Position numbers and translations under genes: made by a program
Part shown: in pieces, positions 1 through 64,000 of the stretch
Numbering within the stretch: position 1 is the stretch's first letter
How the letters are laid out: the number at the start of each line of letters is the position of its first letter
Assembly: GCA_038503065.1 (NCBI GenBank)
Contig: JBCAMK010000011.1
Coordinates: 124,001-188,000, forward strand
Reading direction: 5' to 3'
Length of the DNA stretch: 64,000 nt
DNA from: Paragyromitra xinjiangensis
Lineage: Eukaryota > Ascomycota > Pezizomycetes > Pezizales > Discinaceae
Notes under the pieces: generated by a model
Database searches by the model: none
What the model saw: only the letters and a program-made list of their open reading frames with translations
Told to the model about the DNA's origin: nothing

Positions 1-920
1 TATCGTTCCATAAGTTGTTTTAAATGACTTCCGGGGCTGGGTAGCCTCAGCCGGTTGTGGCTCCAGCGCCTTTGCCTTTGCCCTTAGCAACGGTACTCCG
101 CATGCCAGGATTTTTTGAGAAAGAAATGCATCAAGCACGTGGGTGGCTAGCCGTCCTACGAGTAATATTTTAGTGAGACACGCAGACCCAGAACACCAAC
201 AAACTGGATTGCAAGTTCCCCAGCTAAGGATTAATGGTGTCAAATATTATATAAACTGAAGAAAAAGTTGGGCAATGCTAAGATTTCGAGACGAAGTGAT
301 AGAAGGCCTCGCCGAGGGTAGTCCGTCCATAGCGGGAGTTCGTCTGTAGGTGATCTATGTAATTTGAATACCTCTGTGCCCTCATCGGCTATTGGGCCCG
401 CGTTCGCAGCAGCAGCCATTAAATCTATAATTGGGTTTGGAGTTCATGATTTGAATATGCTTTGACGAAAAGGTTGATTGTTCAAAAACTAATTGTAAAA
501 AAGAAACATCTAGCCTGATGACTTGTAAGAAGCCCAAGATGATTATTACCATGGCCTGAAGGATGATGATGATGCTATGATCGAGGTGTTAGCACTCACT
601 GCCCATTTCCTGATAGGGAGTGTATACCTTTTGAGGAATCCCCGTGTTCTCCCCGCCCTAGGTTGTCTCCCCCACCTGGCTGTGTCTCTTTGTCTAGGGC
701 GTTAATTACTTCCATTTCACTATAACGGATAGGATATAGTACCTTTCGGGGTATTTCTCTGTATCTCTTGCTCGTTTAGCTCTTGGTTCTCTGGCCCACT
801 GGATCGTATCTCGTTCCCCGGTGAAATGCTTGCTCCTGTTTCTGGCTTTCTCTGCCTTCCGCGCCTAGAAGATCCGCCTCGCGGACCGCTGGACTCATCC
901 GAATCTGCCCCACCACCTAT
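1..920. other. Region without a recognisable gene
   Basis: No open frame above about 60 codons with protein-like composition and no clear repeat. It lies downstream of the small minus-strand gene ending at 921. I see nothing further in it. Confidence 0.4.
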
Positions 921-1327
921 TCAAACATAAACCTCTCCTTTACTCCTGGATGAATAGTCTATACCTTTTCTCCCCTCCCGATTGTTCCGAGACACTTTGT
1001 GTTTCTTATTCTGGAGACTCTTCTCCCATACGCGATTCATGAGAATCTGCAGTTGGGTAAAATATTTGGCTTTCTCAGTAGGATCCTCAGGGACGACCGG
1101 TTTCGGTATAAGTTCCATTAGTTTATTCTCGAGGGATTGCCTGTTGGGTATATCCGTCCAGAATTCATAGTTTTCTTCAAGCTCTCTTGAAAAGAGTTTC
1201 TACACCTTCATCAGTAACGTGACTGTCTGGCATGGAGGAACCGCACCTGAAGATGAGCTGTTGTCACGGGATTCCCCATCTTTTCCAGAAGGTCGACAAA
1301 CGGGTTTGACTTCCCCGACCCAGCCAT
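921..1327 (-). CDS. Small two-exon gene, unknown function (119 aa)
   Basis: The model joins 1327-1247 and 1199-921. The 47-bp intron (1246-1200) starts GTGCGG, ends GTGTAG, has a CTGAT branch-like site, and is phase 0 on both sides. The product begins MAGSGKSNPF and is rich in charged residues, with a helical-looking middle around NKLMELIPKP and a basic C-terminal half (KSLQNKKHKV). No signal peptide or membrane segment is visible and I do not recognise a family. The ATG at 1327 is the first in frame that gives an uninterrupted spliced reading; unspliced, the second exon is preceded by a TAG. The protein-like composition on both sides of a consensus intron supports the model, but expression is unproven. 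Confidence 0.5.
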
Positions 1328-1855
1328 GTTGCCGCTGTTGTTCTGACACCAGATTTTGTGCGGGGTTCATGGTTATATGGCGGGGTTTCTTGGCAACTCA
1401 GCCACATGGGAACGAGTGATGAGACTTCTCAAACAAAAAAATCACGCGACTCAGCAACCACCTATCGGCAGTGTGGCACCGTAGAATAGCTAGTGGTATG
1501 CACCGTGCTAGAGAAAATTCACAAGAACGCAGGGTGCTAGAGGTAGGGGAAAAATTGAAGATACAGGGGTAAGTCGCGCAAGGCCAATATATTATCTCTA
1601 TCAAATGTCCCTGGAACACACTAACAGCAAATCGAAGACCCACGAAACCTCCAGGGCCCTAACCTCAAATCGGAAGTGTAGTCCTTTGGGCTTGGTTAAA
1701 GTGGTATGGTGCTTTACGAAGGCAATGGCTTGAGCACCGTAACTAGTCGCTGTGAGGTAGGCTTGCTTTCTAGAATCGGCGATGCGGCTGTAGACCCGTG
1801 TCCTGACGCCTAGGTAAGATGCGTTAGCATTGGAAGCTCCAAGAAGTTGATTTCA
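1328..1855. other. Intergenic
   Basis: No recognisable feature between two small minus-strand ORFs. Confidence 0.4.
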
Positions 1856-2269
1856 TCACTGTACAATCCTCGGTTCTTCTGGGACAGCTTCTAGGGCAGC
1901 TGCTAGGGTAAGCCGTTCTACCTGTTGCAGGCATCGCTCAGGACTTTCGTGTGTAACCATGTCTTCAGTGATCCAACCGTCGTCCAAGAACTCTATGCAA
2001 TAGCATCCGGTGCTCACCGCGGCATGGCCTTGGTGCGATGATGTCAGGGAGTTGCATCTGAACGCTCCACGGGTTGCAGAAGGGGTATCTTGCACAGCAG
2101 GTTCTTCGTCCAGGGAGTAGTAGCATTTGGTAATTACCCCTACATTATCGTGCGTCTCACATGGGGCCAGCTTGATCTCGAAAATGACTTTGATGCCGTT
2201 GGTCCAGCTCGCGGCTGGATATATTCCTCGCGTTTCTTCCGTTTCGTCTATAGGAGGGTGAATATCCAT
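1856..2269 (-). CDS. Hypothetical protein (137 aa)
   Basis: A single open frame starts with ATG at 2269 and ends at 1856. The product begins MDIHPPIDETEETRG and contains a beta-rich looking stretch (GIKVIFEIKLAP), four cysteines between residues about 37 and 92, and a C-terminal helix-like segment (RLTLAAALEAVPEEP). There is no signal peptide, membrane segment or recognised domain. Balanced amino-acid composition and absence of a better frame suggest it may be real. It could also be one exon of a longer gene, and no intron consensus was resolved. Confidence 0.4.
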   Translation of the reverse strand: MDIHPPIDETEETRGIYPAASWTNGIKVIFEIKLAPCETHDNVGVITKCYYSLDEEPAVQDTPSATRGAFRCNSLTSSHQGHAAVSTGCYCIEFLDDGWITEDMVTHESPERCLQQVERLTLAAALEAVPEEPRIVQ

Positions 2270-2689
2270 CTCGTCTAGGAATGCGGACCGCGGCCCCCTC
2301 GAAATAATCGTTTGGAATAAGGAGTAGAGCTATAGGGATAATATGGAATAAGCAAAGCTTGGAGAACAAGACTAGAGGAGCAAGGCTGGAGGAACAAGGC
2401 TGATAGAATGGAGTTTGTTGCACTCTATATAGACCACATAACGTAACAGAACCACTGCTTTGTCGGAGCCGAATCACCTCTCTTGTACATTGGGCAAGGG
2501 AGACGATCAGACATTATTCCTGGAGGACATAGAAAGACGACGGGGGACACTCAAGGGCGGGGAGAGACGGGAAAGGGCCCTAAGGCAGCAAAGAGACGAA
2601 ACTAAGGCGTGGAAAAGCAGCCGGAATTGCCTCACTATGCTCCACTGTTCCAAGACACGGTCGGACGACTAAAAATGCCTCATATCCAG

Positions 2690-2860
2690 GAGACTCGGGG
2701 ACGTGGAAGGATGGAAGAGGACACAAGAGGACACAAGAGGACACAAAAGGATGGAGGAAGACACTCAAGGACACGGAAGGACACGGAAGGACACGGAAGG
2801 ATGGGAGAAGACACTCAAGGACATGGAAGGACATGGAAGGACACTCAAAGCAGTAAAGGG
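2690..2860. repeat. Minisatellite of GGACACRRRA-type units
   Basis: Tandem, slightly irregular copies of a 10-12-bp unit, such as GGACACAAGA and GGACACGGAA, some alternating with GGATGGAGGAAGACACTCAA. Overlapping ORFs here merely translate the repeat. Flanking sequence at 2636, 2889 and 2998 carries degenerate copies of a longer motif containing CGACTAAAAATGCCTCA, so the array is embedded in an older, larger repeat. Confidence 0.8.
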
Positions 2861-4052
2861 TCCTGAGGGGGGGCTAGACTATGGCGAGGAACTCCACTGT
2901 CCAAGATACGGCTGGGCGACCAAAAATGCCTCATTCGAGGGCGCGGAAGGATGGCGAGGACAGAAGGGCAGAGGAGTAAAGTTACACTAGCCCCACCATT
3001 CTGAAATGCAGTCAGGCGACTAAAATGTCTCACGTGTAGCGGTATCCGAGGACATAGAATGATGGGAGGGGACACAGAAGGACACCTCGGGTCATGTGTG
3101 GGGCGGGACCTCCCATTCTGTAGGGTCACCATAGAAAAACTCCGAAACCTATTTCACCTCCATATGCCTTACCTGAGTAGAAAGGCAGCAAGGGATCCTT
3201 GTACTATTCTGGTACTTCCGGCAAGGCAAGATCGCCTATGGGGTCACGATAGAAATAATCTGAGACTTGTACCATCTTCATACTCTAGACCCTAGTATTT
3301 AGCAATCTTGATCGAGACACAATTGGTCAGAGAACCTTATCATACAGGAAATCCCCCACTCCGTTGTCGGCTTCCTATGTAAAGTAATGTTGGCATCCAT
3401 CCCATCTTGTAATGGGCTCCTAGCGCAGCCCGAGTCACCACATGAGATCCACGTAGGTTCTCCGATATCCCCGCAGGTTTGGTCCAGTGTGGATACTCTA
3501 CGTTTCACCCCACGCTCAACAGATCCCCCATGATGTATTGGATTCAGGGCTTGGTTAGATTGATTAGAAGCCAAATGCAGAGCAATTGGTACTCAACTAT
3601 TTGGGTTTAAGAAAGCCCCGCTTACCACCACACCCAAAAGAGGGCTCATGTTGGCACGTGTTTAAATGACTGCGGCGCGGGGGCGCCGTAGCTGGCGATC
3701 TTACAAATCGGGGACTGTGAGAAAAACACCAACAAACATACGAGAGAGAGGAGGGAGGGAGACCTGAAATCACGAGACTCAACAAAGCGCGATTGCAATC
3801 CAGGCCCTCATTTCCTATTCCTATCCGTTTCCCGTGCCCTCCGGATCAGTACTGATATGTATTTTAACAGACGGACTCTGGACATCAGCATATAAACGGT
3901 CTGCCATAGGTCCTCCTCCGCTTGGCTCCTTGCCGTGATAAAACGCCCTCTTAACTGCCGCAAGAACCATCGATCAACGTTTCAAACCACCCCTTCTCCT
4001 TACCTCCTACCACGAAGGCTACGCTCTCGCTATCTCCCCTGCCACGGAAAGC
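2861..4052. other. Intergenic, old repeats then promoter-like DNA
   Basis: The first part has degenerate copies of the motif described for the minisatellite. No convincing gene lies between 3000 and 3900. From about 3880 there is a TATA-like CATATAAACG followed by a pyrimidine-rich stretch leading into the ORF at 4053, which looks like a fungal promoter. Confidence 0.4.
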
Positions 4053-4700
4053 ATGCAACCAAATGTTAAGGTCCGAAACTTCAAGCCAACGTCATTTAGA
4101 CACCAGTTCAAACTCGAGGAGCTTAAGGAGTGCCTCGAGCTTTCTTTAGAGCGTCTCGAAAAAATATCGTCACGATGTCCCAAAAAACTCGAAGGCATTG
4201 AGGCATACACCAAGGAGTCCCCTCTGTTGCTGGATGATAGATCAAGAGTCCGTACACCGTGTAGGTCCGAATCTAGTCACTCCTATATCTATTACGATGG
4301 GGAGGCTCAAACAACTTTAGGGTCTTGCTGGGATGACTTTTCTCGGCAAGATTACTATTTGGGAAGGGCGATCAAAATGGAACTGTTGAGTTCCAGGGTA
4401 GAACATGACTACGAGGAAGGGGCGACGCAGAAGACATCATTGGAGAAGATACGCTCTCATGTCAAAAATACGATGGACGGATGCATGAGAATCGCCTATC
4501 TGTGGTTTCAAGACGAGGCTTGTTTTACACATATCAATTGGGTCGTAGAGGAAATAGCGGGGGCATTAAAGCTTGTGGAATCCACTACTACCGAAGACCC
4601 ATTACACTTTGATATAGAAACGAACCCGCTAAGCGAACCGGCACCTGAACTAGAACTAGCTGTGTCGGGAGGGCTACAGCTGCCGACCATAGGCCCGTAA
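4053..4700 (+). CDS. Hypothetical protein (215 aa)
   Basis: A single-exon frame from ATG 4053, the first ATG in frame after a CT-rich leader. The product starts MQPNVKVRNF and has a Leu/Glu-rich amphipathic helix at residues about 20-40 (LEELKECLELSLERLEKI), a Ser/Arg-rich patch around 60-75, and a C-terminal half with aromatic helices (CMRIAYLWFQDEACF, VVEEIAGALKLVE). I do not recognise the family. The layout resembles small fungal orphan proteins with an N-terminal coiled segment. Nothing indicates secretion or membrane insertion. Confidence 0.5.
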   Translation: MQPNVKVRNFKPTSFRHQFKLEELKECLELSLERLEKISSRCPKKLEGIEAYTKESPLLLDDRSRVRTPCRSESSHSYIYYDGEAQTTLGSCWDDFSRQDYYLGRAIKMELLSSRVEHDYEEGATQKTSLEKIRSHVKNTMDGCMRIAYLWFQDEACFTHINWVVEEIAGALKLVESTTTEDPLHFDIETNPLSEPAPELELAVSGGLQLPTIGP

Positions 4701-5074
4701 GCAGGAGAGAAAAGGAAGAAGAGTAAGGGAAAGGAAGAGAGATATACGAGGTTGTGCCTGGATGATCCGAAGGGTAGTTGAGAAAACCTATACAATGCCA
4801 ACCGCGCTCCAACCCTCCCTGTCGGATGCCTCCAAGTTTTTTTATGCCAGCGGGAAAAGAGGTTTCAGAGTGCAAACAGAAGTTTTGACCTCTGTTTCCT
4901 GCGCAACCTGCTTTGATCTCTGTTCCCCCGTACAACAGTCATGTTTATTTATTTTTAATAGTAAAAGAAAAGTCCAAGCGAGTAAACATGTAAATATTTA
5001 TGTGTAAATAGTACACCCAGGCCAAAAGACTAAAAATTACCACACAATATTCTACATCCATCTACTGCCTCACA
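4701..5074. other. AT-rich flank of the MULE
   Basis: Becomes strongly AT-rich after about 4930, marking entry into the transposon. No terminal inverted repeat could be paired by eye with the far side of the element. Confidence 0.4.
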
Positions 5075-6904
5075 ATGCCTATTGACAACGGATCTTTTTT
5101 TTCTTCATGGGATACTTTAAAGGAAGAGGTTCAAAATTGGGCTATCAAAGACCATTTTCAATTTGTCGTTCTCAAAAAAGACAATTTCTGAGTTGATTAT
5201 TGCTGTCATCACCGGGTTACTAGCAACTGTACCTGGCGAATATATGCATCCAAAAACCGACAAGACGAAATTGAAGTAAAGAAAATTGAAGAAGAACACA
5301 CTTGCACAGGAGCTAGTAAAACACAATGCGAGATTTCCAATACTCAGTCATGGTTGCGAAGAGTTGTACCACAGCACCTATTCATTACGAAAGCCACAGA
5401 ACCGAAAGAAATTATCAATTGCCTGTGAATACATTTCAATGTTAAAGTCAACTACGAGTCAGCACGAATGTTAAAGTCGACACTTGTAAAAGACCGAAAA
5501 GAGCATCAATGTCAGCAGTTCACAAAACTTCCAACCTACATTGCATTACTTCATGCCAAAAACAACAATCTCTACACTGATTTCCAAACAACAACAAACT
5601 CTGACGGTCAACAAGCATTTCAACGACTCTTCATATGCCCACACCAGTCCCGGCAATCCTTTACCGAAATGCAGAAGTTCTTAGCAGTTGACGGCACATT
5701 TTTAAAGGCTCGCTTTGTCCAAACATTACTTCTTGCAGTCGGAATCGATGGAAATGGGAAAAACCTTTTACTGGCTTGGGCAGTGGTTGAAAGCGAAAAT
5801 AAGTCTTCATGGACTTGGTTCTTGACACATTTAAAGAAAGTTATACCTGACTGTTCCGGTACTACATTGATTAGTGACCGCAATAAAGGCTTGCTTGCAG
5901 CAGACCAGGAAGTTTTCGCAGACACAATAAATAGACTTATCTGCTGCTTCCATCTTAAAGGAAACCTGTGTAAACGGTACACAGGTACAGTTGCAAAATA
6001 TTTTTGGCTGATAGCAAACTCCAAAAATGCGATTGAGTTTGACACAAATATGAGAAGCCTTCTTGAATATCATCCTGCTGCAACCAACTACTTAACAGCA
6101 ATCGATCAGACTTTGTGGGTAACAGCCTATTATACTGCTCCGTATTACAGTTATAAAACGTCCAACATAGTCAAGTTGATGAATAAAGTTTTTAAAGATG
6201 CTCGGGAGTTATCCATTTTGGATTTGTTGAATGAGATTTGGCATTATACGATGAATCAACAGTTTTGGCGATATAGCAAAGCTTGTGAACTTCAAGCGAA
6301 AGGCCAACTCCACACAGCATATTGCTTGCAAAAACTTCGAGAAAACCACCAATGGGCAGCTCAAAATAGAGTGCGGATGGTAAGTAACTTTGAAAGTGAA
6401 ATTGTTCAAGCAAATAATCATGTGTTTTTGGTAAATTTACTGAGACGGATATGTACTTGTGGTCATTTTCAGGAGAATGGTATTCCTTGTGGACATGCTT
6501 TTAGTTTAATCCATCAGCTTCCGGGTTGCTTACCACGAGATTATGTTCCTTTATTTTTTACAGTCGCTACTTGGAAAAGCACGTACCTTTCTAATTTGTC
6601 ACCTATTTCTTTAGACGACATGTATGAGTTTTTGCCAAAACCTGTATCAAATCCTGTACTTGAACCTGTAAACGAGATAGAAGAGGTTGTTCATCCGATA
6701 AAAAAAAGGTCAGCTGTAGAAAGACCTCAGATAGCTCGAATGGTGGTAGGTGGACAACGAAAAAAGCTTGTGAGAGCTCAAGCAAGACTGAATGACAGTA
6801 CTCCTCCTCCAAATAAAGGTAAAAATAGCCAAGCTTGTCGGAGATGTGGGGAATATGGGCATAATAAAGCAACCTGTAAAATAGTTCTTGATTTTGATTA
6901 TTAG
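5075..6904 (+). pseudogene. Mutator-like (MULE) transposase with two in-frame TGA codons
   Basis: Read from ATG 5075, one frame runs to the TAG at 6904, interrupted only by TGA at 5189-5191 and 5426-5428. Before the first ORF-track-sized piece lies a MuDR-type N-terminal zinc-binding segment (TCNWRIY-like SNCTWRIYASK, then KKIEEEHTC). The catalytic domain has VDGTFLKARF, LISDRNKG and CCFHLKGN, followed by a SWIM zinc finger (CTCGHFQENGIPCGHAF). The C terminus carries a CCHC knuckle (CRRCGEYGHNKATC). Both stops sit where arginine (CGA) would suit the family, so C-to-T mutation is the simplest cause. The downstream 478-codon part (from 5468) remains intact. The gene is much more AT-rich than its surroundings. 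Family assignment is firm; activity is unlikely unless TGA is read through. Confidence 0.85.
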
Positions 6905-6984
6905 TATACAAGCTGTAAAAGAAATAATTAGAAACCGAATGCTTACTGGTGATGCTGCTGCTTAAGCAAGAGGACCGAGCAAGC

Positions 6985-7590
6985 TGAAGTAGTAATTTTA
7001 AATAGAAATACTGGGAATCTCATTGCAGTAAAAAAATAATCCGGTGGCTCAGGGTGAGCCGGTTCAATACTTGCAGGTAAAAATACCAGGAATCTACTGA
7101 TGGTGAAACAAAACGATCGTGTAGCGAAACAATTATCAGGTAGTATGTATGCTGGGAAAGGGATTAGCTAGAGCAGTTACTGTATATGAAAACATCAGAA
7201 ACCTACCAGCAGCAGCGAAACGAAACAATCTCATAGCGAAAACATCAAGAGATAGAGTCTACACTTATAGTTAGCTAGAATAATAATTCTAGAGGAAAAC
7301 ATCAGGAACCTACCAGGAACAGTGAAACGAAACTATTCTGTAGCGAAACAATCATAGAAAGTATCTACACTATTAGAGGGGTTAGCTAAAGTAGTTATTG
7401 TAGATGAAAACACCAGAAACCCACCAGCAGCAGCGAAACAAAACAACTCTGTAGCAAAAAACTAGGTAGTATCTAGACTGATGGAAGGATTAGCTAGAAC
7501 AATAATTGTAGATGGAAACATCAGGAACCTACCAGCTTGAACAGCAACAAAACAAAATAAAACAATATCGTAGCAAAACAATCATCTGCC
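6985..7590 (+). repeat. About 108-bp tandem repeat downstream of the MULE
   Basis: Five to six imperfect copies, phased by the motif AACATCAGGAACCTACCAGC at about 7084, 7192, 7298, 7409 and 7516, with a degenerate one near 6999. Each unit continues with GAAACGAAACAATC, TAGCGAAA, an AGTATCTACACT-like part and GATTAGCTAGA. Spacing is 106-111 bp. The array starts about 80 bp after the transposase stop, so it probably belongs to the element's subterminal region. Confidence 0.8.
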
Positions 7591-8092
7591 AGTGGTGGGT
7601 GTAGGTAGATCTGTGGGTGTAGGCAGGTCTGTGGATGGGGTCTTGGGTGTGAAACCTTCAGTTTTGCTGGCCTAAAAAAACATGGAGGGCATCCGGTAAG
7701 GAGGGTCAGAGAATGGCTGGCATTCTGTAGGTTTTTTCAAAGGTAGTTACATGTATGTTTCCTGTAGGTTCAATACACGCATAAGTCTATGAAAGTTTTT
7801 ATCCAGGTCTCCTATATTCTTGGGATTATGTTTGGAAGTTGGATATTTCGATTGGATTATCTAGTAGCAGAGGCAATTACATACATGTACAGACATGTGA
7901 AAAAAGTAACAAAACAATAAATCTTAATGCACTTCAAAACACCCCTGAATTAACAAAAGATTAACTATTACGCAACAACTAAAAGAAGAGTAGAAAAGTA
8001 GAAGTAATAAACAGATTCTCTGACTTCTAAAGTACAAACTACCACCTAGTATGACTACCTTTATTTTTAATGACAACTTTAACCCGCCTTGG
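7591..8092. other. AT-rich transposon-derived DNA
   Basis: No gene. It contains a short GTGGGTGTAGGTAG-type direct repeat near 7595-7650 and two copies of CCCGCCTTGG near 8075 and 8115. Confidence 0.4.
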
Positions 8093-8480
8093 TAACGTAA
8101 ATGAATTACTACTACCCGCCTTGGCATGCTATCTATGAATGCATAGATCCTATACCATGACAACGATGCCATTCACAGGCCATACCTGAGATATATGCAG
8201 TGTTACCATCCTCAATTGTTTCATAGTCACTGAGGCTACCAGGTAACTGTTGCATAAAAGGTAATAGCTTGGCCTCTAAGATCTAGATGGTGTATTGTTT
8301 TGCATTCATTTTAAGTTTATTGATAGGGCTAGTTTGTTTTTCGAGAGTATGATGACATACAACTATCAACGGTGAATGGTAGCCATAGGTAATAGCACCC
8401 CAAAAGTTGACTGACATCAGCAAAAAAAAAGTCGCCCAAACACTTTCCTGTTTTCTGGAAGCCCATATTCCGCCCACTGC
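8093..8480 (-). pseudogene. Tc1/mariner-like transposase fragment
   Basis: Reading the minus strand from about 8480 gives FWGAITYGYHSPLIVV, then LPFMQQLPGSLSDYETIEDG and a CEWHRCHGI segment. This matches the middle of Tc1-like DDE transposases: a WGAI..G strand, then the EDGN-type catalytic Asp. In-frame TAG codons interrupt it near 8286 and 8128; the first sits where CAG would fit. The N-terminal DNA-binding part is missing. A CATCAGCAAAAAA motif at 8415, shared with other elements here, falls inside the fragment. Confidence 0.6.
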
Positions 8481-8625
8481 ATTTGTGGCCTTCCCAATCG
8501 CCTAAGCTAGCTGTTTCAAGCGCTGGCCTGCATGGGCGCAAACTGAACAGCGCTCCAACCTCTTGGTGCTTGGCTGCAGCTTAGCTACAACCACCCGCAC
8601 CCATGTCACAGTTGAGGTAGGGTTG

Positions 8626-9060
8626 TTAGGATTAAATAAGATGGTTGTAACGTTGGTGGAAGGGATGATGTCATGGCTCAGGTAGTTTAGTTGGTAAGTT
8701 ACTTGGTCATGGATGTTTTGTATCAATGGGTCACGTGTTCGGTTCCTGTTGTGTTCGGTTCCTGTTGTGATGGGTTCCGTTTGGGTTCTATGTTGTTCGG
8801 TTGTTAGGACTATGCGTCGCAGGTTTAGTGTTAGAATTTCCTTCTTCAGTTTTAGGTTTATGTCGGTCGGAAGTGTTCAGTTGTGTTGTGTTTCCTTATT
8901 TGGTAGTATTTGTTCAGTTATGAATCATGTCGGCGAGAAGGAAAGGTTTAGGGTTGATGGATTCAAGAGGATAAATAGGCGAGCTGTTGGCAAGTGTTGG
9001 TGGTTTCTTTCCTTCCTTCTTCATCCTGTATCTTGTTCAATACACCTCGTATAAACCTTG
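8626..9060 (+). repeat. LTR-like relic (TGTTAGGATTAAATAAGATGG start)
   Basis: The first about 45 bp are shared, with scattered changes, with 12398-12440, including ATGGTT..A..GTTGGTGGAAGG. Both look like the 5' ends of LTRs of one retroelement family. The 3' end and target duplication were not resolved. Confidence 0.4.
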
Positions 9061-9155
9061 ACCCACATTCACTCCTATCCATCAGCAAAAATTGATAAAG
9101 CTGCCCCAGTTGCTTGGAGGTCTAGGCGGTCGGGCGGAATGTTACCCTTCTGTTA

Positions 9156-9955
9156 CATCAGCAAAAAAAGTAATTGTCTTCCAGTGAGATTATGTCTTCA
9201 GGGCCTTCAGTGTCTTCCAGAAGGCCAAATTCCATCTGAAGGACTGGAAGACAATTTTTCACTTTTGATATGTTATCATTAAACCAAATCTGATAACATG
9301 TTTTTTGTCTTCCAGTGAGATTTTGTTTTCAGGGTCTTCAGGGTCTTCCAAAAGGCCATATTGCCAGTGCTCCTGAAGGTCCAGAATGTAACGACCATGC
9401 CTTTGATGACTGTAACAATGTATGAAGTCAAGCATATGACAATATTACAACATGGTATATGTTACTCAAGTGTCAATCAAGCTTCTGTTTCAACTCACTT
9501 TGTCGTTGTCTTTAGTGTAGACATTCTGTAAGTGTTGTTGTAGTTGAGAAAAGACTTCAATTTATAACTTAAAAGATCGGATACAGAACTAAACTAACTA
9601 TCTACTCGACTTCTCTTATATAGAGATTGATACATGACCTTTGTACTCCTTCTACGCAATACCATTGTGTAGTCTCTGACTCATTCATTAACTATAATGT
9701 AATGTCTACGCAAGCTATTGCGCAGTCATGACTCAGTACATGATGTCATAAGAAATCCAACTGCGTAATACATTGCGTGTCCCTTCGCCATCATCTTCAT
9801 GACGCCAATACGTGATATAATCCTTCGTCATGATCTTCATGACGCAATACATGATATAGTTTCTCCCTCCATTAGGTTCCTTCTTGACATACTTGATAGT
9901 AAAGTACTCAATCGAGATTTGTGACACAGAAGACAAATATCTTTTTTTGTTGATG
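9156..9955. mobile_element. MITE with CATCARCAAAAAAA terminal repeats, split by a solo LTR
   Basis: The left end reads CATCAGCAAAAAAAGTAATT; the reverse complement of the right end reads CATCAACAAAAAAAGATATT, and GTCTTC follows on both. Removing the solo LTR at 9387-9926 and one CAGAA leaves an element of about 255 bp. Its interior holds two diverged copies of a block beginning GTCTTCCAGTGAGATT and is partly self-complementary. No clear flanking target duplication was seen. Confidence 0.65.
9387..9926 (+). repeat. Solo LTR, 540 bp, TSD CAGAA
   Basis: Starts TGTAACGACCATGCC and ends TTTGTGACA. It is flanked on both sides by CAGAA (9382-9386 and 9927-9931). A second 540-bp copy lies inverted at 37953-38492. 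Differences between the two are mostly C/T or G/A, with this copy the more T/A-rich. No primer-binding site or internal domain follows, so it is a recombination product. Confidence 0.9.
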
Positions 9956-10029
9956 CTGCACAACTACATCCTCCCCTACTTAGACTGAGCAGGCACCTGC
10001 CTGCATGCTTATAAAAGAAAAAAAAAAGA

Positions 10030-11330
10030 AATAGAAACTCAAAAATTATCCACCTTCATATCTCCTACTATTAGTGTTGACCTTTATACCCTTTTGGCCC
10101 GCCTTTCTGCCTCTGATTCTGAAGCTAGTGAACAGGAGTTCACCGCTCAAAGAGATAATAAATATGAGATTGGGTTCCAGCATGGCTTGCAAGCCGCTGA
10201 AGCCATGTTTCAGATCACTGTTGCTGATACCCAAGCCACTTTTCAAGCCACAATCCACCAGTTTTGCAAAGAACATAGCCCCAGAGTTATCAAACATGAG
10301 TTTCCGGTAGTCAAAGCTGGGACAATCTTAGCCTCCATTCAAGAAATCCACCAAGCTGATGCCTCAAGCTGTTACACTTATAATTCTACCATGGTTACCC
10401 TACTTTGGTTACCCTACCTTCCAGTTACCCTGCCTTAGCTTCCAAACCTAAATACTACCATTACACATCCCTTTGCCATAACCACAATCAAACAAGCAAA
10501 CTTATGGATCAACCAAGCCTAGGCAATGACTCTTAAACATCCTAAACACACCTCTACTTAGTTCTATGGCCAGTGGTTAGCCCCACTACTACTGTAAGGC
10601 ACTTGTATGGCATCCGGAGTGGAGAAGGGGGGACATGGGCCAAAAAGACACGTCTCGGAGACTAAAAGTAACCCCTGGGTGATGAACAGTGCCCTTCCAG
10701 TGGAATGCAACCCGGAGGGTATATGGAGGGCCTACTTCCATCTCCAAGTGGTCCCAATCAATTTGGATTGCTATCGAAAGAGTTATCATAAGTCATGCCT
10801 GGACATTTGGGGATGTGGTAGTATAGGTATTGGTCAAACAGAGAAGTCATACATAGCTAGTAAGATCTTGCGTAAGCAGAAAGCCACAAAGTGAAGGGTG
10901 CAGGATATAAATACTCTATCACGATCATGTTTTTTAGTTCTTCAAGCAACAGAGGCAGGACCTTACAATTATCAAATTTTACAATGTTATATACTATTCT
11001 TCATCAATCAAGACTCATTCTATTACATCTACGTTCTCTTCTATTGGGGCTATTGCTCATATTCTTTCTGGTGAAAGCTGTTTCTCTGAGTCCTTCATTG
11101 TTTCAAAATGAGTCTTTGATCCACCTCTTCGGCTGACCCCCAAAGGCTTGCTGAACGGTCATTAAATGTGCCAGTAGGCATAAGGAGTTCCTTGGGTTAA
11201 CACAAGCGATGCCAAGCAATCCAATACTGAAAGATATACCTCTTTTGGTGAAAGCTCAAGCCACGCCAAGCTGCACTAAGAAAGACCGCCCAAGGTTACT
11301 AGTACTGGTGGTAAGAGTAAAGTAGCACCA
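10030..11330 (+). pseudogene. Gag-like ORF fragment interrupted by a solo LTR
   Basis: From about 10030 an open frame reads through ISVDLYTLLARLSASDSEAS and GFQHGLQAAEAMFQ to 10369. It resumes in frame after the 833-bp LTR as SDAKQSNTERYTSFGESSSH (11208 onward). A TAA follows near 11278, where CAA would keep the frame, and then GGKSKVAPKW. The sequence is hydrophilic and helical like a retrotransposon gag N-terminus, but no zinc knuckle remains. It could alternatively be a host gene fragment. Confidence 0.5.
10370..11202 (+). repeat. Solo LTR, 833 bp, TSD CAAGC
   Basis: Starts TGTTACACTTATAA and ends GGGTTAACA, with CAAGC at 10365-10369 and 11203-11207. It is closely similar along its length to the LTR at 34892-35715. 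Apparent ORFs inside are LTR shadows. Confidence 0.9.
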
Positions 11331-11499
11331 AAGTGGGAATAAGCTATAGCTTAGACAGGGTTTGGTTTAGCAGTTACTAAAACCATGTATATTGAGGGGA
11401 CTATTAAGATGAACAGAAAATTGGTGATTAATAAGTGCTAAGAAAAAAGGGTGTTTGGTAATGGATAATGCAAATGGTGAAACTGAATTAAGGAGTAAT

Positions 11500-11989
11500 G
11501 TATGTGGTACTTGTTGTAGGCTTGCACAACCATGTAACTAGTTCCATTTTCCGTGCCATTTACGAAAGTTATAGTTTCCGGGGTTCTTTTGTGTGCTTTC
11601 TGATTTATTTTTTGTTTGCATTGTTTTTGTTTGCATTGTGTTTGCCATTTCCTCTCCTACTTTGCTGTATCCTACCGCTGGTTCCATTAACCGTGTATTG
11701 GTTGTTGGAAGATGTTGTGTTTTTGGTTCTATTACCAGCTTTGCTGTTGGATGAATATCTGGTTTCACTGTTGGCTGGATGGTCAAGTCTGCCATTAACT
11801 AAGTATTTGCATTTGATTGTGCTATCGGCTTTACTGGAGCTAGCAATTTATATGCCAGACTTGGCCATTTAATGATTTTTTCAACCATTGCTAGTTCATT
11901 ATAGTGTGGGGGTATTGGGTCTTCCATTTCCAGTATTTGGTGAACTTTTTCCAATGGTGGCACCACTTCCATATTTGCTTTCCGAAATC
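11500..11989. other. Retroelement debris
   Basis: T-rich on the plus strand. The minus strand continues downstream of an integrase tail and holds a short Lys/Gln/Thr-rich frame at 11795-11538. No conserved domain was recognised. Confidence 0.35.
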
Positions 11990-12390
11990 AAGATTTCATG
12001 AAAGGGAATGTCCATATCTTTGATATATCACCATTGATGAGAGCCCGTATAAGTCGCTGTCCATTAATCAAGTAAATCAATGGCTTTCTGTCATGACTGG
12101 AAAGCTGATATGTTCTCAATGACATTGTTTTCAATATGCAATGTGGTCTGTACCATTTGGATTCAAATGTTTGCAGTCCCTCATGACAAACTAAAACATA
12201 GTCTCCAGCTTTAAATTCATGTTGCTTAATGATAGTATCCCGAATCCGTACAGCATTTACTGCCTGTTGATATGTAGCCTCATTTGCTTGTAGTTGAGCA
12301 TGTTGTAAATTTCAGATACATTCTTCTGAGTCGGCAATTGGAATTTCTAATGGTCTGGGTGGGTTGTCATCAAAAGGTTCCATGGATGAG
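11990..12390 (-). pseudogene. Retrotransposon integrase C-terminal fragment
   Basis: The minus strand reads LQANEATYQQAVNAV, then HEFKAGDYVLVCHEG, SKWYRPHCILKTMSLRTYQL and LINGQRLIRALINGD. This is the SH3-like GPY/F-type tail found after the catalytic core of Ty3/gypsy integrases. One in-frame TGA near the beginning (after EECI) fits a lost CGA. The core domain is gone, and LTR-like DNA begins at 12398 on its upstream side, so the fragment is a deletion remnant. Confidence 0.6.
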
Positions 12391-12397
12391 ATAGAGT

Positions 12398-12750
12398 TGT
12401 TGGAATAAGGAGGATGGTTACAGTGTTGGTGGAAGGATTATTCATTGAATGGTTTTGTTGTGTTTCTTTGTATTTTTTGTGGTGCGTTTGGAATGGTTGA
12501 GTCATGGCTAAGTCATAGAAAGGGGAAGGCAGGGTATATAAGTGATGGATTTCTGTGGTTGTATTGTTTCTTTCCTTTCTTTCTTTAAGCAATGCCCCCC
12601 ACTTTACTTCAACTGTACTGTTATTGAAATAACATCTCTATTTCTACCTCAGAAACATCACTGTCACTGTTATTGCCACACTTCAGAATCATCTGGATTC
12701 TTACCTTACATAAGGCCTGTGAAAAACATTGTACTATCATCGTAACGGAG
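12398..12750 (+). repeat. LTR-like relic related to 8626
   Basis: Begins TGTTGGAATAAGGAGGATGG. It contains a TATA-like GGGTATATAAG near 12533 and ends near CATCGTAAC. AGAGT before and GGAGT after could be a decayed target duplication. Similarity with 8626 is confined to the first part. Confidence 0.4.
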
Positions 12751-12960
12751 TCCGAGTCTCTCCCAAGTAGCACTGCTCACCTTTGAGAATACCAAAGGGC
12801 TTGCCGAGACCTCATTCCCTGAGAATTTGGCACCTATCGTGGTCACTTATATAGCTACAAAATAGACTAAACCAACAGGAAAACATAGTATTGTGCTAGT
12901 ATGTATGTGAAGTGACTTTCTAGAAAAAGCTAACCCGGGCCCTGAGCCCTGCGCAACCAC

Positions 12961-13338
12961 AAAGAAAGCGATGGATAGTCACGTGCGAAGTCACGTGTAT
13001 AGAGGGTTAGGGGTATTGATAGCAGAGGATTTCTGTTGCTGTTCAGCATTTCCTGTCGATTCGTTATCCTATTCACTATTCAATTCTTTCCTATCTACCT
13101 ATCTATTTGTATTGTATTCCTTTGCGATGGGTGTTTTGCCTTGCCTAATTCGTTATTGAATATATCCTTTCTATTCACATGCCTATTTGCTTAACTTCAC
13201 GCCTAATAATTCACATATATTTGCCTCACTATAGGACATCAAAGTCTGCGTTGACACAGTCTCTTCTTCACAGTGGGAAGGCAGCGAATATCAGATCTCT
13301 GCATCGAACTGGCAGGGTCTCCTACACACTCACCCACA
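12961..13338 (+). repeat. LTR relic of the 23.4-36.8 kb gypsy family
   Basis: Matches the reverse complement of the gypsy LTRs over about 375 bp, lacking the first about 25 bp. Changes are mainly C to T and G to A. For example, the LTR palindrome GCGTCGACGC reads GCGTTGACAC here. It ends at CACCCACA (13338), directly against pogo transposase sequence. Confidence 0.8.
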
Positions 13339-14049
13339 ACGTCATATGTCCTTTAGCCATTAGATGTGGGCGTCTCCTCTCCTTTAAAGAGATACTATAC
13401 TCAGGAAGTCAGCAAATTGTGCATCCCCGTAGATAAGAATAATTTTCCAAATCTACTTGCACGTGCACGTAGAAAGGCTTTTACCACTCGAAACATTGAG
13501 TCTGCGTTTCGCGCTACCGGAATTTGGCCATACAATCCATTGGTAATTCTTCAAAATCTTGTGCTTCCTGAGCCCTCTCTTCCCCCATCGGAACCCTCTC
13601 CTCCTAACCCTCCTCACTTGGATTCTCCCTATGATCTCCTCACTTACAGACCTAAAACCACGACCACACCTCGCTCAATTCACAACTTGTATGTGGAGGG
13701 TTTGGGTACTATCACTTCCAACAGCCCTCGCTCAATTAAACAGCGTGCTGTATTCACTAAGCTTAAAATGAGTGCCGAGAAATCCGCTGCCAGAGTGGTC
13801 ATGCACAAAGCTGGAGAGGCATACTTGCGCGAAGAAATCAAAAACAGGAGTCACAGGTATTTTTCTTTCCTTTACAGCTGGGCTCGGAGTTCTCACATCA
13901 TTGTCAAGGTTAGGGCCGATACCCGAAGAATTAATTCAGATTCAGCATGCGTCCTTGAGAGGGGAACGGTTTTAGCAGAGTTGAAAAGGAAAAGAGACGA
14001 GACTGAGGCTCAAAAAGCCTCCAAAAAGCGAAAGAATGCCTCTTCGTAG
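13339..14049 (+). pseudogene. pogo/Fot1-type transposase, C-terminal part
   Basis: The frame opens right after the LTR relic with SYVL, TAG, PLDVGVSSPLKRYYTQEV. It then has FPNLLARARRKAFTTRNIES and AFRATGIWPYNP, the conserved end of the DDE region of pogo/Fot1 transposases. The TAG at 13354 replaces an expected CAG (Gln of the LQPLDVG motif). A Pro-rich linker and a basic tail (SKKRKN) follow, to the stop at 14047. The N-terminal HTH and the first catalytic residues are missing, so the LTR relic lies at a truncation or insertion junction. The tail of about 180 codons is otherwise open. Confidence 0.8.
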
Positions 14050-14099
14050 CTTAATTATTCTGTAATTATTTATTTCGCGATGTATCTATATTTAGAAAC

Positions 14100-14151
14100 G
14101 AACCTTCAGTTCGTCAAAGCCCCAGTTTCGTCGCGACCCCAGGAGCGACTG
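14100..14151 (+). repeat. Probable right terminal repeat of the pogo element
   Basis: The stretch ends CCCCAGGAGCGACTG at 14151, followed by TA (14152-14153). Reversed it reads CAGTCGCTCCTGGGG. A terminus beside TA is expected for the Tc1/pogo group. The matching left end is not present. Confidence 0.5.
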
Positions 14152-14412
14152 TAACGCCAAAAGTCTGTTATTTTTGCTTCCCCACCATAGATAGTGAATA
14201 TTCTTTGAAGCTACTCTATTTGAGACCGAGAATGTATATTTCTATACGGAACGTTTAGTCTCGCACAGAAAGGAAAATATGGTAGTTCACTTGCGAGCGG
14301 AAGAAGCTAATATTCATGTCATTGGCGGAAATAATACATTTACACCAAGCCTCAGATTCCAGTGGCCTTTTTCTTCCCTGTACGCGCCACAACCAGCCAC
14401 ATATGTCTCAAC

Positions 14413-15189
14413 ATGTACCGTGCCTGGCGAGACTACGTCCGTGCGGGGTATTCTTATCGCCATTACCAACCAGTTCTTCAGAACCCCAGAAAGCAACACA
14501 GCCTACTTCTATTTGGCCCAATGGACCCTGAATCCTGTGAACACGTCCCCGAAAAGGGCGAGGAGTGGGACAAGATCCAGGACGGAGACGAAGTCCTCTG
14601 CACGAAATGTGAGTGCAAGATTAAAGTATTACGGTGGCCGATGGCTAGAGGAAAAAGAAAGTACCTTGGCGATATATCCCTGAAAGATCTTCTCGATAGC
14701 GGTATTCGAAGTATCATAGGTGACGGTGGATTGAGATCTGCCACGGTATGCCTTTCTCACGTTCGGAGAACGCAATCGTTAACACCCTAGTAGAGTCAGT
14801 GCCGTGATCAGTCGTCAGAATTCTCCAAGTGCGAAAAGCCCACGCTCTGGAGTGGTACCCGGTCGCCTGTAGTTATGAACATGATGCTTGCAGCGATAAA
14901 GAAAGACCTTAACAAAGATCCAACTTTCAAGGAGCTGTTCGAGGCCTACTGGTTTGAAGACGACGTGCTCCTGAAGAAGATCGCCTACCAAATGTATGAA
15001 AGTAAGCGAGAAGAAATGCGGAAGAAGAGGGAGCGGGAGCAGCGGAAGAAGGAGGGGGAGGGGGAGGCGGATGTGGAGAGCGAGAAGGAGGCGGAGAAGG
15101 AGAAGCTGGAGGAGGAGGCAGAGAATGAGAAACAGCGGAGGGCGGAGGAGGAACGCCGACGAGCGATGCGTGATGACTTATGGAGTTAA
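14413..15189 (+). CDS. Two-exon orphan gene with charged coiled-coil tail (242 aa)
   Basis: The model joins 14413-14745 and 14794-15189. The 48-bp intron starts GTATGC, contains GTTAAC and ends CTAGTAG, phase 0. The first exon contains a small cysteine cluster (LCTKCECKIKVLRW) after an acidic stretch (EKGEEWDKIQDGDE). The second exon has FKELFEAYWFEDDVLLKKIA, followed by an almost purely Glu/Lys/Arg helix of about 70 residues that is probably a coiled coil. The segment around LLKKIAY resembles IEKIAY in the gene at 18392-18980, which also has a phase 0 intron upstream, suggesting paralogy. Function unknown. The start could lie further upstream if another exon exists. Confidence 0.6.
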
Positions 15190-16285
15190 AGAGAAACTTC
15201 ATTTCGAGGTGTCGATGTGTTTTGAATGAAATGGAAAAGGCTACATGGATTCTCGCTTCAAACAATTATATAGTATTTTAAGCCCTTCATTTTTGCGTTT
15301 TGTTACTAATTAGAATAGTGGGTTGATGGGTTTGACATATTTAAGAGTACAAACGATTAAGCTATTCTCTCCTTGAGGGGCCTTCAGTTGCTTGAACTTC
15401 CCCGATTTTGCCGGGCAACTTAAGTCCACAGTATCTATATAGCATTCTGAATTGATTAGGTATCTCTGCCAGGCCTTGCAAGCATTATGTAGGTTGAGGT
15501 AGGAAAATTGGTTTCTCTTGTCGCACCGTGGTGGTCTTGGCTAACAAACTGATCTCTACTAGGGAGGTTTCGCAGAAAAGTTCTGACTTTCGGTCGTCAC
15601 TGCCACAGTGTAGGATACATAATTCTACCAGTTAATGATAAGCCACGAAAACTAAACTTTTATAGCATAGAGTACGCGGGTATCATGAGTCATAATGTGT
15701 TACTATCCCTACTTGTGGCTTTTAGCAGTATCTAGCACTTCAGAAAATGGCAGAAATGGCAGAACTCTTGGCTTTCTTTCACCCTTTAGTCGAGATAATT
15801 TTCACCAGGCCAAGGAACTAATATAAGTAGTTCTAGAATTTATTTTAGAACTTCACACCTTATCCCCGTCCTTCTATTCACTCAACCGCCGAAAATCAGA
15901 ACTTCCCTACGAAACCTCAATACCCTCTGATCTGACTCGCTGACCTCTCTAGTGCTCTGAAGTAGAGCTATCCAAACCCACAACGCTCGGAAGGTTTAGT
16001 GGGGTTGATCAAGAGTGCTAGACAGCCGGCATCAATCGAAACAAATTGATTAAATTGAAATAAACTTTAGTTCATCATGTATAGCCGTCGACAAAGGCCG
16101 TACAGTATAGAATATATTTATTCCCCTAAAAAGGTAAAGTGTTTTGGATATATGCAGATATTCCAAAAGATCTTACTTAGGAAATAACGATAGAACATAT
16201 CAGAAAAAGCAGACACATGCATACATATAGTCTAACCCACCACGCAAGCCTATAGAGATCGAAATATCAATCGTACATACATCAG
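15190..16285. other. Intergenic
   Basis: About 1.1 kb with no protein-like frame and no repeat recognised elsewhere in the window. Confidence 0.4.
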
Positions 16286-16690
16286 TTAATCCCTCTTCAG
16301 CCTCTTCGAGGAATCCCTGCATAGATCTCGCTCGGCTACACGCTTGTTATTACAATCTACTGGGAGTGCATCCGGAACCCTCCAATCAGAATTTTCTTCA
16401 CCGTCATCAGAGAGAACGGGGATAATTCCCTGTCCCGTGTTCCGTGAAGCCCTTCCACCACCGGGGGGGCGCGGGAGTAGTATCTTTAGATGAGGGCTGA
16501 GAATGCGCTTTAGTGCCAACAGTCGTGACGCGGCATTCTAGCGAGCATGCAAGCTCCTCAAGGCTTTTACAGGTCTGAATCCGCTCGACAAAGTCGGCCA
16601 CCTCGTCTTCAGGGCAGTAGCGGAGGTCGTCAATAAGAAACTGTAGCACAATGGCTGCAGTATCGGTTGTACTTCGGGGGTGGGGAAAAG
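16286..16690 (-). pseudogene. Small orphan gene broken by a frameshift at a C7 run
   Basis: One frame (16649 down to 16407) gives VLQFLIDDLRYCPEDEVADF and continues to the proline stretch. The shifted frame carries on as GQGIIPVLSDDGEENSDWRV to KRLKRD at 16286. The switch falls at a run of seven C on the minus strand (about 16465-16471), so one base gained or lost, or a sequencing error, separates the halves. Upstream, a GTGACAG...CTGCAG stretch may be an intron. The CPEDEVADF part resembles NCPQDHLPSF in the next gene. Confidence 0.45.
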
Positions 16691-16808
16691 TCTGTCACCA
16701 GGTGGCTGTGCTGGCAGTACGAAACTTGACCGCCAACTCAACTCAAGACTTAAAATTTTACAGCAACCTTACAGGAAGTAAGAGATAGAGAAAATTAAAG
16801 GTTACTAC

Positions 16809-17042
16809 TTAACAAAGAAGAGCCCCAGAGTGTTGAGGGTGAAGGCAAGAACCACCGCTAGCACCGCCACCTAGTGACAGACTTTCCCCTACACCCGTAG
16901 TACGCCAGTTCCGGGCGTTAGTATTTGGGATGAAGAATATCATTAAGTCATATAGACTAAAGCAAGTGCGGAGGCGCGGCAACAGACCCAGCACAAATTC
17001 CTTACTACAATTGACGATTATTTCTATCGTAGTTCCCATCAC
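16809..17042 (-). CDS. Possible paralogue of the neighbouring small ORFs (77 aa)
   Basis: ATG at 17042. The product contains TIEIIVNCSKEFVLGLLPRL, which parallels RIIEAIVNCPQDHLPSFMAQ in the gene at 17106-17525. The C-terminal Gly/Ser-rich part looks less protein-like and may be past a missed splice site. Function unknown. Confidence 0.3.
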   Translation of the reverse strand: MMGTTIEIIVNCSKEFVLGLLPRLRTCFSLYDLMIFFIPNTNARNWRTTGVGESLSLGGGASGGSCLHPQHSGALLC

Positions 17043-17105
17043 GTTGGCGTCTAATTCGCTTTTTCCGTGGGCGTATCCATCGGGACACGTCGGGTAAATT
17101 AATTT

Positions 17106-17525
17106 CTAGAGGCTTTTATAGGTATACGTCTCTTCCACAAAGCTGTTCGAGGCTGCGGGGTCGCCGTACAAGATGGTCGACGATAATATCCACCATAAAG
17201 CTATCAATATCGATTGTGCGCCATCCCTCGGAACCGGCATTGCCTCGGCCAGCATGTACTGCTTTTCACAGCCGATGAGAAAAGCGGGAATTTTAAGTTG
17301 AGCCATGAAGGACGGTAGATGATCCTGAGGGCAATTCACGATCGCCTCAATTATACGAGTTCGGCTTTGGCAGTGCTCGGTACTGCAGCTGCCGTCGATG
17401 GCAAAATTGCCGGTATTAGGTGGGTAGTTTCCTGTCGCCTCGCCGTCAGGCCCAATGAGTGTATAGGGGCTTTGGGCCCTTCCCTGGTTTCCTTTCTCCC
17501 CGCTTTGCGTAGATATATCGAACAT
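17106..17525 (-). CDS. Hypothetical protein (139 aa)
   Basis: A single frame with ATG at 17525. The N-terminal 50 residues are Gly/Ser/Asn-rich. The core has IIEAIVNCPQDHLPSFMAQL and FLIGCEKQYMLAEAMP, and the C terminus has a hydrophobic helix (LIALWWILSSTILYG). The IVNC(P/S) motif recurs in the two small ORFs downstream, which suggests a local cluster of related genes arranged head to tail. No recognised domain. The hydrophobic helix could be a membrane anchor, but it is short. Confidence 0.4.
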   Translation of the reverse strand: MFDISTQSGEKGNQGRAQSPYTLIGPDGEATGNYPPNTGNFAIDGSCSTEHCQSRTRIIEAIVNCPQDHLPSFMAQLKIPAFLIGCEKQYMLAEAMPVPRDGAQSILIALWWILSSTILYGDPAASNSFVEETYTYKSL

Positions 17526-18246
17526 ATTTGTTATGGGGGCTGACCTACTTATGTGCTAGGCCCGACTTTATGCGACAACCTCTAAATCTACGATCTTATC
17601 AAACCGTAGATAAGGAGAGCTGCAAAGCAAGTCTGGGCACGAGACTAATCTAGCCAATCCAAACCAATCTTCCTCGCAAATCCGGTCACATCAAAACTAC
17701 CAAAGTCAACAGGCGATCACACGCAGGAGAGCAAGATGTTTATATGAATAGGGATTAATTCAAATGACAAAAATAGGGTTCGTCGTTCTCGAAGGTCTTT
17801 GTATACATACATGTACATAGAGTGCACTAAAATAATGCACAATTTGATCTATGACACAGCCACCTAAGGCCGCACCACCAAAGGTTTCTTGAAGACAGTC
17901 ATAGCTTTATTCTTTTAATGCTTTATTTAGATGCCAGGAATTCAATCTTCGCATGTTACTCAGCCATACTGATGCTACTCACAGTTTCTCTATGAATTGT
18001 TGCGAAATTTCGTTGCTAGACAAATTGTGCATCATTTCGTGCACCCTATGTGCATGTACGTATCGCGACAACAAGCTGTGGAGATTCGGGTGTACATGTA
18101 CTATGTATGGAACCAGATACAAAAAAGCTACAAAAGATATGATAAAAAGAGGCAAATAAACCACACAAAAAAGCGAACTAAAATTCACTAGTGCCACCAC
18201 CTTCAGCGTTGTAAAGCATCAGCCATCGTTTTATGATAACACTATA
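17526..18246. other. Intergenic with a MITE end
   Basis: At 17630-17645 there is AAGTCTGGGCACGAGAC, identical to one end of the MITE at 46070-46191. The partner end was not found. The rest is AT-rich without a convincing gene. Confidence 0.35.
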
Positions 18247-18358
18247 CTCGTAAATGACGACGTTTGTGCACCAGGGTGGGCCCGTGCCCCATACACTTCC
18301 TATGGTTTTGTATGGCATATAGGCCTAGCCCGGTGCACAAACGTCAGTAATTTACGAG
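18247..18358. mobile_element. Palindromic 112-bp MITE flanked by TA
   Basis: The left arm CTCGTAAATGACGACGTTTG and the following TGCACC are repeated inverted at the right as GGTGCACAAACGTCAGTAAT plus TTACGAG. TA stands on both sides (18245-18246 and 18359-18360). A near-perfect hairpin with TA duplication is the form of Tc1/mariner-type MITEs. Confidence 0.8.
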
Positions 18359-18391
18359 TAGGGAACGGAAAGATCACGGGAGTCTAACCTA

Positions 18392-18980
18392 TTAAGGCTT
18401 TACATCGCGGCCTTTCATATAATTTGCTACAGTACCGTAGGCAATTTTTTCGATGAGCCAGTTGTCTATAAAAAAATTGTCCTGAAATATTTTCTCAGGT
18501 GTTTCCAAAACTTGCCGGATATCGATCCATGTAGCTACCATCAACGCTCTCCTAGAGGCTTCGTCCATGTTATACCATGTCTCTCGGTCCCTTCCCTCGG
18601 TCATCGCGCGATAGGTATTGTAGGATGCGCTTTTTTCGGTGTTGCTATAGCTCTATCCGGGCATAAATAATTCTCGTTCGACATTAATTTAGCCATGAGG
18701 GAATTCTTACCCTAAGTTTCCGAATTTTGGGCTGTGCGAAATAAGTATAACAGTCTGCGCTGAGTATCTTTACCATCGTGCTAGCTGGCATAGATATCTC
18801 TTTTACGGAACACTGGTCGCAGCGAGCCCATGGCATCTCGCTCTCCTTTCTCTCGTGACCGCAATATAGGGGAAGCATTCCTGTGTCCTGTGTTGCTCCG
18901 CGGAGCTTTCGATCTTCTCCGGTGAGGAGACTTTGAAGGATCTCTGAATTGTCTCTTTTGGTTTCTTGTTCGGTACTCAT
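18392..18980 (-). CDS. Two-exon orphan gene, possible paralogue of 14413-15189 (176 aa)
   Basis: The model joins 18980-18711 and 18652-18392. The 58-bp intron begins GTAAGA, has CTAAAT as branch candidate, ends GGATAG and is phase 0. The first exon starts MSTEQETKRD and contains a cysteine set (LYCGHER, ARCDQCSVKEI). The second has MVATWIDIRQVLETPEKIFQ and NWLIEKIAY. The order cysteine cluster, phase 0 intron, then F...L..KIAY motif parallels the gene at 14413, though this one lacks its long charged tail. An in-frame ATG at 19010 is an alternative start. Function unknown. Confidence 0.55.
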
Positions 18981-19535
18981 AGTGATTTTGCGTTGCGTTT
19001 CGGGAATCATAGAAGGATGGGATGATGGGAAGGACGATATGGAGGGTTTTTCTACTAGTTTGTTTAGCGATAACCCCCCCCCCACACACACACTATCGAA
19101 ACAACGTCACATTTGTCCTCGTGAACACTTTCTTTGTACTGGTACAGAGTAGGGTCTGGATAAGTAACAGGAACTGCCTCCGGCTGGGAAGATGTAGAGA
19201 ATTACACCGAGAGGGGCTTGAGTCAGGACTAAACTAACCACTGCTAGGAGTTAAAAGAAATACGAGTGTGGCTACTTCCTATACGCTACACCCGTATAGA
19301 AAATGGCATTGGTTTTTTTCAGGGACCCCTCGATTTGGCAGCCACGCCTTGTGTCGAATAGATAGGTACTCGGTGTTCTTGCGGTAATTGGTCACACGTG
19401 GCTGGTTGAAAGAGGGATAAAAAAACTCGGCGGTATTGTCGTACTTATGACCTGAGGTATGAATCTGAAAACATGGTGTGTATGCTATGGGGCCATGCAC
19501 GGATATTTCACCATACGAATTCGCCTCCCATGTTT
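18981..19535. other. Intergenic
   Basis: Upstream region of the 18392 gene, with a C/A-rich run near 19074-19092. Nothing else recognised. Confidence 0.35.
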
Positions 19536-19802
19536 TCAGGTTTTTACCCGTGCATAAGTACGCATCTGACTTGTCAGATCGGATGATAGAATAGCCGTAC
19601 TAGGATTTCTGGTGATCGGGGTTGCTGATATGGTGATAGATGCCTCCACGGTCCACCCGGACAGACAATGATTGGTAGAGAATTTCTGCTTAAGCTGCAA
19701 AGAAGCTGGTTGTAACGCCAGAAACTTCTTATTCTCGTTAGCTGTCCGGGTGAGGGGGACCGTGAAGGTGTCCATACCCGCACACTTGTTGAGAGAATTC
19801 AT
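19536..19802 (-). CDS. Possible small protein (88 aa)
   Basis: ATG at 19802. The product is hydroxyl-rich with FTVPLTRTANENKKF and WTVEASITISATPITRNPST, and looks like beta structure. A donor-like GGGTAAAA follows the last codons, so it may be an exon of a longer gene. No family recognised. Confidence 0.3.
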   Translation of the reverse strand: MNSLNKCAGMDTFTVPLTRTANENKKFLALQPASLQLKQKFSTNHCLSGWTVEASITISATPITRNPSTAILSSDLTSQMRTYARVKT

Positions 19803-20543
19803 CAGTGCGGGGAATCAGATTAGTCAGGAGGAGGTAGAGTGTATGTCATCCGGGACTGCAAATTATCCGGGACTGATATTGTTATGAGGAGAAGAGAGCC
19901 ATATTATTCTGAATGAAGAACTAACTACAGAGCAGAATCCAGTTTCTATTTATTCCTATGATCTCTGCACCTATTCTCTTTCCTCTATCTGTTCATTCTT
20001 ATCAGGCACCTTCAATAGCTATCCTGTTCTGTTCTGTTGTTTTGATAAAGCCTGAGAGATGATGGTCGAATAGAATGTGATTATTGTATGACATACAAAA
20101 GAGAAGAGAAAAGAAGCAAGAAGCAACCATCATTTTTTTTTGTTGTTAAATCATAGTTTCATTGTTATAGGGTACAAAAATTTTGCATGCAACCAAAGTT
20201 ATGGTATCAATAAAACTCACTTGTCAACATCAGCAAAAAAACAAAATATTACCCAGTCCACCCAATGCATTAAACCCAGGCAGTTAGGGTGGAATATAGC
20301 TCTTCTTAAGGTGGCGGGTTTTGCTTTTTGTGCCTGGAGGCAGCTTTTGAGTGGTTGTTACAGCAGTAAAATTAATTATTTCCTCCCTCAGTTCCAGAAG
20401 GTTCATAATCATTAAGAGGCATGGGAGACCCCTGGAGAATATGTGCCTACTTGGAGGAGTGGATGATGATCCTCATCCTCCTGGAGACTCTGGCAGTTCC
20501 CAGCATCGTCTTCATGAGTCTCCATGGAAATGATAAGGCTCCT
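19803..20543. other. Intergenic and repeat debris
   Basis: Holds one CATCAGCAAAAAAAC terminus at 20228 without an identified partner. No gene was recognised. Confidence 0.35.
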
Positions 20544-20723
20544 TGTCATGGATCTCGATTGAACACTTATTATGTCATGAAGGAACTACTATGGGAGAGA
20601 GAAACTACATCATGTATTACATCACAAAAATCATGATGAAGGGGATGCGCAATGTATCACGTCACTAATAATAAAGGGTTATATTATGTATTGTATCATG
20701 AGGATCATTATGAAGGTGACATG
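20544..20723 (-). repeat. Diverged LTR fragment of the 540-bp family
   Basis: Follows the minus orientation of the 37953-38492 LTR: TGTCATGGATCTCGATTGA, then ATGTCATGAAGGAAC and GAGAAACTACATCATGTATT. It stops where the MITE at 20724 begins, and the remainder of the LTR is absent on the other side. Confidence 0.6.
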
Positions 20724-20968
20724 CATCAGCAAAAACAAACAACATTCCTCTGTGGCCTATTTGACCTCTGTGGCCTATTTGGCTCCTATTTGGCCTCTGT
20801 GGCCTCTGCAGAGGTCAACATTCCTCTGTGGAGGTTTCCGAGGAAATTTCGATATTTTCCTCTGCAGAGGCCACAGAGGCCACAGAGGTCTAAATAGGAG
20901 CCAAATAGGTCACAGAGGTAAGAACATGATCCTCATTTCAAATAGGTCATTTTTTGTTCTTGCTGATG
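20724..20968. mobile_element. 245-bp MITE, terminal repeat CATCAGCAARAACAAA
   Basis: The left end is CATCAGCAAAAACAAA; the reverse complement of the right end is CATCAGCAAGAACAAA. Inside, a pair of long inverted arms carries CCTCTGTGGCCT-type units, so the whole element folds on itself. It shares its ends with other CATCAG elements in the window. No clear target duplication. Confidence 0.75.
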
Positions 20969-21327
20969 TAGGAGCCTGCATCGGTGGGGTTGCTCCCACA
21001 TGCAGAGAGCTACCGCGTCCCACTGATCTGGTTGATATAGAGGAACCGCATGTGCGTCAGTTGATGAGTTGATGGCACATAGACGGCTGCATCTACCACT
21101 CCGTGGAAGTGGTAGAGTTCTGAATCAACCTGTGCAGTATGCATCAGCGCAAGCTGATAGGCAACGCACTGGCAGCGCTATCTACAGGTAATACACATGC
21201 GGATTAGACTGAACTGCACCGTGCATGTAGGACTGCAGTGTGCAGGACTATGCCGGTGGTTCATAGAGTCTAGAGTGGTCAGATTGCTAATAGAGGTGCG
21301 GCAGCTCTTGGAGCATAGCCCCCGGAA
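20969..21327. other. Intergenic
   Basis: No recognised gene. It precedes another CATCAG terminus. Confidence 0.3.
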
Positions 21328-23073
21328 CATCAGTAAAAATTGATAAAGCCGCCCCGGCCACCTGGAGGTCTAGGCGGTCGGGCGGAATGTTACCCTTCTG
21401 TTAGGTTGCTGCAGCACCTCGGCGCGCCTGGGAGGCATGGTTTCTAGACCTTTGACCGCCCGGAGGAGGTCGTTTCCTCCTGTAGCAAGTGGTGTAGTGG
21501 GCTGCTTCTGGGCGTGGGTGGTCCCTCGCTGCCGCAGAATTTGGCAGCAGTTCGCCCTGTAGAATGGATTTGCACAGTATGCTTGTAGGGCCTAGAATAT
21601 TCGAGAATCACTTGTATGGAACCAATATCATTGACAATTGCTTTATTCTATGTATCTATCTATATATCTATGTACAAATATCGAGGGCGCAGCTAAACTA
21701 GTTTCTGTGGAAGCTGCAGCAGCGAATCGACAACCTGCCAGAGGCAGGCAGCGAATTGACCATATGGCGCAGGCAGCAGAAGCTCAGGCAGCGAATTGAC
21801 CATATGGCGCAGGCAGCAGAAGCTCAGGCAGCGAATCGACCTATTGGCGCAGGCGCAGGAAGCTCAGGCAGCGAATTGACCATATGGCGCAGGCAGCGGA
21901 AGCTCAGGCAGCGAATCGACCTATTGGCGCAGGCGCAGGAAGCTCAGGCAGCGAATCAACCTATTGGCGCAGGCGCAGGAAGCTCAGGCAGCGAATTGAC
22001 CATGTGGCGGAAGCGGCGGAAGCGGCGGAAGCTGCAGCAGCAAATAGACCATGTGGCGGAGGCGGCGGAAGCTCAGGCAGCGAATTGACCTATTGGCGCA
22101 GGCGCAGGCTCAGGCTCAGGCTCAGGCTCAGGCAGCGAATTGACCATATGGCGCAGGCGCAGGCAGCGCAGGCAGCGAATCGACCTATTGGCGCAGGCGC
22201 AGGCGGCGGAAGCTCAGGCAGCGAATCGACCTATTGGCGCAGGCTCAGGCTCAGGCTCAGGCAGCGAATTGACCATTTGGCGGAGGCGGAGGAAGCTCGG
22301 GCAGCGGATCGACGACCTCCAGGAGGCGGCGGAAGCTCAGGAAGCGAATCGACCATATGGCGGAGGCGGAGGAAGCTTAGGCAGCAGATCGACGACCTCC
22401 AGGAGGCAGCGGAAGCTCAGGCAGCGGATCGATCAGCCAATTGAGCCGCCTCCTGAGCTCGCTTAGGCGGAAGCAGCGAAGCAGGCAGCCAGCGGAGGCG
22501 GAGGAAGCTGAAGCAGCGGATCAAAGCGAGTCTAGGAGACATATCAGCGGGAGTCAAATAAACGGAATCAAGACGTTACCTAGGAGGTTCTTTGCAAGCA
22601 GAGCTTAGTACTTCGGGCCTAAAAGTCACGATGTCAGCAAAGTACTATGGTACAGCGAGGTGGGGAATGGAGGGAATAGGGGGAGGTATGGGAGGAGAGA
22701 CGGGAAGGAATAGGGGGAGGTGGAGATTGCTGTCTTACTAGGCGTTGCTTTGGCGACGACAAAGTGATGACTAAGTGACCACAGAGTGATGACTAAGCGA
22801 CCTCCAGATTTTTCAAAATCGCTAAGTGCCTGGGAGGCGAGTGAATTTTGCTAAGTCCCAGGCTTTTAGGGACTTAGAAAAAATTCGATCGAAAATTTGC
22901 AAAGTGCTCAAGCTGCCACCCAGCGCTGTCGGATGATGGGAGGTCGCCCGGGAAGCGCTACAGGTACCAAGCGGCGCCAGGGGGAAGCACAGCTTGCAGC
23001 TAGTTTCGCCTGGGCGCGGCAGGCGGTCGGGCGGAATATGTACCTATTGGGCGCAATTTTTTTTTTACTGATG
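21328..23073. repeat. Composite repeat: CATCAG ends, 40-bp minisatellite, about 620-bp tail
   Basis: Begins CATCAGTAAAAATTGATAAA and ends TTTTTTTTTTACTGATG. Between about 21710 and 22450 lies a minisatellite with a 40-bp unit (GACCATATGGCGCAGGCAGC followed by AGAAGCTCAGGCAGCGAATT), including hexamer expansions of CAGGCT. The tail (about 22450-23073) recurs at 36830-37437. The motif AGGCGGTCGGGCGGAA occurs near both ends (21372, 23021). Because 40 is not a multiple of three, the array keeps all plus frames open; the long Ala/Glu or Gly/Ser ORFs here are artefacts. Confidence 0.75.
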
Positions 23074-23421
23074 GACCATATGGCAGAAGCTGCAGCAGCT
23101 GCAGCAGCGAATAGACCATGTGGCGGAGGCGGCGGAAGCTCAGGCAGCGAATTGACCAATTGGCGGAGGCTGCGGAGGCTGCTGCAGCAAATCGATCAAT
23201 TGACTGAGGCGGCAGAAGCTTAGGCAGCGAATCGACCATATGGCGGAGGAAGCTCAGGCAGCGGAGGCTCAGGAAGCGAATCGACCATATGGCGGAGGCG
23301 GAGGAAGCTTAGGCAGCAGATCGACGACCTCCAGGAGGCGGCGGAAGCTCAGGCAGCGGAGGTTGCTGCAGCGAATCGATCAATTGACTGAGGCAGCGAA
23401 TCGACCATGTGGCGGAGGCGG
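23074..23421. repeat. Second minisatellite block, cut by the gypsy element
   Basis: Same 40-bp unit family as 21710-22450, with GCTGCAGCAG expansions. It stops at the gypsy LTR and continues on the far side at 36809, so the retroelement landed in this block. Confidence 0.8.
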
Positions 23422-23818
23422 TGTGGGCGAGTGCGTAGGAGACTCTGCCAGTTTGATGCAGAGATCTGATATTCGCTGCCTTCGCGCTGTGAAGAAGAGA
23501 CTGCGTCGACGCGGACTTCGATGTCCTATAGCGAGGCACATATATGCGGATTATTAGGCGTGGAATTGAGCGAATAGGAAGGATATATTCGATACGAATA
23601 AGGCAAGGCAAAAGCCCGCCACAAAGGAATACGATACAAAAATAGATAGGTAGGTAGATAGATAGGAAAGAAATAGAGTAGTGAAAAGGATAAGAATCGA
23701 CAGGCAATGTTGAACAGTAATAGAAATCCTCCGCTGTCAATACCCCTAACCCTTATACACGTGACCGCGCATGTGACTTATCCATCGCTTCCTTCCACCT
23801 CCCGCGCACCCCACCACA
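23422..23818 (-). repeat. 3' LTR of the gypsy element (397 bp)
   Basis: On the minus strand it starts TGTGGTGGGG and ends GCCCACA. It contains one copy of the palindrome core GCGTCGACGC (23503-23512). Confidence 0.95.
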
Positions 23819-23836
23819 ATCCTCCCCTCCTACAAT
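23819..23836 (-). promoter_or_regulatory. Polypurine tract of the gypsy element
   Basis: Immediately before the 3' LTR the minus strand reads GTAGGAGGGGAGGATT. A purine run at this exact place primes plus-strand synthesis in LTR elements. Confidence 0.75.
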
Positions 23837-23997
23837 GGCCGTCCCCTGGCCATTAACCCCCTTCCAAAACCGAGGAAACAAAGGAATCATATGCTAATCT
23901 ATACGTAGGAAACACGAGAAACAGAACGAAACAAGAAACAGACCAAACCAACCAAAGAAACCTCCCCTCCTAAGACTCTGCTCTCCTACCAATTCAT

Positions 23998-26900
23998 TCA
24001 CTTCCTCCGTCGCTTCTTCTTCCCTTCCGACGACGAGGAAAGTTTCCGCTTAGCAGGAGACTGCGTCGACGCAGGCTCTGCTAACTCGCGAGTCTCCGGA
24101 GGAGGCATATCCTCATTAGCAGCAGGCAGGGCAACGTCAGCAGCAGACGAATCCTTAGCAGCAACAGCAGCTGCGGCAGCGACATCAACAGGCGGATCCT
24201 CCAATTCCTTCCCCGAATCCTCCAATTCGGGCTCTATTTCCTTCTCCACCTCTAATTCCTCCCTAATAGGAGATACCACTTCCTCTTCCGACTCCACCTC
24301 CACTTCCGACTCCTTCCTAATAGGAGAGCCTAATTCCACCTCCGAATCCTCCACCTCCGACTCCACATCCGAACCAAATCCTGTCAGCGAATAGCCTCCA
24401 CGCAGCAACGATGTTACACCTACGAACTGACTAACTAATAGTTCACCGATACGGCTGGTTGTCAACCAGGCTGATTTAGGTTACATGCATGCGCTTACGA
24501 TATATTCTTCTCATTGATAAAGCATGCACCTCGCCTCATTCTTATCTATGGTCGGGGAACGTCGGGAGTATATTTCTTTGGTGTGGCATAATGTTTTCAG
24601 GGTCAAAAGGATTTCCACTTATGTTTTCTGTTTGGAATCGCATAACATAACTTCTGTATATATAGGAGGGGCTGCCCCCCTCCTCTCACTTCTTTCATCA
24701 TCACGACTGGAAGAAGAATCTTAACAATATCATTGTTCTATAAACTCTATCGTTACGCGGACCCTAAATTCCTATTCTAAATACTTGGGTCCTGCCAGGG
24801 TATCGTACCCTTTCAAGACCACTTCATTATTAGTCTTGCTATATTCGAACGGACTGTTCTTCTACCGTCTACCTATTCTTTGCCCTCAGGTTAAGTCTTA
24901 GGTGAAACGTCTCGCTTCGGTTGATATTCCTCTACCTAGCTCGCTAGTCAATAGTGCTGTTAGGATAGTGACGATAAAGCTTAGGCGAGGCACTAACCTA
25001 CGGTCGCATCCTGCCAGCTGACAAACGACTCCTTGCCTTCCTTGGTAATTCGCATTGGAGGCTCCCAAGTGCCCGTATCTCTGGCGTGGAAATAGGAATT
25101 CGGGCCGAAATCTCGCCTCTCCGCCCACTCCTGGACCTTATACCCCTCCCACATAGCCTCCATCAACTTCCTCCGCACCTTTCTCACCAATTTCCACGCC
25201 TTCCGCTCATCTGCCCCCAGCAAGATCTCCAACTCCCAACGCACACGAGCAGACTCCCAATCCACCAATCCCAGCAGCGCATCTCCGATTCCCCACACAC
25301 CTCGGACCTCTGGCGTACTCGCAAAGCGTGCTTTAGGGCGGCTATGGGCGTTAATTTGCCCAGTAGGATTCCGTGGCAGCACGGTCAGCGAACGATGTGC
25401 TTCGGCGATATCAGCACGTGAGCCCATCTCCAGGAATTCCATGGCTTCTCCGTCTCCCTGGATGGCTGTGGGCCAATTATTCACCGTTCTTCGCTGCAGA
25501 ATTGCCTTATCCTTGGCGCCAGCAGTTGCCCCGTGAATTAGATGCGGCAGCGTAATTCGGAGATCTCCAGGCGCACAGACGATATTCGTTTCCTTGCCAA
25601 ACGAAGCTTCATCCTCCTGCAGATACGTTTTAGTGGTTCGGAAAGAGTTGCCGTCTTTGGCATCTCCACGCGCTTCCACACGAGCCCACCAATCCCCGAG
25701 GTGATTCTGGAAGCCTTCAACGACTGCGGTACAGCCTTCCGGGATCTCCTGATCCAGCGAGAGTGAGGTCTGGATGTGATTCACTCCCACGCCCGTATCT
25801 AGAGCCTTCCGAGGATTCAGATCTATATGGCGGAATTGCGTATAATCTCCAGGCAACGAAAACTTGGCATAGTGAGGAAATGCCAGCATACGATAGGCGC
25901 GGTCCGACCTCGCAGCCAACACCAAAACGTAATACACGGGGTCTTGCCTAATTGCCTGCTGTAATACGGAGTGATAGCAATTCCGCAGCCAGCCCGTTGA
26001 ATCACTCCGTTGATGGTGGAGATATAGGTCGAATTCCTCCGAGATCTTAGCCCAAAGCTCCGTTTCCTCCGTCAACCACCTAAACGCCGGAACCACACAA
26101 TTGCCTTTCTCCAGAAACGCATCCCAAGCCTCCTGACTGCCAAAGCGCGCAAAGATTTCCCCTCTATCAAACTGCGGAAGTTCCCACGGAATTGGCTTCC
26201 ACAGCAAAGATCCCAAATCGTCCGCCTCCACTCTAGCCCTCGCTCCTTTCCTAAACCAGCCATAAGTCGCTGCGGCAGCGTGAAGATTCCCTATTGAATC
26301 CCACTGCCTGTGGATGTGCTGCAGGCGCAGCGTCATCTCCGCGCGGTTCAGGCGCTTGACATACAGGCCAACGTACGATGCCAGCCGCTGTAAGTGCTCC
26401 CAGCACAGATTATCAAGCCCTGCCTCCACGCCATCCAGTAGATATTTGCCCTGCGAGGCAAGCGGTACCACCTCTGCACTTCGATATTTGCGCAGATTAG
26501 AAACCCATGCCTTGGAGAGATATTCTCCACAACCACATGCTTCGGACTTATGGATATCCTCCTCCTCTTCCGTTTCCACACCTTTCTGCACCTCTTCCGC
26601 CTCTTCTTCCGCCACTTCCTTCCCCTTTCCTTTTTCCAGTTGGCGCTGCGCTTGCGCCTCCACAGCCTTACCAACCACCTCATCCTCCTCCGGCACCAAG
26701 TGAGGAGTCTGCGTCGACGCGGAGTCCTGATCTTCCGCCCCACTCTCCACTTCCTCCACTACTCTCTCCAGCGACTTCCCCTTCTTAGCAGCCTTTGGCT
26801 TAATCTGCTTCGGCCTAACTTCCACAGGCCACGCCAACACCAAATCCTCATCCCGAACCTCCTCTTTCATTTCCTTCCCCTCTCCTGCCTTCGTTAACCA

Positions 26901-27635
26901 TTCCTTGGCATATGCCACATCTTTAGGCATGAATACCAAGGCTTTCTGTTGGCCGGAGGTTCGATCCTGCAGGCGCATTCGATAGCCTGCATCCAGCGCC
27001 TTCCAGGCTTGGCTCATTGACCACCCATCTCGAGCAATTGCCGCTAATTGACGTAGGAAATGCTTTGAGAATTGGCGCAGGCGGTACTCTTGTGGATCGA
27101 ACTCCTCCTCCCATTGGTCGCCCCACTTCTCACAAATCAACTTCCTCGCCCTCTCCTTCCTGCCATCTGTGGCTCTATAACGCTCTTGCGCCGGCGCAAT
27201 CACATTATCATAGTCCATCATAGCCCTAAACGCCGCTTCTCCACCAAACTGATCCCATAGCCCCTCTTTCTCCACATAATCGGCCCAAATCCGCGAGATT
27301 CCCTCATCTGATACCTCCTGCGCCTCTGCAAACACCTCCAGGACATCCTTAGCAACGGCGGCTCGAGATACGGGATCTTTGTGCGCTGCCATGGTCTTCT
27401 CGATTAGACTGCGCAGGCCATGTTTGGCGCGCTGCTGCAATACGCTTTCTCTCGTGATTTCGACGATTTCGTTGGTGCCCGTATGGCCTGAGGTTTTCGG
27501 CGCTCTGTGTACCATTTTCTTGACCGTACTTGGCGACAGCGACTCTGACTTGCTGCTTCTCGTTTTTCTGCCTTCTGGAGTGCTGGGGCCAGCCGGCTCA
27601 TTTATGGGAGTGAACATGGCGCGCTGCTGTTTCAT
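23998..27635 (-). pseudogene. Gypsy ORF3: 2OG-Fe(II) oxygenase-like protein (about 1,006 codons), interrupted by a solo LTR
   Basis: The frame runs from ATG 27635 to 25029 and resumes in the same frame at 24411 after removal of a 612-bp LTR plus one AACGA, ending at 23998. The N-terminal third is helical (SRAAVAKDVLEVFAEAQEVS, EYRLRQFSKHFLRQLAAIAR). An acidic linker follows, then a domain with FRHIDLNP (HxD, about residues 603-605), DQEIPEGCTAVVEGFQNHLG, and GDLRITLPHLIHGATAG (distal His about 701) with RR about 14 residues later. That HxD...H...R order is the iron and 2-oxoglutarate binding signature of the double-stranded beta-helix dioxygenases. The C terminus is acidic, then basic (AKRKLSSSSEGKKKRRRK), which looks like a nuclear localisation signal. 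Apart from the LTR insertion the frame is open. A role in DNA or protein modification for the element is inference. Confidence 0.7.
24412..25023 (+). repeat. Solo LTR nested in gypsy ORF3, TSD AACGA
   Basis: Starts TGTTACACCTACG and ends CCAGCTGACA. AACGA stands at 24407-24411 and 25024-25028. It has a TATA-like TGTATATATAGG near 24655. Excision with one duplication rejoins ORF3 exactly in frame. Confidence 0.9.
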
Positions 27636-28302
27636 GATGACGTAGTAAAGCAAACAAAGAAATGGTGCCCAACTTGAAAGCACTGATATCTATGCGTCGA
27701 GGGTCAACTTGATATCGAGGGTCAGCTTGATAGCGAAGGAATCAAACTGATTGCGGAGAGTTCGATGAGATCCTTCCTTTAGGCGAGAGATGTAAGGGAT
27801 TAGTCCTAGGAAGCAGGTTTGCTTCCCCCTCCCCTCCTAATAAAGAAGAGGTCATGGCGTTTCTGATACCTCTGCGTCATAGCCCTAAGCCCTATCCCGC
27901 CGGCGATTCCCGCAGAGCCCCAACCTTAATTCGACTTCCACCACCTCTTCCACTGAAACATAGGAAAATACACTAAATCCGCCAAATACAGGTACAAAAA
28001 TAGGAAAAATACAGCTAATAGAAACATAGAATTCCGAAGGAATTAAACAGGAATTGACTGAGGAATATACGAAGGAATAGACGACTAGATACGAAGGAAA
28101 TACAGGCAAATAGAGACGAATCAACTGACGAATTGACCAGGAGTATACGAAAGAAACGACGAATAGTAGACCAAGGAATACATGAAGGGAATACAGGTAA
28201 ATAGATACGAAAGAAACGATGAGTAATAGACGAAGGAAACGACGAATAAGAGCCAAAGAAACGGTACAAAGGAAGCTCGTAAGGGACCCCCTTTTAGTGG
28301 TA
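27636..28302 (-). promoter_or_regulatory. Spacer between integrase and ORF3, possible ORF3 promoter
   Basis: Noncoding about 670 bp. On the coding strand it is very pyrimidine-rich, with repeated TCGTCGTTTC and CGTATCTATTTACCTGTATT-like units at 27990-28260 and a TCGAGGGTCARCTTGATA duplication at 27696-27735. Pyrimidine-rich tracts before an ATG resemble fungal promoters, so ORF3 may have its own transcript. This is inferred from composition only. Confidence 0.35.
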
Positions 28303-29748
28303 TTAAGGCAACTGCACGTAGAAGCCCCAGTCTTTCTTAGGCTTCACACGCTTACCATCAACCACAGAAACATCCTCTTCCTCTATTTCCATATCTTCTT
28401 CTACTTCCGCCTCTTCTTCCGCCTCCTCCTGCGGTTCCCGCGTCAATGCGGACACTTCCGCGTCCTTCTCTCCTAATTCTTCAGCGGATTCCTCTGCGAC
28501 TTCCCCTGCGCGTTGAAAGAAGCGTTTAACACGATCTGGAGGCGTAGTACCGCCTAAAAGCGTGCCATCAAGCTCCTCCAAAACCACAGTGCCTACAGGA
28601 GATATTTCCCGAATTCGAAAGGGCCCACACCATCTATTCGCCAGCTTATCACTCCACTGCTTTTCCAGCTTCGTATTATGGAGAAGCACGAGATCTCCAA
28701 CACTTAAAGTCTGTGAATTAGGCCGTCTTCTCCTGTGGGAGTCGAAATACCGCTTATTCTCCGACCTGCTTTCTCTCAGCCGAATTGCTGCTTCCTCAAT
28801 ATCCTCGTCTCGCATCTCCAATTGCCTGGCCCGAGCTGCCAATAAATCCGCCCTAGAGTGGATATCCTGCCACTCAATACTGCCCCACGAACTCAAGGTT
28901 ATTTCCACTGGAAGCACACACTGCCAACCAAAAACGAGCTCAAAAGGCGCCTTTCCTGTGGACCTTCTGACCGTAATTCGATCAGCCCAAAGGACGGAGT
29001 GGAGATGATTAGGCCAATCCTTCAGCTGTTTGGAGATCTTCTGCAAAGCATCCACTATTTGCTGATGCCCACGCTCGACCAGTCCATTTGCCTGCGGATG
29101 ATATGCGGAAACGACCTTCCTGTTGATATTGTATCGATTGCACAGGCGCTCTGTAAAGGCTTTATTCTCCGGTCCTCCGTCCACCACAATCTTCCTAGGG
29201 CAGCCAAATCGAGAAATCACCTCCTGGAATAGGAAATCCGCCACTTTCTCCGAGCTTCCTCTAGTTAACGCACGCCCTTCAGCCCAGCCTGAGAAATCAT
29301 CTCTAGCAAGAACTAGATACCGATTTCGATCACTTCCAGCAGGCATATGCACGGTATCTACACAGACCTTCTCGAATAGCGAAGTGCCAAATGTAGGATG
29401 TAATTCGTCGGGGTATCTGGCCGAAGCTCGAAGTTGGCATTGCTCGCACGTGCGAACTAATTCCTCCACATCCTTGGCTAATCCACGCCACCAGAAACGC
29501 TGAGATATCTTCTTAAACGTGCCTTCTCTGCCTCTATGCCCTGAGTCGTCATGGAGATCCTTCAGAATCTGCTGCTTTTCTGGTCCATTGCATATCACTC
29601 GCTTCGGCGGCTGGTTCTCACGACCTCTCCGGAATAGATGCCCGTCTCGAATTAGGAATTTGGTTGCTTCTTGTCTAAACGCCTTTCGCTGCTTCTCCGA
29701 GAGGTCTTCTGACATAGTTAGAGATTCCAGGAATTCACCAATTTGCTG
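28303..29748 (-). pseudogene. Gypsy integrase domain of pol
   Basis: Same frame as RT/RNase H but separated from it by a TAG at 29751-29749; the frame reopens at once and the first Met codon is at 29715. Counted from that Met there is an HHCC zinc site (H55, H60, C90, C93), then D120, D179 and E214 (VCVDTVH, VVDGGPENK, GLVERGHQ) with the canonical 35-residue gap. A GPY/F-type tail (LANRWCGPFRIREI) and a long acidic C terminus follow. No chromodomain was recognised. The domain itself looks intact; the TAG fits a lost CAG. Product: integrates element cDNA in the nucleus. Confidence 0.9.
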
Positions 29749-31809
29749 CTAACGACCATTATACTCTCCTTTGGCTAAGCATACAAAAGGATTAATAGGA
29801 CCTCGCGTCGACGCGGACTCTCCTGCGGTTACCCGGCTGGCGAATAGTTGATCATCGAGGAATTCCTCTAATTCCTCCACATCTTCCACCTCTGCTTCCG
29901 CTACATCCTCTTCAGTCCCCTTACGCCTCGATAATCCATCTGCTGCAGTATGCTGCTTTCCTGGAACGTGGACCACGTCGAAATCGAAGAGACGAATCCA
30001 CGCAATCCAACGAGTGACCATTGCGCCTGGAAGATCATTAGCAGGGAGATTCAATTGGTGAACCAGCGTTCGAGCGTCGATTTCCACACGGAATCTAACT
30101 CCATAGAGCCAAAAGCGCATCTTCTTCAGCACCTTGAGCAGTCCTTTGCACTCTTTCTTCCCCGCGTCATACTGCCTCTCTGCAGGCGCCCACAACCCGC
30201 TCTCATACCTGCAAGGATGCCTTATATCTCCTAATAATTGCATTAAAACGGCACCCCAACCTTCTCCTCCGGCATCCACCCCTGAAATCAGCAGGCCTGC
30301 CAACGGACCATATTGTGGCGTAGCCAGCGCTGGCGCAGTAGTAAGTGCCTTTTTGATCGTTTCCATTGCTTCTTCCTGCTCTTCTGCCCATACGAAAACC
30401 ACACCTTTTCGCTGTAGGAAGAATAACGGCGCTGCGATAATTGCAAATCCTTCGATCCAAATTCTATAATAGGTGGCAACTCCTAGAAAGGCTCGGACTT
30501 CCGTAACTGAATCGCAGGCAGGCCAAAGTACGATCTTTTCCACTTTCTTTGCATCAGGAAATCGCCCTTCTTCCGTACAAACGAATCCCACGATCTTGAT
30601 TCCAGGCTTGCACCAAGAAGACTTAATTCCCGCCACTGTGGCACCTGCCCTTTCGTAATCTGCTAGGACTCAGTCCAAATTGACGATATCCTCTTGTACG
30701 AATCTTCGAATTCCAGGGCTTATTTCCTCATCATCATACCGCGAAGTTGGCCCTTTTACGCCCACGTCATCTAGAAAGACTCTGCAGCGCTCCGGGATAT
30801 TATCATGCTGCGCTTTGGAGTTGATTCGCTGAAATGCCTGTACTGAATTCGTGCCTCCTTGCACCATTCGAGTATACCGAAGCAGGCCTAAAGGGGTCTG
30901 AATAGCAGTCATATCTCTGCTTTCCTCCGCTAAATCCACCTGATCATAGCCGGAGAATAGATCAATAATTGAAGCTATTGCCATTCCAGCGAATTCTTCG
31001 CTGAATTCGTCAACTCTAGGGGGTAATGCCACGTCTAATATCATATGGCTGTTGGCTTTGGTGAAGGAGGCGACTAATCGATGCCCGCCCTGCTTTTTCT
31101 TTACTAGAAACCAAGGATTTCGATACGGTCCACGGCAGCGCTCCAGAGTGCCTCCTGCCATCCGCGCCTTTAGGATTTCAATAACCTCCCCTTCTAGGGC
31201 TCTGGGTGTCTTGAAGGGAGCTTCCTGCCAGGGCACGTGTGGAATCGTCCGAATTACGTGTGGAGGCTCAACTTCCGACTTGAATAAGCCAATTTCTGTG
31301 AATTCGAATGCTACAGCAGCCTCCCTATTGTATAGCATTTCCATCAAAAGCTCTCGTTCCTTTGGCTGAAGATGCCCTATATCCATTTCCGCTATTCTTT
31401 CTTTCGTGAGACGAGATCCTCGTGGAACACTGCTGAATTTGGGTGTAAGGATATGATCAAAAGGGCCAACGGGCTTATCCAGCCCTCGCCTCTTTTCTTC
31501 CTTCAGGCAATCCTGCTTCCAATTCGGATTTCCTTCTGCAGCGCCGCCATCACCTTTGACGTTCTGCGGTCGCACCTTCTCCTTCTTATTCTTATACAGC
31601 CTCCTGCTGCTTACTCCACTTCCCGCTCGCTGAATTTCATTCCATACTGTCAAACACCGCCGCATCCGCACCTCTCTTTCCGCACCTCGCAAGACTCCGC
31701 GTCGACGCGGAGTCTCCTGCGCTCTTCGGACCACACCCCTCACTTCCGCCACTTCCACCACTTCCGCCACTTCCTCCGGAGGTTTCCGCCGCCTCTTCTC
31801 AGTAAGCAC
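29749..31809 (-). pseudogene. Gypsy reverse transcriptase and RNase H
   Basis: RT motifs include RNPWFLVKKKQGGHRLVASF, IIDLFSGYDQVDL and the catalytic VFLDDVGVKGP (FxDD form). Then come the thumb and connection (VRAFLGVATYYRIWI) and RNase H (SGVDAGGEGWGAVL, AERQYDAGKKECKGLLKVL, VEIDARTLVHQLN). A TGA at 30672-30670 splits the frame after IVNLD, where CGA (Arg) suits the family. The frame lies in -1 relation to the protease frame, with overlap near 31818, consistent with -1 ribosomal frameshifting or an indel. The N-terminal linker contains a perfect palindrome around GCGTCGACGC read in a different frame from its other copies. Confidence 0.9.
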
Positions 31810-31817
31810 CTCCGCGC

Positions 31818-33491
31818 TTACTGAGATCTCCCATTTCCCGAGCTCTGCTCACGCCTCCTTCGCATCCACTGCCCCTTTGCTTCCCGTACTGAAGTGCGCG
31901 CATATCCTTCAGGCGGAACTGCCATAAATTTGGCTTTCTTTAGGCGATCAGAGGACCAAATCGTGCCCCACATTGAGCCATCGTCCTTATTCGTCCACTT
32001 TAGTAAGGCAGCTCGCTCGAATGGGCGCCCTAATACGAATTCGCCTTCCATTCCTGGAGATGCGAATATTGGTGTATAAACCACGGCACCTCCTACACTA
32101 ACGGGCGCTTCGTGAATACAGCAGGTCAGAGGTGTGGAGTCTCCAGTAATTCCGGTCATGGTCCAGTCCACCTGGTCGTCGTATGGCAAATTCAAACTCT
32201 CGAATTCCGACCAACCCATTCGATTGATTTCCGATCCATTATCTCCCGTTGGCTGCAGCAAAACGCCGTTGATACTGATGGGAATTAGGCCTGATTCAGC
32301 AGCGTACTCGACCTGATGTCTAATTCTCCGAGTCTGGGAATCGCGTGGAGATGCCTGCGCTTTGGAAACCTTCGCAGCTGGCGGCACGCCTCTGCCGTAT
32401 AAATATTTCTTGAAGGGAGGAGAAATAGAGACTAATTCCGAAATGCTGATATTGATCGACTTTTCTGTTGCTAGTCTGTGGAAAAGCTCTTCTTCGGAGG
32501 GGGCGCCTATGGCATCATCTCTAAGGGCTCTGCGTGGCGCAACTGTAAGACCGGTACTTCGCACCACTATTGAATTCTAAGCGAAGCTTTAGATAGCTCT
32601 CTAGACTCTGTAACTCGACCGGCTACTATCCGTAGCACAATACCCGAGCGCACGTCCTGACAACTTCTTATGAACCGCACAAAGGCAACGATAGTTTAAG
32701 CGAGATAAGGGTCGGGGCTGTTCCGTTGAAAGAACTTTCTCAATAGGAAGGACACGAGTGTTGAAGCGCGAAGCTATGCTAAACGACTCGATACGATGGA
32801 GAATTTATCCTGGAACAAAGTATGTTGGTAACAAAATAATATTGATAAGGCTCGTTCTTCCTCGATGATGATCGACTCAGAATTGACGTCCAATGCAAGA
32901 GTATTTATATCCCGTCCTCTTTACTACTGTGTGTTCTTTGTAGCTTGGGTCGACGGACTAAACTATCTACTATTACAAATTGAACTAACTCGCTTATCCC
33001 TTTATCCAACATCCTATCGGCGAAGCCGATATCTCCAACTTCCGACGCTTACCCCTCGTTCAGTAATCCTCAGATCGCCTCGGTTCGACGTGGCGATGAT
33101 ACGGTTGCGACGGTTGCGTTCGCCCGATCGAGTAGGTGGTTACACGATATCGTTTTGTTGCAACAGCTGGTGTTTGGAGCCCCGTAGCACGGGCAGGAGA
33201 CCTCTGATGACTAATCCGAATAGCCCACGTGACTCGGCGCCCCAAGTTGCCCTATGAAGACGGGAAGGTGACCAAATGGAAGGTAGGGTAACTCCCTACG
33301 TAGGTAGGGTAACAGGGAGACCACTGCACGCCTATAGCCATAGGTATAACAGCAACGACCTTCTTTTCAGGCTTATTCGTGGGCTTATTCGTAGGCTTAT
33401 CTTCCTGCATCTCCACTTCCACAGTCTCTACAGGAGGATATGCTCTAGGCCTGGGCGCCCGAGCATTTGGCAACCCTTCCTGCCTCTCAAT
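31818..33491 (-). pseudogene. Gypsy protease region, interrupted by a solo LTR
   Basis: Continues the gag frame past the TGA at 33494-33492: a linker (PRPRAYPPVETVEVEMQ, NKPTNKPEKKVV) up to 33352, then, after the LTR at 32544-33351, APRRALRDDAIGAPSEEELF and a retropepsin-like core. The active-site loop reads LQPTGDNGSEINRM, with DNG in place of the usual D(S/T)G. It ends at TAA 31820-31818, overlapping the RT frame. The apparent Met codon at 32567 lies inside the LTR and is not the start. The protease would cut gag-pol precursors. Confidence 0.75.
32544..33351 (+). repeat. Solo LTR nested at the gag-protease junction, TSD GCAAC
   Basis: Starts TGTAAGACCGGTACTTC and ends GGTATAACA. GCAAC stands at 32539-32543 and 33352-33356. 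It has a TATA-like AGTATTTATATCC near 32905. Excision with one duplication makes gag and protease one uninterrupted frame across the site. Confidence 0.9.
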
Positions 33492-35859
33492 TCACTTCCT
33501 GAGATCTTCCACCTTTTCCTTCTTTGCTGGCGCCCTGCGCTTTTCCACACGCGCCGGTTTGACTGCAGAAATATACCAATTCGCCTCTTCTTCCTCTGAT
33601 TCCGAATCCGACTCCAATTCCGACTCCAACTCTTCCTCCACTAACTCTTCCTCGCTGCTTTCTTCGTCTAATTCCCCTAAACGCGCCATTCTGACCTCGA
33701 AGCTCAGTCCACGGCTAGGGCTAGGCGCAGCTTTGATTCGCCTTACGCATGGCTGTTGCAACGGCTGCGGAGGTTGCTGCTGCTCTCGGGCTTCCACTTG
33801 CTGCAGCATATTCCTGCCCGTACTTCTCTCCCACGGCTCTACCACATCTCCTCCGGATCCTTCTCCTCCCCAGTGAATCCTTCCACCTACAGCCCTATGC
33901 ACTAATCCTGCGCGCTCTTTAGTCATCAACGCAGGGCATTGATTCTTCAAATGCGTGGGATCCGCACAAAAGATGCAACGCCTTGCCGGAGCGTACTGAA
34001 GATTTGGAGCATACTGTTGAGCCGGCTGCGAACTCCGAAGCGGAATTGCATTTGCTCCCGAAGCAGGCCCTGGCGCGTTGTAGGCTTGCGGCGGAGGTGC
34101 TCTGGCGCCGACGTTGGCTCTGCTAAAACTCTCCATAAATTGCGCCTGTTGGTGTAAAACCATGGCTTCCATACGCTTCGAAATGTCATCGATTGCGTTT
34201 GTGACATCTATATTGTGGGCCTGGCGTTGAATTGGCTGCACAACCTGTGCAGTCTGCTGCGGCTGCGGCTGCGAGTCTCCGAAACTGGCTGATACTGAAA
34301 GCTTCGGCTTCGTTTCCTGCGCTAAAAGCTGATCAATAAGTGCTTCTGAAGAAAACTCACCTTTCTTCATCAATTCTTCTGTGCGAAGCGTGCCTAAGCA
34401 GTAATCCTGAGCTTCTTTCTTAATTAGGGCATATTTGCCTTGGAAGGAGCTGGGCAAGTTGACGTCCAATTTGAACTTGATAATCAACTTCCTAGCGAGG
34501 TCTAATTGCAGTCCTCCTAGAAACAGTTGAATCTCCTGATATTCCGAAAGCATACCTGTGGCTTTTAGGCTGGTAGAAACTGCCGTAAAAGTGCGCACGA
34601 AAGGGCGTATATCACCTGTTTTCTTCTTCTGCGCAGTAGTCAGCTCTTCCAGAAACCTTACCGTATACATCTGCTGCTTCGTATCCTGCGCTCTATACTC
34701 CTCCAAAATCTCCCTGCGCAACGCCTGCCAGTCTCCATCTGCATATCCTTGCAAATAACGAATCGTGGCGCCAATAGAGCTAACACAATAGAGAGGGAGC
34801 TTCTTCACAGCCGCCTTCTCCGATTCTCCGAATTCTTCATATAGAAGCTCATAGTGCTCTAGGAAATCTGTAGCGTCGTTTCCATCGAAATTGTTACACT
34901 TATAAATCCACTATGGTTACCCTACCTTCCAGTTACCCTGCCTTAGCTTCCAAACCTAAAATACTACAATTACGCAACCCTTTGCCATAACCACAACCAA
35001 ACGAGCAAGCTTATGGATTAACCAAGCCTAGAGAATGGCCCTCGAACATCCTAAGCATGCCTCTACTAAGTTCTATGGCCAGTGGTTAGCCCCACAACTG
35101 CTGTAGGGCGTTTGTATGGCGTCCGGAGTGGAGAAGGGGGGACATGGGCCAAAAAGACACGTCCCGGAGACTAAAAGTAACCCCCGGGTCGTGAACGGTG
35201 CCCTTCCAGTGGAATGCAACCCGGAGGGTATATGAAGGGCCTACTTCCATCTCCAAGTGGTCCCAATCAATTTGGATCACTATCGGAAGAGTTATCACAA
35301 GTCATGCCTGGACCTCCGGGGAAGCGGTAGTAAAGGTATTAGTCAGACAGAGAAGTCATACATAGTTAGTAAGATCTTGCGTAAGCAGAAGGCTGCGAAG
35401 TGAAGGGCGCAGGATATAAATGCTCTATCACGATCATGTTCTTTAGTCCAAAAAGCAACGGAGGCAGGACCTTACAATTATTGATTGTTGATTGTCAATT
35501 ATCATACTATTATTTATTGATCAAGACTCATTCTATTATATCTACATCCTATTCTATTGGGGCTATCGCCCCTATTCTTTCCAGTGAAAGCTGTTTCTCA
35601 GAGTCCTTCGTCGCTTCAAAACGAGTCCTTGATCCACTTCTTCGGCTGACCCCCAAAGGCCCGCTGAACGGTCATTATATGTGCCTGTAGACATAGGGAG
35701 TTCCCCGGGTTAACAGAAATGCGGGGCACCGTGGGTTCCAGGAAAGGGCATATGCGTCAATTGCTTCCGAAGGCCTTCGATAAGCAAGTCTGCAGAGCCA
35801 GCAGTAAGTGGCGTGCCTGCCGTTGGCGTGGAATTGACTGTGGAGCGTGGAGTCGACAT
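33492..35859 (-). pseudogene. Gypsy gag, interrupted by a solo LTR
   Basis: Probable ATG at 35859 (MSTPRSTVNS); the frame is open further upstream into the leader. It runs to 35716, then resumes at 34886 in the same frame once the LTR and one GAAAT are removed, giving about 512 codons to a TGA at 33494-33492. The core has YELLYEEFGESEKAAVKKLP, a retrotransposon capsid-type region. A CCHC knuckle (CIFCADPTHLKNQC) follows Pro/Gln-rich sequence, and the C terminus is acidic then basic. The TGA fits a lost CGA because the frame continues into the protease linker. Product: forms the virus-like particle and binds RNA. Confidence 0.85.
34892..35715 (+). repeat. Solo LTR nested in gag, TSD GAAAT
   Basis: Starts TGTTACACTTATAAATCC and ends GGGTTAACA. 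GAAAT stands at 34887-34891 and 35716-35720. Same family as the solo LTR at 10370-11202. Excision restores the gag frame. Confidence 0.95.
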
Positions 35860-36411
35860 GGAAGCTGCTGAAGCAATTGAAAGTGCGAATACGGTGAGTA
35901 CTGTGAGTGCTGCGAGTTCTGCTGTGAATCGTACGAAGTCTGATTCTTTCTGCTCTTTTCGCGGGGTGTTTGAGGGATATAGGCTTGTGGCATCTGCTGC
36001 CTTTCTGCCAATTCGGCTGCTGAACTTCCGAGATCCCGTATTAATTGTACAGCCTAGCCCTTCCATAGAAGACTTCCCTGCCACAAACTTTTTCTTGCAC
36101 AGTCCGTCGCTCTCGGCAAGCCGACCTCTGCCGCAATAGGCACAGTCTAATCCGCTACGGAATTTCTCTGCCGCCTCAAATGCTCTATATCCCGTTACTT
36201 CGCAGCCTATTCCGCACAGGGAATTCTCTGCTGAAAAGAACTCTTCTAGCGTCCTATAGCGTCTCCACAGTCTATTCTGCCGTGGGAATTCTCTGCCGAA
36301 TAGCTTCTCTAGATTCCGTGCCTTCCGTGTGTGCGTGCGATTCGCTGCGTGACTGCTTTTCTTCGTGCTTAGGAAGCCTAGCGTATCAATCTCTCTGGTC
36401 GAAGGGACCAT
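35860..36411 (-). other. Gypsy leader with primer-binding site
   Basis: Directly after the 5' LTR the minus strand reads A then TGGTCCCTTCGACCAGAGAG (36410-36391). TGG is the complement of a tRNA CCA end, so this is the likely primer-binding site; the tRNA was not identified. The following about 530 bp stay open in the gag frame but look like untranslated leader. Confidence 0.6.
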
Positions 36412-36808
36412 TGTGGGCAAGTGCGTAGGAGACTCTGCCAGTTTGAGGCAGAGATCTGATATTCGCTGCCTTCGCGCTGTGAAGAAGAGACTGCGTCGAC
36501 GCGGACTTCGATGTCCTATAGCGAGGCACATATATGCGGATTATTAGGCGTGGAATCGAGCGAATAGGAAGGATATATTCGATACGAATAAGGCAAGGCA
36601 AAAGCCCGCCACAAAGGAATACGATACAAAAATAGATAGGTAGGTAAATAGATAGGAAAGAAATAGAGTAGTGAATAGGATAAGAATCGACAGGCAATGT
36701 TGAACAGTAATAGAAATCCTCCGCTGTCAATACCCCTAACTCTTATACACGTGACCGCGCACGTGACTTATCCATCGCTTCCTTCCACCTCCCGCGCGCC
36801 CCACCACA
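36412..36808 (-). repeat. 5' LTR of the gypsy element (397 bp)
   Basis: Same ends as the 3' LTR, with eight differences. It contains the palindrome core at 36493-36502. About 2% divergence implies a relatively recent insertion; no dating is attempted. Confidence 0.95.
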
Positions 36809-37437
36809 GCGGCGGAAGCTCAGGCAGCGAATTGAGCTGCTTGCTGAGCTCGCTTAGGCGGAAGCAAGCAGCCAGCGGAGGCGGAGGAAGCTGAAGCAGC
36901 GGATCAAAGCGAGTCTAGGAGACATATCAGCGTCAATCATATAAACGGAAGCGAGACGTTACCTAGGAGGTTCTTTGCAGGCAGAGCTTAGTACTTCTAG
37001 CCTAAAAGTCACGATGTTAGCAAAGTACTATGGTACAGCGAGGTAGGGAATGGGTGGGAGGGAATAGGGGGAAGCAATAGTAGGAAGGACGGGAGGGAAT
37101 AGGGGGAGGTGGAGATTGGTGTCTTACTAGGCATTGCTTTGGCGACGACTAAGCGACCTCCAGATTTTTGAAAATCGCTAAGTGCCAGTGCCTGGCAGGA
37201 GACGAAGTGAATTTTGCTAAGTCCCGAGTTTTCAGGGACTTAGCAAAATTTGATTGAAAATTTGCTAAGTACTCAGGCTGCCGCCCAGCGCTGCCGGATG
37301 GTAGGGGGTCGCCCGGAAGCGCTGCAGGCAGCAAGCGGCGCCAGGGGGAAGCGCAGCAGGCAGCAAGTGTCACCCAGGTGCGCCAGGCGGTCGGGCGGAA
37401 TATGTACTTATTGGGCGGAATTTTTTTTTTACTGATG
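36809..37437. repeat. Right half of the split satellite unit with tail
   Basis: Starts GCGGCGGAAGCTCAGGCAGC, then follows 22450-23073 closely (GAGCTCGCTTAGGCGGAAGC, GTTACCTAGGAGGTTCTTTG) to TTTTTTTTACTGATG. Together with 23074-23421 it forms one satellite-plus-tail unit interrupted by the gypsy element. Confidence 0.8.
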
Positions 37438-37604
37438 GGGATGCGTTTGATGAATCCTCCACTGGGGCAGGTGGGGATGATGCAGCGATGGGCGGATGGG
37501 GGATGAGGGCCCGCACAGATTGAGCAAGTGGCAGAGGATTGGCCAATGCCTTTGTTCTTAACTTCTGTGCAGCGGATGTCTGAGTGGCCAAATTTCTGGC
37601 AGAA
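37438..37604 (-). pseudogene. LINE (Tad-like) gag zinc-knuckle scrap
   Basis: The minus strand reads FCQKFGHSDIRC, then SATCSICAGPHPPSAHRC and IIPTCPSGG. The spaced cysteine/histidine knuckles are characteristic of ORF1 of fungal non-LTR retrotransposons. The piece is cut on both sides exactly at CATCAG-type termini, and the first Cys of the first knuckle is lost. Confidence 0.65.
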
Positions 37605-37952
37605 CATCAGCAAAAAATGTGTTCCTCAATAGAGATATGAGCATTGCTCATGCCTCTGTCGCCTCGTTGGAAATTAGCTTGATGTATTTTGCCTCGGCAG
37701 CCTCCGCGTCGCTAGAAGGACGATTTTCGTCCTCGCTAACCTCTGCCAAGGCACTGAACAATGCTCTGCTCTCCACCGAGGCACTGAACATTGCTCTACA
37801 CCCCACAAGCGTGATAACTGATTCCTGTGCTCTCTTGAGACTGTAATTTGGTCCCACTCCCTCTGGCGAGAGCTTACTTTTCAAAGGCCCTTTGTAGAGA
37901 CTGTCAGCTCGGTTGATAGATCTTTGACTAAATTTTTATCTATTCTGCGAAC
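37605..37952. other. Repeat debris
   Basis: Starts with a CATCAGCAAAAAATG terminus. The minus strand has a short Glu/Ala-rich frame (37884-37648) that may be more LINE ORF1. Nothing definite. Confidence 0.3.
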
Positions 37953-38492
37953 TGTCACGAATCTCGATTGAGTACTTTACTATCAAGTATGTCATGAAGG
38001 AACCTAATGGAGGGAGAAACTACATCATGTATTGTGTTATGAAGATCATGACGAAGGATTATATCATGTATTGGCGTCATGAAGATCATGACGAAAGGAC
38101 ACGCAATGTATTACGCAGTTGGATTTCTTATGACATCATGTACTGAGTCATGACTGCGCAATAGCTTGCGTAGACATTACATCATAGCTAATGAATGAGT
38201 CAGAGACTACACAATGGTATTGTGTAGAAGGAGTACAAAGGTCATGTATCAATCTCTATATAAGAGAAGTCGAGTAGATAGTTAGTTTAGTTCTGTACGC
38301 GGTCTTCTAAGTTATAAATCGGAGTCTTTTCTCAACTACAACAACACTTACAGAATGTCTACACTAAAGACAACGACAAAGTGAGTTGAAACAGAAGCTT
38401 GATTGACACTTGAGTAACATATACCATGTTGTAATATTGTCATATGCTTGACTTCATACATTGTTACGGTCATCAAAGGCATGGTCGTTACA
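37953..38492 (-). repeat. Solo LTR, 540 bp, inverted copy of 9387-9926
   Basis: On the minus strand it starts TGTAACGACCATGCC and ends TTCGTGACA. Flanking pentamers are CGAAC and GACAC, so no target duplication survives. This copy keeps more C and G at positions changed to T/A in the other. Confidence 0.9.
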
Positions 38493-38689
38493 GACACATA
38501 GTCATTGTGCATTAAGTATTCAGTTGCATACATTATACTTGTATTCTTTTGTCCCTTGGCCTTGTTCATAACACCTTCAATAACTAATATAACTAATGGT
38601 GCACTCGACTAACTAATGTAGATCAAGACATGTAATGTACATGAAACCCCGTTACACTTTGGATGTGCTTACTGAAACCTTTTAGTGTG

Positions 38690-38795
38690 TTAGTGGGTTC
38701 AGGTTAGGTGGTTATGATTTGGGTTTTGTGGTTATGTTTAGGGTTAGGTGGTTACTGTTTAGGGTTTAGTGGTTAGGGTAGTTAGGGTTGTAATA
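38690..38795 (+). repeat. Telomere-like degenerate repeat
   Basis: Repeated GGTTAGGTGGTTA, GTTTAGGGTTAGGTGG and GGTTAGGGTAGTTAGGG, i.e. interspersed TTAGGG-like units with G/T filler. Short and imperfect, so an interstitial remnant rather than a telomere. Confidence 0.6.
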
Positions 38796-39213
38796 GGGTC
38801 GCCAGCAGCGGGATAACAACTTGCAAGGGATCTCCCCTGTTTTGGATAGTTTATTAACCAGAGCGGTAGTGGTAAACCCTTCTAAAGCCGTGGAAAGTCG
38901 TGGTTTAGGTGGTGTCAACTGAACTGAGACCCTGCTGCTATAGCCCACTCCCCTGTGGTACGTTAGTCCTGTACCTTCTCAAAAGTCTTTGCCAAGCCCA
39001 GACCCCTGTCCGCCGTCTGACCGTATCTGCCGTGCGCCCGTGACCCCCTGAAGCTGGCATCGCCACATCTTATTTCAACCTCTTAGCGCGTTAGCTCTTA
39101 TCACTTATCTCATCGCTTGCCCTCTGGTCAACAACCTTGATTGTCCCTCATCTCCACCCCTGTTCTATTTCCCCTCCATCCTCCCCTAATTCCACCGTCG
39201 AGTTCGTCCTAGC

Positions 39214-41326
39214 ATGGCCGGTGACGAGTTTTTATCTGCGAGCATTCTTAATTCAGCCTTCCAAAGTGCGTCCATTACTCCCATCCTTGATCCCAATCAG
39301 CTAATACAACCTCCTCCCCTAGCATTCATAGAATCGTGCAACTGCACCGAACATGACCAGCAACGCGATGCCTTCATTGCTGTAGTTCAACCGGTACAAG
39401 CCCTCTCTACTACCATCTTCTCGTGCTAACTCCTTCGTAGATGCGTGATGCCTACCATGGATTGCTGCTCAAAGCGCAGGAACAAATTAGCTCGCTTGAA
39501 TCCTCGCAAGGACAGATAATGGGCCTAATGCAGACGACTCAGATTTTCATGATGCAACTAGAAGATACGAGGAAAGCTGATAAGGAGGCTGCAGCTAAGA
39601 CAGAGGAGATCCTGCGGGAGGAAGCTACACGTTGGTACGATGAGCTCATCAGCGAAAAGAAGCAGTCCCTCTACTTTCGGGAGCAAGCTACACGTTGGTA
39701 CGATGAGTTCATCAGCGTAAAGAAGCAGTCCCTCCACTTTCAGGAGGATGCTGCATTTTGGCAAAAGGAGTTCATCGGCGAAAGGGCGGAAACTACACGT
39801 TGGTTCAACGAGTATCGCAACACACTGCAGGCGAGCGAGGATAAAGATTCACACTTTAAAATGAAAGGTAACTAAGTCACCTCCTCTATGTGCAGTATTC
39901 TGATCTTGATAAACGTCGAGCAGGATCCGAGTCACGTGCAAAGGTGTGGAAGAATATTAAGGATAGCCCCGAACAAAACTCTATTAATCAGCCTCTTACA
40001 GTTCAAAACACATGGGAATACGATAATTCTGCCATTGCTAGCCTGGTCAACGACAGTCATAAATCTGAGGCGGACATGTATGAAGGATTTATCAACTTGT
40101 TGAAGTCTGCCTTTGAGAAGCCGATGGGTCCAACCTCCCAAGGTGTCAAAGTTCTCGACACCCATAAGAAATACTATCTTCGGGGTCTCGCTCCAGATAT
40201 AACTGTATCTGTCGATGGAGTGCAGGATCCCGATGCCACTTCTGTGTATATGGTGATCGAGGTCAAGTTACGGGAGGACGCGACTCATGACAGCGAGAAT
40301 CTTGGCCAATTAATTGATTACTTATTGGAAATACGTGCAGCCCAAAAAAGCCGTCGACGTTTTGCGGGTATGCTAACGAGCTTGAAGTCCAATGTTATAG
40401 TGGTGCTGGAGTCTCTTGAGAACGAAACAAAATTTGTGACTCACTACAAACCCGTCAACTTGGAGAAGGCCCTAGACTTCATCCAAGAAACCGTCCTGAC
40501 TCACCCAGCTCACCAACCTCCGAAACGCACTTTTTCGCTGGAGCTCGGTATCATGTTGCGGCGACTGGGAAAGCCGACCAATTCCGTTGTCGCTGAGTTC
40601 TACCAGACGAGAGATGGGCAGCGGACGGGAAATCGGATGGCGGTTAAACGGAGTCATGCAGGTTCTAAGTTTGTATGGAGTGAACTGAAGGTTCTGGAAA
40701 TGATTCGCGACAACGCCCCCAAGCGGATTTCCTCCATTTTCCCAGAACTCGTCTACACCTCTCGCGACGAGCGTGAATTCGGAATCATTCCGGTGGGCAC
40801 CTCCCTCCTCGTCGACTGCCTACCCTCCGCAAAGGAGACGCGGCAGGTCCTTCATGATGTTCTTGATGCACTTGTCTGGCTCCACAACCTGGACCAACCG
40901 CTTATCCACCGTGATGTCCGCTGCCAGAACGTCATCGTTCGGCGCGACAAGGATGGAGCACGTGGCGTACTTATCGACTTTGACCAGGTCGCCATCTCCG
41001 GCGCCGAGACATCATACCGCGGCGGCTACCTCTGCTGTCCACGAGAGCTAATCGGGAAGGTCACGCTCTACACAAGATATATCCCGAGGCCAAGACATGA
41101 CTATGAGGCTTTCGTGCTAATGGCGAATATGCTAGCGTTTTCTAGGCGTCGCTTGGGCGGCGTGCTGTGGAGTGAGGTTACCACGGTGAGTAAGGCGAGT
41201 AAGCTGTTGTTAGGGTTTTGGAGTGAGATCGAGGAGTCGCCGGTCTGGAGCCAGTACCTGGTTGCAGCTCAAGAAGAAAAGCCGGAGTCACTTAAAGATA
41301 TATCCAGGCTTTTTGTATATGTTTAA
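39214..41326 (+). CDS. Coiled-coil, PD-(D/E)XK nuclease-like and protein kinase fusion (669 aa)
   Basis: Exons 39214-39393, 39441-39867 and 39924-41326. Introns of 47 bp (GTACAA, GCTAAC, CGTAG) and 56 bp (GTAACT, TCTGAT, AGCAG). Residues about 110-190 contain repeats of ATRWYDELISEKKQSL-type heptads, a coiled coil. Residues about 290-335 have LAPDITVSVDG, MVIEVKLRED and NLGQLIDYL, matching the D, ExK and Q of restriction-like nucleases (D294, E315, K317, Q331). The kinase part has NRMAVKRS (K444), SELKVLE, LIHRDVRCQNVIV (H531-D533, N538) and LIDFDQV, a DFD in place of DFG. This domain order recalls Crinkler-type fungal and oomycete proteins and related kinases, some of which are secreted effectors or act in self-recognition. 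No signal peptide is visible. Family membership is inferred from motifs. Confidence 0.75.
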
Positions 41327-42260
41327 CGATCGTGGAACGGTTTGAACGGGGAACGTTGGTAGTAGCTAGGAAACTAGCATTTGCGACCGTTTATATTAAT
41401 TATAGTCGTCTTTAGAACAAATTGAATAAAAACTTTATGGATTGTACAGTATCAGAATGTCTAGACCCAGAGAATCTTAGAGAATCTTAAGATCAGCAAA
41501 TAATAATCTACAAAAGGAAAAAAAGGAAAAACCGTGCCCTGCACTATAGGAAAAAAGTGAGTATTCATTTCCTAGGACGCTTATTAGCGGTATTACAAGG
41601 GTGGATTGATAGGTATTCCATTCTAAGCCAAATCTCTGTACCCTAGTTTCGTCTTTAAAGCGTGTGAACGATTGGCTATCTGTTGGAAGTTTGACTCGGG
41701 AAAGACATGGATCGATTCAGGAAGGCAAGCTTATCGATCGGTGGTTTGAGATTATTAGTAATATAGGGTCCGCCAGTTCACAGCAAAAGAGACCTGAACC
41801 CCCAGGCATTCGAGCTACGTATGGGATATGATAGCCAACTTCTGTACATATTTAGATTTCATTTATACTATAAATAAGCTAAATTATTTATCTCTTCATC
41901 TTTTACTTTGTGAAACAGCGCAATTTTGGTGGTTGCAACTGGCCCATTCCCCGGTTGTGACCCGTTTCTGGGTAAACGTCGTCAATAGACTTCAAATTCT
42001 TGGCTAGTCGAGGCTTGAACTTAATTTTCTCCCGCTGCACCTCTTTCTCGACTGTACCAGACTTGGCTTTTTTGGTGTTTGGCTGTCAAGTATTTTCACG
42101 ATGTACTAGTCCCTACACCCCCCAACTTTGCTGGTTTCCGCTGTATAATATATTTGGTAGATATAAAATGAGCCAAACGCGGTTTCTCGATCCGAAAGTA
42201 AGTGCAAGCAAGCAAAAACAACTAAATGATGATATCGATCCGAACATGTTTGCAATATCG
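41327..42260. other. Intergenic, 3' regions of convergent genes
   Basis: AT-rich, no protein-like frame of note. Contains AGAATCTTAGAGAATCTTA near 41473. Confidence 0.4.
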
Positions 42261-43157
42261 CTAGAATAATCTCAAAATCTTCCACATCCCCGCATATCTC
42301 AGTAGCTTTCCTCTCGCAAAACGATTTGAGGGTGGGGTCTTGGATAGATGGCGCTATAGGCGGTCAAAAACACCGAGCAGAGGGAGCAGAAAGACAGAAA
42401 ACTAACCTGCAGGGCCGCTTTGGGCTTGTGAAGATTTGAGGGCGGAAGATGTGCGCGCTAGTAGGATAGATATGGATTAGCCAGCACAACCACGAATCCC
42501 GTTGGGATTGCCCCTAGGGGCAGAACACCGGACCGACCGAGCGGGCCATCCGGGCTCCCAGCAGGATCCACTTCAGGAAAGCTCAGCTGGCTAAGCGCAG
42601 ACCGACCGAGCGGGCCATCTGCGCCCCTTCATGTCCACCGGACCGGGCCATCAGACCGACCGAGCGGGCCATCAGTGGGGGGGCCGGTGGGCATGCGGGT
42701 TACCTCACTGAGCTAGACAGCAGACCGACCGAGCGGGCCATCTGTGTCCCCTGACACCGACCCTGGGGTTGCCAAGCGCGAGCAGGGCAGAACACTGGAC
42801 CGACCGAGCAGGCCATCCGTGCTTCCCAGCGCCGATGTGGTTGTGCCTCACCGAAACCAAAGTGCAGAAGAGCGAGAGGGGCGATAGACATACCTGTTTG
42901 TACTTGCTCTGGGCATCGGTAGCAGCGGCCACCTTGGCTTCGTCGTCGGTTTCCTTGAGGATGTCCCCTAGCGCCCGCAGCCACGCGTCACCATAACCCG
43001 ACCGCAGGTCCTCATCGCCGTTCCAAAAGTCAGTAAAAAGCCATTCCGAGTGATGGGTCTCCTGGAGATAAGCCCTGCACCGTTTGCGGAGGTTGGGAGA
43101 GATCGGGGGGTTCTTGGGTGGTGGCTGAACGCGTGTTAGCTGAGAGAGCGCGTCCAT
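42261..43157 (-). CDS. Three-exon orphan gene (135 aa) with a repeat-filled intron
   Basis: Exons 43157-42894, 42457-42407 and 42353-42261. The first intron is 436 bp (GTATGT...CTACTAG, branch GGCTAATC); the second is 53 bp (GTTAGT...CTATAG). All junctions are phase 0. The product begins MDALSQLTRVQPPPKNPPIS, with a helical region around AWLRALGDILKETDDEAKVA and a basic end (RFARGKLLRYAGMWKILRLF). No domain recognised. The first exon alone would read on into repeat translation (HGWPARSV units), which argues for splicing. Confidence 0.55.
42527..42815. repeat. Spaced 20-bp repeats in an intron
   Basis: GACCGACCGAGCGGGCCATC or a one-base variant occurs near 42533, 42601, 42655, 42723 and 42799, with a shortened copy near 42643. 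Spacing is about 54-76 bp and spacers are partly related (GGGGCAGAACACCGGACCGA). It lies wholly within intron 1 of the minus-strand gene. Confidence 0.75.
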
Positions 43158-43891
43158 GAGAAATGAAGGGAAGTATACAGACCATCACAGGATTGCGTGT
43201 AGAGCAGCCGAGGGAATTAGAATTCGCAGTCCGTCATCCCCGACTTTGAATCCATGAGCGTGCAAGGAGCTGAGAGAGCAGTTCGAGGCGGGGGGGGTTC
43301 TAGACTGTGGGGGTGATGAACGTTGGTGGGGGAGCGTTGGTGGGGAAGCGTTGACGCGGCGGTGTAACAGGCAGGGAGATGGGGCTGGGGTGTGGCTGGG
43401 GCGCAAATGTGGCTGGGCGGTTTAGTGGCGTCGTGGAAAAATCATTCTGCTCTCCACTTATACTTAGAGCGACAGGCTACAGCACAGCTGTTCTCAATTC
43501 CTTATGTGGCTTTAATTCAGTTAGACTAGATTGTGTGAATCCTCCTCTCTAGAGACTAATGGCCACACTGATTTTATCAATGGTTCCGGACACCAACGAT
43601 GAATCGACCAAATGAGACACGACTACCGCTACGGCTACAAGGCAGTAACTTCCTATATATGCAATTCTAAAATCAATATGGCGTTTTAGCACCTGTAGGG
43701 TTCGTGGCACTCTTACGGGTATTTTTGCTGCCCTGTTAAAGTACGTATACTGCATGGAGTTAACTTGGTAGTTTCACGAATATCGAATGCAATAACATAG
43801 AATGCAACTTAAAACTGATGCGACGCGGCAGCAGATCGAAAACCCATTTGTATATTCTCTCACTCGAGCTAGGTGACTACCTCGAAATTAA
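43158..43891. other. Intergenic
   Basis: Upstream region of the 42261 gene, with G-rich tracts near 43290 and 43310. No gene recognised. Confidence 0.4.
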
Positions 43892-44741
43892 TTAATCCCA
43901 ATCTTCATTCTCATCCTCTTCATCCCCTTCGTCTTCGTCTTCGTCTGAATCTACCTATGTAATCAGTCACGTGTATAGGCACTTATTATTGATTTCACAT
44001 TAGCTCACCAGTTTTATTTTCCGGTCGTCTTGTTGGATTCTTATGCCATCGCCACAAGATAAATCGAGGAAATTCGGGAGCTCTGCGGGCATCCGGGTAT
44101 AAGGTACGCACTGCTGATGATATCTCCTCGACAACTACATTGATTGTATCTATGTCAATGTCTTTGTAAGGTTTGTTCGGTAGGTTGGCGTTCTTATAAA
44201 CCGTTCTGACGCCTTGGGCAGTGAGTTATAACCACTCAGATATTGGAATCAGTACGGACGTTTCAGAATCTTCTTTCTCTCCTCGTCGTTCACACGCATG
44301 GTAGCCCACATATCCTTCATGTTTTGGGCGGATAGCGTTGTTTTTGTTTCCGCAACTGGCTCGGTATGTTGCCACCACAGCGCCCACCTCGCAAACCAGA
44401 ATTCTTTACAAGGCGGGTATATCGTTTCGAAATCGCCTTGTAACTGTTTGACTGCTGGGCGAACAACCTTCTTTGGGAGCCGCGAAAAGGCTATATTTGC
44501 AAAGCCGCTCCCCTCGTATACTTCTTTGGCGCCTATTAAAAACGAGAAAGCTATTGTTCAGCTAAAAATAGGTCAGATCTTGAGGATATTACATACATCG
44601 AATGATCTCTGCCCGTTTGTCTTCTGGGATTTTGAGGTGTTCATAGATCTCATCTGCCTTTTTAAGGTATAAATCCGATGGCTTATCATTCCCGGGAGTT
44701 GGAATGGCTGTTTCGGTAACAGGAGCTGAGGGTTCCTCCAT
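43892..44741 (-). CDS. Four-exon orphan gene with acidic C terminus (225 aa)
   Basis: Exons 44741-44597, 44532-44256, 44205-44009 and 43950-43892. Introns of 64, 50 and 58 bp start GTATGT, GTACTG and GTGAGC and end AATAG, GTCAG and GGTAG. Phases are 1, 2 and 1 and match throughout. The product begins MEEPSAPVTETAIPTPGNDK. A central domain is rich in Trp (CKEFWFARWALWWQHTEP, FPRFILWRWHKNPTRR). It ends in an Asp/Glu run (DSDEDEDEGDEEDENEDWD). The Trp-containing basic part followed by an acidic tail suggests a nuclear or nucleic-acid-binding role, but this is only a guess and no family is recognised. No long ORF reveals this gene. Confidence 0.6.
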
Positions 44742-46060
44742 TTGTGAGATGAAGGACGAAAAGTAGGTGGTGAAGTGGGGCAGGGAAAGTTTTGAAACAA
44801 ACCCCGCTTGCGGGTTAGGGTTGTTAGAAACAAACATGGGCTATAACAATTCTCAGCCTATAGGAATTTTATCAGAGAGCTTCTCAGCACACCGTTAGGA
44901 ATTCCATTAGTTTGTTTATTTTATAATTCATTCACACCCATTACAACTAAAGAGACTCAGGTACAAGACACAAACTGCAACCTGTATCATGCACATAAGT
45001 TATAGGCTTTGTGTTACATGATCCAAAGTACCTGACACAAATTGCACCCTGCAAGTACCATATTTTCTCGCTAATAGCGAATACAACTGGACTGGGGGTA
45101 TTGGTAATTGACCTACCCGCTGATAGGTCAAATCAACGTTACTCTGCAAGATGACAACAATTATGGCGGGTCATTTGTATGAGAGTGCAGAAAAGAATTT
45201 AGGCAAGGTAAGGCCGGGTAACAGAAGTGGGAAACTATCAAACAGCGGAAAGGAAATAATCATTTGGTGTATTTTTTACAAAGTTCAAGTCATGTGACTA
45301 TACAAGATAGATACAAATAGTCATGCTCCTTTTAGCTAGTATTGTTATCTTGTGGCAGGTCTTCTGCTATATTGTTTCGTTAGTTAAGGTTGCGTATTCT
45401 CCTTTCTTCATAGAGCTTCTGCAGCGTTGAACAATTTACTGCCATACCCCGTAGGGGTAACTTGTTCTTGATTTCACATGAATCACAACGTTAACTAAGG
45501 GTAGGTACATGCTATGTATCTCGCCTTGAAATGACCTACTTTGTAGCTTGGGACGGCTAGCAGTTCCTTTCCTTCACTGACAATGAGCACTTAAGTCTCT
45601 AAAGGCAGTGAACCTTGGGCTATTTTTCCCCTTTAAAAAAGACAACACGGGCATTTGGGTCACGCGTATCCTGTGCTCTCTTCCCCTTTGATGGTGATAC
45701 TCAAGTAAACTGTTGTGTTGCCAACTTTCGGGTGAGACATATGCATAACACCAGCACAAGTAGCTATAGCTCGGCCACCCTTCTACCAATTCCGATTTCG
45801 CAGTTTCTTGCCTGGCTGTTAACGTTGCAGTTTGGTGACATTTGGAAGTAAAGTAGACATGGGGTTAGGGTTACAAGTGACAACTTTTATTTATTTATCG
45901 TGACAGCCTAGAATTATAACTACCACAATAGCGCGCTAGTGTATCAAACTAAATTCACCTCTCTCTTTGCTTAGTTCGCATATCTGCGGTTATTTTTTGG
46001 TACCTCGCTGCCAAAGTCTGGATTGAGGCAAAACCTGAAATACTGAAAGCGCGAAATGCA
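44742..46060. other. Intergenic
   Basis: About 1.3 kb, AT-rich, no convincing gene. TTAGGGTT occurs twice near 44815 and 45864 as short telomere-like words. Confidence 0.4.
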
Positions 46061-46069
46061 GGTTTTGCC

Positions 46070-46191
46070 CTGTCTCGTTCCCAGCCTATTTTTCCATAAT
46101 TATTGTATTTTATTCACAATTACATATGTCTTGCTTAGAGACGCGTGAGGTACGAACCTTGGCGCCAAGCACAAGTCTGGGCACGAGACAG
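46070..46191. mobile_element. 122-bp MITE with 15-bp terminal repeats and 9-bp TSD
   Basis: The left end CTGTCTCGTTCCCAG and right end CTGGGCACGAGACAG are inverted with one mismatch. GGTTTTGCC flanks both sides (46061-46069 and 46192-46200). A 9-bp duplication is typical of Mutator-like elements. One end recurs at 17630-17645. Confidence 0.8.
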
Positions 46192-46200
46192 GGTTTTGCC

Positions 46201-46914
46201 GCAACCAGGGAGAAAAATCGGTGAAGAGAAAAAAAAAACTCAATAACAGGCAAGACCAATGATATGTCACAAGTTTTAAGCTCTACTCCTAGTGGGGTTT
46301 TAAACATACTTTAAGCAAGTGCATTCTTAACCCCAAAACACCACCAAACAGCCAAGTGTCCCTAAAAACAATTGGGGTTGATAGTTAAGTTTCATCTATC
46401 TAGGTAGTTCTATTATTCCCCATTTTCTTTTCCCATTTTCAATAAAATATTTTTTAATGTGGTGGTGGTTACTTAGCCGAAATGTGAGAAACTGCGAAAT
46501 CGGACTTTGGCAGATACGTGCCCTCGCACATGTAGGTATGTGGCATGGTGAGCTTGCTGCTGCCTTGGAATTCCTGCCTCAACCACTCACGTTCCTAATG
46601 TTCATGTTCAGGCAACCACTCAACCCCATTTGGGAGCAGGTGCATACGTACACGTAGTTGTTAGTTTTTCGCGGTAGATGCTTCTAATAGTTCGCATGTA
46701 CATAGTGAAAGGGCGACAAGGGATGGTGTTGTCGAATATAAAAGCAAGATAACTCCTGTTTTCTACTTAGCTTGTATTTTCTCGAGGACCTAAAACATCA
46801 CCTCGAATCACAATTCCGCAACTGTTGGCGGTTCTCTCTCAGGTCCGTTGAACTTCTTTTCTCGCCCGTCCTGGGGAAGCATCTGTCTGTTAAAGACTCA
46901 TTATTTCCAGAAAA
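46201..46914. other. Intergenic, promoter of the GTPase gene
   Basis: AT-rich. ATATAAAAGC near 46737 is a TATA-like element about 175 bp before the ATG at 46915. Confidence 0.35.
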
Positions 46915-48436
46915 ATGGGTACTGTTTCCACTGTTGCTCGTCCAAAAGCGGATCCGGTGCTTTCTGAACAGCAAATGGAACTTCCTGCCGGTAAGACGAT
47001 CCCTCTTCCACCATTCCCCATACCCCTATCCCATACCGCCGGTATATCTCTCTCTTCCTAAACTAAAACTTAAGATTTTTCTGAGCAGAAACGGAGAGTA
47101 CCCCACAAGCACCGGTATCCCTTTTTATCCTTATGGGAAAAACTGGATCCGGAAAGAGTACCTTTGTCGAACTACTAGGGGGAAAGGATTTGAAAGGAAA
47201 ACCGCCGAAGGTCTCCGGAGAGACCGAGTCCTGTAGGCTACTCTATTTCTTAGGCCCGGAGCTTCCCATATTCCGGATGGCTAGCTGCTTACACTCAATC
47301 TAGGTACACAAAAACCCATTTTATATACAACCTTCATAGATGACGACAAAGTTCTTTTACTGGACACACCCGGCTTTGATGACTCTACGAGGGATAACCT
47401 AGATGTCCTCATTGATATCGTATCGCACCTATATACGTTTGCCCTCCGCAGAAAAGAAATCGAGGTCCGCGGCGTTATCTTTCTCCACGATATAAGCGAG
47501 ACTAGGGTTAGCGGAAGCCAAGTGAAGACGTTGGAGATCCTGAAAGCGCTGTGCGGGAATGACTGTATGGGGCATGTTATAGTTGGCACTACAATGTGGG
47601 ATCAGAAAGGATCAAAAAGATTTGCGAGAGAAGAGACAAGAGAAAAAGAGCTTCGCAAGAAATATTGGGAGGGGATACACGGTACCAGACGACTCCAAGA
47701 GGACGACGAATCTGCTGCAAGACAGATAATTCTAGATCTTTTAGATCTTCCTGCAGTCCTCCTGCTCGTTCAAGAAGAGATGATGCGGAGCCCACACACC
47801 GTTGACAGTACAACAGTAGGGAAGCTGGCGATGCCCGACGGCTATAAAGAGATCAAGGAGCTCAGAAGCCAGGAGAAGGCCCGAGAGAAGTCCTTTAAAG
47901 CTGAGGTACAGCGACTAGAAGCCGAATTCGAGAGGAAAGAGGAGGAGATGCGGAAGGCTGCCGAAAGTCAGCGCAAGGAAGCTGAGGAAGAAGCTCTGAG
48001 GCTTGAGAGGGCACGGCTGAGCCAAGAGGAAGAGTTTCAGAGGAACTTCGAAGAAGCAAAAAGCATATACAATGAAAAATTAAGAATGCATGCGGAAGAA
48101 GAGGAGAAGCGAGAGCGAGAAAAAAAAGATCATGAAGACGAACAACGGCGACGGCGCGAATTCGAAGAAGAGATAAAACGGAAAACCGAGGAAACAGAAA
48201 AAAAAGGGGCCGAAATGGAGGAGAAAATCAGCAGTTTGGAAGGAGTACTCGAGAAGATGACAGCCCCTCCTGATCTAGCCTGGTACCATCGGGCAGTCAA
48301 TTCCGTCGTAACATTTTTTGGTTTCCCTCCTATCTTTGAAAAAGCCGTCCAAAAGGTAGAAAAGGTTCTCGAAGAGGCGGGGAAACTTGTTCGTAGCGCG
48401 GTTGCGGCTGCGGCTGCTTCGTCTGCGTCCCCGTGA
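46915..48436 (+). CDS. P-loop GTPase with coiled-coil tail (450 aa)
   Basis: Exons 46915-46990, 47089-47232 and 47304-48436. Introns of 98 bp (GTAAGA...GAGCAG) and 71 bp (GTAGGC...TCTAG). Junction phases agree. The protein begins MGTVSTVARPKADP. The G1 loop GKTGSGKST is at residues 42-50 and the G3 motif DTPGFDD at 94-100. A G4-like TTMWD replaces (N/T)KxD. This resembles the AIG1/septin-like fungal G-domain proteins. From about residue 230 a long Glu/Lys/Arg coiled coil runs for about 150 residues, followed by a hydrophobic amphipathic segment (VVTFFGFPPIFEKAV) and an Ala-rich end that may touch membranes. It binds GTP by homology; the cellular role is unknown. Related proteins are often in variable, immunity-like fungal gene sets. 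Confidence 0.8.
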
Positions 48437-49596
48437 TTTTAAATGTTGTATAGTTGCTTTCATTTTCGTTTTTGCCCAATGTAGTCAATATATTTCATTA
48501 GTTTTGGGGGAGGGGTGGAAGTGACTTTATGTTCGGCCGTTTTCACAACTGGGTGTCTCTTTACTCTATGGGTTTCTTAACCTGGTCCTTTTAAATAAAT
48601 CAAGTCCATAGTTACAGCACCTAGACAGATATGTGCATTTATGCCAAGCTCCCGCTATTAAACTCGTTCCTATCTACTAAGTATACGTATACGAGATATC
48701 TAGATAGGGATAGGTAGCTTGCTGTTGTCGTAGGGTTAGGGTTATCTGTGCGAGAGGATGCTTTAAACACTCCCATCACTTGCAGCACCTTCGTTAGCAT
48801 CTCATGTGCATTGTATTATGGCATTTATCTCAAAGCTTCCAGATATTTGGAAACTTGATGGAAACATGAAACATCACCCTGCAGCACTATCAGGTAACCT
48901 TTTGGAGATGCTTCCTCCTAATACGGGGCTTGGCCTTCGGAGTCGGAAATGATTGGGAGACAGGCACCCGAGAGAGCTATTTATATAGGGGCCGTACTGC
49001 CCACCTCTAGCAAGCAAGCAATCGAGTCCTCTATTCCTCCCTACGTGCCCAATATTACAATAATAATTGTTATATATGTTCTGGCCCGTGCCGACGTATG
49101 CATGCTTTATGTAAGAGATTTGGGTGTTCTTTGGAAGAGAATAATACTTCCGTATACGTTCCCTCACAAAGGACACAGCTTAGTAGCTCAGTTTTGATAT
49201 ACACAACCCGCCCCTTGAGAGTACAGAGTGGAGAATAAAGTCACCAGATAACACATAATATTCGGACTGTCTACTAAAGAGCCTCTTAAGGTTTAAGGTT
49301 TTATAATCCGCGGCTTCCTGCTCAGGAAGGACCTCTAAACCCTACCCTTTTCCGCCTGCAACTGAAAACTCGTTTACCTGTCGTACAGCGCATTTTTCGT
49401 TTTGGGTGCTTTCTCAGACCTGGCATATGGCAGCTTTGGGTTATTGGTCACAAGCACACCTAGCGTACGACACCTCTAACTGCTTCTATGCGGAACGAGG
49501 GGGGTAACTCCTCACCCCACCCACCAAAAAGCTCTATAATAACTCACCAACGCCTAATAAAAGAAGTAAAAAACCCCAACACTCATCTCAGCACAT
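48437..49596. other. Intergenic
   Basis: No gene recognised. TAGGGTTAGGGTTA near 48730 is another short telomere-like word. Confidence 0.4.
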
Positions 49597-50649
49597 CTAA
49601 AATTCAAAATCATCATCCGCATCCGTCTTGACATTCGTATGGGTTATCAACACCTCCACCGTGCGTCTCACAATTGCCTTCATCACAACGACCGCTTGCA
49701 ACACATCAAACACCATCTGAAAGTTCTCCAGCTTATGTGGGACTGTTCTCCATGTTCCCGGCTGCAGGACAAAGACGCCTCTGCTCGCGGTGTACATGGT
49801 CGATATGCGTACGCTGCATGCATCTGTCAGTCGCTGCCACACTAGGTAGAACAAGATGGATAAATAACTCACCAACATGCTACACACCCGCAGCCTAGAG
49901 CTTCTTCTCGCCTCATCATCACACTTCGACATCTCCCACAGCACCTTCACCATCGCCTCCATAAGCTCCCTCAACTTGCCCTGATCCTGGTGCCTCTTCC
50001 CCGCGCCCAACGCATCCCAGACCTCGCCCACCTCCACCAGGTCCACCCCCACACCTCCCACCAAGAACATAGCACCAAACCTTCGCCCCGGACACATCAC
50101 CTTTGACGCAATATCGGTACGTAACACGGTAAAGTTGTCAAAGTCGTCCAGACAGTGATCCAAAAGCATGCCCCAGATCTTTGATCCATACCACCCCTCG
50201 CGGTGACTCTGCGGGGAGCCAAAAGACTCGTTGGTGGCGTTCTGCTCAATCGTGGAGAGAAGAGAGGTGACAGTAGCGTTGACGTGGTAGCATTGAAGGT
50301 GAGTTTGCGGTCATAGGTGGTGTGGGGGGAGTAGGCTTTGATTCCGAGGTTTTGCGGATGGCAATGATACTGGATTTCTATAACGGTTCTGTTAGTATAG
50401 ACTAGAGAGAAGAAGTTAATTCCAGGAATATGTACCTTGTGATACCAGCGACGAGCATACGTAAAGTATTCGTCCACCTTTGGTGTTGGCGGTAGCCACG
50501 AGCGAAGTTCTTTAAACTCATCTTCCGAGAACAACCGACGGACGTTGCCAGCGCTTGCTGATGTCGTCGTTGTAGGGCTGGAAGTCCCATTGCGAGGGTG
50601 GGCGAGTATTGAAATACTCTGAGGTGAAGGTGTTGAGATCGGAAGTCAT
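49597..50649 (-). pseudogene. Orphan gene with apparent frameshifts
   Basis: From ATG 50649 (MTSDLNTFTSEYFNTRPPSQ) the frame fails after ISKRW. The next frame continues with RRLFSEDEFKELRSWLPPTP to a consensus intron (GTACAT...GTTATAG, about 58 bp), then NLGIKAYSPHTTYDRKLTFN. A second shift leads to TSLLSTIEQNATNESFGSPQ and MLLDHCLDDFDNF, through DALGAGKRHQDQGKLRELME, and it ends DADDDFEF at 49597. The final intron near 49830-49880 (GTGAGT) is not resolved. The parts are protein-like throughout, so this is a decayed gene or one with sequencing indels. No family recognised. Confidence 0.5.
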
Positions 50650-53600
50650 GGGTAGAGAGACAGGGAGGAGAAGTAGAAGTAGAAGATAGGATAGTACAAA
50701 CGGGGTATGGGTTGGGGCAGGCTTCAACGGACGAGAAGGTTGGTATTTGTTACCATGGCCATGATGATGGCACGGGAGCCTCGTCCTTTGAAGGGTACTG
50801 CAGGTAGATAGAGCTGTAGGTACACGGAAGAAAGCGAGGGGGAAAGAGATAATGGGGGTAGTTTTAAGTATATGTTATAAGACCTACGAGACAGGAGGAG
50901 GGGGAGGGTGGGATGGAGAAGAGAGAGGGAAGAGAGAGATGGAGGGAAGAGAGAGCAAGTAACCCAGCTGTCACGGGATGAGATGACTAAGCAATACCCG
51001 TTATGTGTAGAAGACTTGAGATCTCCCATAAATCATATTTCAGAGGATGTGAGTTTAGATTGATAGGCTGAGAGGTATTTTTCGATCTTTTCCTCTAGAA
51101 TCGATGGACTTTCAATTTGGAGTTCCGTTCGGTTGCTAACTCAAGAACAATATTAATCTCCTGCTGGTACCACCCGAGACAGTAAACGTTGATCACGATC
51201 TGGCACTGCAAGACTCTCTCGAATAAATTGAATAATCCACGACTCAGCTGCTAAAGGAAGTCGAAGAACTCTTAGAATTATACAACTAGAGATAAAATAT
51301 CCCCCCCCAAAAAGCTAGGCCCTAGGATGTCACAGAATGGATGATCTAGCGGAGTAGGTAAGGTAAACAGCTGTAACCAATACTGAGGCTTTTTCTGTTA
51401 CACCGCTTACATAATAAGTTGACTTCATGGCCCAAAAGCTAAACAAGCACGTTACGGAACTAGTACCCTGGACGATGGAAACGAGCCAGAAACCCCTGGG
51501 CCACTCATTAGTGTGATTTTGTGGGCGGGGGAGAAAGCGATCAGTGGAGATGAAGGTATTGAGATCAAGCTTGAGTTCAATGCAAAGCCCCTCAATCTCG
51601 CTTAGATTGATGAACAATGAGGGCTTGTTGGACCTGGAGTTCTAAAGATTTGATGCTGCTAAACTCCGATCTCCTAGGCGGCATTACCGAAATCATGTTC
51701 GGCAGCGAGTAAGTCACCTTCGTTGTGTCTCTGTACTGGGATCGGATCACTATGACCAGCTGGCTCTTTGCAAGATCCTGCTGGGCGTGGGGTAATAAGC
51801 AGACTCATGTATGCGTGGCTCCGAGTCAACGATAATACCAACTTTGAGTCTTCCCGTAGCCATGCCGTTTAAATTTGGATCCTGACGAGCCGACGGCTGC
51901 TCAGGAAAAATTCCTTCATAGGGTGGGGGTGAGTTTGTAACCCCGACCTATGCAGGATGGGGGTGCTTGAGGGACGGTGTTCTGCTTGGGATGATTGCTA
52001 GTAGAGTCGATTGAGTGCCAAAGACCTCTGTTAAGTGATTACCATGAGCGTTGGGTTCTAAGGGCAGGATAGCATTACATGTTAGTATCTCGCAAACATT
52101 CGCTCCAAATATTCGCAGAATTGACACTGCTGTCAAAAGTGGCCTAGAACCCTGGGACCCAGCGGAAGAGGAGGGACGGAGAAGTATAGTCCTATATACA
52201 CCAGAGGTGGTATTATCCCTCGCGCTTTGACAAAGTATTTGCAGAAATTTCGCTGCACGCTATAAGCTTTTTCCTTCCGATATGAACGTTTACCCCCACA
52301 TGCTACGCCTAGGCTCGGACAATTTGTGGTATCTTTCCGGGTTTCTGAAACTTGGCGCGGAGGAGGAGGTACTCTCCTCAGATGTGCATAATCTGATGTC
52401 TAGGATGGGTCTACCGATGACGGGGCTAGAATTGACTCTGTTCTATTCTTTGAAAGCTAAATGTATAGAAACACACTTGTTAACGTTTAGGGATTGATCT
52501 GGCGCTAGAATTCTAAACAATGGTCCACGTTATATTCGTAATTTCAAGTGGTGTTGCGTGCTGATAGCAAAACCACAAACTCCTCCGGTTTTAGTCTCAC
52601 AAATCCAATTTGAAGAACCAGTATCTTCGGACACCCACTGGACATGGATCTTCGGCATTCGGGGTTCGCCATCCGGCAAAACGCACGGGCCCAATGCTGG
52701 CCCCGGCATCGCTGGTCTGGCCCAAGGGTCTTTTCAAAAGGCTTAAACACCAAAAGATTCTGTATTTCGCTTTCGGTCTATTTTCCCCGATGGGATTAAT
52801 AATCTTTGAATAGATATCTTGGGTATGTTTCGTGCGCTAGTGGGATATCCAACGTTGTCAAATTCCCGAGCATCTCTTTGCTCTTCATCGGAGTTCGGGA
52901 TGTGGATTCCATGCTGCCCCTCTAGCTTCACGGGAATCCCCCAGTATTTTAGTCGCCACCTCCCTCACATCGAAAGTTACAAATTAATTTACGACGGCAT
53001 TAGCTGTACCTAGACAAAATGACGCGGGGACTACGTCTTTCTCTGGAGTTGAATTTCAGGACGTCGGAGTGTGACAACTCTCCGCAGCATGGATTCTCAC
53101 GGACTTACAGCTCAGTAGCTTAAATCGCATGTCACAGGAGGCATCGTTCTCGCGGGGTACGGGCCTACATTCCTGGGGCGCCCCTGAGTATATTTGCCGG
53201 TATAATTGCATCGCACGTCGTGGCATTTGGCCTGAGGACGGGAAGAATTCATCTCGATATAAGCATTTTGGTGATGCCCATATTCTGTGGCTTATTTAAA
53301 TAGTAGGACCGCATCAAGCTTGGCCGCTTCCGGAAGTTTGGCCCTGGATATCAAATTAATACCGGGAAGAAGGCAACCATACCCCGCATCCACACCGAAA
53401 CCCCGAGGAATCATTGAGCTCATCGTCGCACAAACCCATATTCCCGGGAATATTTCTCAGCCTAATGCTGCTGATCCATGCAGGAACAACGGCCATTCAT
53501 TTCTCTCAAGGTCTGATGTTTCCAACTCATTGTTCGTGCTCCTTTAGCTGCCTTTTACTTACTCGCCATCGGAAAGAAGCTGAGCCATCCGAGTCAAAAC

Positions 53601-53831
53601 TACTGGAAAGTAATTAAATATATTGTTTACAGGGTTTCTACGTTCAGCCATTGTGAAGCTGTTTGAGCTATCTACAGGACGGACGACATGGGTTCCGCGG
53701 AATCCGTTTGGATATTCCAAAGACCTTAAGCCATTTCCCTCAATCGAAAGATAGCGTGTTACTGTTGCGATTGTTGAACTCGTAGTAGAGATTCATGTCG
53801 CTACTCCAGGACTGGGCTCGTATTGCCCTTC
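50650..53831. other. Long region without a convincing gene
   Basis: 50650-51030 is a strongly pyrimidine-rich (minus strand) promoter-like region for the preceding gene. Short frames at 51617-51330 (minus), 52136-51948 (minus) and 52282-52497 (plus) have partly protein-like composition but no recognised motif and no clear splice partners. They may be exons of decayed genes. Confidence 0.4.
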
Positions 53832-53841
53832 TATATAAAAG
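53832..53841 (+). promoter_or_regulatory. TATA box of the GH5 gene
   Basis: TATATAAAAG, 90 bp upstream of the ATG at 53922, in the usual orientation and range. Confidence 0.6.
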
Positions 53842-53921
53842 GGTGGACCCCTTGATGCTTTCTTCCCTCCCTACACTCCGATCAAGAGCCATTCGCAGGT
53901 TGATTCCGAGGGATACTCACA

Positions 53922-56266
53922 ATGAAGCTACTTTCCGTTGCTCTGATCGCAGCTCTACCTACTGCCCTTGCCCAGCAGGGGGCGTATGGGCAATGTGAGT
54001 TACCCATCATCATGAAATCCTTGGGGGCCTAGAGATTACCATCATCGTGGCTGACAGAATCTAGGTGGTGGCGTTAATTGGACTGGAGCGACAACATGTG
54101 TGAGCGGCTACGTTTGCACGTACTCGAATGCATGTAAGTCAAGACTACTTCCTCTGCTTTGAGGCTCGAGTGCTAACGATCGAGTAGATTACTCGCAATG
54201 CATACCTGGAACTGCATCGACGACTGTGGTAACGAGTTCATCTAGATCTTCAACAAGCTCATCTTCAACCACCTCGATCCCTCCCACCACAACTTCTAGA
54301 AGCACCACCACTACTGTTAGTTCTGCGAGCTCTACAGCATCTGCTTGCCCCGCAGCTTTCACGTCGATTTCAGCTTCGGCATTCATTGCGAACATGAATC
54401 CTGGATGGAACTTGGGCAATACACTAGATGGTATTCCTGACGAAACTAGTTGGGGAAATATTTTGACTCCAGCTTCGGTTTTCGACGATGTGAAAGCGAA
54501 GGGCTTCAAGGGTGTCAGAATTCCAGGTTTGAAATCCTTCGTTCCAATGAATTGTGGCGTAGACTAAGACATATTTCAGTCACCTGGGCCGACCACTTTT
54601 CTACCGGTTCTCCATCATGGACTGTCACCACAGCCTGGATGGACAGGGTTGAAACCGTCGTCGATTATGCGATCGCTCGCGGCCTCTACGTTATCATTAA
54701 TGTCCACCACGACTCTTGGGAGTGGGCTGATTTCTCGGCTTCCGGAGCTAATGTCACGATGATCGAAGAGAAGTTTGTCAGCCTTTGGGCCCAGATTGGA
54801 ACGCGGTTCAAGTGCAAATCTTCGCTTCTCGCATTCGAGCCACTTAATGAGCCGGTGGGAACCACTGCTGCGCATGGTACACAAATGAACAGGATGAATG
54901 CTCTATTCTTGCAGACAATTAGAGCTGCTGGTGGATATAACGCGCAGCGAGTTGTTACTCTGGTTGGGCTTGGAGAGGATAGTGTTAAGACTTCCCAATG
55001 GTTTGTGTTCCCTGCGGGCTACGAAAGTCAGCCGTGGGCTCTCCAGTATCACTACTACTCACCATGTAAGTACGCCGAGTTAGGAGGCAGTAGCCGTATT
55101 TTTACTGACAAGTATTAGATATGTTTGCCTTCGGAGCATGGGGTGCAACTACATGGGGCTCTGATGCGGACAAGGCTGCATTGGAAGCGGATATCTCGGG
55201 CATGCGATCAAATTTCTCTAACATTCCGTTGGTCATTGGAGAGTGGAATGCCTTTTCGGCGAACACGGAACCAGCTGCTAGATGGAAGTATTATGACCAT
55301 CTTATCAAGATGGCAAAGAAATATTCGACCTCTACAGTCCTCTGGGCTACTGGGCTGGGTAGGAATCTGTGCACCTACTCAACCTTATTTCCCCTTACTA
55401 ATTCATACCTTTAGATGACTTGGATCGAACTACCCATGTCTGGCGCAACCTTGTCGACGTCGACATAATCATTAAGGGGACTGCAGGAATCTCCAATTCG
55501 CTCCCAGACAGCACTGTTGATACCTCTGCTACTACCCAGAGTACCTCGGCGTTCCTTTTCCACAAGGTCGGAGATGCTGTAGCTGCACAGAGTCTTCCAT
55601 ACATATTCAACGGAAACACTGTCTCGTCCATCAAATCTACAACGAAAACACTCGTTTCAGGCACCGATTACTCCGTATCGGGGGCGAATATCGTATTCAC
55701 AGCCAGTTATTTGGGAACCCTATTTTCTACTACTGCCGCTGCTGGTGTTAAAGATACGTTGAACGTGACTTACTCTGCCGGTGCTTCCACACAAATCTTG
55801 GCTGTGCAATGGGATACACCTACATTGAGTTCAACAAGCTCGAAAGCTGTTTCTGGCACAGATCTCTACATTCCATTCACCTGGAAGAGCTGGAGCCACG
55901 TGGCAGCTGTTAAAGCTCTGGAATCGGATGGCACTTATCTGTTTGATACCTGGACCGTCTATTTGCCAGCTCTCCAACAAGCGCGCATTGTAAGCACCTC
56001 TATTGGGCCCGGGACCGAGGTGAATTTATGCTAATCATACTTGAATTATTTAGACATACGGTCAATATGGATGGGATAGCAGCGATCTTATCCTCTGGAA
56101 AGCCGTTCCCAACGCAGTTATAGCTGCCGGAAAGGCAACAACGTTTACATTCGAGGTTAGTTTTCGCTATCTACTGGTAAATATTTCGATGGGTTGTAAC
56201 TAACATGGCGAACAGTTCTTCCCTCGTGTGCCAGGGAACGCAGTGAATTATACCTTGACCGTTTAG
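53922..56266 (+). CDS. Secreted CBM1-GH5 endoglucanase with X2-like domain (644 aa)
   Basis: Eight exons: 53922-53994, 54065-54133, 54188-54526, 54580-55065, 55119-55358, 55415-55989, 56054-56155 and 56216-56266. All seven introns have GT...AG ends and matching phases. A signal peptide ([17 protein letters not shown]) precedes a CBM1 ([19 protein letters not shown]), which binds crystalline cellulose, then a Ser/Thr linker. The GH5 domain has [23 protein letters not shown], the acid/base in FEPLNEP (E251) and the nucleophile in [10 protein letters not shown] (E364). A C-terminal X2/Ig-like module ([20 protein letters not shown]) and a last beta-rich domain follow, an order like GH5_4 enzymes with X2 and CBM46-type modules. 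It hydrolyses beta-1,4-glucans or xyloglucan outside the cell. The exact substrate is not determined. Confidence 0.9.
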
Positions 56267-57027
56267 TGCTTTGAAATTGGGTTTCGGGTTAAGGCGGCCT
56301 GCCTGGTGCTAAACCGCAAAAAAGCAGATTTTTTTTGGAAAAGCGAAAAAAAGGAAGTTTTCAAGGCTCAAATGTACTCTTAAATGGAAAAATATCTGAT
56401 AAGACAAACACATATTCAACCAACATGAGATGAACCTAGACTACCGTAAATCCCTAAAAGATAACGAGTACTATAACTTAAGTGATTGCGTGCGCTAGTA
56501 GGTGCGATAAAAGCAAAGAGAAAAGAAGGATGGTGATGGGGGAGGCTCGAGGGACATATCATGATGTGATATATTGCATAACAGATCACCAACCCGTCTG
56601 GGCCGTTCGACTTTGAAGACCGAGGTATAAGGTAAGAGAGTTGAGTTGGAGCTATTTATGGATTGCTGTAGATGACTGCGAGTCGGAGTTGACACGAGTG
56701 ACAAGTTGTGACTGTCGTTGCGATCTCTGGCGTGCTAAATATCTCTTTGATCTGACGAAGACTTTGCGCAAGGTGGTAAGTATCAGATCTTCAGAGAATC
56801 TAATGCCTCTATGTGATGATGTACCTACGAGGGATGCGTTTGCTTTAGGAAGTAGTTAACGCTTTAGAAAAGCCGTACCGAAAGAGAGCCCTAACCCTAT
56901 AACCGGGAGTGATATTTCGTGACCACGCGACTCCTCAGCTGAAATTTCAAAAGGTTCCGATTAGCTGTCCTATTCATGGTGTCGCTTATTACTCCTACAG
57001 CCCTTCAATAATTGGCTACCTTCGCGG
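56267..57027. other. Intergenic
   Basis: 3' region of the GH5 gene, then DNA without a recognised gene. Confidence 0.4.
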
Positions 57028-57167
57028 TTCTTTATGCGTCACAACGAGAAAGCATTCCCCAATCCCAGAAAGTTTGATCCAGAGAGATGGTTGGGCCCGG
57101 ACTCGAAGTCCTTGGAGAGATACCTGGTACCATTTGGTGGAGACCCACGGATGTGCGTGGGGATAAG
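57028..57167 (+). pseudogene. Cytochrome P450 heme-loop remnant
   Basis: One exon-sized fragment reads FMRHNEKAFPNPRKFDPERW, then SLERYLVPFGGDPRMCVGI. This is the PERF region and heme-binding loop of fungal P450s. The loop consensus FxxGxRxCxG has Asp for the fourth-position Gly, while the Cys ligand is kept. A GTAGGT donor follows but no further P450 exon was found, nor the I- and K-helix parts upstream. Confidence 0.75.
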
Positions 57168-58025
57168 GTAGGTGCACATTGTTTCCTTTAGGATTTTCTA
57201 CAAAGTGGTCTTGCGAATTGCGAATTGTACTTAGTGTTAGGGGCCATCTTTAGGGAGAATGGTGTAGGGGTTTGTAATGCTTCTTGGGGGGATATAGGCC
57301 AGCAAGAGATTGTTTTTTGGGGTATCCGCGAAAAGATGCGAGAGATTTGACGATAGTGGTGAAGGGCCGGTCAGTTTGGGCTTTAGTATATTACAAAAGT
57401 AGTCATAAGATACGATTAATATCAGTAACACCAGGTCACCCTCATTTACTTATTCCTACCCAGGATGAGAAACGTAAGTAAAAGAAGTTGTGAGGCCAGA
57501 GATCTGTATGCAGATGTGCTTTCCCTTAGTAGCAGTAACCGTATTGCAGGTCTGCGGACACCGAAGGCACAAGGGTCATCTATAGAAATGTGGATTCTTC
57601 TTTCTTTTCCAGTATCAGTCATTAAGCTTTGTCTATTTGAAGCTCATATATTGAAGGTTGTAATATGTGGAGCAACTATGGAAGGGAGCTGATGCACCAT
57701 GCAGCGAAACACATGCAGTATTTTCTAGTTGAAAGAACTCTGGGTTGGGTGCTTTTGGGTGCTTGGGGGCTTTTAGGGTAGTTCGCGCGGGGAGTAAGGT
57801 TTGGGAGTTAGGATCCCCTTTCTCACAACTAACCCAACGAGTTGTGGATAGAGATTCTTAAGATGAGGCTAGCAGATAAGCTTTTAAAAGGGGTTTAGAT
57901 ACAACTAAAACTTTCGGGGTGCGCCGAATAATTAGAGTTTATAGAAACCTCGTCTTCAATTTGTCTCGTGGTTCATCTATTCAATACATAGCATTTGCCA
58001 AAGTCGAACAGCTTGAAAGCAGATT
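57168..58025. other. Intergenic
   Basis: No further P450 exons or other genes recognised. Confidence 0.4.
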
Positions 58026-59516
58026 TTACTTCCGGTGACCTTTCGTAAGGCGGGCCGTCTTCATTCTACCACTTCTTTCTTTCTCTCGTAGTATTCTAAC
58101 GGCCGAAGCTCGACCGAGAGGGGCTGTGGTGCGGAGTGCTGTGCGTCCCCCGAAATCCCGTATATGAACATCCGCTCCCAGTTCCAATAGGAGTCTGACC
58201 ATAGATTCATCGCTGTAATGGTCTGAGCTAGCTGCCCTATGAAGTGCCGTCTCTCCATCGGAGCTTCTGATGTTGACATTGATTCCTTTGTCTACAAGGA
58301 GTTGGACTAGCGCATCCTGACCAAAAGTTGCTGCCTCGAAGAAGATCTTTTTTGCGTCCAGATGCTCCCATAACTCATTATCAGTGCGTGCAAGCTTATC
58401 CAGAAGAAGCTTCGTGAATACTGGGCAGGTCTTCCCATCAACATTGTCAATCACCGTAGTTCCACTGTATGTCGACTGGAGAATATCTGCACCTCTCTGG
58501 AGCAACAAGCACGCTATTTCATCTTGATGTACCCTGCATGCAAAGCTTAAAGCCGTTTCTCCATCGTTTCTCCGGAAGTCGATTGAAGCGCCTAGGTCCA
58601 GTAAAATTTCAACTGCTGAGAGTCTCCCGGTACCAACGGCGGCGTGGAGTATGGGGCCCGATAGGTTGATGCCGCTGAGGGATATTTCATCTCTTGGACG
58701 GAATATAAGGCTATGTATGTGGAAAGATGTATCGATCGATGCCCCTCTTTCCACAAACAATCTTGCTAGGCTGTCAAGGCCTCTGGCCACAGCATGCCCC
58801 AGCAGCGACCAAAAACCTTCAACCCAAATCTCTACACCATGATCCAACAACATTAGAACAATCCCTGTATGGCCCCCGTCTACAGCACTAGCAAGTGCCG
58901 AGGCGTGCGCCTCTTCCTCAGGGGGATCGCCAGTATTCGCACCCCTCTCTAGCAATAGTTTAACACACGACTTGTGCCCCATTTCCGCCGCGATCGAAAT
59001 AGCCGATTCCGCACTATCATTGTGTAAATCGATATCAGCGCCATTATCCAATAAGAGCGCGAGAATCTCGTCGTGTCCATGCCTCGCCGCAGAGCACAGT
59101 GGGATATCCCAGCCCAGGGCGTTTACATCGGCGCCATTCCACACTAAGAAGGCTACGATCGAGGTATGCCCATTCCTTACGGCCAAGTCCAGCGGAGTAC
59201 CAGGATCGTTGCTACTAAGGAAGCTGGCATCAGGGTCGGAAGACCCCCCAGAGTATTCAGCCTCCCAGTTACGGTACCGTAGAAAATCTGCCCCACCTTT
59301 CTCAAAGAGTAGTTGGACTAACGGTTCGTGGCCTTTTTCCGCTGCCCAACAAAGTGCAGGTAAGTTGTCTTTATCGCGAACTGCGAGCTTGTGGAGCAGT
59401 GGAATTAGGAGAAGGTGTAGGAGGCGACTGCTCCTGAGGAGAGAATTGAGATTCTTCTCCTCAAGGAGGCCAGCGATAAAAAGTATGATCTCGTTCGAAA
59501 GATCAAAAAAGGACAT
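58026..59516 (-). CDS. F-box-like ankyrin-repeat protein (496 aa)
   Basis: A single exon from ATG 59516. Residues about 1-45 (FFDLSNEIILFIAGLLEEKN, LNSLLRSSRLLHLLLIPLLH) look like an F-box. From residue about 50 there are about eleven ankyrin repeats with the usual G-H and LLL cores, for example GTPLDLAVRNGHTSIVAFLV, PLCSAARHGHDEILALLLDN and ETALHRAASSDHYSDESMV. The C terminus is basic (RMKTARLTKGHRK). F-box/ankyrin proteins are common and variable in filamentous ascomycetes and would link targets bound by the repeats to SCF ubiquitin ligases. The target is unknown. The frame is intact, with no intron needed. Confidence 0.85.
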   Translation of the reverse strand: MSFFDLSNEIILFIAGLLEEKNLNSLLRSSRLLHLLLIPLLHKLAVRDKDNLPALCWAAEKGHEPLVQLLFEKGGADFLRYRNWEAEYSGGSSDPDASFLSSNDPGTPLDLAVRNGHTSIVAFLVWNGADVNALGWDIPLCSAARHGHDEILALLLDNGADIDLHNDSAESAISIAAEMGHKSCVKLLLERGANTGDPPEEEAHASALASAVDGGHTGIVLMLLDHGVEIWVEGFWSLLGHAVARGLDSLARLFVERGASIDTSFHIHSLIFRPRDEISLSGINLSGPILHAAVGTGRLSAVEILLDLGASIDFRRNDGETALSFACRVHQDEIACLLLQRGADILQSTYSGTTVIDNVDGKTCPVFTKLLLDKLARTDNELWEHLDAKKIFFEAATFGQDALVQLLVDKGINVNIRSSDGETALHRAASSDHYSDESMVRLLLELGADVHIRDFGGRTALRTTAPLGRASAVRILREKERSGRMKTARLTKGHRK

Positions 59517-60999
59517 ACTGGATTTGACTTCTTACTTCTTTCTCGTAGGGGTTCTGTGCTGTTTCTCACGTTCACGAGGGAGATACCTGTGTGGCTTGGT
59601 GACTTGGCACAGGTTCGGCGCCGCTCTTGAACTCTAACTTGGAAATTTACGCCCTGCCTGAGAGCCACTTTCCTTTGCACAGGCCTAGCTATAGGCGCGG
59701 GTTAGTAGGGGGTTGGGGGCTATCTCATAATCGCAAATAAGCAATGATATGATCACCTTCATCTTGGGACGATGTATTGACCATTTAAGAATGTATTTCT
59801 GATTCGTACGCATACGGCGGCACTAAATACACGTGGCACGCTGGCTAAATCAAGGATGGGGGTAGGTTATTTGATCCTGGGCAACTCTTGGTAATCTGGT
59901 AATGGTCAGCCAACTTTTCTACGAGTCTTAGGTATTCCCGAGCTCAGTATGTAGGGATTGCCTGCACTGTGGGGCAGGCTTTAGATTTTGTCTATTCTTA
60001 ATGGCGGGCAGCTCTATTGGTGCCGAGATATCCAAAAGATTTATTAGAGCAGTTGCGTAATCAGATAGACTTCAACGTTTGAAACTTAAGCAGAACTAAG
60101 ACTGAATTGTTATTCACGTACAGTCGCGTTCGCAAAGTCCTAGCACCCTACAAACTATTGACAGCGAACCAAACTGCTGTAGATCGAGCTAGGGAAAAGA
60201 AAATTAAAAGAGAAGAAAACTATGGAAATATTGAGATCTGAATAACATCTAACAACTGTATATCACTACTTCCTACAGAAATTATTGTCTCAATCTGCTG
60301 GCAGTCGTGCTCAACAAAGAAGAGGAGTGCCAAGACTTTTCGAACGGGACTGTACACCTATTGACAGGCAGACAGATAGGCAACCCATTAAGTGCCTATA
60401 AACACCTGGTTTATATTAGGTACTCTTTAACTCACGTGATCGCGATATCGTCCCTTGGCGAATTCTTGAAATTGCGTTAGAACTATTAATTAGGAGCTGC
60501 GCTACTTTACATCATTTGGAGATTTTTGAAAGGAATCTCTACTCTACCAATGTCTTACAACTAATAGGAGGCTTGCTTTCTTAGATAATTAACGTTAAGC
60601 TACATGTATTATATATATAGCCATGACCAACCACTCATATGAGCTTGCATGTTTCAACGCGGTCTCGCGCTAGTTTCGACCGAGATTGTTGCAGGGGAAA
60701 GATACGGATATTGGCGCGGATAAACATCAACCTTGTTCAATATTTTTTGGATAGTTGACTACCCTATATCTTCGGTTATCAAAACTCTGAACCCTGGCGC
60801 TCGCCTCTAAGTTAGTGCCCAGAATACTTTAGATTGATCAACCTTTCTTTCCTAATTTGTGGATCCTTCCGAATCACCATCTCTTCCATAGCTATCACGT
60901 TAGTCTTCATCGTGTTGAGCAATTATTCTCCACTATGAGGTGATAGAATAGTTTTCTGGGGCATCATGAAGGTTTATCGTGAAAGAGATGCGAGACAGG
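59517..60999. other. Long intergenic region
   Basis: About 1.5 kb with no gene, RNA gene or repeat recognised. The last part is the promoter of the PL4 gene. Confidence 0.4.
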
Positions 61000-61007
61000 T
61001 ATAAAAG
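61000..61007 (+). promoter_or_regulatory. TATA box of the PL4 gene
   Basis: TATAAAAG, 65 bp upstream of the ATG at 61065. Confidence 0.6.
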
Positions 61008-61064
61008 GCTATCATTAGCTTGGGTCGACAGCGATATCTAAATTCCTGTCGACACTAGAGAAAT

Positions 61065-63516
61065 ATGTGGGTTAGATTTATATTTGCTTTTAGCATAATT
61101 CAACTGGCATCGGCTTGGCTTGCGGCGAATGAAACGTCGAGCATCATTGCAATTGCGAGTGATCGATTACAGTTCAAAATTTCCAAACTTAATGGAGATT
61201 TGTACGACGTATATTTTGATGGCTTTAACACCCTCGGGAAATATTCCAACACCGCTGGCCGAGGATGTTGTATCCCTTTCTATTAACTATTTCATGTCTT
61301 CGTGGGGCTAATCGGTCTGTTTCCAGACCTTGTCTGTTATTGTGTCGGAGAAGATACTCTGACTTCAAAGGGCGAATACTTTGTTGGTAGCAACACAACT
61401 ACTGTTTACAAACTTATCGATGATTACGATACTACTAATACTCACTTCATCGGTATGTACCATGTGCACCCGTACCTCTATAGATGGGGAATACTGATAT
61501 GCCCTTCGATTTCTAGGTATTCACCTTACTGATAGCCTCCCCACTGGCCAAACTTTTCAATACTGGTACTTTGTACGCGACGACGGCACCAATGCGATTC
61601 ATCAATGGACACGCCTAACATACAACAATGAAACGGTTCCTTTCGTTAGCGAGCTTGGAGAATACCGATACTTATTCCGGCCGCAGACCGACAGCATCTG
61701 GACACATCTCAGTGTCAATGAACGGACAGAGGCGCCTTTACCTTCCAGCGACGACTATGCATCCCAAGTTAAGGTACAGGATGCTACTTGGGTATTCCCA
61801 AATAGCACGTCCTCTTATTCCGAGGCTGTAGGGGAATACTTTACCAAATATATCTTTGCCGATAAGTAGGTCTCCACCGAATTTGGTGGACAATCTATAT
61901 GAAGACTTTATTTGTCGCTTATCATTTGTACTATCAGTTTTGACTATCCCCATAAGGCGCATGGTATCTATGCAGATGGGTCCAAGTCCTATGGCAATAA
62001 CTTGGCAGTTTGGCAACTGGTGGGGGCCGCTCTTCCTAAAAACCCTCTCCAACCTATGGAATTAATCGTTTGACATGTGGTCTAAAGATAAATACACGGG
62101 ACACTTATTATGGGGGCCCTCATCGATTCGACCTCCAGGTTGATGGTGCCGTTTACAATAAATGGTTGTGTAAACCCTAACCCTAGTAAATATGTTCCTA
62201 CCCACTGATGTTTAGAATATAGGTCTACCACTCACTATGGATCCCGTCACGCAAATATTACTAATGGGTTCGATAGAACTTTTGGACCTCAAGCGCTGTA
62301 CTTTAACGGCGGTAGAGGCAAATCTCTATCAGAGCTTCGAGAGGACGCTTACTCAAAAGCTCATGAGGAATGGAATTCTGAATTTTATGACTTTCTCGGC
62401 GAGAGATATATCAATACCTACACGCGTACATCTCAGCGGGGAAAGTTGGTGGGACAAGTTAGGGTGCCCCGAGGAGCCTGGAAGAGCCAAGCCGTTCTAG
62501 CGCAAAATGGGGTTGATTATTCAGAGAATGTGGGCGATCAAAAGGCCCACCAACATTGGGCAGAGGTGGATCTGAATACAGGAAAGTTCGAACTTGACAG
62601 AGTTGCTGCAGGGACCTAGTAAGCTTCCAGGAAACTTTAGGCGCCTATGAGTGCCCGTGAGTATCTGGAAACTGATGTTTGGCACTTAGTCGATTGACGA
62701 TAACATTCTTTGGTGTTTTTGGCGACTATCAAGAGGATGATGTTGTTGTGACGGAAGGGCAGACGACAAAAAGATTTGGTTTAGAGCATGAGGGCGAGAA
62801 GTACGGAGAGGAGTTATGGCGTGTTGGTACGCCCGATCGCAGTGCGGGAGAGTTTAAACATGGTTATGAATTAGATCAGGTTCACTTCCCTAGACAAATC
62901 CTAAGCTTTATTCAGGGTCTTAACTCAGTTCGTATTCCCACCATCGCAGGTTCATACTAGCCACTTTGCCGAATATCGACAGGTTTGGCAAGCTTATGAC
63001 TTCCCTACTGAATTCCCCAGCGGTGTCAACTTTACTATCGGAACATCTTCTGAGCTTACGGACTGGAATTACATACATTGGTCTACGTACGGACCGACCT
63101 ACGATCGACCCGAAGTTGTTTATGGCGTCAATAACTTCACCATCAACTTTTATCTGAATGAGATACCTCTGAAATCGGACAATTACACGTTCACCATAGC
63201 TCTGGCAGGAGCGAAAGGGAGTTCGGCTCCCCTTTCCTTTGACTCCAACAATATATTGATTGACTGGAGTCTAGCCCCAGTCGAACTCTACACGGTTGTC
63301 AATGACAATGCTCCATTCAAATGGTGGATTTGGGAAGGCTATCACAGTAGTCTAGGAGTTAGGAGTGGGATTAGTGGGTACAATCTAAAGACATATTGGA
63401 ATTGGGATGGGAGCTTTCTCAAGGAAGGGTGGAATAAAATCATTCTGAGCTTGCCTGAAAACCAGACAGCATACGTTCAGTATGATGCAGTAAGATTAGA
63501 GAGGGCAAGAAATTAG
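61065..63516 (+). CDS. Rhamnogalacturonan lyase, polysaccharide lyase family 4 (662 aa)
   Basis: Eight exons: 61065-61266, 61327-61452, 61517-61865, 61938-62019, 62088-62164, 62223-62618, 62690-62879 and 62950-63516. Introns of 58-72 bp with GT...AG ends; all phases match. The seventh donor (GTTCAC) is the weakest. An N-terminal signal peptide (MWVRFIFAFSIIQLASAW) is followed by the PL4 catalytic region: TGQTFQYWYFVRDDGTN, IWTHLSVNERTEAPLP, VQDATWVFPNSTSSYSEAVG, YFTKYIFADN, HKAHGIYADGSKSYGNN, TRDTYYGGPHRFDLQVDG and NITNGFDRTFGPQALYFN. Then come the FnIII-like (GTYRLTITFFGVFGDYQEDD) and carbohydrate-binding domains (YDFPTEFPSGVNFTIGTS). Length is typical of the family. It cleaves the rhamnogalacturonan I backbone of pectin by beta-elimination outside the cell. 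No inactivating change was seen. Confidence 0.9.
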
Positions 63517-64000
63517 ATTAGAGATTTGACTGTACGATAGTTACAAATCTTATGTTTTGGTTCACCAGTCATCGCGGGCTTAATTTTTGTCTGTGAGCTA
63601 AGAAAAAGGACATTTGAAAGTTGGGAATAAATCCTGGGTTAAAACAGCATTATGTGTACCTGGAGAGTTCGATGCCAAAGCTTTAGTTTGCCGTTATACT
63701 TATTAGCCCTTCAGACTTCCTAAGAAAAATTCGGATAGATTGACTAACTTCGGATTCGGGCTTGCAACTTGGCCCTGCCGCGGGATGTATCTCTAGAAAC
63801 TGGAATTATGTATAAAATAGGGTTATAGCTATGAACGTGGGAATAAAAATAAGAAATCCCTAAACCAGTACTTGTTTGAAGTGTTCTTCTACTCTGACAA
63901 CTGCAGGCACTGAATGCCATCTGCCCCACTAGCAGTTATGTCCAACAAGTTCTTGCGGTTTTTGAGGTACCACGATGCAACGAATTCGAAGTGTTATGAG
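63517..64000. other. 3' flank of the PL4 gene
   Basis: No gene recognised before the window ends. Confidence 0.4.

Follow-up and report, generated by a model that had tools for sequence, protein, structure and literature searches.

Structure of the element and location of ORF3

The window, a stretch of 64,000 nucleotides from Paragyromitra xinjiangensis, contains a Ty3/gypsy LTR retrotransposon on the minus strand at positions 23422-36808, flanked by a CCGC target duplication. The following features were assigned, all on the minus strand:

36412..36808, minus: 5' LTR, 397 bp, TG...CA, 98% identity to 23422-23818
33492..34808, minus: gag fragment of an interrupted copy (ORF; Retrotrans_gag at E 0.06 only)
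31818..32567, minus: protease region (ORF; Asp_protease_2 at E 0.18 only)
30670..31809, minus: reverse transcriptase part of pol (RVT_1, 7e-9)
29749..30636, minus: RNase H part of pol (RT_RNaseH_2, 5e-18)
28303..29715, minus: integrase (Integrase_H2C2, 6e-20; rve, 2e-9)
24993..27635, minus: main part of ORF3, 880 aa, the last codons of which run into the insert
24412..25023, minus: LTR-like insert of 612 bp interrupting ORF3, solo-LTR-like, TG...CA, with a 5-bp TCGTT duplication
23998..24411, minus: 3' part of ORF3, encoding an acidic/low-complexity region and a basic NLS-like tail
23422..23818, minus: 3' LTR, with the polypurine tract AGGAGGGGAGGA just before it

The Pfam matches to RVT_1, RT_RNaseH_2, Integrase_H2C2 and rve occurred in this order and were all above the cut-off, while those of gag and protease were below it. 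What we take to be a CCHC-like knuckle was visible in the translated gag fragment. The integrase of the window gave no Chromo match in Pfam up to E 1, which lends no support to an assignment to the chromovirus branch of Ty3/gypsy. In this copy pol was split by two stops, and comparison with another copy showed two insertions in the gag-protease region, each roughly 0.8 kb long (34892-35715 and 32544-33351); this damage had not been mentioned in an earlier note on the locus. Protease and gag formed one ORF in some other copies.

ORF3 lies between the integrase gene and the 3' LTR, starts with the ATG at 27635 and comprises 27635-24993 plus 24465-23998, in agreement with the location given in the earlier note. 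The insert, fairly described there as a nested LTR, matched five other places in the genome, two of them over its full length at 96%. The protein consists of a helical N-terminal domain (about residues 56-275) followed by a variable linker, a conserved mid domain (373-475), an oxygenase-like core (476-720) and a further conserved region (721-865). The HxD motif RHIDLN (H603/D605), the distal His motif GDLRITLPHLIHGA (H698/H701) and an Arg pair (R715/R716), all reported previously, were present in the core. The basic tail, AKRKL...KKKRRRKRMNW, was likewise confirmed and was kept in all seven uninterrupted ORF3 copies.

Copies of the element in the genome

The genome from which the window was taken (48.2 Mb) was scanned for further copies. 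The counts are lower bounds, as only the best candidates were scored (90 of 172 in one scan). Seven other copies contained an uninterrupted ORF3 of 991-1021 codons. In all nine full copies, that is the window element and eight fetched ones, ORF3 was located between integrase and the 3' LTR, and it adjoined integrase in 19 of the 19 family integrase loci among those listed. All nine copies had LTR pairs, 100% identical in three, and a polypurine tract preceding the 3' LTR; target duplications of 4 bp were perfect in seven, imperfect in one and not determined in one. The less interrupted copies were about 11 kb long. With regard to tRNA or self-priming, one copy contained no more than an 8-mer of the sequence complementary to its putative primer site. 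Besides the family of the window element, the genome search revealed no other complete ORF3 family.

The pN/pS ratio of ORF3, computed pairwise among related copies so that the pairs are not independent, was 0.09 overall and 0.05 both in the core and in the N-terminal domain. Corresponding values were 0.05 for pol and 0.03-0.08 for integrase. ORF3 is thus under strong purifying selection comparable to that on pol. Because it adjoins integrase at all listed loci, is uninterrupted in several copies and is under purifying selection, ORF3 is a gene of the element, as the earlier note had proposed.

Conservation of the motifs was surveyed in 24 loci, three of which (L023, L037 and L038) gave no core match. 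Among the remaining 21, HxD was readable, and kept, in 18; in the other three (L026, L033 and L035) the reading frames were mixed at this position, and these were counted neither as kept nor as lost. The distal His motif was present in 21 of 21 loci and the Arg pair in 20, one copy having lost one Arg of the pair.

It had been suggested that an oxygenase would be useful in a genome that mutates its repeats. Relative to a single reference copy, none of 11 family copies (4 intact, 7 damaged) showed more C>T plus G>A than reverse changes. Repeat-induced point mutation of this family was therefore rejected, and the premise found no support here.

Homologues in other fungi

Sequences similar to ORF3 may be present in other ascomycetes. 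A protein database search yielded two homologues, one from Maublancomyces gigas with 46% identity to ORF3 and one from Arthrobotrys flagrans, which belongs to another fungal class, with 29% identity. Beyond these two no homologue was found in the protein database; relatives with much less than 40% identity would mostly be missed, since the search is estimated to require several shared 5-residue words. No relative turned up among the viral and prokaryote contigs scanned.

The A. flagrans protein kept HxD, PHLxHG and RRT, as well as the mid domain. In the M. gigas protein, RRT and the distal His motif were retained, and HxD was replaced by QxN. The 2OG-Fe(II) signature (HxD/E, distal His, Arg/Lys) is thus retained in the genome of the window and in A. 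flagrans, while its HxD is missing in M. gigas. The earlier note had named loss of HxD and the distal His in related copies from other genomes as evidence against an oxygenase, and the first part of this, loss of HxD, was found in one of the two homologues.

The loss in a protein that is otherwise 46% identical would fit an ORF3 that has an oxygenase-like fold but serves in binding or as a structural component, with a dispensable metal site. The helical N-terminal domain, which is constrained as much as the core, is also consistent with a non-catalytic role. We nevertheless consider such a role rather unlikely, as HxD was kept at every locus of the genome where it could be read and also in A. 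flagrans, whose protein is the more distant of the two. Moreover, the M. gigas protein may be relaxed in general, because its mid domain was undetectable too.

Motif and profile tests of the oxygenase assignment

The frequency of the motif in shuffled sequences was determined. The loose pattern HxD-(40-120)-H-(8-18)-R/K occurred in 1232 of 2000 shuffles of ORF3 (62%) and in 1750 of 2000 shuffles of the A. flagrans protein; the HxD...H...R motif by itself is at chance level. A stricter PhyH-like pattern, written after the sequences had been seen, occurred in 17 of 2000 ORF3 shuffles and 56 of 2000 A. flagrans shuffles.

ORF3 gave no match above the cut-off in Pfam or in NCBIfam, the latter run on ORF3 only, and neither did the two homologues in Pfam. 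With the trimmed core of the A. flagrans protein the top Pfam match was PhyH (E 0.023), extending from HxD to the distal His, at 15.4 bits compared with a gathering cut-off of 22 bits for this family (PF05721). PhyH was not listed up to E 1 for full-length ORF3 or the full-length A. flagrans protein, and the window core and the M. gigas core, each searched alone, had no Pfam match. In hhalign comparisons with six PhyH sequences, a profile of the three cores scored 23.6, which was reached by 1 of 400 column shuffles, and the A. flagrans core alone scored 27.2, which was reached by none of 400; PhyH had been chosen for hhalign after the Pfam match, so that the two tests are not independent. The single cores of the window (16.7) and of M. 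gigas (15.3) scored near the shuffle level. The stretch aligned with PhyH in the profile test omits HxD.

Comparison with members of the PhyH family from the host and from the PDB (e.g., human PHYHD1) showed the same order of motifs: HxD is followed by acidic residues, GC and GF/GS-H in one stretch, and this by GD with the distal His. ORF3 differs from PhyH proteins in its large extra domains, and the similarity is below threshold throughout. An oxygenase fold of the core is probable.

The opposite reading, in which the motif is a coincidence and the element encodes a protein specific to fungi and of unknown fold, is favoured by the frequency of the loose motif in shuffles and by the failure to pass any database cut-off. 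In addition, the top PDB match of the three-sequence profile was p16INK4A, a protein with ankyrin repeats, which aligned at E 0.0087 with the stretch that holds the distal His and was nominally stronger than the PhyH match, and two AlphaFold2 models were mostly helical at very low confidence (mean pLDDT 39 and 37). We judged the p16INK4A match to be due to chance, and likewise that to bacterial ThsA, the best PDB sequence match of ORF3 (E 0.33). The similarity of the A. flagrans core to PhyH, equalled by no shuffle, and the conservation of HxD across two fungal classes argue against a coincidence, which we regard as fairly improbable.

Two specific identities raised in the earlier note were also considered. 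An AlkB-like identity was rejected, as 2OG-FeII_Oxy_2 (PF13532) matched neither ORF3 nor its two homologues. A 5-methylcytosine oxygenase of the TET/JBP type, captured by the retrotransposon, has in its favour that such genes occur in DNA transposons of Pezizomycetes (PMC12730594) and that Tet_JBP matches exist in the genome of the window. However, Tet_JBP (PF12851) did not match ORF3 or either homologue. The core scored 18.5 against three of the five fetched host Tet_JBP fragments (L041, almost identical to L040, and L042, from another family, were left out), while 200 shuffles reached up to 25.8. Furthermore, the Pezizomycete transposon type (PE) has HxE where ORF3 has HxD. A TET/JBP origin is accordingly very improbable.

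The location after integrase would also suit an env-like gene. In eight proteins tested by hydropathy no transmembrane-like stretch was found, the highest mean over a 19-residue window being 0.81-1.02, and the long charged low-complexity regions and the basic tail also speak against an envelope protein, an identity that is scarcely credible here.

Proposed function and comparison with known elements

Taken together, we favour, with slightly better than even confidence, the view that a recently active fungal Ty3/gypsy family has ORF3 as an accessory gene, whose product is most likely nuclear and includes an Fe(II)/2-oxoglutarate oxygenase domain, divergent and PhyH-like in its sequence syntax. 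We infer a nuclear location, catalysis, a substrate and a benefit to the element along the following lines. ORF3, in which an oxygenase-like core is joined to the helical N-terminal domain and the basic tail, would be expressed separately from gag-pol, and the tail would carry it into the nucleus. The helical part might bind nucleic acid of the element or chromatin, and the oxygenase part might act on nucleic acid or protein by oxidizing a methyl or other group, a reaction that could relieve silencing or help replication.

The closest precedent is found in orchids. Phalaenopsis Ty3/Gypsy elements carry an ORF for an AlkB m6A demethylase (PMC9289625). They share with the present element the Ty3/gypsy type and a separate extra ORF, and their 2OG-Fe(II) oxygenase domain has a probable counterpart in ORF3. 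They differ in the plant host, a length of 25 kb, clear AlkB (PF13532) similarity and activity in vitro (PMC9289625), whereas the fungal element is about 11 kb long in its less interrupted copies, has PhyH-like syntax and passes no Pfam cut-off. The architecture, described in the earlier note as not standard, therefore has a parallel in plants; for fungi the description holds as far as found, no oxygenase of a fungal retrotransposon having been found in the literature.

Among fungi, DNA transposons of the PU, AG and PE types carry TET/JBP genes (PMC12730594). The likeness would extend to an accessory 2OG oxygenase in fungal hosts that include Pezizomycetes, but the carriers are DNA transposons and Helitrons (PMC12730594), and ORF3 is not Tet_JBP by profile. 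This 2025 survey states that a TET/JBP gene was found in no retrotransposon, and it discusses the reasons (PMC12730594). LTR retrotransposons of bdelloid rotifers also have an ORF3 that is enzymatic and not an envelope gene, but there it encodes a GDSL esterase or a DEDDy exonuclease and no oxygenase, and the host is an animal (PMC5408684).

If the favoured view is correct, fungal retroelements, too, carry mark-editing enzymes, with a selected oxygenase other than TET/JBP, and the orchid AlkB case is paralleled in another kingdom. The enzyme would represent a new family with a directly findable substrate. A more far-reaching version, which we put forward only tentatively, is that the accessory protein combines a regulatory-type domain of chromosomal origin with a new 2OG-Fe(II) oxygenase family that has related genes in two Pezizomycotina classes and arose independently of both TET/JBP and AlkB, and that it removes or alters a silencing mark on the element's own RNA, DNA or chromatin, as a counter-silencing enzyme of a retroelement. 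Elsewhere in the genome, a single-copy gene encodes an N-terminal domain of the ORF3 type without the core, and a weaker relative of this domain, C8, was detected at E 0.09.

Element in the window

The window forms part of a host genome (G000) of 48.2 Mb in 22 contigs. A Pfam search of the Ty3/gypsy element gave the order RT, RNase H, integrase, while gag and protease scored below the cut-off only. The features were located as follows.

36412-36808 and 23422-23818, minus strand: LTRs, the pair 98% identical
ATG 27635 to stop 24993, then 24465-23998, minus strand: ORF3, split by a 612-bp insert
34892-35715 and 32544-33351: inserts in the gag-protease region, about 0.8 kb each
27838, 23971 and 23831, minus strand: three AGGAGGGGAGG sequences resembling polypurine tracts

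The 612-bp insert has TG...CA ends and a TCGTT duplication and was matched at five other places in the genome, at two of them over its full length, which bears out the earlier note's view that a nested LTR splits the ORF. Because of this insert, the two gag-protease inserts and the stops dividing pol, the window element is a damaged copy.

The insert at 34892-35715 resembles window 10402-11202 (88%). A piece of the element's LTR, 83% identical and in opposite orientation, lies at window 12962-13341. A degenerate array of ~40-bp units (window 21745-23419) abuts the 3' LTR, and sequence near it (window 22434-23074) recurs beyond the 5' LTR at 36825-37438.

ORF3 as a gene of the element family

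A six-frame search gave at least 54 ORF3 matches in the host genome, and eight further loci were taken with flanks long enough to show both element ends. ORF3 lay between integrase and the 3' LTR in all nine copies, including that of the window, and among the matches listed it adjoined the family integrase at all 19 loci. ORF3 belongs to the Ty3/gypsy element, as had been proposed. The LTR pairs were 96.9-100% identical (100% in three copies), and four-base target duplications were perfect in seven of the nine copies and imperfect in one; the remaining copy gave no call. Seven of the eight further copies contained an unbroken ORF3 of 991-1021 codons with the common start MKQQRAMF, and the remaining one had a single in-frame stop.

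Over 865 codons of eight ORF3 sequences the mean pS was 0.204 and pN 0.018 (ratio 0.09). The N-terminal domain (pN/pS 0.05), the mid domain (0.06) and the core (0.05) were the most constrained parts; constraint was lower after the core (0.11), over residues 1-55 (0.21) and in the linker (0.26). Individual pairs gave 0.06-0.13, except that the pair of most similar copies, which differ little, had 0.53. The values were 0.05 for pol (one pair), 0.03-0.08 for integrase (six pairs) and 0.10-0.13 for gag-protease (three pairs). By these ratios, the ORF3 protein is about as strictly kept as the products of the element's other genes.

Homologues in other fungi

Two homologues were found in a large protein collection. 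The protein of Maublancomyces gigas (Pezizales; 847 aa) was 46% identical to ORF3. For that of Arthrobotrys flagrans (Orbiliales; 961 aa) the identity was 29%, across the C-terminal half. A. flagrans and ORF3 have the mid domain, the core and the region after it in common (in each case no shuffle in 500 was as high), and the N-terminal domain was common to M. gigas and ORF3 (0/500). For this domain A. flagrans showed a weak likeness to ORF3 (6/500), and 174 of 500 shuffles were as high against M. gigas. The mid domain was not detectable in M. gigas (115/500 against A. flagrans, 97/500 against ORF3). The presumed catalytic residues are kept outside the host in part: A. flagrans retains RHLD, PHLPHG and RRT, whereas in M. 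gigas PHLVHG and RRT remain and RQIN stands where ORF3 has RHID.

Possible relationship of ORF3 to oxygenases

The earlier note had read an HxD (RHIDLN), a distal His and an Arg pair as the signature of a 2-oxoglutarate/Fe(II) oxygenase. Taken alone, this motif proves nothing, because its loose form arose in 1232 of 2000 shuffles. The residues are nevertheless kept in readable host copies: among 21 loci where the core was matched, HxD was readable at 18 (once as HTD; the other three had mixed reading frames), the distal motif at all 21 and the Arg pair at 20. The order of features, with HxD followed by an acidic segment containing GC and GF and then by GD with the distal His, is better evidence than the motif and resembles that of PhyH oxygenases, both host and PDB members.

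Among 24,736 Pfam models at a loose threshold, PhyH was best for the trimmed core of A. flagrans (E 0.023; 15.4 bits, below the cut-off of 22), the match spanning HxD through the distal His. The trimmed window and M. gigas cores matched none of these models, and PhyH was not listed for the full-length A. flagrans protein up to E 1. When six PhyH sequences, picked after the A. flagrans match, were set against the three-member core in a local profile alignment, the core scored 23.6 (shuffles: mean 13.1, maximum 26.1, 1 of 400 as high), while the controls gave 12.1 (reversed core), 11.4 (integrase), 14.6 (gag) and 8.5 (ORF3 N-terminus). Alone, the A. flagrans core scored 27.2 (0 of 400 shuffles as high), the window core 16.7 and the M. 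gigas core 15.3. The aligned stretch was the GC...GD...H part, with HxD outside. PhyH and Tet_JBP are related by fold, yet with sets this small the two scored only 15.1 when compared with one another; the comparison is therefore insensitive.

Searched against the PDB, the three-sequence profile matched best, at E 0.0087, to the ankyrin protein p16INK4A, over the stretch that had aligned to PhyH. On nominal values this match is no worse than that to PhyH and counts against the PhyH reading; in our judgement it was taken as chance. Two AlphaFold2 runs on very shallow alignments gave pLDDT values of 39.1 and 36.9, too low to support any fold. The host genome contained eight Tet_JBP matches (two over the cut-off) and seven 2OG-FeII_Oxy_6 matches (five over the cut-off), on contigs C6, C15, C1, C12 and others; five of these pieces, compared by eye, had no resemblance to ORF3.

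Single-copy relative of the N-terminal domain

Apart from one 29-residue match, the host genome has the following frame at a single place beyond the element copies.

G000 C9:2004181-2005110: open frame resembling the ORF3 N-terminal domain, 310 aa, 270 aa of it compared

No shuffle in 500 was as high against ORF3 or M. gigas, compared with 370 against A. flagrans. Within the single-copy gene region (C9:2004181-2006426, loci L047-L049) the frame leads into a long acidic stretch, after which comes a possible counterpart of the mid domain. This is suggestive only: 19 and 23 of 1000 shuffles were as high, the A. flagrans alignment fell outside the register expected, and against the ORF3 core region that tail gave 10 of 1000. 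No oxygenase core was found in the 2.6 kb downstream of the frame, and the N-terminal piece had no Pfam match. The gene could belong to the host and be related to the origin of the ORF3 N-terminal part, possibly as its actual source or as a domesticated derivative, or it could be what is left of another element. The N-terminal part of the A. flagrans protein also has a weak match at G000 C8:1640517-1640846 (E 0.09).

Novelty, possible function and acquisition

Capture of ORFs after pol by LTR elements is known (PMC6431247; PMC5408684). The earlier note had regarded an oxygenase in the place of a third ORF as non-standard for Ty3/gypsy elements. For fungi this stands as far as the accessible parts of the open-licence literature go, where no fungal retrotransposon with an oxygenase was found (including PMC3248453 and PMC6338049), but orchid Ty3/gypsy elements have a known oxygenase ORF (PMC9289625). 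In fungi it is DNA transposons that carry TET/JBP genes; a survey of these genes states that none turned up in a retrotransposon (PMC12730594). Complex fungal elements with inserted domains are mentioned with a supplementary figure (PMC3248453).

An envelope function is unlikely, since ORF3 has no transmembrane-like segment. The basic tail suggests that the protein would enter the nucleus. ORF3 starts 0.6-0.8 kb past the integrase stop (window and seven copies measured), so that it would probably need its own transcript or splicing. The ORF3-bearing family showed no sign of repeat-induced mutation; the proposed rationale of a genome that mutates its repeats was thus not borne out in this family, and a role in escape from such mutation is not supported. 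Relief of another form of silencing would be a guess.

Tracts of the AGGAGGGGAGG type stand before ORF3 in 9/9 copies, after it in 8/9 and at the 3' LTR in 9/9. ORF3 thus lies between purine tracts, perhaps a relic of the way it was acquired. In five of the nine copies each LTR has the sequence GTCGACGCAG and ORF3 has it at two places; in the remaining four it is present three times per copy. It is possibly a cis-acting or shared repeat.
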